In this document: positions 1 through 64,000 of the stretch, piece by piece
How the letters are laid out: the number at the start of each line of letters is the position of its first letter
How positions within the stretch are numbered: position 1 is the stretch's first letter
Origin: Cochleicola gelatinilyticus
GTDB lineage: Bacteria > Bacteroidota > Bacteroidia > Flavobacteriales > Flavobacteriaceae
Reading direction: 5' to 3'
DNA length: 64,000 nt
Assembly (NCBI RefSeq): GCF_001637325.1
Contig: NZ_LRXL01000052.1
Span: forward strand, 1 to 64,000
Program-made: the position numbers and the translations under genes
The notes under the pieces: generated by a model
What the model was told of the DNA's origin: nothing
The model's database searches: none
The model's input: only the letters and a program-made list of their open reading frames with translations

Positions 1-698
1 TTCCCTGCTCCTGTTTGAAAAACATCTGCATCCGAATTATTTCCATCCTGCTCTACATAAGACATCTGTCCTGTACCTTCTTGTTCTACACGAGCATTGT
101 GTCCCGGAGAACCGTCCGGTGCAGAATTTTGGTCGACCTTGGAAGCGTGTCCGCTACCCGATTGAAGAGATAAGGCTTCGTTATTATCATGTCCTTGAAA
201 GATCCACGATGAGTGGGTATCACCACTTTGAACAACACCTGCATAATTGTCTTCAGCATTTAAAACTCCTTGTTGAATGTAAGCGATTTGATCGTCACCC
301 GATTGTTGCATTCCTGCAGCATTTCGATCTCCACCTTGATACACATATCCTTCATTAGAAGTTCCGCTTTGACGCACATCCGCAGCATTTGCTTGTCCGC
401 TCAATCCTGTGTTTCCATTTACATCACCCGCTTGAGCCACATAGATAAGGTTGCCCTCATCGGTTCCAGCACCCCCGCCAGATTGATCGATAAATACAGA
501 AGAAGAGGTGCCTTCTTGTCGTACTAGCATGTAGTTTTCGGTACCTGATTGTGTGTTTTCAACACGATTTGCTTGTGCAGCACCACCTGTTAGGTCTGCT
601 GCCTGAGTTACGCCTGGAGCAGATGCATCACTGCTTGCTTGAGCAAAGACGAAAGACCCCACCATGAGTGCCATTGCACTTAATACTACTTTTTTCAT
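1..698 (-). CDS. Curlin-repeat protein, 3' part cut by window edge
   Basis: The reading frame is open from an ATG at 698 to the window edge: 232 codons with no stop, so the C-terminus lies outside. It begins MKKVVLSAMALMVG and ends its signal peptide near FAQA, so it is exported. The rest is made of units of roughly 10-12 residues of the form N-x-A-x-V-x-Q-x-G, as in CsgA/CsgB-type curlins, which assemble into extracellular amyloid. The first 60 or so residues closely match the next gene upstream (start at 2513), including a shared VRQEGTSSSVYIDQS stretch, so the two are a diverged tandem duplication. A terminator lies between them (740-783), so this copy probably has its own promoter. Whether it is the major or minor fibre subunit cannot be decided. 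The CsgG-type secretion genes are not in view. Confidence 0.85.
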   Translation of the reverse strand, partial: MKKVVLSAMALMVGSFVFAQASSDASAPGVTQAADLTGGAAQANRVENTQSGTENYMLVRQEGTSSSVFIDQSGGGAGTDEGNLIYVAQAGDVNGNTGLSGQANAADVRQSGTSNEGYVYQGGDRNAAGMQQSGDDQIAYIQQGVLNAEDNYAGVVQSGDTHSSWIFQGHDNNEALSLQSGSGHASKVDQNSAPDGSPGHNARVEQEGTGQMSYVEQDGNNSDADVFQTGAG

Positions 699-739
699 AA
701 AATTGAAATTTAGTTATTAATTGATTTATTTGGTATGTA

Positions 740-783
740 AAAAAAGAAAACAGGTCACCGCTAGGTAGAGGTGACCTGTTTTT
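740..783 (-). terminator. Rho-independent terminator after curlin-repeat gene
   Basis: A perfect 9-bp stem (CAGGTCACC / GGTGACCTG, 751-759 with 770-778) has a 10-base loop. A long A run at 739-750 gives a U tract on the minus strand. It ends transcription of the gene stopping at 816. The T run on the other side makes it potentially bidirectional. Confidence 0.85.
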
Positions 784-815
784 AAATTAGTTAGTTGAAT
801 ATAGTATTGGAGATC

Positions 816-2513
816 TTAACAATCTGCACATAATTCAGGTACTGTAATATTCGGAATTCCAAGATCCTGCATGTTTGGAAGATCCATTGGTAACATTGGG
901 TCAGGAATTTCGCAATCGATCGTTTCCATTAGGTTCCCCGCAGGTCCTACTTGTAGTACTTCCATTACGTTGTTCATTCCCGACTGAGTTCCTGTAAAGC
1001 TATGTCCATCACGTTGAGCAGCATATACACCATTATCACTTCCGTTTTGAGCTATTTCCATAAAGTTGGCACCTTCAAATTGCTTGGTTACCATTTCATT
1101 TCTGGATCCGCCTTGCGCAGCCAGCATACTATCTGCACCATCCTGAATACTCCATGCGCTATTGTTGTCCCCAAATTGTAAAAGTATCGCCGTAGAAGCA
1201 TCTCCGGTTTGCATTTGTAAAGCATCATTAGCACCGTCATCTGAACCATCACCTACATCGACACGAGCATTTTGAACCACCGCAGCAACGTTATCATCAC
1301 CAACTTGTATTTGCTTAGACGTGTTTGAAAGAACCGCAGCTCCATCTATAGAACCAAATTGTTGTGCTTCTGCAATGTTACCAGAACCGGTTTGATCCTG
1401 AAACGCAACGCTGTTATCAGCTTCATTTCCGGGAGTGTTTCCTGCTGAAAATCCGAGATTAATAAACACATTATTAATTTGTGGATTAAGACCTGTTGTC
1501 AATCCAATATTTCCAAAATCTCCTTGGGAGATCACAGCAACGTTGGCCTCACTACCATCAACAGAATTTGTCTGTCTTTGATGGGCGTAATTTACTTGTC
1601 CCTCTTGTATCACCGTTGCTTCGTTGGCACCAACTCCCGATTGTGCGACATCCGACTTATTAAGATTCCCAAGTTGATCAACGACAGATGCATTTTCTCT
1701 GTTGGTTTGGTTTACAAAAGATTTGTTCTGAACACCATTTTGATCTACATCAGCCGTGTTGTTAGCCGATACTAAAGCACCACCACCTGTTTGTTGTACA
1801 TCAGAATAGTTTCCGTCTCCATTTTGTAAAACATCGGCAGAAGACCCGCTTCCTGTTTGTGCTACATAAGACATTTGTCCGTCTCCGTTTTGCTCAACCC
1901 GTGCGTTGTGTCCTGCAGAGTTATCCGGATTTGCATTCTGATTGGTTAACGCCTGGTGGTTTGAACCATTCTGTAGCGTTAATGCTTCACTATTATCGTA
2001 CGTTTGCTGAATCCAACCAGAGTTATTAGTACCGTTTGTTTGTACCATTCCTGCATAGTTGTCTTCTGCATTTTCACCGGTTCCTTGACGGATATATCCA
2101 ATACTGTTATCCACACTCGAAGTTTGTGTTAATGCAGCATCGTTACCATCACCTTCCTGACGAACATATCCTTCATTTTCGAAACCTGCCTGACGCACCG
2201 TTGCATCATTGTCTTCACCACTTAAAGATTGATTGTCGTTTACATCACCACTTTGACGAACATAAACAAGATTTCCAATACCTGCGCCACCTTCGGACTG
2301 GTCGATGTACACGGAAGAGGAAGTTCCTTCTTGGCGAACAAGCATATAGTTTTCTACACCCGCCTGTAAAGTTTGTACGGCATTGCTTGGTGCCGCTGCT
2401 CCTACTGCAAAATCTGCCTCTTCTGTTTGTGGTGCTGAGGCATCTCCACTCACTTGAGCGAAAGCCAAAGAGCCTACCATTAGTGTCATTACACTTAATA
2501 CAACTTTTTTCAT
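816..2513 (-). CDS. Curlin-repeat (functional amyloid-like) protein
   Basis: A 565-residue exported protein with a signal peptide ending near LAFAQ (about residue 20). From about residue 45 to 530 it consists of imperfect Q/N-rich units, for example ATVRQAGFENEG, ADVLQNGDGNYS and SDVQQTGGG, with Q and G/N recurring about every 10-12 residues. This is half of the 22-residue curlin repeat S-x5-Q-x-G-x-G-N-x-A-x3-Q. Classical CsgA is about 150 residues, so this is several times longer. The last 25 residues leave the repeat, are Pro/Met rich and end in ELCADC, which does not look like a type IX secretion signal. A cell-surface amyloid or biofilm role is inferred from the family. It is paralogous to the truncated gene at 1-698. 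Confidence 0.85.
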   Translation of the reverse strand: MKKVVLSVMTLMVGSLAFAQVSGDASAPQTEEADFAVGAAAPSNAVQTLQAGVENYMLVRQEGTSSSVYIDQSEGGAGIGNLVYVRQSGDVNDNQSLSGEDNDATVRQAGFENEGYVRQEGDGNDAALTQTSSVDNSIGYIRQGTGENAEDNYAGMVQTNGTNNSGWIQQTYDNSEALTLQNGSNHQALTNQNANPDNSAGHNARVEQNGDGQMSYVAQTGSGSSADVLQNGDGNYSDVQQTGGGALVSANNTADVDQNGVQNKSFVNQTNRENASVVDQLGNLNKSDVAQSGVGANEATVIQEGQVNYAHQRQTNSVDGSEANVAVISQGDFGNIGLTTGLNPQINNVFINLGFSAGNTPGNEADNSVAFQDQTGSGNIAEAQQFGSIDGAAVLSNTSKQIQVGDDNVAAVVQNARVDVGDGSDDGANDALQMQTGDASTAILLQFGDNNSAWSIQDGADSMLAAQGGSRNEMVTKQFEGANFMEIAQNGSDNGVYAAQRDGHSFTGTQSGMNNVMEVLQVGPAGNLMETIDCEIPDPMLPMDLPNMQDLGIPNITVPELCADC

Positions 2514-2678
2514 GATTTAAAATTTAGTTAATAAATTGATTTATTTGGTGTTATTATAGCGTACTCCTTATATAAGAAGCAAATTAGAATTATGATTATA
2601 AAGGGAATATTTTAATGAAAGTTCTTTACTACAAACGAAAAAACTATGAGGGATAAGTTTGTTATAATAATTAGAGGG

Positions 2679-2694
2679 TGTCAATAAAATGACA
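2679..2694. promoter_or_regulatory. Inverted repeat TGTCA-N6-TGACA
   Basis: Two perfect 5-base arms (2679-2683 and 2690-2694) are separated by six bases, about 165 bases upstream of the curlin-repeat start at 2513. It has the form of a dimeric regulator site. Short inverted repeats arise by chance in AT-rich DNA, so this is tentative. Confidence 0.3.
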
Positions 2695-2804
2695 ACTCAA
2701 ATGTCTGAAAATAAAGCGAATAATTAAAATGGTAATAAGGTGCTATTTGAAGATTACGTAATAACACTTAGGAAAATTCCTACTTAAAAAGTGTATTTTA
2801 TTAC

Positions 2805-2836
2805 AATTAGGTCATCTATGGAATAAATTGGGTCAT
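2805..2836. promoter_or_regulatory. Helically phased direct repeats AATTrGGTCAT
   Basis: AATTAGGTCAT (2805-2815) and AATTGGGTCAT (2826-2836) match at 10 of 11 positions. Their starts are 21 bases apart, two helical turns, so both face the same side of the DNA. This is the layout used by direct-repeat-binding activators such as LytTR or OmpR-type response regulators. It lies about 300 bases upstream of the curlin-repeat gene. The function is inferred. Confidence 0.35.
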
Positions 2837-3055
2837 TGATCGATAAAACAGAAATGTTAAAAAAATGTTAAATTTAATTTATTTGTTGTAACATATTTTG
2901 TAGGAAGATACTATTTAACTTTTTACTAATTAATTTTAGAAAGAGTTAAATGCTATAGTTATAGTGACTTTGTAGATGTAGTATACGTATGTAGAATTAA
3001 GTATAAAGGTAGGAATTCGTTGTTATGCTTAAAGAAATTAAATTGTTAATTAAAT

Positions 3056-3090
3056 ACAAAAATGCCTTGTAAACTTACAAGGCATTTTAA
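3056..3090 (-). terminator. Terminator of SCRE lipoprotein gene
   Basis: An inverted repeat AATGCCTTGTAA / TTACAAGGCATT (3061-3072 with 3075-3086) has a tight loop and A residues at 3058-3062 that give a U tract on the minus strand. It lies 24 bases after the lipoprotein stop and probably ends the transcript that starts at the radical SAM gene. Confidence 0.8.
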
Positions 3091-3113
3091 TACGTGTACA
3101 GAAATCTGTGGGT

Positions 3114-3350
3114 TTAGTGATCGTCGTTACCTTCAATCTCATCTTCAACTTCTTCAGCTGCATTTTCTATAGCATCTCCAGTCTCTTCAACAGCTTCTTC
3201 AATAGCATCACCTGCCGCTTCTAAATTGTTTTCGGTGTCTTCGGCTGCAGCCTCTAGAGCATCTTCAGTTTTTTCTTCGGTAGTTTCTCTACATGAGGTG
3301 ATCGATACAAGTAAACTTAATGCAGCGAATGTTACAAATAATTTTTTCAT
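3114..3350 (-). CDS. Small acidic lipoprotein of the 'SCRE' family
   Basis: A 78-residue protein: MKK start, hydrophobic segment and lipobox ITSC with the lipidated Cys near residue 20, followed by RETTEEKTED. The mature part is almost entirely Glu, Asp and Ala in amphipathic units (AAGDAIEEAVEETG) that should form a negatively charged helix. It has three relatives in this window (6376-6612, 6640-6861, 6894-7121), all with SCRE right after the signal. It follows the TIGR03915 gene by only 45 bases, no promoter is visible in the gap, and a terminator follows it, so it may be the last gene of the radical SAM operon. Function unknown. Membrane anchoring by lipidation is the only firm prediction. 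Confidence 0.8.
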   Translation of the reverse strand: MKKLFVTFAALSLLVSITSCRETTEEKTEDALEAAAEDTENNLEAAGDAIEEAVEETGDAIENAAEEVEDEIEGNDDH

Positions 3351-3395
3351 GGTTGATGGTTTAAATTTTTAAAAAAGTAAAAATAGGATTTTTTT

Positions 3396-4166
3396 TTAGG
3401 TCGATTGCTTTTCGCTTAAATATTTCCAATACCGCTTCGGAACGTGTTGTATGTGCAGTTTCATATTTTTTCGAGAAACAATATTTGTACTTTTAAAATA
3501 ATTCTTCCAAAGCTCTTGAAATTGAATTTCTTCCGAAGTAAAAATAGCATTTGAAGTAGTTGCATTTAAGATGGATGGTGGTAAATCTATTGTAATTGTT
3601 TCTACTGTATTTAAATTGTAAAAAAGGCCATAATCTCTTTTCGTATCATAGATAATCCATTTTTGATCGGCATATCGTTTTTTAAAATGTGATGCATTTA
3701 AGGGGAGTGTGTTAAAATCTGGTGCTACTATTGCAAAATAAATCCCATCTTTTGTTTGTTTAAAGCGTACAAACGCATCCATACGATGTTTTTCACGATC
3801 TACTTTCTTAGCAATTTTGCTTACCTCTAAAACTTTAGGGTCTGAAAAATCTGAATCGATCTTCCCCTTTTCTGTAAAGGCACGATGTAAATAATGTAAT
3901 AAAAGACTTTCTGTTAAAGGGGACTCACTTAAAAACACTTTATATATGTTTTGCCTTCCTTGAGTTGAACAGTTTTTTTTTATCCCTTTCCATACGCGAG
4001 CTGCTTTTCTAGAATTGGTGTTGATAGTTTCAATCGTGTCGAAAAATGTTTCCGAAGTAATTGCTTGCTTCTGAAGGGGTACTCCCATTAATTTACGGTC
4101 ATAAATTTCATAAACACCACTTAAAAATCCATCGAAAGAACCATCGTATGCTAAAATTGTGTTCAT
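3396..4166 (-). CDS. TIGR03915 family putative DNA repair protein (DUF4130)
   Basis: A 256-residue protein recognised as the DUF4130 / TIGR03915 family from its start (MNTILAYDGSFDGFLSGVYE), the central CSTQGRQNIYKVFLSES region and the C-terminal HIQHVPKRYWKYL. The family is almost always encoded next to the radical SAM protein of TIGR03916 and, in some lineages, is linked to a uracil-DNA-glycosylase-like domain, hence the repair label. The biochemical activity is not known to me. Its ATG overlaps the stop of the radical SAM gene by four bases (ATGA), so the two are translationally coupled and probably act together. There is no signal peptide, so it should be cytoplasmic. Confidence 0.88.
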   Translation of the reverse strand: MNTILAYDGSFDGFLSGVYEIYDRKLMGVPLQKQAITSETFFDTIETINTNSRKAARVWKGIKKNCSTQGRQNIYKVFLSESPLTESLLLHYLHRAFTEKGKIDSDFSDPKVLEVSKIAKKVDREKHRMDAFVRFKQTKDGIYFAIVAPDFNTLPLNASHFKKRYADQKWIIYDTKRDYGLFYNLNTVETITIDLPPSILNATTSNAIFTSEEIQFQELWKNYFKSTNIVSRKNMKLHIQHVPKRYWKYLSEKQST

Positions 4167-5446
4167 ACTGAAAGTTTTGAAGTAGCATCAAATAAATTTA
4201 ATTGATTGTTAAAGGTTTTTCTAAATTTACTGTTCGATTCTTGTAAAATTAGCCCTTTTATTTGTGCAGCAGTTCGGTCTTTAGTTTCGAATACACGTGA
4301 ATCGCATACCATAAAGTACTTAGCACGGTTCATGGCAATGCCAATTAATTTTAAATGCTCCCAATTAAGTTTTCTAAATCGTCTTGCTTGAAGAATCTTT
4401 CCAACCGATTTCATTCCTAGTCCAGGGATTCTTGCCAACATGCGTTTTTCGGCGGTATTAATATTTATTGGAAATTGATCTAAATTACGCAATGCCCAAC
4501 TTAATTTTGGGTCGATATCACTGTCTAAATTAGGATGATCTTTGTTTAATAATTCCCGAATATCGAAACCGTAAAATCGAAGTAGCCAATCGGTTTGATA
4601 CAATCTATTTTCTCTTAAAATGGGGACTTCGGTGCCTATAGAAGGAAGGCGTTGGTCGTAGCTAATTGGAATGTACCCCGAATAATACACTCGTTTTAAA
4701 TTAAACTTTTTATAAAAATAAGCTGAGGTGTACATAATTTCAGCATCGGTCTCTCCGCTGGCACCCACAATCATTTGAGTGCTTTGTCCTGCAGGCGCGT
4801 AGAGTGGAGTGCTTTTTATTAGTTTTTTCTCATTTTTATATTGTATAATTTCATTGGTAACTTTTTGCATCGGTTTTATAAAATCACTTCGATGTTTTTC
4901 TGGCGCTAAAAGCTTGAGTCCTTTTTCTGAAGGAATTTCAATATTCACACTTAATCGATCTGAATATAAACCTGCTTCGCGCATTAATTCATCACTAGCG
5001 CCGGGAATAGATTTTAAATGTATGTACCCATTAAAATTCTCTTCTTCCCTCAATTTTTTAGCTACAGCAATTAAGCGTTCCATTGTGTAATCGGCATTTT
5101 TAAAAATTCCACTACTCAAAAAAAGTCCTTCAATATAGTTTCTTCGGTAAAAGTTAATGGTAAGATCTACCACCTCTTGAACTTTAAAGGCTGCTCTTTT
5201 TATGTCGTTACTTTTTCGTGTGACACAATATGCACAGTCGAAAATACAATGATTGGTAAGTAAAATTTTTAATAAAGAAACACATCTTCCGTCTTCGGTA
5301 TAGGAATGACAAATGCCCATGCCACTACTATCACCTAAGCCTTTATTCTTATTGGTTCGTTTGCTTCCACTCGATGAGCATGAAACATCGTATTTAGCGG
5401 CATCTGCTAAGATGTTTAGTTTTTCTTTAATGCGTTCAAAATTCAT
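4163..5446 (-). CDS. Putative DNA modification/repair radical SAM protein (TIGR03916)
   Basis: A 427-residue protein with the radical SAM cluster motif C67-x3-C71-x2-C74 (HCIFDCAYC) for a 4Fe-4S cluster that cleaves S-adenosylmethionine. Additional cysteines at 23, 46 and 55 precede it. Near residues 325-350 a helix-hairpin-helix element (IPGLGMKSVGKIL) suggests DNA contact. This combination is the TIGR03916 family. The substrate is unknown. It is the first gene of a minus-strand operon with TIGR03915, and it diverges from an S24-type repressor gene. Boxes resembling operators fill the gap, so induction on DNA damage is a reasonable inference. Confidence 0.9.
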   Translation of the reverse strand: MNFERIKEKLNILADAAKYDVSCSSSGSKRTNKNKGLGDSSGMGICHSYTEDGRCVSLLKILLTNHCIFDCAYCVTRKSNDIKRAAFKVQEVVDLTINFYRRNYIEGLFLSSGIFKNADYTMERLIAVAKKLREEENFNGYIHLKSIPGASDELMREAGLYSDRLSVNIEIPSEKGLKLLAPEKHRSDFIKPMQKVTNEIIQYKNEKKLIKSTPLYAPAGQSTQMIVGASGETDAEIMYTSAYFYKKFNLKRVYYSGYIPISYDQRLPSIGTEVPILRENRLYQTDWLLRFYGFDIRELLNKDHPNLDSDIDPKLSWALRNLDQFPININTAEKRMLARIPGLGMKSVGKILQARRFRKLNWEHLKLIGIAMNRAKYFMVCDSRVFETKDRTAAQIKGLILQESNSKFRKTFNNQLNLFDATSKLSV

Positions 5447-5462
5447 ACGCTTAATTTTATTT

Positions 5463-5533
5463 GGAAATAAGACAAAAATATGGAAATATTCCTATATACT
5501 GGATTTATTCCTTTAATAATTTGGATTAATTCC
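5463..5533. promoter_or_regulatory. Array of three GGAnnnATTCC operator-like boxes plus one half-box
   Basis: The 92-base gap between the divergent radical SAM and S24 genes holds GGAAATATTCC (5482-5492), GGATTTATTCC (5501-5511) and GGATTAATTCC (5523-5533). A degenerate half-copy, GGAAATAAGAC, lies at 5463-5473. Starts are 19, 19 and 22 bases apart, about two helical turns each. Each full box has inverted GGA/TCC arms. The third overlaps the -33 element of the S24 promoter and the first abuts the -7 box of the radical SAM promoter. Binding by the S24 protein itself is inferred from position. Confidence 0.7.
5473..5480 (-). promoter_or_regulatory. -7 box of the radical SAM operon promoter
   Basis: On the minus strand this reads TATTTTTG, a match to the Bacteroidota -7 consensus TAnnTTTG, 27 bases before the ATG at 5446. 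No good -33 TTTG is seen. That region is occupied by the operator-like boxes at 5482-5511. Confidence 0.5.
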
Positions 5534-5550
5534 ATAAAATGCTATATTTG
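5520..5550 (+). promoter_or_regulatory. Flavobacterial promoter of the S24 regulator gene
   Basis: TTTG (5520-5523) and TATATTTG (5543-5550) are separated by 19 bases and match both the -33 and -7 Bacteroidota elements. The -7 box covers the ATG at 5539, so that ATG cannot serve in this transcript. The ATG at 5554 is then the likely start, on a nearly leaderless mRNA. Confidence 0.65.
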
Positions 5551-5553
5551 AAT

Positions 5554-6324
5554 ATGGAAACACAATTATCTATTGAAGCGAGAAGATTTAAAAAGGTGCG
5601 AGAAGAACAACATTTTACGCAGCAAGCTTTCGCTGAATTGCTCGAAATTGGTGCTACCACAGCAGATATCGAACGAGGTAAAACAAAAATTTCTGGAAAG
5701 GTAGTGATGGAGTTGTTGCAGCGTTTTAATATTAATCCGTTGTGGTTGTTTGGAAAAAGTTTTACGCAATATATAGATATTAATGGGGGAGATGTAAGTC
5801 CGAAAGTAATTACGCTAGATGCTCAAGAAAAAGAAACTATATTATTAGTTAATCAAAAAGCCGCCGCGGGGTACCCTCATAATATACAAGATACAGAATG
5901 GTATGAAACACTTCCAGCATTTAATATTCCGTTGCCAGAATATCGAAATGCTACATATCGTGGGTTTCAAGTTGAGGGAGATAGCATGTTGCCAAATATC
6001 CGCCCTAATGAGTGGGTCTTAGGGAAAGCGGTGCCAAGTGTTTCAGAAGCGAGTGACAGTAGAATTTACATCGTTGTATTAAAAGATTCGGTATTAGTTA
6101 AAAAACTTCAGAAGGTTTTAAATGCTCCCGACAAAGTACGTCTTATTTCTTTAAATGAAAGTTATATACCTATCGATGTTTCCGTAAAGGATATTCAAGA
6201 ATTGTGGATGGTAAACAGTAAGCTTACCTTTGGCATCGATGAGCCAAACGACAGTTCTTTACTTCGCCAACTCCAACAATCTATGCAAGAATTAAAAGGA
6301 CAAATACAAGACTTAAATACATAA
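5554..6324 (+). CDS. LexA/CI-like S24 family transcriptional regulator
   Basis: A 256-residue protein. Residues 5-60 form an XRE-type helix-turn-helix (TQQAFAELLEIGATTADIERGK). The C-terminal half is an S24 self-cleavage domain with an Ala105-Gly106 cleavage site (AAAGY), nucleophile Ser144 in VEGDSMLP and a Lys near 183 (VLVKKL) as general base. All parts needed for RecA-stimulated autocleavage are therefore present. The last 25 residues may form a short coiled coil. The ATG at 5554 was chosen over 5539 because the latter lies inside the -7 box. Divergence from a DNA repair operon suggests a damage-responsive repressor. No phage genes are nearby, so a prophage CI is unlikely. Confidence 0.9.
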   Translation: METQLSIEARRFKKVREEQHFTQQAFAELLEIGATTADIERGKTKISGKVVMELLQRFNINPLWLFGKSFTQYIDINGGDVSPKVITLDAQEKETILLVNQKAAAGYPHNIQDTEWYETLPAFNIPLPEYRNATYRGFQVEGDSMLPNIRPNEWVLGKAVPSVSEASDSRIYIVVLKDSVLVKKLQKVLNAPDKVRLISLNESYIPIDVSVKDIQELWMVNSKLTFGIDEPNDSSLLRQLQQSMQELKGQIQDLNT

Positions 6325-6356
6325 AAAAACGGCCCTTTTTCAAGAGCCGTTCTGTT
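6325..6356. terminator. Bidirectional terminator between convergent genes
   Basis: The stem AACGGC/GCCGTT (6328-6333 with 6346-6351) is extended by CTT/AAG after one mismatch. A run of seven A residues at 6323-6329 gives a strong U tract for the minus strand, and the plus-strand tail is weaker. It serves the S24 gene and the lipoprotein gene ending at 6376. Confidence 0.75.
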
Positions 6357-6375
6357 TATATCTAAAAACTAAATA

Positions 6376-6612
6376 CTAGTTATTATCATCCGTTTTGATT
6401 TTGGTATTACCCTCATCATCGGTTTTAATTTTAACCTCTTTATTTTCAGTTTCCATTTTCACTTTCTGTCCGTCATCACTTACATCGATTTCGGCTCCGT
6501 CTTCTTTCATTTCTTCAATTAACTGTTCACTCTCTGTCTTTTGCTCTCTGCAAGAAGTGAATGAAACACTTAAAAATAAAGCTGAAAGAGTTATTAAAGC
6601 TACTTTTTTCAT
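6376..6612 (-). CDS. Small acidic lipoprotein of the 'SCRE' family
   Basis: A 78-residue protein with signal MKKVALITLSALFLSVS and lipobox FTSC followed by REQKTESEQ. The mature part is rich in Asp, Glu and Lys and ends with two copies of a KIKTDD motif (EVKIKTDDEGNTKIKTDDNN), unlike the Ala/Glu helical tails of its relatives. It is last in a run of three such genes on the minus strand with gaps of 27 and 32 bases, so probably one operon from 7121 downward, ended by the hairpin at 6325-6356. Function unknown. Confidence 0.78.
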   Translation of the reverse strand: MKKVALITLSALFLSVSFTSCREQKTESEQLIEEMKEDGAEIDVSDDGQKVKMETENKEVKIKTDDEGNTKIKTDDNN

Positions 6613-6639
6613 ATTAAATTGGTTTTGGTTGTTTGTTGT

Positions 6640-6861
6640 TTAGTTGTCGTCTGTACCACCAGTACCAGTGTTTTCTTGAATTTCGTCAACACCTTCTTCG
6701 ATAGCATCACCTGCATCGTCGATAGCATCTTCAACGTCGTCTGCTACATCATCTGCATCATCAACATTAATTTCTACTTTATCTTCTTTTGTCTCTCTGC
6801 ATGAAGTGAACGAAACACTTATTGCTGCTACTAATGCTAGGCTTAAAAATACTTTTTTCAT
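6640..6861 (-). CDS. Small acidic lipoprotein of the 'SCRE' family
   Basis: A 73-residue protein with signal MKKVFLSLALVAAISVS and lipobox FTSC followed by RETKEDK. The mature part is strongly acidic (DDADDVADDVEDAIDDAGDA), then EEGVDEIQEN and a Gly/Thr tail. The DAIxxAGDAIEE pattern is close to that of the member at 3114-3350, which points to recent duplication. Middle gene of the three-gene run. Function unknown. Confidence 0.78.
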   Translation of the reverse strand: MKKVFLSLALVAAISVSFTSCRETKEDKVEINVDDADDVADDVEDAIDDAGDAIEEGVDEIQENTGTGGTDDN

Positions 6862-6893
6862 AATGGTTTGTGTTTAATTATTAGTTATAAAAT

Positions 6894-7121
6894 TTAATCG
6901 TCATTTCCAATTTTATCGATCTCTTCATTTACCTCTTCATTTACTTCCTTGTCGATCTCTTTAGCAGTTCTTTCAAGAATTCCGTCATCTGCAGCATCAT
7001 CGGTTTCAACCTCGACTTCAACTTCACGAATTACTTCTTTAGTTTCTGTTTTTGTCTCTCTGCAAGAAGTAGTTAAAAAGGTAGCTCCTACTAATGCAAT
7101 TGCAATTGCAATTTTTTTCAT
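6894..7121 (-). CDS. Small acidic lipoprotein of the 'SCRE' family
   Basis: A 75-residue protein with a signal peptide, lipobox TTSC and the family RETKTETKE sequence. The mature part alternates Glu and Val (VIREVEVEVET) and then has acidic repeats (EVNEEVNEEIDKI). First gene of the three-gene run, with a TAnnTTTG box 30 bases upstream. Function unknown. A charged, surface-anchored spacer or ion-binding role would be a guess. Confidence 0.78.
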   Translation of the reverse strand: MKKIAIAIALVGATFLTTSCRETKTETKEVIREVEVEVETDDAADDGILERTAKEIDKEVNEEVNEEIDKIGNDD

Positions 7122-7150
7122 AATTATTAGATTGTGTTAAATTGTTGATC

Positions 7151-7158
7151 CAAAACTA
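7151..7158 (-). promoter_or_regulatory. -7 box for the three-lipoprotein operon
   Basis: On the minus strand it reads TAGTTTTG, matching TAnnTTTG, 30 bases before the ATG at 7121. No convincing -33 TTTG was found. Confidence 0.45.
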
Positions 7159-7240
7159 CAATTTTAACAGTTGTAAATTGATAAAGTTTTATTAAAATTT
7201 TAAGGGTAACCTTACCAATTCTGTAGCTTTAAAAGAAAAA

Positions 7241-7894
7241 ATGAGCTTTAATTCCCTCTATACATTCTTGAGAGATCTTCAAAATAATAACAATAAGGAG
7301 TGGATGAACGCACATCATGAAACTTACCATCAAAATCGCGATTTCTTGATCGCTTGGTTGGAAGAAATGAATTTAAAATTAGCTGAAATCGATAAAAATT
7401 ATTTTAATACTCCTGGTAAAAACGCTATTAACCGTATTAATAATAACCTAATGTTTCATCCTAATAAGCCCATTTATAAAGATCATTTTGGGGCAGGGTT
7501 AGATCAAGTCTCTAAGCAAGGAGATTTTTACCTTCAATTTGGAGTGTTTGAAACTTTTATAGGAGGAGGATATTGGCATCCCTCTTCAAAAGTATTGAGG
7601 AGTATTCGTGAAGCGATAGATTATGATGGGGAAGAGCTAAAGCACATACTTTCAAAGAAATCGTTTAAAGAAATGTTTGGAAGTCTCGTTAAAGATGACC
7701 CATTAAAAACTGCTCCGAAAGGGTTTTCACAAGAACATCGCCATATCGATTTGTTGCGTAGAAAATCTTTTGCTGTCGTAAGACCTTTTACTTTAGAAGA
7801 AGTAATGGAAGATGAATTCGAAGCAAAAGTAATTGCCACTTATAGGGAAATGCTGCCTTTTCGAAGGTATCTAAATAAAGCAGTTACCGTTTAA
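7241..7894 (+). CDS. DUF2461 (TIGR02453) family protein
   Basis: A 217-residue cytoplasmic protein covering the whole DUF2461 family: N-terminal FLRDLQNNNNKEWMNAHHETY, central NPGKNAINRINNNLMF-like stretch followed by KPIYKDHFGAGL, and YLQFGVFETFIGGGYW. The family is widespread and its role is not established. The gene stands alone, and its 3' end converges on the Kdo transferase gene with a 4-base gap. Confidence 0.88.
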   Translation: MSFNSLYTFLRDLQNNNNKEWMNAHHETYHQNRDFLIAWLEEMNLKLAEIDKNYFNTPGKNAINRINNNLMFHPNKPIYKDHFGAGLDQVSKQGDFYLQFGVFETFIGGGYWHPSSKVLRSIREAIDYDGEELKHILSKKSFKEMFGSLVKDDPLKTAPKGFSQEHRHIDLLRRKSFAVVRPFTLEEVMEDEFEAKVIATYREMLPFRRYLNKAVTV

Positions 7895-7898
7895 TTTT

Positions 7899-9149
7899 TT
7901 AACTGGGTAATAATGCATGTGCCTTTATAACGGAAATTGTTTTTTTTGTAGCACCAGTATTTTTATTAACGAAATGCTCCGCGATCATTCCTGTTTTATT
8001 TCTAAAATTTGTGTCTGTTGCTAATTTTGTAAAAATTTCTGAACATTCATTAGGAGTACGCACTGTAAACAATCCGGCAAGGTGTTGTAATCTAACTGCT
8101 TCTGGAAATAAACTATAATTCTTACCTATAACGATAGGGACTCCAAAGGTGGCTGGTTCTAAAATGTTATGTAAACCTGTATTTCCCATTGCTCCACCCA
8201 CATAGGCGATGTCTGCATATGCGTAAATTTTTGTAAGTAAACCAATAGTGTCTATAATAAAAACCTCGAAATCTTTAAGGTCGGCTTTCAATCTATCTGA
8301 ATATAGAATTGTTTTTTTCTGAATATTTTTTCTGAAAGTTTCAATTTTTGAAGAATCTAACTTGTGAGGAGCGACGATAAACTTTACATTTTTTGGAGCA
8401 TTGTTAATGTATTGAAGCAAAACAGCTTCATCTTCAGGCCAGGTACTGCCACACACAACACATAATGCGTCGTTTTTAAATTCTGAAACAAAGTCGAGTT
8501 CGTTATTTTGTTCAATCTGCTGTGATACACGATCGAACCTTGTATCGCCACTCACGGTTACATTTGGTAGACCAATAGAATGAAGTAATCTTTCTGAAGC
8601 TTCATTTTGAACTAAAATATGATTGAAGGTTTTTAAGGCTTTACGCATAAAGCCCCCATACGATTTAAAAAATAATTGCTCCTTTCTAAATAGTCCCGAT
8701 ATAAGAAACGATGCTATGCCTTGTTTTTGCAGTTCAAAAAGATAATTAGGCCAAAACTCATATTTAATGAATATAGCCATTGTGGGGTGGGCAATTTTTA
8801 TAAAACGTTTGGCATTGTCTGGCGTGTCCATTGGCAAATAAACGACGACATCTGCAATAGCTGCATTCTTTCTTATTTCATATCCAGAGGGCGAAAAAAA
8901 AGAAACGATGATTTTATAGTTTGGAGCTTCTTTTTTTAAAGCCTCCATAATAGGTAGTCCTTGTTCGAACTCGCCTAAAGAGGCACAATGAAACCAAATT
9001 GACGTATCGGAAGCTTGTATGTTTTTCTGAAGTGTATCGAAAACATTCGATCTCCCAGACACAAATTTTTTCATTTTTTTACTGAAAAATTGAGCGATCC
9101 AAAGGATGAATGTCGCGATATAAATTCCAATTGTATACACAAATTTCAT
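7899..9149 (-). CDS. waaA: 3-deoxy-D-manno-octulosonic acid (Kdo) transferase
   Basis: A 416-residue GT30 glycosyltransferase that adds Kdo to the lipid A precursor at the inner membrane. A membrane anchor at residues 4-24 is followed by the N-terminal domain with catalytic Glu60 (CASLGEFEQG) and the C-terminal GT-B domain (YVGGAMGNTGLHNILEP near 315-330), which binds CMP-Kdo. The length matches the family. The start MKFVYTIGIY leads straight into the anchor. Confidence 0.93.
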   Translation of the reverse strand: MKFVYTIGIYIATFILWIAQFFSKKMKKFVSGRSNVFDTLQKNIQASDTSIWFHCASLGEFEQGLPIMEALKKEAPNYKIIVSFFSPSGYEIRKNAAIADVVVYLPMDTPDNAKRFIKIAHPTMAIFIKYEFWPNYLFELQKQGIASFLISGLFRKEQLFFKSYGGFMRKALKTFNHILVQNEASERLLHSIGLPNVTVSGDTRFDRVSQQIEQNNELDFVSEFKNDALCVVCGSTWPEDEAVLLQYINNAPKNVKFIVAPHKLDSSKIETFRKNIQKKTILYSDRLKADLKDFEVFIIDTIGLLTKIYAYADIAYVGGAMGNTGLHNILEPATFGVPIVIGKNYSLFPEAVRLQHLAGLFTVRTPNECSEIFTKLATDTNFRNKTGMIAEHFVNKNTGATKKTISVIKAHALLPS

Positions 9150-9351
9150 AGGATGCTAAAGTACCAAATTCAAGAGCAAAAAATAGCAGGGATGTTGTAG
9201 GATTTTAAGAGCAGTAAATTTAGATTGTTAACCGTGCTCAAATTTTGTAATTTTACGAAGCGTAGAGAGCGCAACATTCAAAGTTAAAAATCCTGAATAT
9301 TATACACCCTATAATATCTTATTTTAGAATAAAGGGGAGAACAATCAGCGT

Positions 9352-10509
9352 ATGAAAAAAATCCAAATGGTCGATCTTAAAGGCCAATACCAACATATAA
9401 AAGATCGTGTGAATACTTCTGTACTCAACGTAATCGAATCTACAGCTTTCGTAAATGGTCCTGAAGTCCATGAATTTCAAAAAGAATTAGAAAATTATTT
9501 GGGAGTAAAACACGTTATTCCCTGTGCTAATGGTACCGATGCGTTGCAAGTTGCTATGATGGGGCTCGGTTTAAAACCAGGCGATGAAGTTATCACAGCC
9601 GATTTTACATTTGCTGCTACTGTGGAAGTAATTGCATTATTACAGTTAACTCCTGTATTGGTAGATGTAGACCCCGTTAATTTTAATATAGATATAGAAG
9701 CAATTAAAAATGCTATTACGCCTAAAACAAAGGCGATCGTTCCAGTGCATTTATTTGGACTGGCAGCGAATATGGATGCAATTATGGATATTGCTAAAGA
9801 GCACGATCTCTATGTAATAGAAGATAATGCTCAAGGGATTGGAGCTACATACACTACTCGTGATATGCAAAAAGTTAAAACGGGAGGGATTGGTCATGTG
9901 GGTTCCACTTCATTTTTTCCTTCTAAAAATCTTGGTTGCTATGGTGATGGCGGTGCTATTTTCACCAATGATGATGCATTGGCACATACTATTCGAGGAA
10001 TTGTAAATCATGGAATGTACGAGCGATATCACCACGATGTAGTTGGGGTGAATTCACGTCTTGACTCTATTCAAGCTGCAGTACTTCGTGCGAAATTACC
10101 AAATCTTGATGCGTATAATGAAGCTCGAAGAAATGCAGCGCGTAAGTATTCGAAAGCTTTATCTAACATTCCAAATATTATTACCCCAACAGGATATTGT
10201 GATGCTGGGATATCTATTTGTGACACTTGCGATTGTCATGTATTTCATCAATATACATTACGTATTGTAGATGGAGATAGAGATGGATTGGTAAAACATT
10301 TAAATGCTAATGATATACCGTGTGGTGTATATTACCCAATTCCGTTACACCTTCAAAAAGCATATGCAGATTCAAGGTATAATGAAGAAGATTTTACAGT
10401 GACCAATCAATTAGTGAAAGAAGTAATTTCATTACCCATGCACACCGAGTTAGATGACGAACAAATCGAATATATCACGAATAAAATAATCGAATTCATT
10501 AAAAAATAA
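9352..10509 (+). CDS. DegT/DnrJ/EryC1/StrS family sugar aminotransferase
   Basis: A 385-residue PLP enzyme of the WecE/ArnB type that transaminates nucleotide-linked keto-sugars for surface glycans. PLP-contacting GTDAL (61-65), EDNAQ (157-161) and the Schiff-base Lys192 in FFPSKNLGCYGDGG are intact. An insert at 281-296 holds four cysteines (C283, C290, C293, C295) before HVFHQYTLRI, which could bind a metal and is not something I know from the core family. It is followed by galE 77 bases downstream, consistent with polysaccharide or LPS synthesis. The precise sugar is unknown. Confidence 0.9.
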   Translation: MKKIQMVDLKGQYQHIKDRVNTSVLNVIESTAFVNGPEVHEFQKELENYLGVKHVIPCANGTDALQVAMMGLGLKPGDEVITADFTFAATVEVIALLQLTPVLVDVDPVNFNIDIEAIKNAITPKTKAIVPVHLFGLAANMDAIMDIAKEHDLYVIEDNAQGIGATYTTRDMQKVKTGGIGHVGSTSFFPSKNLGCYGDGGAIFTNDDALAHTIRGIVNHGMYERYHHDVVGVNSRLDSIQAAVLRAKLPNLDAYNEARRNAARKYSKALSNIPNIITPTGYCDAGISICDTCDCHVFHQYTLRIVDGDRDGLVKHLNANDIPCGVYYPIPLHLQKAYADSRYNEEDFTVTNQLVKEVISLPMHTELDDEQIEYITNKIIEFIKK

Positions 10510-10586
10510 ATAAACTATAGTGCCATCTACGAGCATATAAGATGTGTATGTAACTAAAAATTTACCCCTTTGACGGGAAAATATAT

Positions 10587-11606
10587 ATGAAAAAAATACT
10601 TGTAACTGGAGGATTAGGATATATTGGATCTCATACCGTTGTGGCTTTACAGAAATCAGGATTTAAAGTTATTGTTGTAGATAATCTTTCTAATTCATCA
10701 CTAGATGTTTTAGAAGGTATTACTAATATTACTGGAAAAGCACCAGTATTCGATAGACTGGATCTTAGAATAAAACAAGATGTAGTTGCTTTTTTTAAAG
10801 AACATACAGATATAAGCGGAGTCATTCATTTCGCAGCAAGTAAAGCTGTGGGTGAAAGTGTTGAAAATCCTTTATTATATTATGAGAATAATCTTAATAC
10901 TTTGGTGTATTTATTACAGGAATGCAAAGCACATCATATAAAGAATTTCATCTTTAGCTCATCATGTACGGTTTATGGTGAACCCGACTCTCTTCCAATT
11001 ACAGAAAATGCTCCTGTAAAAAGTGCAACCTCTCCCTATGGGAATACCAAACAAATTAGTGAAGAAATTATTCGGGACGTATGTTCGGTTTTAGAATTAA
11101 ATTCTATTGCGCTGCGTTATTTTAATCCAATTGGCGCTCATGAAACGGCACGAATAGGGGAGCTTCCCGTTGGAGTTCCTCAAAATTTAGTTCCCTTTAT
11201 TACCCAAACGGCAGCAGGCGTTCGTGAGCAGCTACAAGTTTTTGGCGATGATTACCCCACGACCGATGGAAGCTGTGTACGAGATTATATTCATGTATCA
11301 GATTTGGCAGATGCGCATGTTGTAGCGTTACAGCGTTTGCTTAAAAATAATAACCAGAAAAAGTTCGAGATATTTAATGTAGGTACAGGCAAAGGGAGTT
11401 CTGTCCTAGAAGTAATTAATGCCTTCGAAAAAGTAACCGGAGAAAATTTAAATTATAAAATTGTAGACAGAAGACCGGGTGATGTAACTGCAGTATTCGC
11501 AGATACCACTAAAGCCAATGAAGTGCTCGGCTGGAAAGCAAAACGCACCATGGAAGAAGCACTAGAGTCAGCATGGAAATGGGAGCAGCAATTACGAAAA
11601 AGTTAA
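10587..11606 (+). CDS. galE: UDP-glucose 4-epimerase
   Basis: A 339-residue extended short-chain dehydrogenase with NAD-binding TGGLGYIG (7-14), catalytic Tyr151 and Lys155 (SPYGNTK), a Ser at 125-126 in SSSCTVYG, and the C-terminal RRPGDV typical of GalE. It interconverts UDP-glucose and UDP-galactose in the cytoplasm. Full length. It lies after the sugar aminotransferase gene, so its product probably feeds surface polysaccharide. Confidence 0.93.
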   Translation: MKKILVTGGLGYIGSHTVVALQKSGFKVIVVDNLSNSSLDVLEGITNITGKAPVFDRLDLRIKQDVVAFFKEHTDISGVIHFAASKAVGESVENPLLYYENNLNTLVYLLQECKAHHIKNFIFSSSCTVYGEPDSLPITENAPVKSATSPYGNTKQISEEIIRDVCSVLELNSIALRYFNPIGAHETARIGELPVGVPQNLVPFITQTAAGVREQLQVFGDDYPTTDGSCVRDYIHVSDLADAHVVALQRLLKNNNQKKFEIFNVGTGKGSSVLEVINAFEKVTGENLNYKIVDRRPGDVTAVFADTTKANEVLGWKAKRTMEEALESAWKWEQQLRKS

Positions 11607-11649
11607 TGGTATTTTTTCAGATATTTAATACGTATATAAAGTTCAGCGC

Positions 11650-12927
11650 ATGAGACAGCTAGTAGGTTTGATATTTATTTTTATTTTCTTCGGAAGCAAC
11701 GCACAAGAGACAATACTTTACTGTGGAAAGATTGTCGATACGAAAAGTGGAAAAGTTCTTTTAAATAAATCAATTGTAATTTCTGAAGATAAAATTCTTC
11801 GAATTGAAGACGGATTTACTAATTCCAATTCAGAAAATGCAACGGTAATTGATCTGAAGAATAAAACTGTACTACCCGGACTGATCGATATGCATGTACA
11901 TATTGAAGGGGAAACAAACCCAAATCGATATTTGGAAGCCTATACGTTAAATGAAGCTGACGTTGCATTTAAAGCAGCAGAAATTGCAGAACGAACCCTT
12001 ATGGCTGGTTTTACAACCGTTCGTGATCTGGGTGGCAGTGGGGTGAATGTCGCTTTACGTAATGCAATTAATAAAGGAACTACTACGGGTCCTCGTATTT
12101 TTACTGCCGAAAAATCATTGGCAACCACTGGAGGTCATGCCGATCCTACCAATGGAAGAAGTAAAGAGTTAATGGGAGATCCCGGTCCTAAAGAAGGTGT
12201 TGTGAATAGCGTAGAGGACGCGAAGAAAGCAGTGCGGCAACGCTATAAAAACGGGGCCGACTGGATTAAGATTACTGCCACTGGAGGCGTATTAAGTGTT
12301 GCTAAAAGTGGAAAGAACCCACAATTTACAGAAGAAGAAATTACTGCAATTGTAACTACAGCAAAAGATTACGACATGAAAGTTGCAGCACACGCGCATG
12401 GGGATGAAGGGATGCAACGCGCCATACGTGCTGGCGTTAAAACCATAGAACATGGAACTTTAATGAGCGATGCTACTATGGAGCTGATGAAGCAAAAAAA
12501 ATCTTATTTAGTACCCACTATAACAGCTGGAAAATATGTGTCGGATAAAGCAAAAATTCCAAATTACTACCCAGCCATTATTGTTCCCAAAGCTTTAGAA
12601 ATTGGTCCAAAAATTCAGAATATGTTTGGCCGTGCCTACAAAAAAGGGGTAGGAATTGCTTTTGGTACCGATGCCGGAGTCTTTCCTCACGGTGAAAATG
12701 GAAAAGAATTTGGATACATGGTCGAAGCGGGAATGCCTGCAATGGATGCAATACTGTCGGCCACTACTACCAATGCAATGCTTTTAGATATGGAAGGAAA
12801 GATTGGTGTACTTGAAACTGGTGCTTTTGCAGATATTATCGCTGTAAATGAAGATCCAACGGAAAATATTAAGACTATGGAAAATGTAGTTTTTGTTATG
12901 AAAAGTGGAAAAGTCTATAAAAAGTAA
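11650..12927 (+). CDS. Secreted metal-dependent amidohydrolase
   Basis: A 425-residue protein with a signal peptide (residues 1-18, cleaved after SNAQ). The amidohydrolase TIM barrel has metal ligands His82 and His84 (DMHVH), a carbamylatable Lys207 (WIKITATGG), His250 (AHAHGDEG), His268 (IEHGTL) and Asp341 (FGTDAG). This set matches the imidazolonepropionase-like and Xaa-Pro dipeptidase branch of the superfamily, whose periplasmic members often cleave dipeptides. The substrate cannot be set from sequence. It starts 43 bases after galE and may be cotranscribed. Confidence 0.88.
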   Translation: MRQLVGLIFIFIFFGSNAQETILYCGKIVDTKSGKVLLNKSIVISEDKILRIEDGFTNSNSENATVIDLKNKTVLPGLIDMHVHIEGETNPNRYLEAYTLNEADVAFKAAEIAERTLMAGFTTVRDLGGSGVNVALRNAINKGTTTGPRIFTAEKSLATTGGHADPTNGRSKELMGDPGPKEGVVNSVEDAKKAVRQRYKNGADWIKITATGGVLSVAKSGKNPQFTEEEITAIVTTAKDYDMKVAAHAHGDEGMQRAIRAGVKTIEHGTLMSDATMELMKQKKSYLVPTITAGKYVSDKAKIPNYYPAIIVPKALEIGPKIQNMFGRAYKKGVGIAFGTDAGVFPHGENGKEFGYMVEAGMPAMDAILSATTTNAMLLDMEGKIGVLETGAFADIIAVNEDPTENIKTMENVVFVMKSGKVYKK

Positions 12928-12990
12928 TTCTATGTAATAATTATTTTTATTTTCGTCTTTGTTTTATTGCTCCCCCCAAAAAACTTATAT

Positions 12991-14205
12991 ATGTCTAAAC
13001 ATTTATTATTTCTACTCTGTGTATTAGTAAGTCTAACCGCTAATGCCCAAACCGAGTTTCTTCATGGTTATTTTATTACCACCTCTGGTGAACGTACTGA
13101 TTGTCTTATAAAAAATGAAGACTGGAGAAACACACCAAAACAGTTTATTTATAAGATTAATGAAAATAGTGAAGTAAAAACCAAGACTATTTCTAATGTT
13201 CAAGAAATTTCTGTTCCTAATGTATTCAAATTTGTGAAACACACGGTTCAAATAGATCTTTGGTCAGAACCAGGAAACAAAGCAGATCTAGATAGTAATT
13301 CACAGGCGAACTACATTGAACAAACTATTCTGTTAAAAGTTTTAGTGGAAGGGGAAGCTAGCTTGTTTCAATTTGAAAATAATGGATTAAAATACTTTTA
13401 TAGTCTTAACGGAGAAACTCCTAAACAACTGTTTTATAAGAGGTATATGAAAACAGATTATCAAATAGCTGAAAACAATCAATACCGTCAGCAGCTTTTC
13501 AACACACTTAGTTGTGAGGGGATTTCTCGATCTGAAGTTTCTAAACTTCAATATAATCGTAAAAAATTAATAAATTTTTTTAAAAAATACAATCAATGTA
13601 AAAATGTTGATTTCAAAGTCATAGAACCCGCTACTTCTTCTGGTGAATTTAATTTAACCATTAGGCCAGGTGTTAATTTTAGCTCTATTGAATTAATGAG
13701 TGCTGTAGTACCTAGTTTTGCTGCAGACTTCGGAAGCCAGACAAATTTTAGAATTGGTGTTGAAGCAGAACTTGTGTTAGGTTTTAATAATAAATGGAGT
13801 GTGTTTCTTGAGCCTACCTATCGCTCTTTAGAATCTGAGGTTACCATTCCTTTTAGATCAACAGTTGAAGATTTTCAGGATGTTGCTATAAAATATTCCT
13901 CTTTGGAAATTCCTGTTGGAATTCGACATTATTTATTTTTGAATGACACCTCAAAAATATTTTTTAATGTAGCATTTGTATACGATTTTGTTACCGATTC
14001 TATTGTAGATTGGGAGTTCAGCCCTATTAACGATCGTGAATTAGATTCTGGATCAAATCTTGCATTTGGTATTGGGTACAAATATGGAGAACGATTAAGT
14101 GCTGAGTTTCGCTTCTTTACGAACAGATCACTAGCTGCCGAAACCAATGAATTTCCTGTTAATTATAAACAATCTTCTATTATTGTAGGGTATACTTTGT
14201 TCTAG
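12991..14205 (+). CDS. Exported protein with outer-membrane beta-barrel-like C-terminus
   Basis: A 404-residue protein with a signal peptide MSKHLLFLLCVLVSLTANAQ. The ATG at 12991 was preferred to 12967 because it starts the signal directly. The N-terminal half (GYFITTSGERTDCLIKNEDW and beyond) resembles a Bacteroidota module of unknown role. Residues about 205-404 alternate aromatic and polar strands (FLEPTYRSLE, LEIPVGIRHYLF, FGIGYKYGERLSAEFRF) and end in a strand with terminal Phe (SSIIVGYTLF), as in outer-membrane barrels. No specific function assigned. Confidence 0.75.
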   Translation: MSKHLLFLLCVLVSLTANAQTEFLHGYFITTSGERTDCLIKNEDWRNTPKQFIYKINENSEVKTKTISNVQEISVPNVFKFVKHTVQIDLWSEPGNKADLDSNSQANYIEQTILLKVLVEGEASLFQFENNGLKYFYSLNGETPKQLFYKRYMKTDYQIAENNQYRQQLFNTLSCEGISRSEVSKLQYNRKKLINFFKKYNQCKNVDFKVIEPATSSGEFNLTIRPGVNFSSIELMSAVVPSFAADFGSQTNFRIGVEAELVLGFNNKWSVFLEPTYRSLESEVTIPFRSTVEDFQDVAIKYSSLEIPVGIRHYLFLNDTSKIFFNVAFVYDFVTDSIVDWEFSPINDRELDSGSNLAFGIGYKYGERLSAEFRFFTNRSLAAETNEFPVNYKQSSIIVGYTLF

Positions 14206-14316
14206 TATTTAGCCTACTTACACTAGGGAGATTAACACTCGATTAACGAAGGTTTAACGGCAAATCCTTGATATTCTACATATTCCTTTGTTTCTTTGTG
14301 CCAAAGAGATGATACC

Positions 14317-14508
14317 ATGAAATTGATACAGGTTAAACGAAAAACAAAAAAAGAGAAACGTTTTACGGAAGCAATGGGAATGTTTACAGCAAATGTAATT
14401 TATGTAAAGAAAACATTTTTAAATATTCCTTTTAAAACAATACATAAATACCGTGAGACTTATTACGGAAAGGTTAAAGACTGTGAAGATTGCAGAATAA
14501 CAGCCTAG
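14317..14508 (+). CDS. Small basic hypothetical protein
   Basis: 63 residues from the ATG at 14317: an N-terminal Lys/Arg-rich stretch (KLIQVKRKTKKEKRF), a middle MGMFTANVIYVKKTF and a C-terminal pair of cysteines in KDCEDCRITA. It is followed by a good terminator, which supports it being a real transcript. The longer frame from 14296 was not used because the upstream residues look like leader sequence. I do not recognise a family. Confidence 0.6.
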   Translation: MKLIQVKRKTKKEKRFTEAMGMFTANVIYVKKTFLNIPFKTIHKYRETYYGKVKDCEDCRITA

Positions 14509-14526
14509 AATATTTAACATAGAAAT

Positions 14527-14566
14527 AAAAAAATCCGGTACATTGATGTATCGGATTTTTTTTAAG
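14527..14566. terminator. Bidirectional terminator between convergent genes
   Basis: The stem AAAATCCG/CGGATTTT with further pairing TACA/TGTA around a short loop (about 14530-14559) is flanked by A and T runs on both sides. It ends the small gene at 14508 and fabD, which stops at 14580. Confidence 0.85.
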
Positions 14567-14579
14567 CGCTATTTTGTAT

Positions 14580-15461
14580 TTATAAGGTGGCCTTAGAAGT
14601 GGTCATACTTCTGTCGATTTTTTTCACCAATCCTTGTAAAACATTTCCAGGGCCCACTTCGATGAATTCTGTGGCACCATCTTTTATCATATTTTGAACA
14701 CTCTGAGTCCATTTCACTGGAGCCGTTAGTTGAAAGATTAAATTCTTTTGAATTTCCTTCGGATCTGTCACTGCGAATGTAGAAACGTTCTGGTAGATAG
14801 GACAAGCTGGTTTGCGAAATTCGGTTGCTTCTATAGCAGCTGCTAATTCCTCCCTGGCAGGTTCCATTAACGGACTATGAAATGCACCACCTACGGGTAA
14901 CAGTAAGGCTCGTTTTGCGCCAGCTTCTTTTAAATTTTCACACGCTTTATTTACGGCATCTATTGCTCCCGAAATTACCAGTTGACCGGGGCAGTTGTAA
15001 TTTGCAGCTACAACAATTCCTTCTGTATCTGCACAAATTGCTTCAACTAAATGGTCTTCCATTCCTAAGACTGCTGCCATTGTAGACGGTTCATGTTCGC
15101 AAGCTTTTTGCATCGCTAACGCACGTTTGTAAACCAGTTGTAGCCCATCTTCAAAAGCAAGAGTTTTATTCGCAACTAATGCAGAAATTTCTCCTAGTGA
15201 ATGTCCTGCGACCATATCTGGTTGAAATGCTTTGCCCATTACCGTAGCGAGAATGGTAGAATGTAAAAATATAGCAGGTTGAGTGACCTTTGTTTCTTTT
15301 AAAGCTTCAGAAGAGCCTTCAAACATTATTTTTGTAATGTCGAACCCCAATATATCGTTTGCTTGTTCAAATAATTTTTTTGCTTCCGAAGAAGAATCAT
15401 ATAGGTCTTTACCCATTCCTGTAAATTGGGCCCCTTGTCCTGGAAAAATATATGCTTTCAT
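14580..15461 (-). CDS. fabD: Malonyl-CoA-ACP transacylase
   Basis: A 293-residue acyltransferase that moves malonyl from CoA to acyl carrier protein for fatty acid synthesis. FPGQGAQFTGMG (6-17), nucleophile Ser88 in GHSLG, Arg113 for the malonyl carboxylate and His195 (GGAFHSPLM) complete the active site. The length is normal. The gene lies alone, without other fab genes nearby. Confidence 0.95.
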   Translation of the reverse strand: MKAYIFPGQGAQFTGMGKDLYDSSSEAKKLFEQANDILGFDITKIMFEGSSEALKETKVTQPAIFLHSTILATVMGKAFQPDMVAGHSLGEISALVANKTLAFEDGLQLVYKRALAMQKACEHEPSTMAAVLGMEDHLVEAICADTEGIVVAANYNCPGQLVISGAIDAVNKACENLKEAGAKRALLLPVGGAFHSPLMEPAREELAAAIEATEFRKPACPIYQNVSTFAVTDPKEIQKNLIFQLTAPVKWTQSVQNMIKDGATEFIEVGPGNVLQGLVKKIDRSMTTSKATL

Positions 15462-15490
15462 TATGTGGTGGTTTAGATGTGTAAAAATAG

Positions 15491-15530
15491 AAATAAAAAA
15501 TCCGCTTTCCGAATAATCGAAAAGCGGATT
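15491..15530 (-). terminator. Terminator of FMN-binding protein gene
   Basis: A 10-bp stem AATCCGCTTT/AAAGCGGATT (15499-15508 with 15521-15530) with inner CGA/TCG, and A-rich 15484-15500 giving U residues on the minus strand, placed 18 bases after the stop at 15549. Confidence 0.85.
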
Positions 15531-15548
15531 CTGTTTGGGGATTAAATT

Positions 15549-16052
15549 TTAAACATTTAATTTACCCGAAGTTCCAATATTTTGATTTTCACCAGTAATT
15601 GCTCCTTTAGCCATCTTAAAAAGAGAAACAAGTTTGCTGGAGCCACGATCCCAATATGCAGCTTGACTTGGTTGAAACTTTATTGCGGTTATATTTGGAT
15701 CATCTTTTCCGTCGAACCATGCACTGTCTGTACTACTGTACAATTCATCGATTACAGTGCGATCTGTAGTTATAACGGCATTTCCGTAGACACTTAAAAA
15801 TTTCATGTCACTTCCGCCACTATACAACAATTGGCAACTCGCATCTTTTTCAAGATCCTTATTATGATCACTATTTTTATTACTTAAGAACCAAATGTTT
15901 CCGTGTTCATCCACTTTTTTGGTGCTCATCGGAATTGCATTTAGTGGTGCTGGTGAAGAGAGGTCGGTTGCGAGCATTGCAAAATCAACATCGGTAGCTA
16001 TGTCTTTGATTTTTTTTATTGCTTCGTCGTTATAAAGGTTTTCTGTACTCAT
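15549..16052 (-). CDS. Pyridoxamine 5'-phosphate oxidase family / general stress protein 26-like
   Basis: A 167-residue split-barrel flavin-binding protein: KDIATDVDFAMLATD near the start, then AIPMSTKKVDEHGNIWFLSNKNSDHNKDL, the pattern of the general stress protein 26 branch. Such proteins bind FMN or FAD, and their reactions are mostly unknown. Single gene with its own terminator. Confidence 0.87.
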   Translation of the reverse strand: MSTENLYNDEAIKKIKDIATDVDFAMLATDLSSPAPLNAIPMSTKKVDEHGNIWFLSNKNSDHNKDLEKDASCQLLYSGGSDMKFLSVYGNAVITTDRTVIDELYSSTDSAWFDGKDDPNITAIKFQPSQAAYWDRGSSKLVSLFKMAKGAITGENQNIGTSGKLNV

Positions 16053-16129
16053 AGTTTTTTTATTTTAAATATACCATGAAACCTTCAGAAGTACCCCCAA
16101 CAATTTGCCAAACTATCTGCAAAGTTTTG

Positions 16130-16981
16130 TTAAGAATATTTTTTTAAAATACGTGAGACACTATGTAAGTAGCTGCTTCCGAAGAGATTTAAGTGAACAA
16201 GTAAATAATAGAGTTGCCAAAGATCGATACGATTTTTCCAATTTTGTTCTAAAGGATAAATCTCATTGTATAGATTGAAAATTTCATCGGAAAATCCGCC
16301 AAAGAGGTGCATCATGGCGAGATCCATTTCACGAGGGGCATAGGCCACGGCGGGATCGATAAGGACAGGTTGACCTTTTTCTGAAATTAGGTAATTTCCA
16401 TTCCAAAGATCACCATGAATTAATCCTGATGGTTCATTGGGAATTTCGTTTGTAATATTCTTAATTACTGAAGGTACATTAGAAAATAGAAACCCCCTAT
16501 TGTTCGCCATTTCTAGTTGAGGTTGTAGACGTTGTTCAATATAAAAGGAAGCTGCGGTAGTTTTAAAAGAATTGTATTGTGGAAGGCTTCCAATATAGTT
16601 AGAATGATCAAGTCCAAATTTAGTTTGTGTATTGCGGTGGAGCTGCGTAAGCTGTTTTGCAAAATTCTCATTAAAATTTTGAGAGGGAGCACTAGGAGGG
16701 ATGTACTCTAAAAGGAGGTATAATGTTTCTTCTATTCTGCCTTCATTTATTACTTTAGGAGTTAAAAAGCTTTTGGACTTCTCTAAGGATGACAACCCTT
16801 TAGCTTCGGTAGAAAAAATTTTAGGGAATCGATTTACACAATTTGTTTTAAGTGCAAAATATCCAGTGGTACAAGAAAGCAGTGTTACTTCATTAATGTC
16901 GCCGCCTCTAAGTGAAGTTGCTTCCTTAATTTCTAAAAAATTATCTGTAGCTATTTTTTGAAAGATCTGTGATATAGACAT
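16130..16981 (-). CDS. Fructosamine kinase family protein
   Basis: A 283-residue protein with the aminoglycoside-phosphotransferase-like kinase fold: catalytic HGDLWNGNYL (near 195-204), metal-binding IDPAVAYAPREMDLAM (near 213-228) and N-terminal YFALKTN with the ATP-binding Lys. Family members phosphorylate ketosamines (glycated amines or proteins) so that the sugar is released. The start at 16981 gives MSISQIFQKIA. It lies 73 bases downstream of the DHFR gene on the same strand. Confidence 0.88.
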   Translation of the reverse strand: MSISQIFQKIATDNFLEIKEATSLRGGDINEVTLLSCTTGYFALKTNCVNRFPKIFSTEAKGLSSLEKSKSFLTPKVINEGRIEETLYLLLEYIPPSAPSQNFNENFAKQLTQLHRNTQTKFGLDHSNYIGSLPQYNSFKTTAASFYIEQRLQPQLEMANNRGFLFSNVPSVIKNITNEIPNEPSGLIHGDLWNGNYLISEKGQPVLIDPAVAYAPREMDLAMMHLFGGFSDEIFNLYNEIYPLEQNWKNRIDLWQLYYLLVHLNLFGSSYLHSVSRILKKYS

Positions 16982-17054
16982 AAGAGATATATAAGAGAAT
17001 GTATCAACCTTATAAATAATAGCTTCAATAAGATTTTAAAACATCTTTAGAGTC

Positions 17055-17537
17055 TTATTTTTTCACCCATGTTTCGAACGTAAAAGCGTACTTATGTCGT
17101 TCATCTTTTTCGTGTCTAGTTTCTGTAATTAATTGCCATCGGTCTTTTTCGAATTTTGGAAAAAATGCGTCAGCGTCGAAAGTTCCGTGAACACGGGTTA
17201 GTTCAATCTTATCAGAAAATGGAAGTCCGAGCGTATAAATTTCACCACCTCCAATTATAAAAGGTTGTGAGTCTCCATCGGTTAAATTTATTGCTTCTGC
17301 CATGCTGTGAACAACAACAGCACCTTCTTTTTTATACTCCTTATTTCGAGTGATTACTACATGGGTACGATTGGGAAGCGGCTTTGGGAACGACTCAAAA
17401 GTCTTTCTCCCCATGATGATATGATGTCCAGTAGTTAATTGTTTAAAACGCTTAAAATCGTGGGGTAAATGCCATACCAATTCATTGTCTTTACCAAGTT
17501 CGTTGTTTTCGCCCGCAGCGGCTATCATTGTAATCAT
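17055..17537 (-). CDS. folA: Dihydrofolate reductase
   Basis: A 160-residue enzyme that regenerates tetrahydrofolate. N-terminal MITMIAAAGENNELGKDNELVWHLPHDFKRFK holds the substrate loop and the acidic residue after HLPHD. IIMGRKTFESFP binds NADPH and IGGGEIYTLGLP closes the site. Typical length. Its start overlaps the end of the 2TM gene by four bases. Thymidylate synthase, which uses the same cofactor cycle, is 5 kb away. Confidence 0.95.
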   Translation of the reverse strand: MITMIAAAGENNELGKDNELVWHLPHDFKRFKQLTTGHHIIMGRKTFESFPKPLPNRTHVVITRNKEYKKEGAVVVHSMAEAINLTDGDSQPFIIGGGEIYTLGLPFSDKIELTRVHGTFDADAFFPKFEKDRWQLITETRHEKDERHKYAFTFETWVKK

Positions 17538-17965
17538 TCTACGTCTGGTGGTAAAAGGTTGGGGTTCTCGTTTTTTTTTAAATCCGATTGTCTTGGTAGT
17601 TGTAATTCCTCATCTACCTGTTTTTTTAGTTCGGCAATGCGATCGGTTTGTCTTGCTTTTAATTTTTCAAGTTGTCTATTTTCCCATTCTTTATCCATGA
17701 ATTTATTCATTACTAATACATTAAAAAGATGTATTATAAATAAAAAAGCCCAAATTAAAATCGCCCAAACAAACCAGTCTTTAATAAAGAACTCATCACC
17801 AACGTGTAGCACTTTGTTGAGAATAATTAAAAACACAGAGCCAACCAAAAAGACAATAAAATGACGCATTAGATTTTTTTTCTGTTTTATGCGTTTGCGA
17901 GCGTATTCGTATTGCTCGCGCTGCTCTGGGTCGATTCTTTCAGATTTAGTAGATTTTGAAAACAT
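17534..17965 (-). CDS. 2TM domain-containing membrane protein
   Basis: A 143-residue protein with a charged N-terminus (RIDPEQREQYEYARKRIKQKK), two membrane helices at about residues 33-52 and 66-87, then a basic/acidic coiled-coil-like tail. This is the 2TM domain often seen in Bacteroidota, sometimes fused to LytTR regulators. Here it stands alone. It overlaps folA by four bases, so they are cotranscribed. Function unknown. Confidence 0.85.
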   Translation of the reverse strand: MFSKSTKSERIDPEQREQYEYARKRIKQKKNLMRHFIVFLVGSVFLIILNKVLHVGDEFFIKDWFVWAILIWAFLFIIHLFNVLVMNKFMDKEWENRQLEKLKARQTDRIAELKKQVDEELQLPRQSDLKKNENPNLLPPDVE

Positions 17966-18057
17966 TCTTGGTTACTTTTAAGCTGCGTTTTAAAGCGTCA
18001 TTTATTTGAAGACACTTCTCGTAAAATTACCGAATTTTAGCCGTTAAACCTAGATTT

Positions 18058-19137
18058 ATGAAAAATTTTAAGACCGAATTTCCAGCCCTTGATTCGTTTA
18101 CATATTTAAATACAGCTTCTTGTGGATTACTTTCAAATAGATTGGTTGAGTGGCGTGCAGCACATGATAAAAAACTGCTTGACGGTGGAAGTGTTTTTAG
18201 AGATTTACACCGCGATCATGTTGCAAGAATCCGAAATACTGTTTCAAGTTTTTTTGACGCTCAATTAAAAGAAATTGCTCTTATACCGAATTTCTCATTT
18301 GGGTTAAATACTTTAATTGAAGGGTTGCCACAAAAACGAAAAGTTCTGTTATTAAAAAACGATTATCCGTCTATTAATTGGCCGTTTGAAAATCGGGATT
18401 TCGATGTATGCTATGCAAATATCGATGGACATTTAGAAAAAAATATTGAAGAAGCTGTTGCAAAATATCGTCCCGATGTGTTTGCCTTTAGTATGGTGCA
18501 ATACTTGAGTGGTATTAAGATCGATCTCAATTTTTTAAAACAATTAAAAGCCTACCATTCGGATCTTATTCTAATTGCAGATGGAACACAATTCTTAGGT
18601 ACTGAGGCTTTTTCTTTTTCGGAAAGTCCTATAGATGTTATGGGAGCAAGTTGCTATAAGTGGTTATTGTCTGGATACGGAAATGGAATTCTTATGGTGA
18701 AAGAAGCAATACATACTAAATTATTCCCATCGACAATAGGTTTTAATTCTGCAGAAGCTGCTTATAGCAAAAGAGATGATGTTGCGTTTATGCGTCGTTT
18801 TGAACCAGGACATCAAGATACATTAAATTATGGCTCATTAGAACAGTCTATATTGTTTCTGAAGCAACTAGGAATTGAAACTATTTCAGAAAAGATACAT
18901 TCTTTAGCGGTGTATGCAAGAGAACAATTTTCAGAATTGGGTCTTATTGATGATTGCATTATAGAGAGAGATAATTATTCATCTATACTAACAATTCAAG
19001 GAGACGAAGCGCTATTTCAGAAATTAAAAAAAGAACAAATTATCTGTTCTCAACGTGGAAAAGGTATTCGAGTAAGTTATCACTTTTACAATACGCAGGA
19101 AGATTTAGAGCATTTAATTAATGTTGTAAAAAAATAG
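18058..19137 (+). CDS. Aminotransferase class V family PLP enzyme
   Basis: A 359-residue cysteine-desulfurase-like PLP protein: FTYLNTASCGLLS at the start, DGTQFLG (PLP-binding Asp) and GASCYKWLLSGYGNG with the Schiff-base Lys near 202. The FEPGHQDTLNYGSL segment is typical of the isopenicillin N epimerase and EgtE-like branch. The exact reaction is unclear. Its stop directly abuts the stop of the DUF427 gene, which ends the neighbouring egtB-egtD operon, so an EgtE-like C-S lyase role is possible but unproven. Confidence 0.85.
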   Translation: MKNFKTEFPALDSFTYLNTASCGLLSNRLVEWRAAHDKKLLDGGSVFRDLHRDHVARIRNTVSSFFDAQLKEIALIPNFSFGLNTLIEGLPQKRKVLLLKNDYPSINWPFENRDFDVCYANIDGHLEKNIEEAVAKYRPDVFAFSMVQYLSGIKIDLNFLKQLKAYHSDLILIADGTQFLGTEAFSFSESPIDVMGASCYKWLLSGYGNGILMVKEAIHTKLFPSTIGFNSAEAAYSKRDDVAFMRRFEPGHQDTLNYGSLEQSILFLKQLGIETISEKIHSLAVYAREQFSELGLIDDCIIERDNYSSILTIQGDEALFQKLKKEQIICSQRGKGIRVSYHFYNTQEDLEHLINVVKK

Positions 19138-19419
19138 TTATTCTTTAATTTCAACACCTTTCCAAAAAGCTACATATCCCTCAATTGGCTTTGCAGCGTG
19201 AGAAGTTTCTGGATAATACCAAGCAGCATCTGGATTTGATTTTCCGTCAACTTCTAATGTATAGTAGGAGGCTTCCCCCTTCCAAGGACAATGTGTGTGA
19301 GTTGTAGTTTCAGTAAAATATTCTTTATTTAGTGATTCTGGTGGAAAATAATGGTTGTTTTCTATAACAACTGTTTTATCGCTTTCGGCAAGTATTTTTT
19401 CATTCCAAATAGCTTTCAT
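19138..19419 (-). CDS. DUF427 domain protein
   Basis: 93 residues from the ATG at 19419 (MKAIWNEKILAESDKTVVIEN). The later FTETTTHTHCPWKGEASYYTLEVDG and AAWYYPETSHAAKPIEGYVAFW are diagnostic of DUF427 (also called NTP_transf_9), a beta-tent protein of unknown activity. A start at 19476 would overlap the upstream gene by 37 bases and was not used. It follows the DUF3124 gene by 20 bases, in the egtB-egtD direction. Confidence 0.88.
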   Translation of the reverse strand: MKAIWNEKILAESDKTVVIENNHYFPPESLNKEYFTETTTHTHCPWKGEASYYTLEVDGKSNPDAAWYYPETSHAAKPIEGYVAFWKGVEIKE

Positions 19420-19439
19420 ACATCTAATATTTAATACTT

Positions 19440-20000
19440 TTAATCTTGAATTTTTCGGCCTTTTAATTCTCGCCACTTCATTATTCCTTGTGTCGTAAAC
19501 GAGATACCTTGTTGCCCAGAAGTAGAAATCATTACGGCTTCAAAAAACGGATCTAACGCACCATTTTCTTTAGACCATTCAAAAATAAAATTTGCTCCAG
19601 TACCTCCTTTTTTGTCATCTTCATTTACCACAATTTCAATAGTTTCCATGGGTTTTACATATACTTTTTTATTAAAATAAGAACGAATTTTTTCACCGTG
19701 GGTATCATAATAATCAGCTTTATGTAAATAGATAGTATCGGTTAAACTTATATTTCTAATGCTTACCGTGGCAGTAAGATTATAGGTATAATCTTTATTT
19801 CTTTGATAGATTTCAGAATAAACAGGCAAATATGTTGCGCCTGTAACTTTTACGCTATCAGCAAGAGCTTTAGCTGCTGCTCGTTGTGTCCAATTATTTT
19901 CGGGTGGAATGTGGTTGTCTACGGTTGTGTTTATCTCTTTAACAGGATTGTCGCATGCTAATAGAGTAAGAAAAATTAGAAAGAATAAGGTGGGCTTCAT
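19440..20000 (-). CDS. DUF3124 lipoprotein
   Basis: A 186-residue protein with a lipoprotein signal (FLTLLAC, Cys16). The mature DUF3124 domain is recognised by GATYLPVYSEIY, VSIRNISLTDTIYL, YYDTHGEKIRSYF, VKPMETIEIVV and GGTGANFIFEW. Family function unknown. It starts 28 bases after egtD ends and probably shares its transcript. Confidence 0.88.
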   Translation of the reverse strand: MKPTLFFLIFLTLLACDNPVKEINTTVDNHIPPENNWTQRAAAKALADSVKVTGATYLPVYSEIYQRNKDYTYNLTATVSIRNISLTDTIYLHKADYYDTHGEKIRSYFNKKVYVKPMETIEIVVNEDDKKGGTGANFIFEWSKENGALDPFFEAVMISTSGQQGISFTTQGIMKWRELKGRKIQD

Positions 20001-20028
20001 GTTTTACTAGTTGACTGTAAAAGATAGT

Positions 20029-21000
20029 TTATTTTTTTCTGAAAACATAATCTTTGTAATATCCTTTGCTATCTGAAAATGAAGTTTCTATTACCAGTCC
20101 CGATTCGGAAGCAAGCCATTCTACAACATTATCGTCATATTTTTGAGAAATTTCTGTGTGAATTGTTTCCCAAGGATCGAATGTTAAATCTAAATTTAAT
20201 TCAGAAATAGTGACTTTTTGTGCTTCTGTAGCGACCAAAAAACTTTTAGCTGTGCCAGTTTCTGGATCGTAGCGTTCCCAGTGTTTAAATTTTGAAACAT
20301 CGAAATTTCCACCGAGCTCTCGGTTAATACGAGTGAGTAGATTTTTGTTAAAAGCTGCCGTTACCCCTGTTGGATCATTATATGCGTTTAAAATAATTTG
20401 AGGATCTTTTTTTTGATCAAACCCCATAAATAAAAGGTCGTCATCGCCCATACTATCTTTTAAATTCGATAGAAAATCGATTGCGCGAGGGTGTAACAAA
20501 TTGCCAATATTAGACCCTAGAACTAAAATTACCTTTTTTCTTGATCGGTATGTTTTTAAACGGTCCAATACTTCAAAGTACTCTCCTTTTTCCGCATCGA
20601 CCGTGATTTGAGGTAATTCTTCGGAAAGTTTTTCTGAAAGTTGATCGATTGCATTTTGACTAATATCTATTGGTTTGTAAACAAAATTAATTTTCTTTTC
20701 AGAAAAGTGGCGTAATAAGACTTTTGTTTTTTTTCCGTCACCTGCGCCTAATTCTATAAGATCAAAGGTCCCGGTAGTTGTTGCGAAAAGTTTAGCAATT
20801 GCTTCTTTGTGTAAGTCTAAAATTTCGAATTCACAGTTTGTTAAATAATATTCTGGCAACGCCATAATGTCTTGAAAAAGCTTATCTCCTGTAGCATCAT
20901 AAATGTATTTAGAAGAAAGATATTTAGGACTGTTGGTAAGCCCTTGAAAGACCTCTTTTTTGAAAGCCGTGTCGAGAGAAGGTTTAGTCGTTATGTTCAT
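20029..21000 (-). CDS. egtD: L-histidine N(alpha)-methyltransferase
   Basis: A 323-residue SAM-dependent methyltransferase that converts histidine to hercynine, the first step of ergothioneine synthesis. YDATGDKLFQDIMALPEYYLTNCE (34-57) and the SAM-binding ELGAGDGKKT (83-92) are characteristic, as are LVLGSNIGNL and the C-terminal histidine-pocket region. Lies 10 bases after egtB in the same operon. Confidence 0.93.
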   Translation of the reverse strand: MNITTKPSLDTAFKKEVFQGLTNSPKYLSSKYIYDATGDKLFQDIMALPEYYLTNCEFEILDLHKEAIAKLFATTTGTFDLIELGAGDGKKTKVLLRHFSEKKINFVYKPIDISQNAIDQLSEKLSEELPQITVDAEKGEYFEVLDRLKTYRSRKKVILVLGSNIGNLLHPRAIDFLSNLKDSMGDDDLLFMGFDQKKDPQIILNAYNDPTGVTAAFNKNLLTRINRELGGNFDVSKFKHWERYDPETGTAKSFLVATEAQKVTISELNLDLTFDPWETIHTEISQKYDDNVVEWLASESGLVIETSFSDSKGYYKDYVFRKK

Positions 21001-21010
21001 TAAAGTGGTC

Positions 21011-22174
21011 TTATTTTGCTAGTCTAATTCCGGTGAATTGCCACCTAAGATTTGTTTGAAAAAAATTTCGATATGTTGGTCGTATGTGATGATTCGGACT
21101 TACAACCGAACTGCCTCGTAAGACTTTTTGATTTACCATGAATTTTCCATTGTACTCACCAATGGCTCCAGGAGCTTTTTTGTATCCTGGGTATGGTAGG
21201 TAAGCACTTTCGGTCCATTCCCACCTACTGCCCCATTCGAACAGCTTTTGTGCAGCTTCCCATTCGAATTCGGTAGGAAGCCTGCAACCCTTCCATTGTG
21301 CATAAGCGAATGCTTCAAAATAGGAAATGTGCATTACCGGAGCATCTAAATTTAATTTTTGAAGCCCTTTTAATGTATAATGGTGCCAATCTCCATCGAT
21401 ATTGTGCCAATACATAGGTTGAGAAATCTTGGTTTGTTTTAACCAATCCCAACCTTCAGCATGCCATAAATTGAAGTCTTCATAACCTCCAGAATTAATA
21501 AATTCTAAATATTCTTTATTAGTTACTAGTTTATTGGAAATGTTGTATTCGTGTATAAAAACTTTATGTCTTCCTAATTCATTATCATAACAAAAGCTAC
21601 TGGGGTTGTCGTGGCCTATTTCATAAATCCCTTCGTTCATTGTGATCCATTTTGAGGGAAACGACTGCGTGTAGTCCTCTTCGAACGTATCGTTGTACCT
21701 TGGAAGTAAAGGATTGTTTCCGAGTATGTATTTTATGTCGGTCATTAACAATTCCTGATGCTGTTTTTCATGATGAATTCCCATGAGCAATAGCATTTCA
21801 ACTTCTTTAGAAACATTAGAACTTAATAATTCTTTAAGTTCGTTAGTGACATAGTGACGATAATCGTAAACTTTCGCTACGCCAGGGCGTGAGAGATTTC
21901 CACGATCATTACGCACCACTCTTTTTCCAATACTTTCATAATAGCTATTAAAAACAAAAGCAAAATCTTCATTAAAAAGCTGATAGTTTGGTTTGTGATG
22001 TTTCAAAATAAATTCTTCAAAAAACCATGTCGTATGTCCTAGATGCCATTTTGGAGGAGAAACATCTACAATGGGTTGTACAACATAATCTTCAATTTCC
22101 AAAGGTTTGCAAAGAGCTTCAGTATGTTCTCGGGTTTCAGAAAAAAAAGTTATTAAATTTTCGGTAATGATCAT
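21011..22174 (-). CDS. egtB: Ergothioneine biosynthesis protein EgtB (sulfoxide synthase)
   Basis: A 387-residue non-heme iron enzyme that joins hercynine to a thiol through a sulfoxide. The N-terminal DinB-like domain carries LGHTTWFFEEF and HHEKQHQELL, whose histidines bind iron. The C-terminal half is a formylglycine-generating-enzyme-like domain (CRLPTEFEWEAA, then RPTYRNFFQTN and FTGIRLAK). The start at 22174 was chosen because the upstream ATG at 22192 falls inside the loop of a terminator hairpin (22173-22209). No egtA or egtC is seen, so the thiol donor could be cysteine. Confidence 0.93.
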   Translation of the reverse strand: MIITENLITFFSETREHTEALCKPLEIEDYVVQPIVDVSPPKWHLGHTTWFFEEFILKHHKPNYQLFNEDFAFVFNSYYESIGKRVVRNDRGNLSRPGVAKVYDYRHYVTNELKELLSSNVSKEVEMLLLMGIHHEKQHQELLMTDIKYILGNNPLLPRYNDTFEEDYTQSFPSKWITMNEGIYEIGHDNPSSFCYDNELGRHKVFIHEYNISNKLVTNKEYLEFINSGGYEDFNLWHAEGWDWLKQTKISQPMYWHNIDGDWHHYTLKGLQKLNLDAPVMHISYFEAFAYAQWKGCRLPTEFEWEAAQKLFEWGSRWEWTESAYLPYPGYKKAPGAIGEYNGKFMVNQKVLRGSSVVSPNHHIRPTYRNFFQTNLRWQFTGIRLAK

Positions 22175-22209
22175 AAAAAAAGTGTCGAACATTAATGTAT
22201 CGACACTTT
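22173..22209 (-). terminator. Terminator after the TonB-like gene
   Basis: A perfect 10-bp stem AAAGTGTCGA/TCGACACTTT (22179-22188 with 22200-22209), with an A run at 22174-22181 that gives U residues on the minus strand. It separates the 22273-22701 gene from egtB and rules out the longer egtB start. Confidence 0.8.
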
Positions 22210-22272
22210 AAATATACTAATTTTATTCTGTTAAGAGTTGTTCACTATCCGTTAAACAGTTGTTAAACCATA

Positions 22273-22701
22273 CTACATTTTAAATGTAAATGGAACCGTG
22301 TATTTAATAGCACGTGGTTTTCCACCCATCATCCCGGGCTTGGTCATTTTTGGGATTGCCATAATATTTCGTTTTGCTTCTTCCTGTAATGATTTGGTTG
22401 CACCAGTTGCACTTTTTACTACTGGCATGCCTTTTTCATCGATTACAAATTCTACAACAACTCTTCCTTGTTCTTTGTTTTTCCATGCCGCGGCAGGGTA
22501 TTTAAAGTTTTTTTGGATATGTTGGGAAAGTTTTGTGTCGAAACAGGCATCTCGTTGTGCAACATTTTTAGAATCACAGCCTGGCCATATGGGGGCAATT
22601 TCTTTTAAAGTAAGTTCATTCTTTTGCATATCTCCCCATTCTTGTTGTGCACATAGGGTTGCGCTAAAAAGAATAGCTAAAATGAGAAGTGATTTTTTCA
22701 T
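22273..22701 (-). CDS. Energy transducer TonB-like secreted protein
   Basis: A 142-residue protein with a signal peptide (MKKSLLILAILFSATLCAQ) and a TonB C-terminal domain (FKYPAAAWKNKEQGRVVVEFVIDEKGMPVVKSATGA, then PFTFKM). It lacks the inner-membrane anchor and Pro-rich spacer of true TonB. Bacteroidota have many such short domain proteins of unclear role. It contains an extra Cys pair (PGCDSKNVAQRDACF). It follows thyA by 24 bases. Confidence 0.85.
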   Translation of the reverse strand: MKKSLLILAILFSATLCAQQEWGDMQKNELTLKEIAPIWPGCDSKNVAQRDACFDTKLSQHIQKNFKYPAAAWKNKEQGRVVVEFVIDEKGMPVVKSATGATKSLQEEAKRNIMAIPKMTKPGMMGGKPRAIKYTVPFTFKM

Positions 22702-22725
22702 AGTAAGTAGGGTTTTAAAGATGAT

Positions 22726-23550
22726 TTAAATAGCTACTGCTCCTTTAATATGAGGATGCGGGTTGTAGTCTTTCAATGTAAAGTCATCAAATTTGAAGCC
22801 AAATATATCTTTTACTTTTGGATTTAACAACATTTTGGGTAAGGTCCTTGGTTCTCTAGATAATTGAAGGGCTACTTGTTCCATGTGATTGCTGTAGATA
22901 TGAGCATCTCCAAAAGTATGTACAAAGTCTCCAGCTTCATAGCCACAAACTTGCGCCATCATCATCGTAAGAAGTGCGTAAGAGGCAATATTGAAGGGAA
23001 CTCCTAAAAAAATATCGGCGCTACGCTGATATAACTGGCAAGAAAGTTTGCCATTTGCAACATAAAATTGAAAGAAAGCATGGCAGGGTGGAAGCGCTGC
23101 TTTGCCTTTTGCTACATTTTCAGAAAATGGAACCGACGAATCGGGCATTACACTCGGGTTCCAGGCACTCACCAACATTCGTCTGCTATCAGGGTTGTTT
23201 TTAAGGGTGCGAATTATTTCTGATATTTGATCAATCTCTTCACTATTCCAATTTCTCCATTGATGTCCGTAGACCGGGCCTAAGTCCCCTTTTTCATCTG
23301 CCCACTCATTCCAAATACGTACACCATTTTCTTTTAAGTATTCGATATTAGTGTCTCCTTTTAGAAACCATAGCAATTCATAAATAATGGATTTTAAATG
23401 CAATTTTTTTGTAGTTACCATAGGAAACCCTTCACTAAGATCGAATCGCATTTGATATCCAAAAACACTTTTCGTTCCAGTTCCAGTACGATCGTGTTTT
23501 TCGGTTCCGTTTTCTAATACATGTTTTAGGAGGTCGTGATATTGTTTCAT
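22726..23550 (-). CDS. thyA: Thymidylate synthase
   Basis: A 274-residue enzyme that methylates dUMP to dTMP using methylene-tetrahydrofolate. Nucleophile Cys156 lies in [23 protein letters not shown] (21-31), SRRM for the phosphate and the C-terminal [11 protein letters not shown] are all present. Full length. Confidence 0.96.
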
Positions 23551-23691
23551 AGCATAATTTTAGACTGGGTTAAATGTAAAAAAAGCCATTCATGAATTAG
23601 AAGAGAGGCAATAAGTTTTTTGAAGAAGTTATTAAGAATGTTAAAGTTATGTGAAAAAAATAATGTAGCTTTGATATTATGCTGTATTGCA

Positions 23692-24057
23692 ATGGAAAAA
23701 AAATATATAACACCCTACGGAATATTAGAATGCTTTCGAAAGCATGTCATCTTCCATCTTCGATCCGTAGATGTGAATGAATCTCTTGGAGAGTATATTT
23801 TTGATATACTCAATTTACATTACAATGAAGCTCCTTATGTTTTTATCTCTAAAAGAGATTTTGTTTCTAAAGTAGATCCTAATGCTTACCGATTTATTAA
23901 TCCTAAACACATGGTAGGATTGGCGATAGTTTCTCAAGAAGAACAGGTACGAGAACTTGCCTTTGCAGAAATGGATTTATTTAGTGGTGCTTTTAGTTTT
24001 TTTAAAACCATAGAAGAAGCAGTAGATTGGGCTTCTACTGTAATACGAAGTTCTTAA
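23692..24057 (+). CDS. Hypothetical protein, possible STAS/SpoIIAA-like fold
   Basis: 121 residues from the ATG at 23692, the first start followed by non-leader-like sequence. The pattern of short beta strands and helices (VIFHLRSVDVNESLGEYIFDILNLH, then APYVFISKRD, VGLAIVSQEEQVRELAFAEM and a final FFKTIEEAVDWA) resembles STAS or SpoIIAA-like domains from Bacteroidota. No catalytic motif seen. Its stop overlaps the stop of the convergent NupC gene by four bases. Confidence 0.65.
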   Translation: MEKKYITPYGILECFRKHVIFHLRSVDVNESLGEYIFDILNLHYNEAPYVFISKRDFVSKVDPNAYRFINPKHMVGLAIVSQEEQVRELAFAEMDLFSGAFSFFKTIEEAVDWASTVIRSS

Positions 24058-25784
24058 CCAATTAACATTCCAGCAATAGTTGCTGTTAGTAACGCAGCTA
24101 CAGTTCCTCCTATAAGAGCTTTAATTCCGAAGCGAGCTAAAACGGCTCGTTGTGAAGGTGCTAAAACTCCAATTCCTCCAATTTGTATTCCTATAGAAGC
24201 AAAGTTTGCAAAACCGCAAAGTGCATAGGTTGCAATTACAATGGAACGATAATTTACAATAGTTCCAGCCTGTTTCATTTCACTAAGGGAGGCATAGGCA
24301 AAGAATTCATTTAAAATAGTTTTTTCTCCAAGAAGTTGACCAACCACAGTAATGTCCTCCGCAGGAACGCCTATAATCCATGCCACGGGCGCAAAAATAT
24401 TACCAAGAATAAACTGCATAGAAAATTCATTATAGCGGCCATCGGTAAGTACAGCAATTTTCTCATTCAGCCCGGTAGGAGCACCTATCCAATCAACAGT
24501 GATCCAGTTAAAAACGGCAATCACAGCAGTAAATACCAACAACATAGCACCCACATTTACTGCGAGTTTAAGTCCTTCGGTGGTACCTCTAGAAATTGCG
24601 TCTAATATGTTAGAACCAATTTTTTCTTTTGAAATGTCTAGTTTTTTATCAACTTTTTCGGTTTCTGGGTAGAGCATTTTTGCTATCAAGATCGCAGCGG
24701 GAGCCGACATGATGGAAGCGGTAAGTAAATGTTTTGCAAAAATAATTTTTTCAGCATCACTCTCCCCACCAAGAAATGCAATAAAGGCTGCAAGAACACC
24801 TCCTGCGATAGTCGCCATACCCCCAACCATAAGGCAGAGCATTTCAGATTTTGTCATTCTGTCGAGGTAAGGTTTAACCACTAAAGGAGCTTCTGTTTGT
24901 CCAATAAAAATATTGGCAGCTGCTGCAAGGCTTTCAGCACCAGAAAGGCGCATGGTTTTGCTCATAACCCATGCAAACGCTTTTACGAATAACTGTAAAA
25001 TTCCAAGGTAATATAAAAGTGAAGTAAAAGCAGAGAAGAAAACAATAGTAGGTAATACTTTAAAAGCAAAAATATATCCAAACGTATTCATGTCTGTGAC
25101 GAGGCCACCAAATAAAAATTCTGCTCCTTTTTCACTAAAATTTAGAAAGGTTACCACCTTGTCTGAGATCCAATCGAAAATGGTTGCTACAAAAGGTACT
25201 TTTAAAACTAAAAGTGCAAATATGAGTTGCAGTGCAAGTCCTGTTGCAACTAAACGCCAATCGATCTTTTTACGATTACTACTTAACAAATAACAAATAA
25301 AGAGAAGAAAGACCATCCCCAAAACACCGCGTAAAATACTATTCATGCTTAATCCTACTCCTTGATCGGGTTTTAGTGCAAGGTTGCTTTTTCCTTCAAT
25401 AGCGGAAGGAGTTACTGCTGATATCTCTGTTTGTGTGGGACCTTTAAATTTAAAAATTCTATTTTTTTCTGAAAAAACTAAAGTGCTGTCGGTAAGTTCA
25501 GAAATTCGATATCTTGAAATTGAATCGTTTGGGGTATCGTAGAAAAGGACCAATAAATTTTTCTGAAGAATATAATCGCCTGAGGTTATCAGGTTCTTCG
25601 CCTTTAATGAATATTCAAAACTTCCTTCGTTTAATTTGAGGTAGTCTTCTTCAGAATTTACTGGGAAGAGTGATTCTCCAGTTTCATTTTCAAGAGAGAA
25701 GAGGTCCCATTTTTTTTCAATGTTTTGTCCGAAACTGCTTCCGAAGCAAGCCAGAAGAAAGGCAATAATTAAAAGATTCTTCAT
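24054..25784 (-). CDS. NupC family nucleoside transporter with N-terminal exported domain
   Basis: 576 residues from the ATG at 25784, where a signal peptide begins (MKNLLIIAFLLACFGSSFGQ). Residues about 20-115 form a small domain of beta strands (KWDLFSLENETGESLFPV and following) that looks lipocalin-like, and a long linker follows. From about residue 140 there is a standard concentrative nucleoside transporter: gate region AGAESLAAAANIFIGQTEAPLVVKPYL and C-terminal IVNYRSIVIATYALCGFANFASIGIQIGGIG. It imports nucleosides with H+ or Na+. Normal NupC is about 400 residues, so the N-terminal domain is extra. Confidence 0.88.
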   Translation of the reverse strand: MKNLLIIAFLLACFGSSFGQNIEKKWDLFSLENETGESLFPVNSEEDYLKLNEGSFEYSLKAKNLITSGDYILQKNLLVLFYDTPNDSISRYRISELTDSTLVFSEKNRIFKFKGPTQTEISAVTPSAIEGKSNLALKPDQGVGLSMNSILRGVLGMVFLLFICYLLSSNRKKIDWRLVATGLALQLIFALLVLKVPFVATIFDWISDKVVTFLNFSEKGAEFLFGGLVTDMNTFGYIFAFKVLPTIVFFSAFTSLLYYLGILQLFVKAFAWVMSKTMRLSGAESLAAAANIFIGQTEAPLVVKPYLDRMTKSEMLCLMVGGMATIAGGVLAAFIAFLGGESDAEKIIFAKHLLTASIMSAPAAILIAKMLYPETEKVDKKLDISKEKIGSNILDAISRGTTEGLKLAVNVGAMLLVFTAVIAVFNWITVDWIGAPTGLNEKIAVLTDGRYNEFSMQFILGNIFAPVAWIIGVPAEDITVVGQLLGEKTILNEFFAYASLSEMKQAGTIVNYRSIVIATYALCGFANFASIGIQIGGIGVLAPSQRAVLARFGIKALIGGTVAALLTATIAGMLIG

Positions 25785-25851
25785 AAACGTATTGTTGTGC
25801 ATCAAAAAATGTTTGGGCATGATAATGAGATTTAAGATTTCATAGAGCTAC

Positions 25852-26481
25852 TTATTCCCTTTTTGAAATTTCATCTCGAATATTGGCTGCGGTTTCGTAA
25901 TCCTCGTTAGCTACTGCTTGATCCAGCATGGTGTTTAATTCTTTTAAAGTGAATTTTCCATATTTTTTTCCACTCGAGGGATTAGATTCTTTGTCTTCTC
26001 CTAAAATTAATTCTTCGATAACGGCATCCTCTTGCTGTGAAGATTTTTTGTCGGAATTCTTTGAAGGCGTTTTCAAGAATATACCAGCTTTGTCAAGTAT
26101 TGCTTTGTACGTAAATATAGGTGCGTCGAAACGCAATGCCAGTGCAATGGCATCACTGGTACGGGCATCGATAATTTCTTCGATTGCGTCCCGCTCGCAA
26201 ATAATGCTCGAATAGAACACGCCATCGACAAGCTTATGTACAATTACTTGTTTTACAACAATTGAAAAACGATCTGAGAAGTTCTTAAATAAATCGTGAG
26301 TTAAAGGGCGTGGAGGTTTTATCTCTTTTTCTAAAGCGATTGCAATAGATTGTGCTTCAAAAGCGCCAATCACGATGGGTAATTTTCGTTCGCCACCCAC
26401 TTCGCTCAAAATTAGCGCGTAGGCTCCATTTTGTGTTTGACTGTAAGAGATTCCTTTAATATTAAGTCGTACTAGGCTCAT
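25852..26481 (-). CDS. Bifunctional nuclease family protein with UVR motif
   Basis: A 209-residue protein. Residues 1-135 are the DUF151 bifunctional nuclease domain (GERKLPIVIGAFEAQSIAIALE, then RPLTHDLF and DARTSDAIALALRF). The C-terminal 40 residues are a UvrB/UvrC-like motif (LNTMLDQAVANEDYETAANIRDEI). Known relatives cleave DNA and RNA in vitro. The cellular role is open. Single gene between nupC and etfA. Confidence 0.9.
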   Translation of the reverse strand: MSLVRLNIKGISYSQTQNGAYALILSEVGGERKLPIVIGAFEAQSIAIALEKEIKPPRPLTHDLFKNFSDRFSIVVKQVIVHKLVDGVFYSSIICERDAIEEIIDARTSDAIALALRFDAPIFTYKAILDKAGIFLKTPSKNSDKKSSQQEDAVIEELILGEDKESNPSSGKKYGKFTLKELNTMLDQAVANEDYETAANIRDEISKRE

Positions 26482-26626
26482 TAATAAGTTTTCAGTTGTC
26501 GGTATGTAGTAGCCTTTTGCGCTACTTTTTAAACGTGTAAAATTACATTAAACCGTAATAGAATAATGTAGAACGTCACAAAAAATCACGGCTCTCTCAT
26601 TATGCTAAAACACTCTGATCTACATG

Positions 26627-26671
26627 AGAAAAGGCTGTTTAAATAAGGATGCTTCCTATTTTAAACAGCCC
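26627..26671 (-). terminator. Terminator after etfA
   Basis: A long hairpin with an 11-bp stem GGCTGTTTAAA/TTTAAACAGCC (26633-26643 with 26660-26670), inner AGG/CCT, and AAAA at 26629-26632 giving U residues on the minus strand. It follows the stop at 26699. Confidence 0.7.
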
Positions 26672-26698
26672 TCTAACAAAGGTCCAAAATACTAAAAA

Positions 26699-27664
26699 TT
26701 ATGCGTTTTGTGCCTTAAAGGCTTTTAATTTTTCGTTGAGTTGTGGAACCACTTCAAAAGCATCTCCAACAATTCCGTAATCTGCAGCCTTGAAAAAAGG
26801 AGCTTCTGGATCGTTGTTAATTACTACTTTTACTTTAGACGAGTTGATACCAGCTAAATGTTGAATGGCACCACTAATTCCAATAGCAATGTATAAGTTA
26901 GAAGCTACTGGCTTACCTGTTTGCCCTACGTGTTCGCTATGAGGTCTCCAGCCCATATCACTTACGGGTTTAGAACATGCTGTTGCAGCGCCTAAAGTTT
27001 CAGCTAATTCTTCGATCATTCCCCAATTTTCAGGTCCTTTTAAGCCTCGACCTCCAGAAACAACAACTTCTGCATCTGCAATCGTTACTTTATCTGTTGC
27101 TTTATCTACCGAAACAACATTTACTGAAAAATCTTCTGAAGCTAGTTCGGGAGAGAACGCTTCAGTAGTAGCTGTAGTCTCATTTTCTTTAAGACCGTAT
27201 GCGTTTTTACCTAATCCGATCACTTTTGTATCGGTTGTAATTTCAGTAATGGCGAATGCTTTATTAGTAAAAACACTGTGCTTTACCTGAAAAGGAGAAG
27301 TATTCGTAGGAAGTTCTGTAACATTCGCTACATATCCTGCTTCTAGGTTTACAGCTACTAATGGAGCCATAAATTTACTGTTTGCGCTTGATGTAAGTAC
27401 AATTACACTAGCACCCTCCTTTTTAGCTGCTTGAGCAACTACATCGGCATATGCGTCTGCATTGAATTTACTTAATTTATCATTGGAAATTTCCAATACT
27501 TTTGAAGCACCAAATTTTCCGAGCTCTTCACTGTTTCCACCGTTTACTGAAACTGCAGTAACGCTTGTTCCCATCATATCGGCGATTCCTTTTGCATAAG
27601 AAACTGCTTCGTGAGCAATTTTTTTAAATGTTCCTTCTTCGGATTCTGTATATACTAGTACCAT
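26699..27664 (-). CDS. etfA: Electron transfer flavoprotein, alpha subunit
   Basis: A 321-residue protein with the FAD-binding C-terminal domain: VSGGRGLKGPENW, SKPVSDMGWRPHSEHVGQTGKPVASNLYIAIGISGAIQHLAGI and NDPEAPFF. It forms a heterodimer with EtfB and moves electrons from acyl-CoA dehydrogenases to the quinone pool. It follows etfB by 81 bases, with a short tandem repeat in the gap. Confidence 0.95.
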   Translation of the reverse strand: MVLVYTESEEGTFKKIAHEAVSYAKGIADMMGTSVTAVSVNGGNSEELGKFGASKVLEISNDKLSKFNADAYADVVAQAAKKEGASVIVLTSSANSKFMAPLVAVNLEAGYVANVTELPTNTSPFQVKHSVFTNKAFAITEITTDTKVIGLGKNAYGLKENETTATTEAFSPELASEDFSVNVVSVDKATDKVTIADAEVVVSGGRGLKGPENWGMIEELAETLGAATACSKPVSDMGWRPHSEHVGQTGKPVASNLYIAIGISGAIQHLAGINSSKVKVVINNDPEAPFFKAADYGIVGDAFEVVPQLNEKLKAFKAQNA

Positions 27665-27673
27665 GATTTTTAT

Positions 27674-27704
27674 AGTTATGAGTTATAAGTTATAAGTCAT
27701 GAGT
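27674..27704. repeat. Tandem 7-base repeat in the etfB-etfA gap
   Basis: Four consecutive heptamers, AGTTATG AGTTATA AGTTATA AGTCATG, are followed by AGT. They start 10 bases before the etfA start codon on the minus strand and fill the position where its leader lies. Origin unknown. Confidence 0.7.
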
Positions 27705-27745
27705 GGCAAAATAGCTCCACCCTGGACTAAGAACTGATAACTTGT

Positions 27746-28486
27746 TTATATTACTTTTGCCTCGTTGTGTAAAAGATCAATAAGTTCGTCTACATTATCA
27801 ACTAACTTCACAGCACCTTTTGGAGCTGGTTTTTCAAAAGAAGCTGTTGTAGTTTCTGGAGAAACCGCCACTGGTTCTTTTACAGTTAAAGGCTTGCTTC
27901 TAGCTTGCATGATGCCTCTCATGTTCGGGATTCGAAGATCACTTTCTTCAACAAGTCCTTTTTGACCGCCTACTACTAGAGGTAACTTCGTGCTTACAGT
28001 TTCTTTACCACCATCGATTTCACGAATTGCAGTAACATTATCTCCTTCAATTTCAAGATTGATGCAAGTATTTACGAAATTAGCATCGGTTAACTTAGCA
28101 AGCATACCTGGGACCATCCCACCGTTATAATCGATCGACTCGCGACCAGCAATAACTAGATCGTATGCACCATCTTTTACAACAGAAGCTAATTGTTTTG
28201 CAACAGAGTAACCATCGGTTGCAGGTGTATTTACTCGAATGGCAGCATCGGCACCAATGGCTAATGCTTTTCGAAGTGTAGGTTCTGTTTCGGGTCCACC
28301 TACGTTTATTACATCTACTGAAGCGCCTTGCTTTTCTTTAAACCACATGGCTCTGGTAAGACCAAACTCATCGTTTGGATTGATCACAAACTGCACACCG
28401 TTGGTGTCGAATTTGGTGTCTCCTTCGGTAAAATTAATTTTAGAGGTAGTATCGGGTACGTGACTTATACACACTAATATTTTCAT
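27746..28486 (-). CDS. etfB: Electron transfer flavoprotein, beta subunit
   Basis: A 246-residue protein: MKILVCISHVPDTTSKI at the start, NPNDEFGLTRAMW, then AGRESIDYNGGMVPGMLAKL and the LPLVVGGQKGLVEESDLRIPN recognition loop region. It binds AMP and partners EtfA. First gene of the etfBA operon, divergent from pdhB. Confidence 0.95.
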   Translation of the reverse strand: MKILVCISHVPDTTSKINFTEGDTKFDTNGVQFVINPNDEFGLTRAMWFKEKQGASVDVINVGGPETEPTLRKALAIGADAAIRVNTPATDGYSVAKQLASVVKDGAYDLVIAGRESIDYNGGMVPGMLAKLTDANFVNTCINLEIEGDNVTAIREIDGGKETVSTKLPLVVGGQKGLVEESDLRIPNMRGIMQARSKPLTVKEPVAVSPETTTASFEKPAPKGAVKLVDNVDELIDLLHNEAKVI

Positions 28487-28617
28487 ATGTGAAGTATTAT
28501 TTTAATTGTAAATTTTTGGGCTACGAAGATACTAATATATTCTGTATTTTACTATGCATGCATAATAAATTTTATTGAAAACTTTCACAATTATATCTAT
28601 GCACATATAAATAATAG

Positions 28618-28625
28618 TATTTTTG
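28618..28625 (+). promoter_or_regulatory. -7 box upstream of pdhB
   Basis: TATTTTTG matches TAnnTTTG, 60 bases before the ATG at 28686, in the gap between etfB and pdhB. No -33 TTTG at the right distance. Confidence 0.4.
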
Positions 28626-28685
28626 CCTTTCTTATTTCAATTTTCAATACCATTTGAAATAAATTATATAAAATTTGATACTCTT

Positions 28686-29666
28686 ATGAAGACCTTACAA
28701 TTCAGAGAAGCGATCTGTGAAGCGATGACCGAAGAAATGCGTCGTGATGATACTATATATTTAATGGGCGAAGAAGTTGCCGAATATAATGGTGCTTACA
28801 AAGCGAGTAAAGGTATGTTGGATGAATTCGGAGAAAAGCGTGTCATCGATACTCCTATTTCTGAATTAGGATTTTCAGGTGTTGCCATTGGTTCTGCTAT
28901 GAACGGGAACCGTCCTATTGTTGAATATATGACGTTTAATTTTTCATTAGTTGGAATCGACCAGATTATTAACAACGCCGCAAAAATTCGCCAGATGTCG
29001 GGAGGACAGTTTAATTGTCCTATCGTTTTTCGTGGACCTACCGCTTCTGCAGGTCAGTTGGCTGCTACGCACTCTCAAGCATTCGAAAGCTGGTATGCAA
29101 ATTGTCCTGGTCTTAAAGTAGTAGTGCCAAGTAATCCTGCAGATGCAAAAGGATTATTAAAAAGCGCAATTCGCGATGACGATCCAGTGATCTTTATGGA
29201 GAGTGAACAGATGTATGGAGATAAGGGAGAAGTACCTGAAGGAGAATATTTAATCCCAATTGGAGTAGCAGAAATTAAACGAAAGGGTGCCGATGTAACT
29301 ATCGTTTCTTTTGGTAAAATTATTAAAGAAGCATACACAGCAGCCGAGCAACTTTCAGAAGAAGGGATCGAATGTGAGATTATTGATCTTCGCACCATTC
29401 GTCCAATGGATCACGATACAATTATAGAGTCTGTAAAGAAAACAAATCGTCTTGTAATTTTAGAAGAATCATGGCCTTTTGGAAATATTTCTACAGAAAT
29501 CACCTACCAAGTTCAAAGTGCGGCATTCGATTATTTAGATGCTCCTATTGTAAAGATAAATACAGCAGACACTCCAGCGCCATATTCGCCTGTGTTACTT
29601 AAAGAATGGCTTCCTAATAGCGATGATGTTATAAAGGCGGTAAAAAAAGTGCTGTATAAAGACTAA
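28686..29666 (+). CDS. Pyruvate dehydrogenase E1 component, beta subunit
   Basis: 326 residues from the ATG at 28686 (MKTLQFREAICEAMTEEM). A thiamine-diphosphate enzyme subunit: DDTIYLMGEEVAEYNGAYK, GLDEFGEKR-like stretch, TPISELGFSGVAIGSAM, and the C-terminal transketolase domain with DLRTIRPMD and LEESWPFG. With E1 alpha it decarboxylates pyruvate for acetyl-CoA. The alpha subunit gene is not in the window. A 2-oxoisovalerate E1 beta would look similar, but the sequence fits PDH of Flavobacteria better. Confidence 0.9.
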   Translation: MKTLQFREAICEAMTEEMRRDDTIYLMGEEVAEYNGAYKASKGMLDEFGEKRVIDTPISELGFSGVAIGSAMNGNRPIVEYMTFNFSLVGIDQIINNAAKIRQMSGGQFNCPIVFRGPTASAGQLAATHSQAFESWYANCPGLKVVVPSNPADAKGLLKSAIRDDDPVIFMESEQMYGDKGEVPEGEYLIPIGVAEIKRKGADVTIVSFGKIIKEAYTAAEQLSEEGIECEIIDLRTIRPMDHDTIIESVKKTNRLVILEESWPFGNISTEITYQVQSAAFDYLDAPIVKINTADTPAPYSPVLLKEWLPNSDDVIKAVKKVLYKD

Positions 29667-29761
29667 AAAATTATTATCTAAATTCGGTTCTTAAAAACCG
29701 TGGCTTGATTTTAGTACGTAATTACTACACACCTTTTCTAGTTGTTACTTAAAAACCCTGA

Positions 29762-32308
29762 ATGCGCACAAATAGTTATTTTTTCCGAAGTTTAGAATTT
29801 CCAACATCTTTCTTATTTCCTAATTTTCTTCGGAAAGGTTTGATGGTTGTTGCATGTTTTTTCGTTGTAATTTCAACTTTAGCTCAGACTAAAGTAAGTG
29901 GTGTGGTGAAAGATCCTACAGGGATGTCGGTTGCTTTTGCAAATGTAATCTTTAAAGACTCTAATGAAGGTACCATCACTAATGAAGACGGACGTTTTTA
30001 TTTAGAAAGTGATGAAACATATACCGATGTTATTTTTTCTTTTGTTGGTTACGAAACCAAAGAAATCGTACTTACTGAACGAAGCACATACAAAATGGAA
30101 GTCATCTTAGAGGAAGAGGCTGCATCGTTGGATGAGGTGGTGATCTTTAGCGGGAAACAATCTAAAAAAAACAATCCTGCAATCGATATTCTTCGTAAGG
30201 TCTGGGAAAATAGAAGGGAAAATGGAGTAAAAAAGTTTAAACAGTATACGTACGATAAATACGAAAAACTAGAATTTGACCTAAATACTATCGACAGTGC
30301 ACTGATTAAAAGTCCGGTGTTTAAGGGAATGGAATTTATTTTCGACCAAACCGATACGTCTAAGATTACCGGAAATACCTACCTGCCTATTTTTATAAAT
30401 GAGGCACTTTCAAAAGTGTACGGAGACAATCTTTTAAATGAAGAAAAAGAAGTGCTTGATGGAAACAAAAACTCTGGTTTTAGTAACAATCAAACTCTTA
30501 TCGCATTTGTAAAAGATCTGTACAGCGATTACGACGTTTACGACAACTACCTTAAATTTTTCGATAAAGCATTTACAAGTCCGCTTTCAAAGACCGGAAT
30601 CGATGTGTACAATTATGTATTGCTTGATAGCGCCTATCGCGATAATAAATGGTGTTATAATATTGTCTATTATCCTAGACGTAAGAATGAGCTTACATTT
30701 AAAGGAGATTTCTGGGTAAACGATTCTACTTGGGCGATTAAAGAAATTAATATGCAGGCTTCAAAAAGTGCTAACCTTAACTGGGTGCGAGAAGTCTATA
30801 TCGAACAGGAATTCGATGTGCTAAACGATTCTATTTTTTTAATTACCCGAGATTATTTTTTAAGTGATTTTAGCCTTCGAAAAAAGGAAGGGGCTCGTGG
30901 TGTTTACGGAAAGCGAACTACATTATACGACAATTATGTATTCGATATTCCGAAGGATAAAAGCTTTTATTCCAATCAAGTAGATCCTTATCAATTTCAA
31001 GTTTATAATAGGGATGACGAATATTGGAAAACAAAAAGAATGGAAGCCCTTAATAATGATGAAAAAGGGGTCTATAAAATGCTTGACACGTTAAAAACAG
31101 TTCCTCGATTTAAAGCACTGTATAATATTGGTGCAACATTGGTGTCAGGATATTATCAAATAGGAAATGTTGATGTAGGTCCTGTATTTTCAGTCTTTGG
31201 CTTTAATGAAGCGGAAGGATTACGAATCCGTTTAGGTGGTCGTACCTATTTTACTCAAAACGACCCTTGGCGCCTAGAAGTATTTGGAGCGTATGGATTG
31301 AGAGATGAACGCTTTAAGTATGGTGTTTCGGGAAAATGGTTGCTTGATCGCAAATCAAGATTAACGGTCTTTGGGGGAAATCGGAAAGATGTAGAGCAAA
31401 CAGGGGCTACTCTAACAAATAGCAACGATGTGTTAGGCAGAAGTTTGGCGTCGTCATCACTAATTTCAGTAGGGGCAAATGACCGGTTAACACGAATTAA
31501 TTTAACTACCGCAGGTTTCTCTTTAGAGCCGTCAAAAAATTTAATCACCAGAATTACCGGATCCTATCGTACATTGAAATCTGCTACCGATACTTTTAGT
31601 ATCGATTATTTTGATGAGAACGGAGATGTGCAAAGTACAATTTCTCAACCAGAGATCGAGGTTAGCTTAAATTATACACCTGGCCGTAAAACTTCAGGAT
31701 ATGGCGTGGAACAAACCATAATAAACGATGGTGATTATTCAATTTTTTACCTCGGATATACATTAGGATTGAAAAACGTATTAGGGGGAGATTTCGATTA
31801 TAAACGTTTGCAAGGACTCTATACACGTCCATGGAATATTGGAGGAATAGGAAGGCTTCTTTCAACAGTAGAAGTAGGAAAAGTGTTCGACCCAGTGCCA
31901 CTTAGTTTATTAAATCCAGTTCCTGGTAATCAGACGTACTTTAGTTTGTATAATAGTTTTACACAATTAGATTATTACGAATTTGTAAGTGATACATACG
32001 CATCGTTGCATTTACAGCATAATTTTGGCGGAAGACTTTTTTCTAGAATTCCTGGACTTCGAAAACTTAATCTTCGCGAAGTAATTGGTTTTCGTGCAGT
32101 TTATGGGGAGGTGTCAGATGAAAATATTGCTTTAAATGCGTCAAACATTGTATATCAGGCGCCTACAGAAATTTACTACGAATACAGTGTAGGAATTGGT
32201 AATATTTTTAAAATCTTTAGAATAGATTTTAACTTCCGAGGAAACTATTTAAGCAACCCAGGTGCGCGCAAATTTGGTGTTACGGGGGTATTCGGATTTT
32301 CTTTCTAA
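29762..32308 (+). CDS. DUF5686 and carboxypeptidase-like regulatory domain outer-membrane protein
   Basis: An 848-residue protein. A long n-region and hydrophobic signal ends at STLAQ. Residues about 43-125 are a carboxypeptidase-regulatory-like domain (SGVVKDPTGMSVAFANVIFKDSNEG...TNEDG), then DEVVIFSGKQ and DUF5686 with a C-terminal outer-membrane barrel that ends in a Phe-terminated strand (FGVTGVFGFSF). Its role is unknown, although the architecture is that of an outer-membrane protein. The ATG at 29843 is an alternative start but would leave a signal without positive residues. Confidence 0.85.
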   Translation: MRTNSYFFRSLEFPTSFLFPNFLRKGLMVVACFFVVISTLAQTKVSGVVKDPTGMSVAFANVIFKDSNEGTITNEDGRFYLESDETYTDVIFSFVGYETKEIVLTERSTYKMEVILEEEAASLDEVVIFSGKQSKKNNPAIDILRKVWENRRENGVKKFKQYTYDKYEKLEFDLNTIDSALIKSPVFKGMEFIFDQTDTSKITGNTYLPIFINEALSKVYGDNLLNEEKEVLDGNKNSGFSNNQTLIAFVKDLYSDYDVYDNYLKFFDKAFTSPLSKTGIDVYNYVLLDSAYRDNKWCYNIVYYPRRKNELTFKGDFWVNDSTWAIKEINMQASKSANLNWVREVYIEQEFDVLNDSIFLITRDYFLSDFSLRKKEGARGVYGKRTTLYDNYVFDIPKDKSFYSNQVDPYQFQVYNRDDEYWKTKRMEALNNDEKGVYKMLDTLKTVPRFKALYNIGATLVSGYYQIGNVDVGPVFSVFGFNEAEGLRIRLGGRTYFTQNDPWRLEVFGAYGLRDERFKYGVSGKWLLDRKSRLTVFGGNRKDVEQTGATLTNSNDVLGRSLASSSLISVGANDRLTRINLTTAGFSLEPSKNLITRITGSYRTLKSATDTFSIDYFDENGDVQSTISQPEIEVSLNYTPGRKTSGYGVEQTIINDGDYSIFYLGYTLGLKNVLGGDFDYKRLQGLYTRPWNIGGIGRLLSTVEVGKVFDPVPLSLLNPVPGNQTYFSLYNSFTQLDYYEFVSDTYASLHLQHNFGGRLFSRIPGLRKLNLREVIGFRAVYGEVSDENIALNASNIVYQAPTEIYYEYSVGIGNIFKIFRIDFNFRGNYLSNPGARKFGVTGVFGFSF

Positions 32309-32378
32309 AAAATTTTCTTCGGAATTTATTTATTTCATTTCATGGAGTTGTAATGTGCTTTTTCTGAAAAAAGTTCCC

Positions 32379-32386
32379 TAAATTTG
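32379..32386 (+). promoter_or_regulatory. -7 box upstream of the M23-like gene
   Basis: TAAATTTG matches TAnnTTTG, 36 bases before the ATG at 32423. Confidence 0.45.
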
Positions 32387-32422
32387 GTAATCTCCCCACA
32401 ACCAACCATTTAAATCAATTAT

Positions 32423-33232
32423 ATGAAACTCCTTGTTTGGCTCCTTTTGGTTGCCGTAACCTCTGTATATGCATCTCCCAATGTGACCGTATATTTTGAA
32501 ACTACTGCAGATGGTTATGACGTTTTTGCTGATAATACTGAAGGTTGTCCGGTGACAGTTCAACTAGATCTTACATTAGAAAATCTGGAATCGGAGAAAG
32601 GCGATCATGCAATAATTATTGTACCCGCGAAAGCGGAATACTTTCAAATTAACACTTTAAAAATAATTAGTAAGTTACAAGCGCATCAATTTTCTCATAT
32701 TGTTACTTCTTATTTTGGAGATTCAAATAAAAAGGAATATGATGCGGTTTTCGAATATGCATTGCCATTTAAAAAAGGGGGCTCTTACAAACTGTTACAA
32801 CCTACTAATACCAATACAGGTCAAGAAAAAGAATTCGCTATAAATTTTGAAATGCCATTAGGTACCGTAATTACAGCCGTTAGAGGAGGACTTGTAATTG
32901 AGGTCGTTGCAGAAAATGAAAAAGGTTGTCGAGAAGAAGATTGTAATGATGTGAAAAATTACATACTCGTGTATCACATAGATGGCACATTTGCAGAATA
33001 TAGTTCTCTTAAGAAAGAAGGGATTTTAGTTGCGAAAGGGGATCCTGTTAAAATAGGGCAACCAGTGGGATTAAGTGACGTTGCTGGACGTGCAAATAGA
33101 CCAAAATTACATCTCGAAATCTTCTTAGCCGACGTCTCAAAACGAAAGATTTTAAAAACAAATTTTCTTCTCGGAAATGGAAGTGATTATGGTATTTTAC
33201 TAGAAGGTGCAACCTATACTCGAAACTACTAA
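32423..33232 (+). CDS. Exported M23-like protein, probably non-catalytic
   Basis: A 269-residue protein with a signal peptide (MKLLVWLLLVAVTSVYA). Residues about 135-250 have the M23/LytM beta fold (MPLGTVITAVRGGLVIEV, KKEGILVAKGDPVKIGQPVGLSD, RPKLHLEIF). The usual zinc ligands are missing: no HxxxxD before the first strand, the YxHL motif reads EYSSL, and the HxH motif reads KLHLE with only one His. It is therefore likely a pseudoenzyme, perhaps an activator or peptidoglycan binder. Compare the intact M23 protein at 56643-57620. Confidence 0.8.
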   Translation: MKLLVWLLLVAVTSVYASPNVTVYFETTADGYDVFADNTEGCPVTVQLDLTLENLESEKGDHAIIIVPAKAEYFQINTLKIISKLQAHQFSHIVTSYFGDSNKKEYDAVFEYALPFKKGGSYKLLQPTNTNTGQEKEFAINFEMPLGTVITAVRGGLVIEVVAENEKGCREEDCNDVKNYILVYHIDGTFAEYSSLKKEGILVAKGDPVKIGQPVGLSDVAGRANRPKLHLEIFLADVSKRKILKTNFLLGNGSDYGILLEGATYTRNY

Positions 33233-33321
33233 GTCCACTTCTCATTTATTATTGAAAATTCAGTCTATTATTTTCTAAAAAAAACCAATTGAGTTCGTTT
33301 CCGTTATTACGGGAATTTTAG

Positions 33322-33329
33322 TACTTTTG
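33322..33329 (+). promoter_or_regulatory. -7 box upstream of ppa
   Basis: TACTTTTG matches TAnnTTTG, giving a leader of about 105 bases before the ATG at 33439. Confidence 0.45.
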
Positions 33330-33438
33330 CGCCCTCTAAAAATGGGGTGGTCACAAAGTTTATTGGGTGCTATTCTATATTATTTAAAAGAAAGATTATT
33401 AATAAAGACTGATTTTTTTCAGTAGATATACTTGCATT

Positions 33439-33966
33439 ATGACAGCAGATAAGGTGAATACGTTCGACGTACTAATAGAAATTCCGAAAGGAAGCCGTAA
33501 TAAATATGAATACGATTTTGAATTAAAAAGAATACGGTACGACCGTATGATCTTTTCATCTATGATGTATCCTGCAGATTATGGTTTTGTTCCCGAAACC
33601 TTAGCATTAGATGGAGATCCGTTGGATGTGCTAGTACTTGTAACCGAACCAACTTTTCCCGGTTGTGTAATCGAAGTAAAGCCTATTGGTGTATTTCATA
33701 TGGCAGACGAAAAAGGACCCGATGAAAAAGTGATCTGTGTACCTATTAGTGACCCTATCGCCAACACTGTAAATGATCTTTCAGAATTAAATCCACACCT
33801 TATTAAAGAGATCGAACATTTCTTTCAAGTATATAAAGATCTTGAAGAAAAGAAAGTTGACGTAGGTGGATGGGGTGATGAAAAAGAAGCAAAAGAAATT
33901 GTAGCTAAATGTATAGATCGTTTCAGAGAAAGTGATGTTCCTTTTAAAGAAGTGACCATTCGATAA
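33439..33966 (+). CDS. ppa: Inorganic diphosphatase
   Basis: A 175-residue family I soluble pyrophosphatase. IEIPKGSRNKYEYD (14-27), MMYPADYGFVPETLALDGDPLDVLVL with the Mg-binding DGDPLDVLV signature, and KVDVGGWGDEKEA are intact. It hydrolyses pyrophosphate in the cytoplasm. A membrane pyrophosphatase gene lies 0.6 kb downstream. Confidence 0.95.
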   Translation: MTADKVNTFDVLIEIPKGSRNKYEYDFELKRIRYDRMIFSSMMYPADYGFVPETLALDGDPLDVLVLVTEPTFPGCVIEVKPIGVFHMADEKGPDEKVICVPISDPIANTVNDLSELNPHLIKEIEHFFQVYKDLEEKKVDVGGWGDEKEAKEIVAKCIDRFRESDVPFKEVTIR

Positions 33967-33985
33967 TTACAGCTTATAAATATGT

Positions 33986-34020
33986 AAAAAACTCTGAATG
34001 ATAAATTCAGAGTTTTTTTG
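33986..34020 (+). terminator. Terminator of ppa
   Basis: A 9-bp stem ACTCTGAAT/ATTCAGAGT (33991-33999 with 34005-34013) with a 5-base loop and seven T residues after it. Confidence 0.9.
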
Positions 34021-34145
34021 TTTTCGATCTGTTCCTATCATGCAAAGTTTTAGAGTCTAATTGAAGCTTGCTAGCCTAATAACTACATAAGACTTAAGAC
34101 TCCTTAAATTTGATTTATTCTGTTTGAAGTGATTACAATTTTAAA

Positions 34146-34376
34146 TTAATTACAAGTACCTTTTTCCCATGATGTTACTCCTGCCCGATCAGCGGCACAA
34201 GGATTACTGTAGGTCGTTTCATTACAGCCACATACAGGGTCGTATTCCATCGTACAAGGTCCTTCGCTTATTTGTGAAGAATCGATACAATTAGATTTTA
34301 CAGTACCGCAGGAATAAATTGTTATATATACAGCTATCACCGCAACGATAGATAGAAGGTGTTTTGTTAATTTCAT
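34146..34376 (-). CDS. Kazal-type protease inhibitor domain lipoprotein
   Basis: A 76-residue protein with a lipoprotein signal (lipobox IYSC, Cys near 23). The mature part has Cys spacing and the core YDPVCGCNETTYSNPCAADRAGV of Kazal domains, then a final GTCN. Kazal domains block serine proteases. Here it would be anchored to a membrane facing out of the cytoplasm. Single gene, and its target is unknown. Confidence 0.82.
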   Translation of the reverse strand: MKLTKHLLSIVAVIAVYITIYSCGTVKSNCIDSSQISEGPCTMEYDPVCGCNETTYSNPCAADRAGVTSWEKGTCN

Positions 34377-34539
34377 ATTTTTGGGGGTATTATCATTTCA
34401 AGTTTAAAGATAATAAGATATGATTTAATTTTTCTGAAATTAATTGTTAATCTATCATTGATCTCAAAATTAGGATTGCTTTTTTCTTTAGTTCGATTTT
34501 GTTACTTTAGCATCCGAATTAACATAACCTTAAACATTC

Positions 34540-37044
34540 ATGGAACAGAACATTATTTATGTGCCTATCGCCCTTTCAATTTTAGGACTGATTTTTATGC
34601 TTATAAAAATGAGTTGGGTAAAAAAGCAACCTGCCGGTAGTGATCGGATGCAATTTATTTCTAAAAGTATAAAAGAAGGTGCATTGGCATTTTTAAATGC
34701 TGAATATCGATTATTAGTGATTTTTGCGGTCATTGCTGCTGTATTACTTTATGTGGTCTCAACCCTTGTGCCTTCAACGAGCTGGATGATCGTTCCCGCT
34801 TTTATCATTGGTGCTGTATTCTCTGCATTGGCAGGAAACATTGGGATGCGTATTGCAACTGAAGCTAATGCACGTACTGCCGAAGCTGCTAAAACAAGTT
34901 TGCCACAGGCGCTAAAAGTTTCTTTTGGTGGTGGAACCGTTATGGGGCTTGGTGTTGCGGGTCTTGCCGTTTTAGGACTGAGTTTGTTCTTTATGTTTTT
35001 TGTTGGAAATTTCATGGGGAACGACGGAACTTTCTATGATAATATGACAGTGGTGTTGGAAGCCTTAGCAGGTTTTTCATTGGGAGCTGAATCCATCGCT
35101 TTATTCGCCCGTGTTGGGGGAGGTATTTATACGAAAGCTGCCGATGTAGGAGCAGATCTTGTTGGAAAAGTAGAGGCTGGAATCCCAGAAGACGACCCTA
35201 GAAACCCTGCAACAATTGCAGATAATGTTGGAGATAATGTAGGAGATGTAGCCGGAATGGGAGCGGATCTATTTGGATCGTACGTGGCAACTGTACTGGC
35301 CGCAATGGTACTAGGAAATTATGTGATTAGAGATATCGCAGCTTCTAATAATGGAGTTTTCACAGACGAATTTAATAACATGGGGCCTATCCTACTTCCA
35401 ATCGTAATTGCTGGAGTAGGAATTTTAGCATCCATTTTGGGAACGTTTTTAGTAGGAATAAAAAATAACGATGCTAAGGAACCACAGGTTCAGAGAGCAT
35501 TAGATATGGGTAACTGGGCCGCTATTTTACTTACCTTGGTGGCAAGTTGGTTTTTAATAGACTGGATGCTGCCAGAAACAATGAACATGAAATTTTTTGG
35601 AGAAGGAGTAAAAGAGATCCCATCCATTAATGTATTCTGGTCTGCGTGTATTGGTCTTGCCGTTGGTGCGTTGATCTCTATGGTAACCGCATATTATACG
35701 AGCTTAGGGAAAAAGCCAGTTATGGATATTGTACGAAATTCTTCGACTGGAGCCGCTACGAATATAATCGCAGGATTAGCAGTAGGAATGTACTCTACTT
35801 TCGCATCAGTTATTTTATTTGCAGCTGCGATCTACGGTTCTTACGAATTAGCAGGATTTTATGGAGTTGCATTGGCAGCTTCAGCGATGATGGCAACTAC
35901 GGCAATGCAATTAGCAATCGATGCTTTTGGACCTATTGCAGATAACGCAGGGGGTGTAGCAGAAATGAGTGAATTGGAGCCGCATGTTCGTGAACGTACA
36001 GATATTTTAGATTCTGTAGGTAACACAACAGCAGCGGTAGGGAAAGGATTTGCAATTGCTTCTGCAGCACTAACCGCTTTAGCACTATTCGCTGCTTACG
36101 TAACATTTACAGGTATCGACGGAATCAATATTTTCCGTGCCGATGTATTAGCAATGTTATTTGTAGGTGGAATGATCCCTGTAGTGTTTTCTGCAATGGC
36201 AATGAAATCGGTGGGTAAAGCAGCGATGGAAATGGTACAGGAAGTACGTCGACAGTTCCGTGAGATTCCTGGAATTATGGAAGGTACTGCTACACCCGAA
36301 TATGCAAAATGTGTTGATATTTCAACCAAAGCAGCATTAAAAGAAATGATCCTTCCTGGATTATTAACTATTATTACTCCTATTCTTATTGGATTGATCT
36401 TTGGAGCTGAACCTTTAGGTGGTTACATGGCAGGTGTTTGTGTAAGTGGTGTAATGTGGGCGATCTTTCAAAACAATGCAGGAGGTGCCTGGGATAATGC
36501 TAAGAAATCGTTCGAAGCAGGAGTAATGATTAATGGAGAAATGACTTATAAGGGAAGTGACGCTCACAAAGCAGCCGTTACTGGAGATACCGTTGGAGAT
36601 CCATTTAAAGATACTTCTGGGCCTTCTATGAACATTCTTATTAAACTAACCTGTCTTGTGGGATTGGTGATCGCACCGCTTCTTGGTGGGCATGCTACCG
36701 AAGATACCGTTGTTGTAGAAACTGTAGCTTCAGATGAAATGGTTTTTATTTCTGAAGATGGTACACGCACCGTTTTAACTACAGAACAAGTGAATGAAAT
36801 TCAGAATAAGACCAATGTAGTTGATAATGCAAATGGTGAAAGTTTGAAAGATAAAACGGAAACTTTTGTAGAAATGCTTAAGAATGATAACAACGATCAA
36901 GTAACAGCAAATGTTGAGATTCGACGTACTGTAGATGGTGTGACCACAATCGATAAGAAAACCTTTACGGGAACTGAAGATGAAGTGCGTGATCAACTAA
37001 AGGATGTTGAAGACATAAAAATAAAAATTAAAGATAAAAGCTAA
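34540..37044 (+). CDS. hppA: Membrane-bound pyrophosphatase, ion-pumping, K+-dependent type
   Basis: An 834-residue protein with about 16 membrane helices. Pyrophosphate and Mg-binding [44 protein letters not shown] spans about 190-233. [10 protein letters not shown] has Ala at the position that marks the K+-dependent class. It pumps Na+ and/or H+ using pyrophosphate. The last 95 residues, after [10 protein letters not shown], form a charged soluble tail ([18 protein letters not shown] to KIKIKDKS) not present in standard members. It may act with ppa upstream in pyrophosphate balance. Confidence 0.93.
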
Positions 37045-37061
37045 TTTTATTTAATTCAGTT

Positions 37062-37095
37062 AAAACCCTGCCTATAAACGGCAGGGTTTTTTTAT
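37062..37095 (+). terminator. Terminator of hppA
   Basis: An 11-bp stem AAAACCCTGCC/GGCAGGGTTTT (37062-37072 with 37080-37090) with a 7-base loop, running into a T tract. Confidence 0.92.
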
Positions 37096-37116
37096 GGATT
37101 TTAGTATTTTAGTTAT

Positions 37117-38385
37117 ATGATGAATTACGAAGATTTAATAACATTAGGAATTGCATTTGGTTTGGGGATGCTTGTTGGTCTACAGCGTCAGACATCCGAT
37201 AAAGAAATGGCGGGCGTACGTACTTTTACACTAATCGCAGTGCTAGGAGTTGTCTCAGGTTTCTTAACCAGAGAATTCGATAATCCTTTTATTTTGCCTG
37301 TATTAGGGCTTTGTCTAACTGCTTTATTAATTGTCGCTAATATTATTAAACTGAAAAAATTTACTGAAGCAGATGTGGGGCAGACCACCGAGGTTGCTGC
37401 ATTATTAATGTTTGCTATAGGAGCATATTTAGTACTAGGGAGCCAAATAATAGGGGCTGTAGTGGGCGGAACGATGGCAATTTTACTCTATGTGAAAGAG
37501 CATCTTCACGATTTTATTGAAAAACTTAAAGAAAAAGATCTCGCGGCAATCATGACGTTTGCCGGTATTTCCCTAGTGATTTTACCCATACTTCCCGATA
37601 AAACCTTCGGCCCTTTCGATGTTCTAAACCCTAGAAATATCTGGATGATGGTCACATTGATTGTAGGTATAAGTGTGATAGGGTATTTCATTTATAAATT
37701 CGTAGGCAAAAATGTAGGGATCATCTCTAATGGTATTTTGGGAGGTCTTATAAGTAGTACTGCAACAACGGTAAGTTATGCGAGAAAGACTACAAATTCA
37801 AAGAACATTAGTAAACTTGCAGCTTTTGTAATTACCGCAGCATCTACTATTGCATTGGCTCGCGTATTGGTTGAGGTTGGAGTCATAATACCAGAAAAAC
37901 TTCCACAAATTATACTCCCCATTCTTCTTGAATTTATAATTATGACGATACTCTGTGTAGGATTGTTCTATTTAATAAATAAAGAAAAGAATGACGACAA
38001 GATGCCAGAGCCAGAAAATCCGGCACAGTTTAAAAGTGCGTTGATCTTTGGATTATTATATGGTTTAATTTTATTAGCAGTAGCATTTACTAAAGAAGAA
38101 TTTGGAAACAATGCATTGTACATAGTTGCCATTATTAGCGGTCTCACCGATGTAGATGCCATTACTTTGTCACTCTCTCAATTAATGAAAGGTGGCGGCT
38201 TAGAAACCGCTACTGGATGGCGGCTTATATTACTAGCATCTCTTTCTAATTTATTATTCAAAGGAATTATGGCAGCGATCCTCGGAACACGACAATTGTT
38301 GAAATGGATTTCGTTATCTTTCGGCATCTCAATCGCAACAGGGCTTCTCATTATATGGCTTTGGCCCGAAGGATGGCACTTTTAG
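37117..38385 (+). CDS. MgtC/SapB family membrane protein with DUF4010
   Basis: A 422-residue protein. The N-terminal MgtC-like module (ITLGIAFGLGMLVGLQRQ, then GVRTFTLIAVLGVVSGFL) is followed by DUF4010, with around 12 predicted membrane helices in all. SSTATTVSYARKT and SGLTDVDAITLSL are typical of DUF4010. Role unknown, possibly ion transport. The start could equally be the next Met at 37120. Confidence 0.88.
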   Translation: MMNYEDLITLGIAFGLGMLVGLQRQTSDKEMAGVRTFTLIAVLGVVSGFLTREFDNPFILPVLGLCLTALLIVANIIKLKKFTEADVGQTTEVAALLMFAIGAYLVLGSQIIGAVVGGTMAILLYVKEHLHDFIEKLKEKDLAAIMTFAGISLVILPILPDKTFGPFDVLNPRNIWMMVTLIVGISVIGYFIYKFVGKNVGIISNGILGGLISSTATTVSYARKTTNSKNISKLAAFVITAASTIALARVLVEVGVIIPEKLPQIILPILLEFIIMTILCVGLFYLINKEKNDDKMPEPENPAQFKSALIFGLLYGLILLAVAFTKEEFGNNALYIVAIISGLTDVDAITLSLSQLMKGGGLETATGWRLILLASLSNLLFKGIMAAILGTRQLLKWISLSFGISIATGLLIIWLWPEGWHF

Positions 38386-38445
38386 CAGTAAGAGTTTGTA
38401 AAGTAGTTGTTTAAAAGAAAAAAAATCTAGTATCTCAAAGTATTT

Positions 38446-39462
38446 ATGGCATTATTTAAAAAAGATCCTTTACAGATCATTACATTTTCAAGTTATGGAA
38501 CCCCCACACATTTATATATTAGGGGTCGTGCTTTAGAAGATGAAAATATCGATTTAACTAAAAGAGGTTTTTTTTCATTACTTCGGAATACCTGGAAACG
38601 TTTTGAAACCGATGAAATAGCACATACTAAATTAAAAATAAAACTTCCTAACGATACATTTCTGTACGTTACCACCGATAAAAAGGGGTACTTTAAACTG
38701 AAAGCGGAGGTCCCAAATCTAAATGATCTCACCAATTCTGAAGGTTGGCTGCAATATGAAATTTCTTATGAAGATCCGCAACCAGGCAGAGTTATTAATA
38801 ATGACAATCGATTTGCGGGAGAAATGCTTATCCCTTCAGAAACAAGTAAATTTGGGGTTTGCAGTGATATCGATGATACCATTCTTCACACGGGAGTGAC
38901 ATCATTTTTAAAGTTAAAATTGGTGTTTAATACATTTTTTAAAAATGTAATGAAACGAAGTCCGTTAGAGGGAGCTGCTTCTTTTTATCAGTTGCTTCAT
39001 TTAGGGAAAACAGGAGAAGATGCTAATCCTATTTTCTATGTGAGCCATAGTCCGTGGAACTTATATCGATACCTCGCATTATTTCTTAAAGAACAAACAT
39101 TTCCAAAGGGTCCGGTGTTATTAAGAGACTTTCCGAAGCCATTCAGTAAAAAAGATTCTTCCGAAAAACCTCAGAAACAAAAAGAAATCATAGACATACT
39201 TACCACTTATCCCAACATGCAATTTATACTTATAGGAGACAGTGGAGAGCACGACGCTGATATTTATATAGAGATTGCAGAAGCCTTTCCGAAGCGTATA
39301 AAGGCAATTTACTTACGTAGTGTAAAGCATAAAAAGAAAATGCTTCGTATTCAAGGAATTTTCGACAGCTATAATAAGGTGCCTACACTCTTGGTTAAGA
39401 GTAGTGAAGAGGCAATAGAGCATGCTACAGCGCAAGAGTTTATAGCTGCGCCAAAATTGTAA
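38446..39462 (+). CDS. App1-like (DUF2183) phosphatase domain protein
   Basis: A 338-residue protein. The HAD-type phosphatase motif FGVCSDIDDTILHTGV (nucleophile Asp near 144), FYVSHSPWNLYRYL and LIGDSGEHDADIY define the App1/DUF2183 family, whose yeast founder is a phosphatidate phosphatase. No signal peptide. The N-terminal 110 residues form a beta-rich domain. The substrate here is not known. Confidence 0.88.
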   Translation: MALFKKDPLQIITFSSYGTPTHLYIRGRALEDENIDLTKRGFFSLLRNTWKRFETDEIAHTKLKIKLPNDTFLYVTTDKKGYFKLKAEVPNLNDLTNSEGWLQYEISYEDPQPGRVINNDNRFAGEMLIPSETSKFGVCSDIDDTILHTGVTSFLKLKLVFNTFFKNVMKRSPLEGAASFYQLLHLGKTGEDANPIFYVSHSPWNLYRYLALFLKEQTFPKGPVLLRDFPKPFSKKDSSEKPQKQKEIIDILTTYPNMQFILIGDSGEHDADIYIEIAEAFPKRIKAIYLRSVKHKKKMLRIQGIFDSYNKVPTLLVKSSEEAIEHATAQEFIAAPKL

Positions 39463-39488
39463 TGTTACTTCCAAAAGGATTTATTTAA

Positions 39489-39496
39489 TACTTTTG
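39489..39496 (+). promoter_or_regulatory. -7 box upstream of SpoU methyltransferase gene
   Basis: TACTTTTG matches TAnnTTTG, 53 bases before the ATG at 39550. Confidence 0.45.
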
Positions 39497-39549
39497 CACC
39501 TTGTTTATTTTAAATAGTTAGTGCTTTTTATCTACCAAAGTAAGTTGAT

Positions 39550-40011
39550 ATGCAACCTAATAATTTTACTACTTCATTTTTTGGTATCGGAATTCAGAAC
39601 GGAAAAACTCCCAAAAATTTAGGAGTGCTATGGCGAACGGCTCAAAATATGGGAGCGAGTTTTATTTTTACTATTGGCAATCGGTATGCAAATCAGGCAT
39701 GTGATACTCATAACTCTGTAAAATCGTTGCCGTATTATCATTACAAAACTTTCGACGATTTTTACGAACATCTACCAAAAGGGGTGCGTATTGTAGGAGT
39801 TGAAAAAACGGAAAGTGCTAACAACTTAGAAGAGTTTAAACACCCAAAAAGGTGCGTGTATCTCTTAGGGGCAGAAGACCATGGACTTTCGAATCGAGCG
39901 ATTGAGAAAGCTCATTTTTTAGTTCAGTTTCCTTCAGAATATAGTTTAAATGTAGCGGTAGCGGGAAGTATTGTTTTATACGATCGTAGTCGAAATAAAC
40001 CCAGACAATAA
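39550..40011 (+). CDS. SpoU (TrmH) family RNA methyltransferase
   Basis: A 153-residue SPOUT-fold enzyme: IQNGKTPKNLGVLWRTAQNMGASFIFTIG at the start, then the SAM-binding knot VYLLGAEDHGLSNRAI and LNVAVAGSIVLYDR. It probably 2'-O-methylates tRNA or rRNA, and the target nucleotide is not known. Single gene with its own promoter box and terminator. Confidence 0.9.
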   Translation: MQPNNFTTSFFGIGIQNGKTPKNLGVLWRTAQNMGASFIFTIGNRYANQACDTHNSVKSLPYYHYKTFDDFYEHLPKGVRIVGVEKTESANNLEEFKHPKRCVYLLGAEDHGLSNRAIEKAHFLVQFPSEYSLNVAVAGSIVLYDRSRNKPRQ

Positions 40012-40027
40012 TATAAAATTCAGAATA

Positions 40028-40066
40028 AAAAAACCCATTCCGGCAACGGTGGAATGGGTTCTTTTC
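40028..40066 (+). terminator. Terminator after SpoU methyltransferase gene
   Basis: A perfect 10-bp stem AACCCATTCC/GGAATGGGTT (40032-40041 with 40051-40060) with a 9-base loop and CTTTTC tail. Confidence 0.85.
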
Positions 40067-40274
40067 ATAACAAAATTTATAACGGTAGCTGCTTAAGTGC
40101 TCATTTTCTAATTAGAAAACATGCTGAGTTCCGCTAAAGTAAAAGTAACATCAAAAAACAATTCTCTTTAACGGAAATAAATTTAATTGTAACTCATTAG
40201 ATTTCAGTTTGCTAAATTTTTATACAAACTGTCGTTTATTTTAAATGTATCTTGGAGAGAAAATAAATTTTAGA

Positions 40275-41522
40275 ATGGATTACTTCTTTATTATTACCGT
40301 GCTTGTCGTCATGGCTGCTGTTTTTGGATATATTAATGTGCGGTTTTTAAAGCTTCCAAATACGATTGGCTTGATGCTCATCACTATAGTTTTTACACTC
40401 GGAATTTTCGGCCTTAGTTATTTCGACCCTACATTACTTAATGCTGAGAAGTATATTTTAGCCCAAATAGATTTTAGAACTGTGCTGCTTGATATTATGT
40501 TAAGCTTTCTATTATTTGCAGGAGCCCTACATACCAATTTTGAGCAGCTCAAGGTACAACGTTGGCCAGTGTTGGTATTTGCAACTCTAGGAATATTAGT
40601 ATCAACTTTTTTGGTAGGTGTTGGAATGTATTATGTGCTGCAGGTTATTGGTTTAAACGTAGATTTTATTTATTGTTTGCTTTTTGGAGCATTGATCTCT
40701 CCAACCGATCCTATTGCTGTTTTGGGTATTTTAAAGAAAGCAGGAGCTCCTAAAAATCTTGAAGCAAAAATAGTGGGAGAGTCTTTATTTAATGACGGAG
40801 TGGGAGTAGTGATATTTATAACTATTTTTCAAATTGCTTCCTCTGGAAACGGAGTGGTAGACCCTATTCAGATTGTAGAATTATTTGCTACCGAAGTTAT
40901 TGGTGGTATTGCACTAGGTCTCCTTATTGGATTTGTTACTTATCGACTTTTAAAATCGATAGACGATTATGATATCGAGGTTATTATTACTCTGGCGGCA
41001 GTGATGCTAGGGACAGTTATAGCTCAATATTTTCATTTATCAGCTCCTTTAGCAATGGTTACGGCGGGACTCATAGTTGGCAACGATACGGTCCGTGCTT
41101 CTACCATGTCTGAAGTTACAGAATCGTATGTAGACAAGTTTTGGGAACTATTAGACATATTACTAAATACTATTTTGTTTGTGCTTATTGGGATGGAAAT
41201 GCTGGTGCTCTCTTTTGAAGGAAGCTATATTATGGCTGGTTTAATCGCAATTCCATTAATACTTGCTTGCAGATATACATCGCTATTACTGCCAATAAAT
41301 TTCTTTAAAGAGAAACTTAACTTTGCTCCTAAAACAAATCTTATTATGACATGGGGTGGCTTACGTGGAGGAATTTCTATTGCGCTGGCCTTGGGGTTAA
41401 CAAACGAAATGCATCGGGAACTTTTTCTGGTCATCACATATGTTGTCGTTGTTTTCTCTATATTAGTACAAGGACTTACTGTAGGTACATTAGTGAAAAA
41501 GATAAATGAGATTTATAAATGA
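40275..41522 (+). CDS. Cation:proton antiporter, NhaP/CPA1 type
   Basis: 415 residues from the ATG at 40275 ([12 protein letters not shown]). 40245 would add ten residues before the first helix. Around 12 membrane helices, with the [16 protein letters not shown] motif and the [10 protein letters not shown] stretch carrying the ion-binding Asp of CPA1 antiporters, and [15 protein letters not shown] near the end. It likely exchanges Na+ for H+. Its 3' end overlaps the convergent response regulator by 10 bases. Confidence 0.9.
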
Positions 41523-41905
41523 TTAAAAACTTCTTTTAATTTTTTACTGTTTAGAGGTTTTGTAATATAGCCTTCGACATTGGAGTGATCTTTAGTGCGT
41601 TTAAAGTCTTCGGGATCTATGGAAGAAGTAACTATAAAGGTTTTTATTTTCTTAAGCTCTGAATTGCTTGAGACTTCCTTTAAAAACTCCCAGCCATCCA
41701 TAATAGGCATATTTAAGTCGAGTAAAATTATATCTGGTACTTGGTCTTGATTTTCCATTCTTGCAGTTAGACCTTTTACCGCTTCCAGACCATTATGATA
41801 GAGTATAAAATCTTCGCAAAAATCCATTTTACCCAAAAGATGTTTAAGTGTGTAAATAAAAATTTTATCATCATCGATAATACAAACTGATTTTACTTTA
41901 TTCAT
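41513..41905 (-). CDS. Single-domain response regulator
   Basis: A 130-residue receiver domain alone: acidic DDD at 11-13, phosphorylated Asp63 ([11 protein letters not shown]), a Thr/Ser near 93 and the conserved Lys in YITKPL. No output domain, so it works as a relay or by binding a partner. Its start overlaps the end of the histidine kinase by eight bases, so the two are a pair. Confidence 0.93.
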
Positions 41906-43760
41906 GTTGTAAAAAGACTTTAAAGATAGTGCCTACATTTACCGTACTTTCAATTTCAATGTGCCCTCCCATAGCTTCTGCTTGATGTTTGCAAATAAAG
42001 AGTCCAACCCCACGTGCTTCAATATGTTTGTGGAACGTTTTATACATTCCAAAGAGCTTGTTTTTATTTTTTTCTAAATCGATTCCTAAGCCATTATCTT
42101 CAAAAGTAAGTATTCCAAAGAGGTCTTCTTTTGTGTACGTTATCTTCAGAAAGCTTGTTCGTTCAGGAGAAGAAAATTTTATAGCATTATCTACCAAATT
42201 GTGAATAATACTTTCTAAATATGTTTTAATGCCCAAGATATGGGTTGTTTCATTAATTGAATTTGTAATGGAAACCTTATGTTTGGCTGCATTCATTTCA
42301 GCATTAATTAGTGCCGTTTTAAGTACTTCATTTAAATCTACCTTTATAAAATCACAGCTCGGTGTCGAGTTTATTAATATTACATCATTAAGGTGATAAA
42401 TAGCACTATTTAATCGCTCAGTTGTTTTTCTTATATAATCGAATGTGGTAGTATTTCTTAAAGATGGATTTTCTTCTTCTAACATTTCTAAAAGCATTTC
42501 AGAATTGCCGTAGTGAGATCGTAGGTTGTGAGATACAATTTGAGCGAAGTTCTTTAATCTTTGATTTTGTTCTTTAGTTACTCTTAATAATGCGTTTATT
42601 TCTTTTTCTTTTGCTTTTGTTTTATCTTCAGTAATGTCTAAAGAATAGATTAAAATTCCCCCTATTTTGTTTTCAGAATTATACCAAGGTTTAATTTCCC
42701 AAATAAGCCAAATTTCTTTACCATTTTTATCTACAAATAATTCTTCACCAGATCTTTTGGTTTCTCCTTGAAGACATAGTGCATAGATATCTTTCCAGCG
42801 TTGTTGAAGATTGGGAAAAAAATCTAAATGTGATTTTCCAATGAAATTTTTGCTGTCAATGTTGTAATTAGTAAGCCATTTTTTAGAAGCAGCTAAATAA
42901 TTTAGGTTCCTGTCAAGCATTGCCGTAGCAGAAGGGATCTCGGCAATAAACGATTTTTTTATTTCCACTTCCTTTTTTTCCTTGTCGATATCTTCTCGAT
43001 ATCCATATATCCATTCTGGCTCTCCGTCCTCGGTATAGGAGACAATCACAGCTTTACTACGCATCCAAATCCAGTGTCCATTTTTATGTTTCATCCGGAT
43101 TTCTGTTTCGTAAAATGGAGATTTTCCTTCTAGATAGGTTACAAAATTTTCTCTAGCCCTTGTTAATTCATCTGGATGTAATACCGTTCTTATTTCCTCA
43201 ATGCTTGTTGGGTTAAATTCATCAAGGCTATACCCTAAAAGTTTAACCCAGGTTTCATTATATTCAAATTTTCTTGTGGTATTGTCACATCGCCATGCGG
43301 CGAGATTTGTGTTTTCGAAAAGTTTTTGGTAGATGGCAAGTTTTGTGTCCCGTTTTACTTGCTGATAAGACTGCTTTTTAAAACAACATAAAAGGTACGT
43401 ATGTTCGTTTGTTTTTAATTTAACTCCTAAATATGTAAAAGGAATTTTAATTTTTTCAAAATTTTTAAGAGTAACGTCTCCCTTAAAATTAGAAGAATCG
43501 CTACACTTTTTTTCTAAAGCAGATGAAATCATTCTTTGATCATCTTTTTCGGTAAATACATTAAAAGCTTGATGATCTCGCGTAGTATCAGTATACCCTA
43601 AGGTATTCGATAGGGCAGTATTTATGAATTTGTTTGAAGAATTCTGAATATTGAAAAAGCAATACCCATCACTATCGGAATTGTATAAAAACTCAAAAAC
43701 AGAGGTGTTTTTCTTCACTAAAGAGTGTAACCTTTCAGTTAGATCTTCAGATATAGACAT
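41898..43760 (-). CDS. PAS-domain sensor histidine kinase
   Basis: 620 residues from the ATG at 43760. 43790 and 43826 are also possible. Three PAS-like regions (about 20-130, 146-265, 275-380), the second followed by a PAC stretch (EIRMKHKNGHWIWMRSKAV), then a HisKA-type helix pair with phospho-acceptor His411 (IVSHNLRSHYG), and an ATPase domain with DNAIKFSSP, FEDNGLGID and RGVGLFICK. No membrane helix, so it is a cytoplasmic sensor. It probably phosphorylates the receiver encoded next to it. The signal is unknown. Confidence 0.9.
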   Translation of the reverse strand: MSISEDLTERLHSLVKKNTSVFEFLYNSDSDGYCFFNIQNSSNKFINTALSNTLGYTDTTRDHQAFNVFTEKDDQRMISSALEKKCSDSSNFKGDVTLKNFEKIKIPFTYLGVKLKTNEHTYLLCCFKKQSYQQVKRDTKLAIYQKLFENTNLAAWRCDNTTRKFEYNETWVKLLGYSLDEFNPTSIEEIRTVLHPDELTRARENFVTYLEGKSPFYETEIRMKHKNGHWIWMRSKAVIVSYTEDGEPEWIYGYREDIDKEKKEVEIKKSFIAEIPSATAMLDRNLNYLAASKKWLTNYNIDSKNFIGKSHLDFFPNLQQRWKDIYALCLQGETKRSGEELFVDKNGKEIWLIWEIKPWYNSENKIGGILIYSLDITEDKTKAKEKEINALLRVTKEQNQRLKNFAQIVSHNLRSHYGNSEMLLEMLEEENPSLRNTTTFDYIRKTTERLNSAIYHLNDVILINSTPSCDFIKVDLNEVLKTALINAEMNAAKHKVSITNSINETTHILGIKTYLESIIHNLVDNAIKFSSPERTSFLKITYTKEDLFGILTFEDNGLGIDLEKNKNKLFGMYKTFHKHIEARGVGLFICKHQAEAMGGHIEIESTVNVGTIFKVFLQHE

Positions 43761-44036
43761 ATTATTTGCTTTTGTAAACGGTGACCCCATTATTAACCGA
43801 ATAAAATTGAAGTGGTTTAAGACCACAATTACTTTAAAAAAAGTATTGCTAAAATAGTACTAGGGAGCGTTGAGCAATATACATGTTTTTTTTAAAAAAC
43901 AGGCGTTTTATCTATATTTATTGCGTTTTATAGATGTTTTTGTAAGTGCTTTTAAAAAATATGATAAATCATAAAGGTTAAAAAGACTTTATATGGCATT
44001 ATAAAAACATATAAACCTTCAACCTGTTTATTTCCC

Positions 44037-44044
44037 TATCTTTG
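44037..44044 (+). promoter_or_regulatory. -7 box of era
   Basis: TATCTTTG matches TAnnTTTG. It covers the in-frame ATG at 44042, so translation starts at 44060 instead. Confidence 0.5.
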
Positions 44045-44059
44045 TATAAAAAAGAAAGA

Positions 44060-44944
44060 ATGGCACATAAGGCTGGATTTGTAAACATAATTGGAAACCC
44101 GAATGTAGGGAAAAGTACACTCATGAATGCCTTTGTAGGGGAACGACTTTCTATTATTACCTCAAAAGCCCAGACCACACGGCATCGGATATTGGGGATC
44201 GTAAATGGAGAGGATTTTCAAGTGCTTTTAAGCGATACTCCCGGAATTATTAAACCTGCCTACCAATTACAAGAAAGCATGATGGATTTTGTAAAATCTG
44301 CTTTCGAAGATGCCGATGTGTTACTCTATTTAGTAGAATTAGGGGAAAAAGAATTAAAAGATGAAGCTTTTTTCAATAAAATTACCAATGCTAAAATTCC
44401 TGTACTATTACTAATTAATAAAATTGACAAAGGAAACGAAGCGTTGCTTACTGAAGCCCTTGCATTGTGGGAAAAAAAGGTTCCTAATGCGAAAATTTTT
44501 GCTATCTCAGCCTTAGAAGGATTTGGAGTGCCCGAAGTATTTTCAACCATCATCGAACTCTTACCAGAATCTCCAGCATTTTACCCAAAAGACCAACTAA
44601 CAGACAAACCAGAACGTTTTTTTGTGAACGAAGCCATTCGCGAAAAAATCTTGATTCATTACAAAAAAGAGATCCCATACGCAGTAGAAATAGACACAGA
44701 GGAGTTTTTTGAAGACGAAAACATTATTCGAATTCGAAGTGTAATTATGGTTGAGCGAGAAACCCAAAAAGGAATTATTATTGGCCACAAAGGTTCAGCG
44801 ATTAAGCGAGTTGGGATCGAAGCGCGAAAAGATCTAGAGAAATTCTTCGGAAAACAAATTCACCTTGAATTATATGTAAAAGTGAATAAAAACTGGCGTA
44901 ACGATGATCGTCAATTGCGTCGCTTCGGATATCAGAATAAATAA
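44060..44944 (+). CDS. era: GTPase Era
   Basis: 294 residues from the ATG at 44060. G1 GNPNVGKST (12-20), switch region with TTRHRILGI, DTPG, NKID and a SAL motif form the GTPase domain. The C-terminal KH domain (IIIGHKGSAIKRVGIEARKDLEKF) binds the 3' end of 16S rRNA during 30S assembly. Full length. Confidence 0.96.
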   Translation: MAHKAGFVNIIGNPNVGKSTLMNAFVGERLSIITSKAQTTRHRILGIVNGEDFQVLLSDTPGIIKPAYQLQESMMDFVKSAFEDADVLLYLVELGEKELKDEAFFNKITNAKIPVLLLINKIDKGNEALLTEALALWEKKVPNAKIFAISALEGFGVPEVFSTIIELLPESPAFYPKDQLTDKPERFFVNEAIREKILIHYKKEIPYAVEIDTEEFFEDENIIRIRSVIMVERETQKGIIIGHKGSAIKRVGIEARKDLEKFFGKQIHLELYVKVNKNWRNDDRQLRRFGYQNK

Positions 44945-45000
44945 TAATAACTCTTGATTGCTTTATTGGATTTTTTCTGAAACCTTTTTTATTCTCTTAT

Positions 45001-45777
45001 ATGTCGGTATCCATACTTCTATTTGTAGCACTTTTAATCTTCGGAATCTACGCCTTCAGTAAACTGAAAAACAAACCCGTTGAGAAATTTCCGAAGAATT
45101 GGCATCCTCTTCTTTTAGAGCATGTTCATTTTTATCGGGATCTTTCCGAAGCAGATCAGAAATTATTTCAAAAACGAATGATGCTTTTTTTGAGCGAAGT
45201 CACGATTGAAGCCGTAGAAATTAAATTAGAAGAACTCGACACCATCCTTATTGCTGCAAGTGCTGTAATCCCTGTTTTCGGATTTAAAGAGTGGCATTAC
45301 AAAAACCTTAGTGGAATAATTTTATATCCAAATAATTTTAACGGCGATCTGGAATTTGATCACGAAGGGGAATCTAAAGTTATTTCGGGACTGGTAGGGT
45401 CGGGCCGTTTCGAAAAACAAATGATTCTTTCTAAACGAGCCTTGTACCACGGTTTTGAAAACGATACCGATAAAAGCAATACTCCTGTCCACGAATTTGT
45501 GCATCTTATAGACAAACTAGACGGAGAAACCGATGGTGTTCCCGAACGGCTTTTACAGCGACAGTACATTACGCCTTGGTTAAAACTTATGCATGAAGAG
45601 ATGGAAGCAATTCAGAATAACGATTCCGATATACGTCCCTATGGCGCTACAAATGAAGCAGAATTTTTTGCAGTTGCTTCCGAATACTTCTTTGAACGTC
45701 CCGATCTGTTTAAAAAGAAACACCCAGAACTGTACGATCTTCTCGTACGTTGCTTTCAACAAGATAGAGCAACTTAA
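45001..45777 (+). CDS. MtfA-like zinc peptidase (M90 family)
   Basis: A 258-residue protein with one N-terminal membrane helix (SVSILLFVALLIFGIYAF). Zinc motif H164-E165-x2-H168 (VHEFVHLID) with the third ligand downstream in EAEFFAVASEYFF. In E. coli MtfA is a cytosolic regulator peptidase acting on Mlc. Here the membrane anchor suggests a different setting. Follows era by 56 bases. Confidence 0.88.
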   Translation: MSVSILLFVALLIFGIYAFSKLKNKPVEKFPKNWHPLLLEHVHFYRDLSEADQKLFQKRMMLFLSEVTIEAVEIKLEELDTILIAASAVIPVFGFKEWHYKNLSGIILYPNNFNGDLEFDHEGESKVISGLVGSGRFEKQMILSKRALYHGFENDTDKSNTPVHEFVHLIDKLDGETDGVPERLLQRQYITPWLKLMHEEMEAIQNNDSDIRPYGATNEAEFFAVASEYFFERPDLFKKKHPELYDLLVRCFQQDRAT

Positions 45778-45992
45778 TACAACGTAAAAAAAAGGCTTTC
45801 AGAAGAAAACTTCTTTTTAAAAAGCGTAATTTCCTTATCAAAAAAAATTTAGATACATTAGGTAAATAATGGTGCCCAATCTGGTATTTCGTTGTAACCG
45901 TTAAAAACAGGTGTTTGTATTACCTTGCTGTGCTTCATGATTTAAACGATCTAATTCAATAAAAATCATATCTTTAGAGAAACGAACTCCTT

Positions 45993-46751
45993 GTGATAAA
46001 ATTCTTCAGAAAAATTAGACAAAGATTGCTTTCTGAAAACAAATTCAGCAAATATCTTCTTTATGCCATTGGTGAAATTGTGCTTGTGGTTATCGGTATT
46101 CTAATTGCATTATCAATAAATAATTGGAACGAATCCAGAAAAATTAGAAATGCAGAAGTAGAGATTCTTTATAATTTAAAAACTGTGCTGGAATTCAACC
46201 TTGAAGGTCTTAAAGAGATCAATAAACAACATACGTCAGAATTTGAAGACGGAATGCATCTTTTGCATCTTTTCGGAACGAATGTTTCAAATATATCTAA
46301 ATCAAAATTAGATTCGCTGACTTCAAATGCATTCAGCGGATTTTCATTTGAAGCAAAAGACGGATATATCAAATCACTTATTGCATCGAATAAAATTGAT
46401 TACTTACAAAACGCTGAATTGAAATCTTTCATTTCATCTTTTGAATCGATGGTTATAGATGCTAGCCAAGAAGATGGATTTGTAAGGAGACTTTTAAATG
46501 AACGTTTATGGCCTTCAACCGATGGTAAATTAAGTGCTTTAAATAGCATATCATCTTCTGAGAGGTATAAAGAGTTTCCAAAAGGCACCTATTCATCAGA
46601 CTATCAATGGTTCTTCAATAATCGTGAAATGGAAGATTTAACAGCCAATATAGTTGCTTGGAAAAAAGAAAATGTGATCGATGAACAAATTTTTATGGAT
46701 AAAATCGAAATAATGATTCAGAGTATCAATGCTGAATTAAAAGAAAAATAA
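45993..46751 (+). CDS. DUF6090 family membrane protein
   Basis: A 252-residue protein starting at a GTG. The first 48 residues, with FRKIRQRLLSENKFSKYLLYAIGE and a membrane helix IVLVVIGILIALSINNWNE, are the hallmark of DUF6090, a Bacteroidota family of unknown role. The rest is a helical soluble part. It stands alone between gene-poor flanks, with a repeat-like element directly after it. Confidence 0.88.
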   Translation: MIKFFRKIRQRLLSENKFSKYLLYAIGEIVLVVIGILIALSINNWNESRKIRNAEVEILYNLKTVLEFNLEGLKEINKQHTSEFEDGMHLLHLFGTNVSNISKSKLDSLTSNAFSGFSFEAKDGYIKSLIASNKIDYLQNAELKSFISSFESMVIDASQEDGFVRRLLNERLWPSTDGKLSALNSISSSERYKEFPKGTYSSDYQWFFNNREMEDLTANIVAWKKENVIDEQIFMDKIEIMIQSINAELKEK

Positions 46752-46860
46752 CAAAGCACACAACGGGTATACTTCATTGTTAGTGGAAGCTTATTTACCA
46801 AAATCCTCGAGGTTTTCTATTCGGTTTGTGTGTACTCAATTAGTTGCTGACACACACAAA
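46752..46860. repeat. Possible flavobacterial intergenic repeat element
   Basis: Directly after the DUF6090 stop the sequence has CACACAACGGGTATACTTC, then the near-palindrome AAAATCCTCGAGGTTTT (46800-46816), then TTTGTGTGT and GACACACACA, which are complementary in part to the CACACAA at the left end. The stem-forming layout with an imperfect central hairpin resembles small repeated elements or attC-like folds that I recall from other flavobacterial genomes, but no second copy is in this window. Confidence 0.4.
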
Positions 46861-47027
46861 AATTAGATACAAATAAGGCGTTTTTAAGTTATTTGTTTGG
46901 CTATTCTATTTCTTTTAGAACAAGTTAATTTGTACACGACCTTTTTTGCTCTGGAAAATCACTTTGTATTAATTTTCGCATCAATTTCTTTCTTTATCTT
47001 AGCGTTCTCATTTATAACTACCTCATC

Positions 47028-48974
47028 ATGCGACTTAATCTGTATTCAACTTTATTAGTTGTTTTTTTAATGGGTTTCTTCGGAAACATTTCAGCACAGG
47101 AAAATGCTGTAGACAATCAAGATCTGTTTAACGAATTTACCTACCGACAAGGAAATAGCTATCGTACCGCTTCCGGAAAACCCGGTCCAGAATACTGGCA
47201 AAATGAAGCAGACTATACAATTGAAGCTACGCTCGATGACATCAAGAATACCCTTTCAGGAAAGTTAACTTTAACGTATACCAACAACAGCCCAGAAACG
47301 CTAGAATTTATTTGGATGTACCTCGAACAAAATCGGTTTACCGAAGATTCACGCGGAACACTCACTTCTCCAATCACTGGAGGGAGATACGATGGAGATA
47401 CCGATGGGGGCTATCAACTTTCAAACCTAAAGGCTACCTCTGGCAGAAAGACCTCATCAAAACATATAATTACCGATACCCGAATGCAGGTTTGGTTTGC
47501 AGAACCTATCGAAGCCAATGGCGGAACGGCAGAAATCACCATGAATTTTACTTATAAAATCCCTGCCAGTGGTATGGACCGGATGGGACAACTACAAACC
47601 CAAAATGGAATAATTTACTCCATGGCGCAATGGTATCCGAGAGTTGCCGTTTTCGATGATGTCACTGGTTGGAATACCGAACCCTATTTGGGAGCTGGAG
47701 AATTTTATTGTGAATATGGAGATTATGAGTATAAAATTACCGTCCCAGCAACGCACGTTGTAGTAGGTTCGGGCGCGCTACAAAATGCCAAAGATGTCTT
47801 AACCGACACCCAACTTAAACGATGGAATAAAGCTCAAAAAAGTGATGCTACGGTCATGATTCTCACGGCAGAAGAGGTGGGGTTGCCATCAGCTAGACCC
47901 AAACAAACGGGAACGTTCACTTGGCACTTTAAAATGGAAAACACGCGTGATGTAGCATTTGCCACTTCAAAGGCATTTGTGTGGGACGCCGCACGAATTA
48001 ACCTCCCCGAAGGAAAAACAGCTTTAGCGCAATCGGTATATCCTAAAGAAAGTGCGGGTCAAAAAGGTTGGTCACGATCTACAGAATATACAAAAGCTTC
48101 CATAGAGTTCTATTCAAAAAATTATTTTTCATATCCCTATAGCGATGCCATTAACGTTGCATCTAATGTAGGCGGTATGGAGTATCCCGGAGTAAGTTTT
48201 TGTAGTTATACCAGTCGCGAAGCAGGGCTTTGGGGAGTTACCGATCACGAATTTGGTCATAATTGGTTTCCAATGATTGTAGGTTCTAATGAGCGACGTT
48301 ATGCATGGATGGATGAAGGGTTTAATACTTTTATAAATCATTACAGTACCCTTGCTTTTAATAAGGGGGAATACCCTTCGATGCTTAGCAATCCGAAGAT
48401 GATCACCAACTATTTAAGTTGGGAAAAAACCGAAGGTATCGATACGTATCCCGACGTAAGCAATGCGATTAATCTTGGGTTTGTTGCATATTACAAACCA
48501 GCGGTCGGACTTTTTCTTCTCCGAGAAGTAGTAGTAGGGCCAGAGCGTTTCGATGCTGCTTTTAAATCGTATATTAAAACTTGGGCGTATAAGCACCCTC
48601 AACCTACCGACTTTTTTAATCATATGGAAAACGTAACAGGTGAAAACCTTTCGTGGTTCTGGAAAGGGTGGTTCTATGGAGAAAACACAATAGACATAGG
48701 TATTGCCGGTGTAAAACCACAGAAGAATAAAGAAGGATATATTATTTCGTTAGAGAATATAGGAAGTATGCCAATGCCAGTAATGCTTCAGTTAGAGTTT
48801 GAAGATGGGAGTACGCAAGAAACACAGCTGCCAGTAGAAATATGGCAACGAGATAATGCGCATGAATACTTATTAAAAACAAGTAAAACCTTAAAAAAAG
48901 TAACCATCGATCCGTCTAAGAAAATTCCCGATGCCGATGCCACAAACGATGTATGGATGACCGCAAAAGAATAA
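47028..48974 (+). CDS. M1 family metallopeptidase (aminopeptidase)
   Basis: A 648-residue protein with a signal peptide (MRLNLYSTLLVVFLMGFFGNISAQ). Zinc site H407-E408-x2-H411-x18-E430 (DHEFGHNWFP and MDEGFNTF) and the exopeptidase GGMEYPGV motif are intact. It should cleave N-terminal amino acids from peptides in the periplasm or outside. The C-terminal domain is beta-rich, with no type IX sorting signal that I can see. Confidence 0.93.
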   Translation: MRLNLYSTLLVVFLMGFFGNISAQENAVDNQDLFNEFTYRQGNSYRTASGKPGPEYWQNEADYTIEATLDDIKNTLSGKLTLTYTNNSPETLEFIWMYLEQNRFTEDSRGTLTSPITGGRYDGDTDGGYQLSNLKATSGRKTSSKHIITDTRMQVWFAEPIEANGGTAEITMNFTYKIPASGMDRMGQLQTQNGIIYSMAQWYPRVAVFDDVTGWNTEPYLGAGEFYCEYGDYEYKITVPATHVVVGSGALQNAKDVLTDTQLKRWNKAQKSDATVMILTAEEVGLPSARPKQTGTFTWHFKMENTRDVAFATSKAFVWDAARINLPEGKTALAQSVYPKESAGQKGWSRSTEYTKASIEFYSKNYFSYPYSDAINVASNVGGMEYPGVSFCSYTSREAGLWGVTDHEFGHNWFPMIVGSNERRYAWMDEGFNTFINHYSTLAFNKGEYPSMLSNPKMITNYLSWEKTEGIDTYPDVSNAINLGFVAYYKPAVGLFLLREVVVGPERFDAAFKSYIKTWAYKHPQPTDFFNHMENVTGENLSWFWKGWFYGENTIDIGIAGVKPQKNKEGYIISLENIGSMPMPVMLQLEFEDGSTQETQLPVEIWQRDNAHEYLLKTSKTLKKVTIDPSKKIPDADATNDVWMTAKE

Positions 48975-49031
48975 CTGGTTTCATTTCAGTAAATAAGAAT
49001 TTTCTAAATACAATGCTTCCGTGAAAAACAG

Positions 49032-49039
49032 TACTTTTG
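49032..49039 (+). promoter_or_regulatory. -7 box of der
   Basis: TACTTTTG matches TAnnTTTG, 23 bases before the ATG at 49063. Confidence 0.5.
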
Positions 49040-49062
49040 CAAAAGATTAAATTTCTATAATT

Positions 49063-50370
49063 ATGAGTATTGTTGCCATTGTAGGACGTCCCAATGTTGG
49101 AAAGTCTACCTTTTTTAACCGATTAATTCAACGCCGTGAAGCTATCGTAGATGCGGTAAGCGGAGTAACACGCGATCGTCATTACGGAAAGAGCGACTGG
49201 AATGGTAAAGAATTCTCAGTGATCGATACGGGCGGATATGTACGTGGAAGCGATGATGTTTTTGAAGCGGAAATCGATAAACAGGTAGAACTTGCTATCG
49301 ATGAAGCTGATGTGATCATTTTTATGGTCGATGTAGAAAGTGGTGTTACTGGGATGGATGAAGAAGTAGCAAAATTACTTCGGAAAAGTAAAAAACCCTT
49401 TTTTCTTGCAGTGAATAAAGTAGATAGTGCAATGCGTGAAAACGATGCCGTCGAATTTTACTCATTAGGTGTTGAGAAATACTATACAATTTCAAGCATT
49501 AACGGAAGCGGTAGTGGAGACCTGTTAGATGATCTAGTGAAAGCACTTCCTGAAAAAGAAGAAAGAACTGAAGAAGATGAACTGCCACGCTTTGCGGTAG
49601 TAGGTCGTCCAAATGCAGGGAAATCTTCGTTTATAAATGCCCTTATTGGGGAAGATAGATATATTGTAACAGATATTGCGGGTACCACCAGAGACAGTAT
49701 CGACACCAAATACAATCGCTTCGGATTTGAATTTAATTTAGTAGATACCGCAGGAATACGAAAAAAGAGTAAAGTAAAAGAAGACCTTGAGTTTTATTCG
49801 GTGATGCGTAGTGTTCGTGCCATTGAACATTGCGATGTAATCATTCTTGTGTTCGATGCAACACGAGGATTCGACGGACAAGTACAGAATATTTTTTGGC
49901 TGGCACAACGTAATAATAAAGGAATTGTAATCCTTGCGAACAAATGGGATCTTGTCGAAGATAAAGATAACAGCACAGTAAAAGAATTTGAAGCTTATAT
50001 TAAAAAAGAATGCGAACCTTTTGTTGATGTACCCATTGTTTTTATTTCAGTACTAAACAAACAACGTATTTTTAAAGCGATAGAAACCGCTGTAGATGTT
50101 TACAAAAATAGAAGTAAACGTATTAAAACGAGTGAGCTTAATGAAGAGATGCTTCCTCTTATCGAAGCCTATCCACCACCACAACACAAAGGGAAATACG
50201 TAAAAATAAAATACGTAACGCAACTGCCAACTCCATATCCGAGTTTTGCCTTTTTTGCCAACCTTCCTCAATATGTAAAGGAGCCATATAAGCGTTTTCT
50301 TGAAAACAAATTGCGTGCGAAATTTAACTTTAAAGGAGTGCCGGTAACAGTCTATATTCGAAAAAAATAA
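49063..50370 (+). CDS. der: Ribosome biogenesis GTPase Der
   Basis: A 435-residue protein with two consecutive GTPase domains ([12 protein letters not shown] at 8-19 and [12 protein letters not shown] near 180-191), each with DT(A/G)G and NK(V/W)D motifs, then a C-terminal KH-like domain ending in [10 protein letters not shown]. It acts in 50S subunit assembly. Confidence 0.97.
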
Positions 50371-50495
50371 ACGGTCTCTTATTATTTTCTATTCGTCAAA
50401 AATAAATAGTTTTATAATTCACCTGCTCATTTTTAAATAGCTAGCAAATATTTTTTTTAAAATAAATTGTCATTTTCAATAAATATAAAATATTA

Positions 50496-50511
50496 ATCGT
50501 AATATTGCAAT
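50496..50511. promoter_or_regulatory. ArsR-type operator before arsR
   Basis: ATCGTAATATTGCAAT is an imperfect palindrome ending 17 bases before the arsR start codon. A second copy lies at 50878-50893 with the same surroundings (preceding TTA, then AATAAA downstream). Autoregulation by ArsR is inferred from the family. Confidence 0.6.
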
Positions 50512-50528
50512 GAACTAATAAAGTAATA

Positions 50529-50861
50529 ATGGGATTAGCCAAAACCGAAATGTTTACCGATCAGCAAAACGAAATTTCTCTGTTCGCAAAAGTATTTGGA
50601 CACCCTGCAAGGGTCGCCATATTACAGCATTTATTTAAAATCGAACGTTGTGTGTGCGGTGACTTGGTTTCTGAAATAGGCCTAGCCCAACCAACCATAT
50701 CGCAGCATCTAAAAGAGCTTAAATATTTAGGCCTAATAAAAGGAAATGTAGAAGGTACGAGTGTTTGCTATTGTATCGATAGCGAAAATTGGTTGAAAAT
50801 GAAAGAGGTGATGATTCAATTTTTAGATCAAGATATTTCTGAAAAGGAAAATTGTTGCTAA
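50529..50861 (+). CDS. arsR: ArsR family transcriptional repressor
   Basis: A 110-residue winged helix-turn-helix protein (FGHPARVAILQHLF, then LAQPTISQHLKELKYLGLIKG). The pair of cysteines in IERCVCGDLV occupies the position of the arsenite-sensing ELCVCDL motif of classical ArsR. Two more Cys end the protein (ENCC). It should release its operator on binding As(III) and heads the arsenic operon. Confidence 0.92.
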   Translation: MGLAKTEMFTDQQNEISLFAKVFGHPARVAILQHLFKIERCVCGDLVSEIGLAQPTISQHLKELKYLGLIKGNVEGTSVCYCIDSENWLKMKEVMIQFLDQDISEKENCC

Positions 50862-50877
50862 TTTTTTTAATTCATTA

Positions 50878-50893
50878 ATCGTATTATCGCAAT
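50878..50893. promoter_or_regulatory. Second ArsR-type operator, before the DUF6428 gene
   Basis: ATCGTATTATCGCAAT matches 13 of 16 bases of the box before arsR. It ends 14 bases before the next start codon, inside the 46-base gap after arsR. This suggests an internal ArsR-controlled promoter for the rest of the operon. Confidence 0.6.
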
Positions 50894-50907
50894 AAACAAA
50901 TAAAATT

Positions 50908-51375
50908 ATGAAACTTTCTGAAATTAAACAGTATTTAACACAATTAGAAACGATTGCGTTTCAACTTCCAAATGGAGAGTTGGTACCTAATCATTTTCAC
51001 GTTACTGAAGTAGGTAAAATAACAAAGAACTTCATCGATTGCGGTGGAACAGTTCGAAAAGAAGAAGTTGTTAATTTTCAACTTTGGAATGCGAACGACT
51101 ACGATCACAGACTTCATCCAGAAAAATTACTTCATATCATTTCCCTTTCTGAAGAAGTCTTGGGAATTGAAGATCTGGAAATCGAAGTAGAATATCAAGG
51201 CGATACGATCGGGAAGTTTGGTCTCGATTTCGACGGAACTAATTTTTTGCTAACCGTTAAACAAACCGATTGCCTAGCAAAAGAGCAGTGTGGACTTCCT
51301 GCTGAAAAACCAAAAGTGAAACTTTCAGAGCTAAATACGGCGAACACATGCGCTCCTAATAGTGGTTGTTGCTAA
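50908..51375 (+). CDS. DUF6428 family protein
   Basis: A 155-residue cytoplasmic protein (MKLSEIKQYLTQLETIAFQLPNG..., PNHFHVTEVGKITKNFIDCGG), recognised as DUF6428, which is found in arsenic loci of Bacteroidota. The C-terminus is Cys-rich (CLAKEQCGLP and ending NSGCC), which could bind arsenite. Two conserved His in NHFHVTE are also notable. Function unknown. Its place between arsR and the reductase points to arsenic handling. Confidence 0.87.
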   Translation: MKLSEIKQYLTQLETIAFQLPNGELVPNHFHVTEVGKITKNFIDCGGTVRKEEVVNFQLWNANDYDHRLHPEKLLHIISLSEEVLGIEDLEIEVEYQGDTIGKFGLDFDGTNFLLTVKQTDCLAKEQCGLPAEKPKVKLSELNTANTCAPNSGCC

Positions 51376-51391
51376 TTAAAAATCGTAAGGT

Positions 51392-52012
51392 ATGTCTTTA
51401 TTTAAAGAAATAGAAAATACTATTAAAACGCTCGATTCCGATTCTATTGGTACAGAACGCAAAAAGGTTTTACAGCCCTTAATTGCCTTTATTCAGGATA
51501 AGATGGATGTCAATAACACTATTCGTCTCAATTTTATTTGCACCCATAATTCACGTCGAAGTCATTTGTCTCAGCTTTGGGCACAAACCATGGCATCATA
51601 TCACAATGTGAAGCATGTGTACTGTTATTCGGGAGGAACAGAAAGTACAGCTCTCAACGAAAGGGTAGTGAAAACCCTTCAGAAATCGGGATTTCAAATA
51701 AATAAACTTTCAGAAGAAAGCAATCCGATTTACAGTATTAAATTTTCTGAAAATGAACATCCTGTCATCGGATTTTCTAAAACATTGGATGATGAATTCA
51801 ACCCTAAGGCAGCATTTGCAGCGATCATGACCTGTTCTGAAGCGGACGGAGGATGCCCCTTTGTCCCAGGTGCCGAAAAGCGCATTCCTATCACCTACAA
51901 GGATCCAAAGAAATATGATAATACGCCTCAAGAATCAGAGAAATATGAAGAACGAAACCTTCAGATAGCTACTGAAATGAAGTATGTTTTTTCACAACTT
52001 AAATTAAACTAA
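51392..52012 (+). CDS. Arsenate reductase-like, LMW protein-tyrosine-phosphatase fold
   Basis: A 206-residue protein with the P-loop [12 protein letters not shown] (nucleophile Cys50), the motif of low-molecular-weight phosphatases and thioredoxin-linked ArsC. A later Cys pair ([22 protein letters not shown]) could supply the resolving thiols, and the family's general-acid Asp would lie in YKDPKKYD. It likely reduces arsenate to arsenite for export. Its stop overlaps the next start (TAATG). Confidence 0.88.
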
Positions 52013-53061
52013 TGGCGGCTTCAAAAAAATTAAGTTTTCTCGATAGCTACTTAACAGTTTGGATATTTGTAGCCATGGCTGTAGGGGTAAGTATTGGTTA
52101 TTTTTTTCCAACGTTTCCTGAAATTGTTAATTCGTATAGCAGTGGCAGTACCAATATTCCTATTGCCATAGGTTTGATCTTAATGATGTATCCACCCTTG
52201 GCAAAAGTGAAGTATTCTTTATTACCCAAAGTGTTCCGAAATACGAAAATACTTTCCATTTCCTTGCTGCTCAACTGGATTATAGGACCTGTACTCATGT
52301 TTGTATTGGCGATTACATTTTTAAGGGATTATCCCGAATACATGGTTGGACTCATTTTAATAGGACTAGCACGATGTATTGCAATGGTGCTGGTATGGAA
52401 CGATCTGGCAGAAGGAAGTAATGAGTATGGAGCTGGATTAGTGGCATTAAATAGTATTTTTCAAGTATTTGCTTATAGTTTTTACGCATGGCTCTTTATC
52501 ACCGTACTTCCTCCTTATTTTGGATTTGAAGGGGCGATTGTAGATATTTCAATTGCTACCATTGCTGAAAGTGTTGCTATATATTTAGGAATTCCGTTTC
52601 TATTGGGGATTCTAAGTCGATGGATTTTAGTAAAATTAAAAGGAGAAGATTGGTACACCCACACATTTATTCCGGCTATTTCTCCAATTACATTAATAGC
52701 ACTGTTATTTACAATAGTGGTGATGTTTTCCCTAAAAGGAGAATTAATTGTTGAGATTCCGATGGATGTGGTTGTGATCGCAATACCGCTTCTTATTTAT
52801 TTTGCACTCATGTTTATTATTGGCTTTTTCTTTACAAAAGCCATGGGAGCGACTTACGATAAAACCGCTGCTGTCGCTTTTACAGCAGCAGGAAACAATT
52901 TTGAATTAGCTATTGCAGTTGCCATCGCAGTATTCGGATTAAATTCGGGACAAGCTTTTGCAGGTGTTATTGGTCCATTAGTAGAAGTTCCAGCGCTCAT
53001 CTTATTAGTTCGGGTTTCATTTTGGTTGCGAAGAAAATATTATAAAAGAGCTGGTAGCTAA
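52012..53061 (+). CDS. arsB: ACR3 family arsenite efflux transporter
   Basis: A 349-residue transporter with ten membrane helices. Conserved Cys122 in [15 protein letters not shown] and [14 protein letters not shown] mark ACR3. It exports arsenite. Translationally coupled to the reductase gene. It ends eight bases from the convergent TPM gene, and a GCTGGTA/TACCAGC inverted repeat spans both stop codons. Confidence 0.94.
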
Positions 53062-53068
53062 AAAAAAG

Positions 53069-53884
53069 TTACCAGCCGCCACTGGCGCCACCACCACCAA
53101 ATCCTCCGCCCCCGAAGCCACCGCCAAATCCACCACCTCCACCGAAGCCACCTCCGCCGAAGCTGCCGCCTCCACCAAATCCACCGGTGCGGCCCATGTT
53201 GCTTAAAATAATGATGTCGAGCAAGCTGCTTCCAGTACGTCTACCGCCATTTTTTCCTCCGCCTCCATTCTTTTTAGAGCTAAGAGCAATTACAATGATG
53301 ATAAAAATAATAATGATTGCAATAGGAGGAATGCCTCTGCCAGTATCTTTAAAGGTGCGATCTTCTTTAAATTCGCCTTTTAACGCTTCAAAAATGGCAT
53401 TGGTTCCTTGGTCGAGCCCAGCGTAGTAATTTTCAGATTTAAATTGTGGAATCATGATCCGATTAATAATTCGCTCTGCCATGAGATCGGTAATGCGGTA
53501 TTCAATTCCGTAGCCGGTATTGATGTCTACCATGCGATCGTCTTTTGCCAACAAAATTAAAATTCCGTTGTCTTCGTCAGCTTGTCCGATGCCCCATTTC
53601 TGGCCCCATTTAGCGCCTAATAGAGAGATGTCTTCTCCTTTCGTGGAGCTGATCACTGCAACAACAATCTGTGTTGAAGTAGAATCGGCATAGCCTTCCA
53701 GCTTGCTTTTTAGTGCTTGTTGTTGTCCGGCCGACAGTAAGTTAATATAATCGTATACCCCTGTATGTTGCGAGGCAGCAGAAGGTTTTTCTGGGATGGT
53801 AAATTGAGCCGAAAGTGTTTCAGAAAAAAACAATAGCAGCATTAGTAAAGGAATAAAGCTGTATTTCCGAATTTTTTTCGTCAT
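53069..53884 (-). CDS. TPM domain protein with Gly-rich tail
   Basis: A 271-residue protein: signal peptide ending near SETLSAQ, TPM domain (about 35-165: VYDYINLLSAGQQQALKSKLEGYADSTSTQIVVAVISS...), one membrane helix (AIIIIFIIIVIAL, about 197-211), and a C-terminal GGFGGGGSFGGGG tail. TPM proteins are linked to membrane protein turnover or phosphatase activity but the role is unsettled. Last gene of the MerR-LemA-TPM run. Confidence 0.9.
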   Translation of the reverse strand: MTKKIRKYSFIPLLMLLLFFSETLSAQFTIPEKPSAASQHTGVYDYINLLSAGQQQALKSKLEGYADSTSTQIVVAVISSTKGEDISLLGAKWGQKWGIGQADEDNGILILLAKDDRMVDINTGYGIEYRITDLMAERIINRIMIPQFKSENYYAGLDQGTNAIFEALKGEFKEDRTFKDTGRGIPPIAIIIIFIIIVIALSSKKNGGGGKNGGRRTGSSLLDIIILSNMGRTGGFGGGGSFGGGGFGGGGGFGGGFGGGGFGGGGASGGW

Positions 53885-53914
53885 TTTTTAAATCTTCAAT
53901 TTTTTAAGTACTAC

Positions 53915-55105
53915 TTATTCCTGTAGCCCTGGGATCTGCACCATTTCATTCACTTCTTTATCATAATCGATGCCCGCTACTTTAAAACCGAACAAATTAA
54001 AAAAGTCTTTGTTATAACCTTCCAAATCTCCTAATTTGGGCAACGTTTCGGTTGTTACTTTTTTCCAAAGTTCTGCTACTTCTGCTTGAACATCTTCACG
54101 CATTTCCCAGTCGTCGATACGAATGCGTCCTTCATCATCTATCTCGGTTGTTGATGTGTAGAGTCGATCAGAAAATAACCGTTGAATTTGTTCTATGCAG
54201 CCTTCATGAATGTTTTTTTCTTTCATTACTTTATATAGCAAGGAAATATACAGCGGGATCACAGGAATTGCAGAACTCGCTTGTGTAACCAATGCTTTAT
54301 TTACCGAAACATATGCTTTTCCATTAAGCTTTTCTAGACTATCAGTGATTGAAAATGCTGTGGCTTCCAGATCATCTTTTGCTTTCCCGATAGTTCCTTT
54401 ACGATATACAGCTTCGGTTAATTCTGAACCGATATACGAATATGCCACCGTCTTACAACCTTCTGCTAATACATTTGCTTTTTGAAGAGCATCCATCCAC
54501 ATTTTCCAGTCCTCGCCACCCATTACGGTCACCGTGTTCTTAATATCTTCTTCATTCCCTGGCTCAATACTAATTTCTGAAATTTTTCCAGTGTGAAAAT
54601 CGACCGTATTATTTCTGAAGGTTCCTTCGAGGGGTTTTAGAACCGATTTAAAACGCTCTCCAGAGTCTGGATGTGTTCTTACAGGAGATGCAAGACTGTA
54701 AATAACCAGGTCTATTTCTTTTAATTCTTCTTTTATAAGTTTGATAGTTTGATCCTTAATGGCGTGAGAAAAAGCATCTCCATTAATACTCTTCGCGTAC
54801 AATCCAGCCTTATGTGCTTGTTCTTCAAAATAAGCACTGTTGTACCATCCTGGTGAAGCAGGCCTTCCTTCGGAAGGTGGTTTCTCTAAAAAAACACCAA
54901 TAGTAGCAGCGTCACTTCCAAAAGCACTTGTAATTCTCGATGCGAGTCCGAAACCCGTAGAAGCACCAATGACCAAAACTTTTTTTGGTCCGTCGATGTT
55001 ACCTTTCGATTGCACATATTCGATTTGATCGATCACGTTTTGTTCACATCCTTTTGGGTGCGCAGTAAGACAAATAAATCCGCGGGTTCTTGGTTCAATA
55101 ATCAT
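53915..55105 (-). CDS. fabV: Trans-2-enoyl-CoA/ACP reductase
   Basis: A 396-residue NADH-dependent reductase of FabV type. It has the NADH-binding KVLVIGASTGFGLASR (42-57) and the catalytic Tyr234-x8-Lys243 in VYRKGTIGKAK, plus the DDWEMR and GYNKDFFNLFGF regions near the C-terminus. It reduces the double bond of enoyl-ACP or enoyl-CoA, the last step of fatty acid elongation, and is resistant to triclosan in relatives. It lies between two TPM genes with gaps of 30 and 32 bases. Confidence 0.95.
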   Translation of the reverse strand: MIIEPRTRGFICLTAHPKGCEQNVIDQIEYVQSKGNIDGPKKVLVIGASTGFGLASRITSAFGSDAATIGVFLEKPPSEGRPASPGWYNSAYFEEQAHKAGLYAKSINGDAFSHAIKDQTIKLIKEELKEIDLVIYSLASPVRTHPDSGERFKSVLKPLEGTFRNNTVDFHTGKISEISIEPGNEEDIKNTVTVMGGEDWKMWMDALQKANVLAEGCKTVAYSYIGSELTEAVYRKGTIGKAKDDLEATAFSITDSLEKLNGKAYVSVNKALVTQASSAIPVIPLYISLLYKVMKEKNIHEGCIEQIQRLFSDRLYTSTTEIDDEGRIRIDDWEMREDVQAEVAELWKKVTTETLPKLGDLEGYNKDFFNLFGFKVAGIDYDKEVNEMVQIPGLQE

Positions 55106-55137
55106 TATGAAAGGTTGAATTTGTTATTAACTTCGAA

Positions 55138-55599
55138 TTAACCAATAGAAATAGTATCGGGTAATTCGTTTTGATCTCCTTTTTGATACGGAAAATGTTT
55201 CTTTAATTGAAGTCCGGCTTTTAAAATTCCATCGACCAATCCTTGTTTGGTATTTCCAGATTTAAAATGAGTAATAATGGTGTCTTTAGTACTTTCCCAG
55301 AAATCGGGAGCGACCACATCGTTAATACCACTATCGCCTAGAATCACTAGTGTGCGGTCTTCTACGGCAACATAGATAAGAACTCCATTACTTTGCTTGG
55401 TGTTGTCCATATGAAGAAAATCGAATACCATAGCGGCACGATCGAACGCATCCATTGCATCTCCTGTTTCAGGGTTTATGCAAGTGGATTCGAGATGTAC
55501 CCGAATTTCACCGCTGGTATTTTTTTCAGCAACGCGGATGGCTTCAATAATCTGTGATTCATCTTCAGCTGTTAAAAAATCTTCTACTTTAGATGCCAT
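55138..55599 (-). CDS. TPM domain protein, soluble
   Basis: A 153-residue protein that is almost only a TPM domain (EDFLTAEDESQIIEAIRVAEKNTSGEIRVHLESTC, then SNGVLIYVAVEDRTLVILGDSGIN). No signal or membrane helix. Starts 2 bases after lemA, so it is translationally linked. Probably acts with LemA at the inner membrane, as the pair is conserved in many bacteria. Confidence 0.9.
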   Translation of the reverse strand: MASKVEDFLTAEDESQIIEAIRVAEKNTSGEIRVHLESTCINPETGDAMDAFDRAAMVFDFLHMDNTKQSNGVLIYVAVEDRTLVILGDSGINDVVAPDFWESTKDTIITHFKSGNTKQGLVDGILKAGLQLKKHFPYQKGDQNELPDTISIG

Positions 55600-55601
55600 A
55601 C

Positions 55602-56210
55602 TTATGAGTCTTTTCCGAAGTCGAATTCAACATCAGGTGCATTTTCACTTCCTGCATCTGCTTCAAAATAGGTTTTCTTTTCGAAGCCTAACATTCCTGC
55701 AATCATATTGGTAGGAAACAATCTAATTTCAGTATTAAATTGTTTTGCTGTTTCATTAAAACGGTTTCTTTCTACGTTAATACGATTCTCTGTGCGTTCT
55801 AATTCGTTGATTAATTCTTTGAAATTCTCGTTCGCTTTGAGGTCTGGATACCGTTCGAAAACAGCGAGCAACCTGGAAAGGGCTGAGGTAAGACCCGATT
55901 GTGCTTGCTGAAATTGTGCTAATTGTTGCGGAGTTATATTAGAAGGATCTATATTAATTGAAGTTGCTTTGCTTCGTGCCTCGGTAACTTTTAGTAAAGT
56001 TTCTTGCTCAAACTCGGCATATCCCTTTGCGGTATTAACAATGTTAGGAATAAGATCGGCACGACGTTGGTAGGCGCTCTCTACATTACCCCATTGTCCA
56101 GCGACATTTTCTTCTAGAGGAACCAATTTGTTATTTACAGAAGCAAACCAGGCGCCAATAATTACGACAAGACCGACAATGATAATTAGAGGAATGAGTA
56201 TTTTTTTCAT
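55602..56210 (-). CDS. LemA family protein
   Basis: A 202-residue protein with an N-terminal membrane helix (ILIPLIIIVGLVVIIGAWFA). The LemA domain has VAGQWGNVESAYQRRADLIPNIVNTAKGYAEFEQETL and RYPDLKANENFKELINELERTENRI. Its function is unclear, possibly envelope stress or biogenesis. Follows the MerR gene by 10 bases. Confidence 0.93.
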   Translation of the reverse strand: MKKILIPLIIIVGLVVIIGAWFASVNNKLVPLEENVAGQWGNVESAYQRRADLIPNIVNTAKGYAEFEQETLLKVTEARSKATSINIDPSNITPQQLAQFQQAQSGLTSALSRLLAVFERYPDLKANENFKELINELERTENRINVERNRFNETAKQFNTEIRLFPTNMIAGMLGFEKKTYFEADAGSENAPDVEFDFGKDS

Positions 56211-56220
56211 GATGGAAAGG

Positions 56221-56550
56221 TTATAGGTGTTCTTTAATTTTAAGTAATTCAGACTTTATTGTTTCTAATTTACGAATAATCTCGAATCGGCCGAGGGTAT
56301 TCTGTTTGTTTTCTTTTAAATGAATTTTAGCACCCTCTAGGGTAAAACCGCGTTCTTTTACAAGGTAATAGATGAGTTCGAGGTTTTTTATGTCTTCGGG
56401 CGTAAACTTTCGGTTGCCTTTAGCATTTTTCTTTGGCTTCAGTACATCGAATTCTTTTTCCCAGAAACGAATCAATGAGGTATTAACGTCGAAAGCTTTC
56501 GCCACTTCGCCAATTCCATAATATCGTTTTTCAGGAAGATCAATGTGCAT
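56221..56550 (-). CDS. MerR family transcriptional regulator
   Basis: A 109-residue protein with the MerR winged helix (RYYGIGEVAKAFDVNTSLIRFWEKEFDVLKPKKN) and a short coiled coil after it. No effector domain. It heads the lemA-TPM run and may regulate it or the M23 gene 92 bases upstream. Confidence 0.92.
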   Translation of the reverse strand: MHIDLPEKRYYGIGEVAKAFDVNTSLIRFWEKEFDVLKPKKNAKGNRKFTPEDIKNLELIYYLVKERGFTLEGAKIHLKENKQNTLGRFEIIRKLETIKSELLKIKEHL

Positions 56551-56642
56551 TTCCTTTCATTTATTAATGTGAACAAAGATAACAGACAATCCGGATAAAA
56601 TTCAGCTTTCAGAATTGAAAAAAGAAAATAGCTGTTAGGTGT

Positions 56643-57620
56643 TTAATCCAACGACTGATTTTCCTGTTGAGCACTTTTTAACATGTCTGCAAATTCTTCT
56701 GGAGAAAGGTTTCCGTAGTAAAAATTAATCGGATTAATACGTTCGTTATCTTTAAAGATTTCATAGTGCAGGTGAGGTGCTTCAGACCGACCAGTGCTTC
56801 CAACAAAGCCAATAAGGTCTCCTCTTTTTACCTTTTGTCCTTGGCGAACGTTGTATTTGTACAAGTGCGCGTATAGACTTTGATACCCAAACCCATGATC
56901 GATCCGAATGTGGTTTCCGTAGCCTGAAGAATTATTATCGGCACGGGTAACTCTCCCATCGCCAGAAGCATATACAGGTGTTCCGCGAGGTGCCGTAAAA
57001 TCCATTCCGAAGTGCATCTTTCTTGCTTTTGTAAAAGGATCGGTTCTAAATCCGTAACCAGATGCCATTCGTGTTAGATCTTCATTTTTAACAGGTTGTA
57101 TGGCTGGAATTGCTTCTAATAATTTTTCTTTTTCTTCGGCTAATTTAGCGACTTCATCGAGAGAACGTGATTGTACAACAATTTGCTTGGTAAGAATATC
57201 GAGTCGCTTACTTGAAGAGATAATTAGCCTTGAATTATCAAATCCTTCGAGGTCTTTATACCGGTTAATCCCTCCAAAACCTGCTTTTCGTTGCGTTTCT
57301 GGAATTGGATTCGCTTCAAAATAAACGCGATATAAATTGTTATCACGATCGGCTACTTCTGCAAGCACTTCTTCTGCTTGCTCCATTTTTTTATTTAATA
57401 GATCGAATTGAAACTCCATGTTCGCTAATTCACGCTCCAAACTTTTCTCTTTAGGAGTTTCTACATAGGGTAAATTGATAAAGATTACGAAAAATAAAAA
57501 TCCGCTCAATACAATACCCAGAAAAGAAAGCAACGCAATACTAAGCTTGCGGCCTTTTTTCTTTTCAATTTTTCGATAGGAAAGGGTTTCGCTATCGTAA
57601 TAATATTTAACCTTAGACAT
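56643..57620 (-). CDS. M23 family peptidase, membrane-anchored
   Basis: A 325-residue protein. Membrane helix about 28-50, coiled coil about 60-100 and an M23 domain from about 200 to 300 with intact zinc ligands (MHFGMDFTAPRG, LYAHLYKY and APHLHYEIF). It should cleave peptidoglycan cross-links during cell growth or division. Divergent from alaS, with its own TAnnTTTG box. Confidence 0.94.
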   Translation of the reverse strand: MSKVKYYYDSETLSYRKIEKKKGRKLSIALLSFLGIVLSGFLFFVIFINLPYVETPKEKSLERELANMEFQFDLLNKKMEQAEEVLAEVADRDNNLYRVYFEANPIPETQRKAGFGGINRYKDLEGFDNSRLIISSSKRLDILTKQIVVQSRSLDEVAKLAEEKEKLLEAIPAIQPVKNEDLTRMASGYGFRTDPFTKARKMHFGMDFTAPRGTPVYASGDGRVTRADNNSSGYGNHIRIDHGFGYQSLYAHLYKYNVRQGQKVKRGDLIGFVGSTGRSEAPHLHYEIFKDNERINPINFYYGNLSPEEFADMLKSAQQENQSLD

Positions 57621-57633
57621 ACGTTAAAAAATC

Positions 57634-57641
57634 TTATTTTT
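57634..57641 (+). promoter_or_regulatory. -7 box of alaS
   Basis: TATTTTTG matches TAnnTTTG, giving a leader of about 95 bases before the ATG at 57741. Confidence 0.4.
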
Positions 57642-57679
57642 GCTCGTTGATGGGTCGTGTTATGCTAAGAAACGAAACA

Positions 57680-57687
57680 CAAATATA
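57680..57687 (-). promoter_or_regulatory. -7 box of the M23 gene
   Basis: On the minus strand TATATTTG matches TAnnTTTG, 60 bases before the ATG at 57620. It crosses the alaS leader, so the two divergent promoters face each other and overlap. Confidence 0.4.
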
Positions 57688-57740
57688 GAAATTGTTTGCG
57701 TAGTACACTAACCCTAACTAAGGAGTCTAAAATTTTATCT

Positions 57741-60353
57741 ATGAAGTCCAGCGAAATCCGCTCACAGTTTTTACAATTTTTTGAATCGAAAAAACATGCC
57801 GTTGTACCCTCAGCACCAATGGTAGTAAAGAATGATCCTACGCTCATGTTTACCAATGCGGGGATGAATCAATTTAAAGAATATTTCCTAGGAAACACCG
57901 ATCCAAAAAATACCCGTGTTACCGATACCCAAAAGTGTCTTCGTGTAAGTGGAAAACATAATGACTTGGAAGAAGTGGGAATGGACACCTACCATCATAC
58001 TATGTTTGAAATGTTGGGCAACTGGAGTTTTGGCGATTATTTTAAAAAAGAAGCTATCGAGTGGGCATGGGAATTGCTTACCGAAGTTTTAAAAATTGAT
58101 AAAGACATTCTCTACGTATCTATTTTTGAAGGTGATTCTTCGGAAGGTTTAGAACGCGATACAGAAGCGTTCGAACTATGGAAAAAGTTGGTTCCAGAAG
58201 ACCGTATTATCAATGGAAATAAGAGTGATAATTTTTGGGAAATGGGCGAGCAAGGACCCTGCGGACCGTGCAGCGAAATACATGTAGACATTCGTTCTGC
58301 TGAAGAGAAAGCGAAAATTTCTGGTGCCGAGTTAGTAAATAAAGACCACCCTCAAGTTGTAGAGATCTGGAATTTGGTCTTTATGCAATTTAATAGAAAG
58401 GCTAACGGAAGCCTCGAAAAATTACCTGCTCAACACGTAGATACCGGAATGGGTTTCGAACGGCTGTGTATGGTGCTTCAAAACAAAAAAAGTAACTACG
58501 ACACCGACGTTTTCACACCTCTTATTCGTGAGATAGAGGCTATTACAGATGTAACGTATGGGAAAGACGAAAAAATAGACATTGCAGTTCGCGTGATTGC
58601 AGATCATATAAGAGCCGTTGCATTTTCTATTGCCGATGGGCAACTCCCTAGTAATACAGGAGCTGGATATGTAATTCGACGTATTTTGCGAAGAGCAATT
58701 CGCTACGGATTCACATTTCTAAATACCAAAGAGCCCTTTATCTATAAATTAATAGATACTCTTACCAAGCAGATGGGCAAAGCGTTCCCCGAGTTAGTGC
58801 AAGAAAACAATTTAATCACAAATGTGGTACGGGAAGAAGAAGCTTCTTTTTTACGTACGTTAGATCAAGGTTTGATATTATTAGACAATGTAATAGCAGA
58901 ATCAGATTCTAAGGAAATAGCAGGAACTAAAGTTTTTGAATTATACGATACCTTTGGGTTTCCCGACGATTTAACTGCTCTTATTTTGCGTGAGCGTGGC
59001 TATACCATGGATGAAGCCGGGTTTAAAAAAGAACTTCAAAAACAAAAAGACCGTTCCCGAGCGGCTACAAAGGTAGCTACGAGCGATTGGGTAGAATTAA
59101 AAGAAGATGATGAAGAAGAATTTGTAGGCTACGATACATTACAAACAAACATTCGTATTACGCGGTATCGAAAAGTGGAAAGTAAGAAAGATGGAGAACT
59201 ATATCAATTGGTGTTTAATCTAACGCCTTTTTATCCTGAAGGAGGAGGGCAAGTTGGTGATAAAGGATACTTAGAAGCTTCAAATGGAGAAGTAATTTAT
59301 ATTATAGACACCAAGAAAGAAAACAACCTAATTATTCATTTCACTAAAACCCTACCACGACATGTAGAAGGAGAGTTTAAAGCGGTAGTGGATGAAAAAC
59401 AACGAGCGAGAACAGCATCTAATCATACTGCAACACATTTATTACATCAAGCACTCCGAAAGATTCTGGGAACCCACGTGGCTCAAAAAGGTTCGATGGT
59501 ACACAGTGGATATTTGAGATTCGATTTTTCACATTTTAGTAAAGTGACCGATGAGCAACTTAGGGAAGTTGAAGATTTTGTGAATGCGAGAATTAAAGAA
59601 GGAATCGCCTTAGAAGAGCGCCGCGGAATACCGTATCAGCAGGCATTAGATGAAGGAGCTATCGCATTATTTGGCGAGAAATATGGAGATAGCGTGCGTG
59701 CCGTTAAGTTTGGTAAATCGATGGAATTATGTGGTGGTACGCATGTAGAAAATACCGCTGATATTTGGCATTTTATTATTACTTCGGAAGGGGCAGTCGC
59801 AAGTGGAATTCGCCGAATTGAAGCCATTACTGGAGATGCAGCGAAGAAATATTATATCGAACGAAGTAACTCATATGCGGAAGTTCAAAAAGCGTTAAAT
59901 AACGTACAAGACCCCGTGAAAGCTGTGGTAAATCTTCAAGACGAAAACAATGCGTTGCAAAAACAAATTCAGCAATTACTGAAGGATAAAGCACAAAATA
60001 TGAAAGGCGACCTTCGAAATGAGGTCACTCAAATTCATGGCGTGAATTTTCTAGCCAAACACGTCGAATTAGACGCAGGAGGTATGAAAGACCTTGCTTT
60101 CGAATTGGGAGGAGAGATCGACAACTTGTTTTTATTGTTTGGGTCTAATCAAGACGGAAAAGCATTGTTGACCTGTTATATTTCTAAAGATTTGGCAAAT
60201 GAAAAAAAATTAAATGCTGGACAAATTGTTCGAGAACTCGGAAAGCACATTCAAGGAGGCGGCGGAGGACAACCCTTTTTCGCAACTGCTGGAGGAAAAA
60301 ATCCTGAGGGTATTGAGAAAGCATTACAGGCAGCAAAAGAATATGTTCTCTAA
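57741..60353 (+). CDS. alaS: Alanine-tRNA ligase
   Basis: 870 residues from the ATG at 57741 ([19 protein letters not shown]). Class II catalytic core with [10 protein letters not shown]-like [13 protein letters not shown], the editing domain [11 protein letters not shown] and CGGTHVENT that remove mischarged Ser, and the C-terminal C-Ala domain ([14 protein letters not shown]). It charges tRNA-Ala and is complete. Confidence 0.97.
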
Positions 60354-60513
60354 CACCAAGTTTTAGGCAAATTAAAAAGATGCTGTCACATGAACTTGTC
60401 GAAGTGTAAGTTGCTGGTCTTCGACAGACTAGACTAATGGTGAAATTATCCCTTGGTTTTATCTGTAAAGTAATAATGTTGCTTGGTTTTAAAACAATTC
60501 AAATAATTTAAAA
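60354..60513. other. Gap with inverted repeat TGTCGAAG/CTTCGACA
   Basis: The 160-base gap has an 8-bp stem (60397-60404 with 60419-60426) with a 14-base loop and no T tract. It resembles the 'CTTCGACA' type of short intergenic repeat seen in some Flavobacteria rather than a terminator. No gene seen. Confidence 0.4.
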
Positions 60514-61479
60514 GTGAAACTACAAACAGAAATACCCATTCATCCCGAAAGAAATCCCATCGATTATGCTTCGAAAGTGGTTCTTTTGGGGTCTTGTTTT
60601 TCTGAAAATGTAGGAGCAAAATTTTTATATTATCAATTTCAGCACTTTGTTAATCCGTTTGGAATTCTATTTCATCCCTTCGCTATAGAGCAATTAATAA
60701 CACGCGCTATAAACGAAACGGTTTTTACTGAAAAAGATCTTGTTTTTCATAATGAGCAATGGCATTGCTTCGAGGTACATTCTTCATTAAGTGCTTCAAA
60801 TAAGGAAGAATTACTTCGGAAACTAAACAACATATTAAAACAATTTCAGAAAGAAATAGAAACGGCCACACATTTTATTTTCACCTACGGAACTGCTTGG
60901 GTGTATCGCTTTATTGAAACCGACAGGTATGTAGCGAACTGTCATAAAATTCCGCAGAAACAATTTTTAAAAGAATTGGCTTCGGTAGAAGAGATCGCCG
61001 CGTCCATAGACAATACTATTACACTCATAAAAAGTAGCAATCCGAATGTGGTGTGTATTCATACCGTTTCTCCCGTTCGACATGTTAAGGATGGAATGGT
61101 TGAAAACACCAGAAGCAAGGCGCATCTTATTGCAGGAATACACGAGGTTATTTCGCCACGGGATCGGGTTCATTATTTCCCTTCGTATGAGGTGATGATG
61201 GATGAATTGCGTGATTACCGGTTTTATACTGAAGATTTAGTTCACCCCAACAACACAGCCATACAGATTGTTTGGGAGAAATTTGCGGAAGCCTGGGTGT
61301 CTTCGGAAGCGAAACACTTTCAGAAAGACATTGAAACCATTCAAAATGGGTTGTCGCATCGTCCCTTTCATCCTGAGAGTAAGGCACATCAAGAGTTTCA
61401 GAAAAACCTTCAGAAGAAAATAGAAACCCTTCAGAAACAATTGCCTTACACGAATTTTGAAGGTACCTCTTTTTCTTAA
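60514..61479 (+). CDS. GSCFA domain protein
   Basis: 321 residues, starting at a GTG. The motif that names the family is VVLLGSCFSENVGAKF (residues 27-42), then NPFGILFHPFAIEQLI and FTYGTAWVYR. The C-terminal DLVHPN carries the Asp-x-x-His pair of an SGNH-like hydrolase fold. Its substrate is unknown. A deacylase or esterase on a cell-surface polymer is a possibility. Confidence 0.9.
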   Translation: MKLQTEIPIHPERNPIDYASKVVLLGSCFSENVGAKFLYYQFQHFVNPFGILFHPFAIEQLITRAINETVFTEKDLVFHNEQWHCFEVHSSLSASNKEELLRKLNNILKQFQKEIETATHFIFTYGTAWVYRFIETDRYVANCHKIPQKQFLKELASVEEIAASIDNTITLIKSSNPNVVCIHTVSPVRHVKDGMVENTRSKAHLIAGIHEVISPRDRVHYFPSYEVMMDELRDYRFYTEDLVHPNNTAIQIVWEKFAEAWVSSEAKHFQKDIETIQNGLSHRPFHPESKAHQEFQKNLQKKIETLQKQLPYTNFEGTSFS

Positions 61480-61522
61480 AAGCGATATAAACCTCGCAAC
61501 GTTTACCCTGTCTTTTTCTAGA

Positions 61523-61540
61523 ATACGTCAGTTGTCGTAT
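61523..61540. promoter_or_regulatory. 18-bp palindromic operator, copy 1
   Basis: ATACGTCAGTTGTCGTAT is palindromic at 14 of 18 positions. Its last base begins the TTG at 61540-61542, which sits at -33 distance (21 bases) from a CATATTTG at 61564-61571, a one-mismatch -7 box. A matching copy precedes the next gene. A repressor site is likely. Confidence 0.7.
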
Positions 61541-61601
61541 TGATTTTTATTGCCTTAATGCATCATATTTGTAGGAACAAAACAGTTAAAACCAAACAAT
61601 T

Positions 61602-62123
61602 ATGAAACATTTAAAAACAATAGGCCTTGTGCTTTTTATATCGCTGGCGTTCGCATCTTGCAAAAGTGATGATGATGGAGGAGACGACGGGAATGCTGGC
61701 AATGGTACTTTAGAAGCACAGGTTGACGGACAGAACTACACATCGATCCCTGAGGCTTCTCGTGCAGAACTTAATACCTCTAGCAGCGTACAAACATTAG
61801 CTGTTACGGGAGGAACCTTAGATTCAGAAAACATTCAGATGATTATTATTGGGTTCGAAGGTGAAGGTACCTACCAGTTAAATTTAACCAATATTGGAAC
61901 GTACAGCTATTTACCCGATCCGGGAAATCCAGATCCTAATTCGGTGGTGGTTTATACCACTGTGGGAGAAGGGCAAGCCAGCAATGGAGAGGTGAGTATT
62001 TCTAGTTTCGATGGAAATAGGGTACTGGGAACCTTTAGTTTTACAGGGTACAATTTGGACGATACCAGTGATACGGTTGCAGTTACTAACGGTTCTTTCA
62101 ATATGCAGGTAGTGGAACAATAA
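61602..62123 (+). CDS. DUF6252-like lipoprotein
   Basis: A 173-residue protein with a lipoprotein signal (FASC, Cys about 20), an acidic spacer KSDDDGGDDGN and a beta-rich domain (EAQVDGQNYTSIPEAS..., GSFNMQVV at the end) that resembles DUF6252 of Bacteroidota. Role unknown. Controlled by the palindrome at 61523 and ended by the terminator at 62165. Confidence 0.8.
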   Translation: MKHLKTIGLVLFISLAFASCKSDDDGGDDGNAGNGTLEAQVDGQNYTSIPEASRAELNTSSSVQTLAVTGGTLDSENIQMIIIGFEGEGTYQLNLTNIGTYSYLPDPGNPDPNSVVVYTTVGEGQASNGEVSISSFDGNRVLGTFSFTGYNLDDTSDTVAVTNGSFNMQVVEQ

Positions 62124-62164
62124 ACTCAATACAAGCAACCAAATAGATCAATACTAACTAACCG

Positions 62165-62202
62165 AAACCGGAACCTTCTTATACATGGTGCCGGTTTTTT
62201 TT
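62165..62202 (+). terminator. Terminator of the lipoprotein gene
   Basis: An 11-bp stem AAACCGGAACC/GGTGCCGGTTT (62165-62175 with 62187-62197, one mismatch) followed by eight T residues. Confidence 0.88.
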
Positions 62203-62219
62203 GAATCCTAAGGAGTTAA

Positions 62220-62237
62220 ATACGTCAACTGTCGTAT
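62220..62237. promoter_or_regulatory. 18-bp palindromic operator, copy 2
   Basis: ATACGTCAACTGTCGTAT is identical to copy 1 at 16 of 18 positions, differing only in the two central bases. It ends at the TTG at 62237-62239, 20 bases from CAACTTTG (62260-62267), so the position relative to the promoter is the same as in copy 1. Confidence 0.7.
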
Positions 62238-62293
62238 TGAATGTTGTTTCATTTTCCTACAACTTTGATATAACTAAATAAATCAACACACTT

Positions 62294-64000
62294 ATGAAAA
62301 CTAGCATCCTAAAATCTCTGCTACTCGTTGTTACCTGTATGGTAATGGATGGCACTACAGCACAAAAAGCCGAAACTCCCGACTTTCGTTACGATGTAGG
62401 AGCGAAAATTAATGAAATGACCTTGACGCAAGGCGGAACAATGGTTGTTGCAACCAACGACGGTTTGGTGGGAATTAAACCTGGATCCAATACGTTGTTA
62501 TTTAATTTTACAGAGTACGGCCGCGTGAAACCTGAAGAACTTACGTATGTTCCTAATGCTCCGTATGTAATTGTAGCGCAAGGTGGGTTTGCTAATCTTA
62601 CCGCAAAGAAATCGGTGATCGACTACATATCAGGGAAAACTCTTTTTAATACCGAAAGCAATGGCTGGAAAATTGCCTACACCTGTGATGTAATGATGCC
62701 TCAAAACAAACTTGTGGTAAGTGGTCAACGAACTTCTAAGGAAAAATATGCTACTCAGGTTGCTGTCTATGATCTAAATACAGGCAAGGAAGATTACCGG
62801 TTCAACCTGGGAGACCCAGATCGGGTAGGCATCGCAAAAGTATATGAGGTAACGGGACGGCCGTTGCTGCTAAAGGAGCATCTTATTGTACCTACAAACC
62901 AAGGTATGATCGCTAAAAAAGCACAAACTGGAGAGGTGTTGTGGGAGAATAAAATTAAAGGAGTAAGTTGGATGGTTGCCGATGCCTCTGAAAAAGAATT
63001 GTATGCATTCGAATCGGTTAATCAAGGAAAAAACACGCGAATACACAAAATTGGAACCAGTGGTAATGAATTATGGGAAGACGATCATAAAGTAAAAGGA
63101 ACCATTGCCAATTTCGAAATACTTCCTAATGGGATTGCTGTGGTTAGCAATACAGATGATGGAGGAAGCGGAAGTGTGTTTGCGGCAAAAAATGAATCTA
63201 ACATTGCTTTTTTAAGTGCGGCCAATGGAGAAGACTTATGGGACAAAGCTCCTAAAACAAAAGGATATGTACAGCATTTTTATGTTATGGATGACGGAAT
63301 TCTCTTTGGAATTTATCAAGGAGGAATTAATAAGATTTCATTTAGTGGAGAAACGCTATTTAAAAAACCACTAAAAACTGGAGAAAATATTCTTACTATG
63401 GCAAATACTCCGCAAGGACTTATTTACATTACTTCGGAAGATGCCAATATTGTGAATCTGTCGACTGGAGAGCAAGTATGGGAAAAACCACTAAAGTATA
63501 GAAGAGCGTCCGCTGTGAGTTCTGCTTTCGATAAAGCGAACAACCGCTATCTTATTAGTGCTGACGACGAGTTATTCACTGTAGATGCCACTTCTGGTGT
63601 TGTAAGTACACTAGCCGAATCTAAATTTGACGGAAAAGAAAACCCTGCTCATGTGGAGGTAAGAACAAATGGAATTCTTTTAACCAGCGACCAAAACCTT
63701 ATGATGCTTGATTGGTCCGGGAATAAAACATGGCACGAGTATTACCGTGCTCCGGGTAAAAGTGCCCTTGGTGCTATTATCGCTGGAGTATCGGCAGTAG
63801 CGACAGCAGCTACATCGGCAGCCGCCTTTAACGCTGCGAACCAGAATCGAAACAAATTGGGGAATTATACCGATCGGGGAGAACGTTATGCAGATCTCGG
63901 TGTAGGAATGGCAGCTGCAACAGGAGCCTCGATCTCTGAAATGCTAAGGCGATTTAAAGCGACTGCCGCTACCGAAAATTCACAATTTATTCTTACCAAG
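62294..64000 (+). CDS. PQQ-like beta-propeller protein, cut by window edge
   Basis: 569 codons open from the ATG at 62294 to the window end, with no stop. Signal peptide MKTSILKSLLLVVTCMVMDGTTAQ. The body shows repeated blades of PQQ-like propellers (SGKTLFNTESN, TGEVLWENKI, NGEDLWDKA, TGEQVWEKPL and TSGVVSTL). At about residues 490-512 is a hydrophobic small-residue segment (LGAIIAGVSAVATAATSAAA), perhaps a membrane helix. No PQQ enzyme motif seen, so it may be a scaffold. Preceded by the 18-bp palindrome. Confidence 0.82.
   Translation, partial: MKTSILKSLLLVVTCMVMDGTTAQKAETPDFRYDVGAKINEMTLTQGGTMVVATNDGLVGIKPGSNTLLFNFTEYGRVKPEELTYVPNAPYVIVAQGGFANLTAKKSVIDYISGKTLFNTESNGWKIAYTCDVMMPQNKLVVSGQRTSKEKYATQVAVYDLNTGKEDYRFNLGDPDRVGIAKVYEVTGRPLLLKEHLIVPTNQGMIAKKAQTGEVLWENKIKGVSWMVADASEKELYAFESVNQGKNTRIHKIGTSGNELWEDDHKVKGTIANFEILPNGIAVVSNTDDGGSGSVFAAKNESNIAFLSAANGEDLWDKAPKTKGYVQHFYVMDDGILFGIYQGGINKISFSGETLFKKPLKTGENILTMANTPQGLIYITSEDANIVNLSTGEQVWEKPLKYRRASAVSSAFDKANNRYLISADDELFTVDATSGVVSTLAESKFDGKENPAHVEVRTNGILLTSDQNLMMLDWSGNKTWHEYYRAPGKSALGAIIAGVSAVATAATSAAAFNAANQNRNKLGNYTDRGERYADLGVGMAAATGASISEMLRRFKATAATENSQFILTK

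Follow-up and report, generated by a model that had tools for sequence, protein, structure and literature searches.

A stepped row of GGA-N5-TCC operators between a likely non-canonical LexA gene and a radical SAM operon in Cochleicola gelatinilyticus: a candidate hub of the SOS response

In the 64,000-nucleotide stretch of Cochleicola gelatinilyticus DNA analysed here (the window), the gap between a minus-strand radical SAM gene and a plus-strand HTH_3/S24 repressor gene carries a stepped row of boxes, which raises the question of which regulator they belong to, which genes they govern and whether neighbouring boxes are filled together. Reading the sequence again, we recovered the layout given in the initial annotation, with exact GGA-N5-TCC boxes at 5482, 5501 and 5523, a weak fourth at 5463 and steps of 19, 19 and 22 bases, and the predicted -7 elements on both strands agree with its claim that the boxes overlap both promoters (Table 1). 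The gap itself, given there as 92 bases, measures 107 bases with the repressor start at its probable place, ATG 5554. In 50,000 dinucleotide shuffles of this 107-base gap, one box occurred in 887, two in 1 and three in 0, and of the 12 GGA-N5-TCC boxes in the 64-kb window, only those in this gap come as three within 60 bases. CTAA-N5-TTAG, the site of another group of Bacteroidetes non-canonical LexA, was found neither in the 107-base gap nor in the 200-base stretch preceding the radical SAM gene.

Table 1. Features of the divergent locus in the window and the other promoter regions of the genome with paired boxes
Feature	Position	Strand	Sequence	Basis and remarks
TIGR03915/DUF4130 protein	3396..4166	-		275.7 bits, cut-off 112.25
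TIGR03916 radical SAM protein, putative DNA repair/modification	4163..5446	-		664.4 bits, cut-off 343.5
Box 4, weak operator	5463..5473	+	GGAAATAAGAC	read in sequence; 4/6 fixed letters; covers predicted start of radical SAM transcript
Predicted -7 element of radical SAM operon	5473..5480	-	TATTTTTG	sequence and TAnnTTTG consensus
Box 3	5482..5492	+	GGAAATATTCC	exact; abuts -7 element of radical SAM promoter
Box 2, middle operator	5501..5511	+	GGATTTATTCC	exact; 19 bases from box 3, 22 from box 1
Possible -33 element of repressor promoter	5520..5523	+	TTTG	sequence and -33 consensus
Box 1	5523..5533	+	GGATTAATTCC	exact; just upstream of -7 element of repressor promoter
Predicted -7 element of repressor gene	5543..5550	+	TATATTTG	3 bases before ATG 5554
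Repressor, likely non-canonical LexA, HTH_3 + Peptidase_S24, 256 aa	5554..6324	+		domains and aligned residues
Small ORF + SRAP gene				paired boxes, step 20
SplB-like radical SAM gene				paired boxes, step 21
UvrD-like helicase gene divergent to GIY-YIG exonuclease gene				paired boxes, step 18
umuDC				paired boxes, step 19

The repressor contains PF01381 (31.1 bits, cut-off 23) and PF00717 (47 bits, cut-off 23.3), and Pfam at E <= 0.001 returned no LexA winged-HTH DNA-binding domain in it, HTH_3/HTH_19 being found instead. The cleavage site, Ser and Lys, which had been called intact, are indeed so, with A105-G106, S144 and K183 invariant in 38 of 38 aligned proteins, i.e., that of the window and 37 relatives of 45–84% identity; named relatives in the whole set of loci include Patiriisocius, Ulvibacter and Aequorivita. 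A weak match to UmuD (E 0.05) also brings the Ser and Lys into line with those of that protein. The predicted structure matches LexA and the phage 186 and lambda repressors (1kca, 2fjr), although confidence in the model is low, with a mean pLDDT of 68.1 and values under 50 at residues 78–133 and 225–237. At E <= 0.001 the genome has no match to the repressor other than itself. Placed by domains, residues and box, the S24 protein is likely the non-canonical LexA of Flavobacteriaceae belonging to the GGA-N5-TCC group. In the main-text parts of Sanchez-Osuna et al. 2021 (PMC8565304), such proteins are described as the non-canonical LexA of Bacteroidetes and the palindrome GGA-N5-TCC as the site of a group found mainly in Flavobacteriaceae, with autoregulation and an SOS regulon, and with gel shifts, in which mutated sites were no longer bound, and mitomycin C induction for the relative S. 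agarivorans DSM 23515. Since that palindrome is the wider form, GGAnnnATTCC, the box that the initial annotation did not recognise as a described flavobacterial SOS sequence, is a sub-case of it, and both regulator class and site are already published (PMC8565304, main-text parts). Among the entries listed in searches for later work on this regulator were PMC8565304 itself and at most papers citing the topic.

The boxes were then followed through relatives, an alignment that the initial annotation had proposed as a check, and both boxes and spacing are conserved. We compared 150 loci (the window plus 29, 80 and 40 from two overlapping genome sources), of which 13 duplicate the upstream stretch of another, leaving 137 distinct loci; the loci are related to one another and the counts are not independent. 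At least one exact box is present in 147/150 loci (134/137 distinct), and consecutive boxes are 18–23 bases apart in 199 of 222 steps (180 of 202 in the distinct loci), falling into two classes, 18–20 between distal and middle boxes and 22–23 between the middle and the repressor-proximal box. A single in-phase box was found in 22/150 loci, partly because the middle box is inexact, and no box in 3/150. Four exact boxes with the window's own steps of 19-19-22 occur in six loci, four of them distinct. Regarding the weak fourth box, 49 loci have a divergent radical SAM gene, and in 44 of them the -7 element of that gene is abutted by an exact box; the stretch exactly 19 bases beyond this box retains at least 5/6 letters in 37 of these 44 (5/6 in 31, 6/6 in 6), while the other offsets between 11 and 30, taken as controls, gave 0 matches each, except 2 at offset 23. 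The copy in the window, with 4/6 letters, is among the weakest; judged by this conservation, the weak fourth box is real.

Presence of the boxes follows the regulator, as two sets of counts show. A TIGR03916 gene turned up in 27 of 120 genomes, and where it adjoins the repressor, boxes lie upstream in 14/15 genomes; at the single miss (L237) the start is seemingly misplaced, and the same genome shows four boxes (L023). Where a close S24 homologue lies elsewhere in the genome, boxes precede TIGR03916 in 2/5, and in genomes without such a homologue in 0/7. Likewise, upstream of 20 distant S24 homologues from the same family (25–35% identity, picked from a longer list) GGA-N5-TCC was found in 0/20, and CTAA-N5-TTAG gave 0 exact sites and 7 with at most one mismatch. 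Since only two of the five TIGR03916 genes keep boxes when the repressor lies elsewhere, its control of this operon is not obligatory.

Comparison of the loci makes ATG 5554 (METQLSIEA), and not 5539, the probable start of the repressor. Where the alignment corresponds to 5554, 139/150 loci have an ATG, and the start at 5539 was rejected, as it lies upstream of the -7 element and only one (L055) of 17 other loci examined has an in-frame start at its place. Against 5554 it can be said that homologue matches often extend a few residues upstream of it, an extension that we put down to translation of the conserved -7 element; the M1 shared by the 38 aligned repressors is no evidence for the start, these proteins having been picked from loci with a projected start M. 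According to PMC9723704, TAnnTTTG is the flavobacterial -7 consensus, and in Flavobacterium psychrophilum the element spans -12 to -5 and leaderless mRNAs make up only 5.5%. In our set, strict TAnnTTTG occurs within 16 bases upstream of the ATG in 78/150 loci, 76 of the 78 at -11 or -12, compared with 237 of 30,000 shuffled stretches; a further 46/150 have it with one mismatch and 26/150 not at all. Since the -7 element ends 3 bases before ATG 5554, a leaderless repressor mRNA is predicted, whose 5' end should coincide with the ATG or lie no more than one base away. Some relatives of 55–59% identity have the -7 element farther up, array and promoter being shifted together, and their repressor mRNA would therefore carry a leader. 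As a side observation, both the GIY-YIG exonuclease gene (L003, minus strand, ATG 1487) and umuD (L015, 1520–1543) have a TATTTTTG element immediately behind a box, its end 4–5 bases from the ATG, and these mRNAs may be leaderless too.

The genes on the radical SAM side are as the initial annotation paired them: TIGR03916 and TIGR03915 adjoin, both score above their curated cut-offs, and the TIGR03915 gene shares its first four bases with the end of the radical SAM gene. A helix-hairpin-helix match in the TIGR03916 protein is weak (HHH_3, 24.5 bits, below the cut-off of 27), and in the partner no uracil-DNA glycosylase domain was found at E <= 0.001, only DUF4130/TIGR03915. We infer a repair role for the operon. 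A literature search returned no paper on TIGR03915, and one, PMC3765255, for rSAM_link_UDG, TIGR03916 and DUF4130. The AlphaFold model of the DUF4130 protein (mean pLDDT 84.5) resembles DHH/DHHA1 phosphoesterases, the best match being PAP phosphatase (Foldseek E 7e-5, probability 1.00), then RecJ and Cdc45; superposition on PAP phosphatase gave a Z of 9.3 with an rmsd of 5.2 over 196 residues, a Z only slightly above the level reached by models without a clear match. No DHH triad was found among the consensus and invariant residues of the DUF4130 alignment, and a comparison of this alignment with solved structures gave no convincing sequence match (best E 1.4). As far as the model can tell, the protein may have a RecJ-like fold lacking the usual metal site.

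What adjoins the repressor varies among the loci, and this bears on the view of the initial annotation that the array forms a self-contained, damage-induced switch confined to the radical SAM pair. The compact divergent layout would suit such a switch, and TIGR03916 is divergent to the repressor in 49/150 loci; however, the search next to the repressor revealed no TIGR03916 gene in the other 101/150, of which a few are cut off by the edge of a contig. Box number tracks the kind of neighbour: with an SOS-type divergent neighbour (counted as TIGR03916, DUF4130, Y-polymerase, SRAP or UvrA-like), three or more in-phase boxes occur in 56/74 loci (51/68 distinct), and with another neighbour, often a small lipoprotein, in 8/72 (7/65 distinct), the classes being assigned from simple text patterns and weak tblastn hits and 4 loci without a readable neighbour being left out. 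Loci without an SOS-type neighbour mostly keep one pair at 21–23 bases. Since box number follows the neighbour in this way, the counts suggest a division in which boxes 1 and 2 serve the repressor and the distal boxes serve the neighbour.

Two side observations concern these neighbours. In L125, L126, L128, L129, L131, L132 and similar loci, the repressor is divergent to a DUF4130-like protein and no adjoining radical SAM gene was found; in several of them a UvrA-like gene comes next, so the neighbour swaps and stays SOS-type. Four small, similar lipoprotein-like genes (3114–3350, 6376–6612, 6640–6861 and 6894–7121) flank the divergon in the window, encoding proteins of the form MKK...SCRE with acidic tails, and a lipoprotein of similar look, by text pattern, is the repressor's neighbour in 27/150 loci.

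Beyond the divergon, the genome has paired boxes at four further promoter regions, which makes five in all (Table 1; gene names are our reading of the translations). These pairs at SOS-type promoters speak against a self-contained switch, as does the published regulon, which is global (PMC8565304, main-text parts), and we regard a switch confined to the radical SAM pair as very improbable. The same parts of PMC8565304 give as targets a COG1573-COG4277 operon for UDG repair, splB, umuDC, COG2135 and COG0847, report two or more sites in several promoters and describe a regulon dominated by dinB. The initial annotation had pointed to recA and dinB as places to look for the box, and no exact box was found upstream of either in this genome, the umuDC operon having two. 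Single GGA-W4-TTCC sites occur at 61 distinct places in the genome, of which 37 were inspected one by one: 34 fall within ORFs that had been called mechanically (six of these sites in the first 100 bases), and the other 3 are members of the SRAP and SplB-like pairs. Among the remaining 24, 7 belong to known pairs or to this array and 1 lies inside umuC. The inspected single sites, 34 of 37 being intra-ORF, were not retained as further targets; one-box targets may lie among the other 16 of the 61.

Results of a family-wide scan for two A/T-spaced boxes 11–41 bases apart show a match in 49 of the 120 genomes searched, and the reversed pattern, used as a control, matched in 3/120. Steps were counted at no fewer than 75 distinct places, among the matches listed, on the plus strand, from 29 of the 49 matching genomes, and the places were hand-sorted by coordinates into the repressor promoter and elsewhere. 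Among the matches listed, the step is 18–23 in 69/75 places and exactly 19 in 35/75, the remaining steps being 14 (three places), 27, 35 and 40; away from the repressor promoter it is 18–23 in 43/48 and exactly 19 in 32/48, and at the repressor promoter 19 occurs in 3/27. Among the matches listed, box pairs are thus mostly stepped by 18–23 bases, and at places other than the repressor promoter the typical step is 19. Two turns of DNA take about 21 bases, and since the steps are close to this, neighbouring dimers would sit near the same face of the DNA. By analogy with CI, this suggests contact between neighbouring dimers, and a cooperative filling of neighbouring boxes is plausible.

The spacing could also be kept by promoter ties, each dimer binding its own box with no contact to its neighbour. 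On the radical SAM side, box and -7 element could both be identified in 47 of the 49 loci that have this gene, and in 43 of the 47 the first base of the box lies exactly 12 bases before the first base of the element (the smallest value was used if there were several). The repressor-side box is tied to its -7 element at 19–21 bases in 87 of the 101 loci with both found, of 150 (the pair nearest to 20 being used if there were several), and where the gap is compact, the promoter positions partly dictate the spacing. However, steps of 18–23 prevail off the repressor promoter too (43/48 of the places among the matches listed, 32 at 19), the loci with no SOS-type neighbour mostly keep their 21–23 pair, and the second box of a pair is not needed for covering a -7 element. 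Independent sites seem to us a serious contender, at odds short of even. With the same reserve we put forward, as a tentative proposal, a CI-like cooperative LexA acting on operator rows, in which 19-base pairs at the targets, its own pair at 22–23, a shared middle box whose dimer can partner either side and so balance two promoters, and a leaderless mRNA would together make a lambda-like chromosomal design.

Taking the evidence together, we consider the array to be a promoter hub of the SOS master repressor, controlling both divergent operons, with a probability of about 0.9. On DNA damage, RecA filaments would set off S144/K183-dependent cleavage of the repressor at A105-G106. With the array emptied, the two divergent operons would be expressed, along with the umuDC, SRAP, SplB-like and UvrD-like/exonuclease genes, until new repressor, translated from a probably leaderless mRNA, would reset the system. 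A rival reading would give the repressor a dual role as in lambda, where the middle box, filled alone, lets it act as an activator of either its own promoter or that of the repair operon, and the output would then not be plain repression. The CI-type HTH, the two step classes and the presence of three unequal boxes with a promoter on each side are in keeping with this, and activation by the regulator cannot be discarded according to the main-text parts of PMC8565304. On the other hand, boxes 1 and 3 cover core promoter regions, no obvious activating position exists besides box 2, and many relatives have two boxes only, so that such a dual role seems improbable to us.

Under the hub reading, a recently described SOS system of a large bacterial family has been recovered from raw sequence, together with design rules that can be tested: pairs mostly at 18–23 bases, one box locked to the -7 element and a box number that follows the repair-gene neighbour. 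The step rule, the weak fourth box, the neighbour-dependent box number and the leaderless start do not appear in the main-text parts of PMC8565304 that were compared. Cooperative binding, if true, would give these bacteria a sharper SOS response than E. coli has, nearer to a phage switch, and such a likeness would agree with PMC8565304, where a phage origin of the repressor is proposed.

Compared with the GGA-N5-TCC LexA group, the system described here has the same HTH_3 and S24 domains, Ala-Gly bond, Ser-Lys dyad and box in its own promoter, and from the translations read, the published targets appear to correspond to genes of this genome. It differs in that the repressor is divergent to TIGR03916/TIGR03915, that the second gene encodes a DUF4130 protein with no UDG domain detected and that dinB and recA have no exact box. 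With the CI repressors of phages lambda and 186 it shares the CI-type HTH joined to a cleavable S24 domain and the operator row between divergent promoters. The centre steps of the lambda and 186 operators are near 20 bases, as here, and the lambda repressor mRNA has no leader, as predicted here. Unlike these, the present regulator is chromosomal and has several targets and no cro-like gene in its gap. E. coli LexA differs in its winged HTH in place of HTH_3, its other box and the less usual pairing of boxes, and it is, as proposed here, a RecA-triggered and autoregulated S24 repressor.
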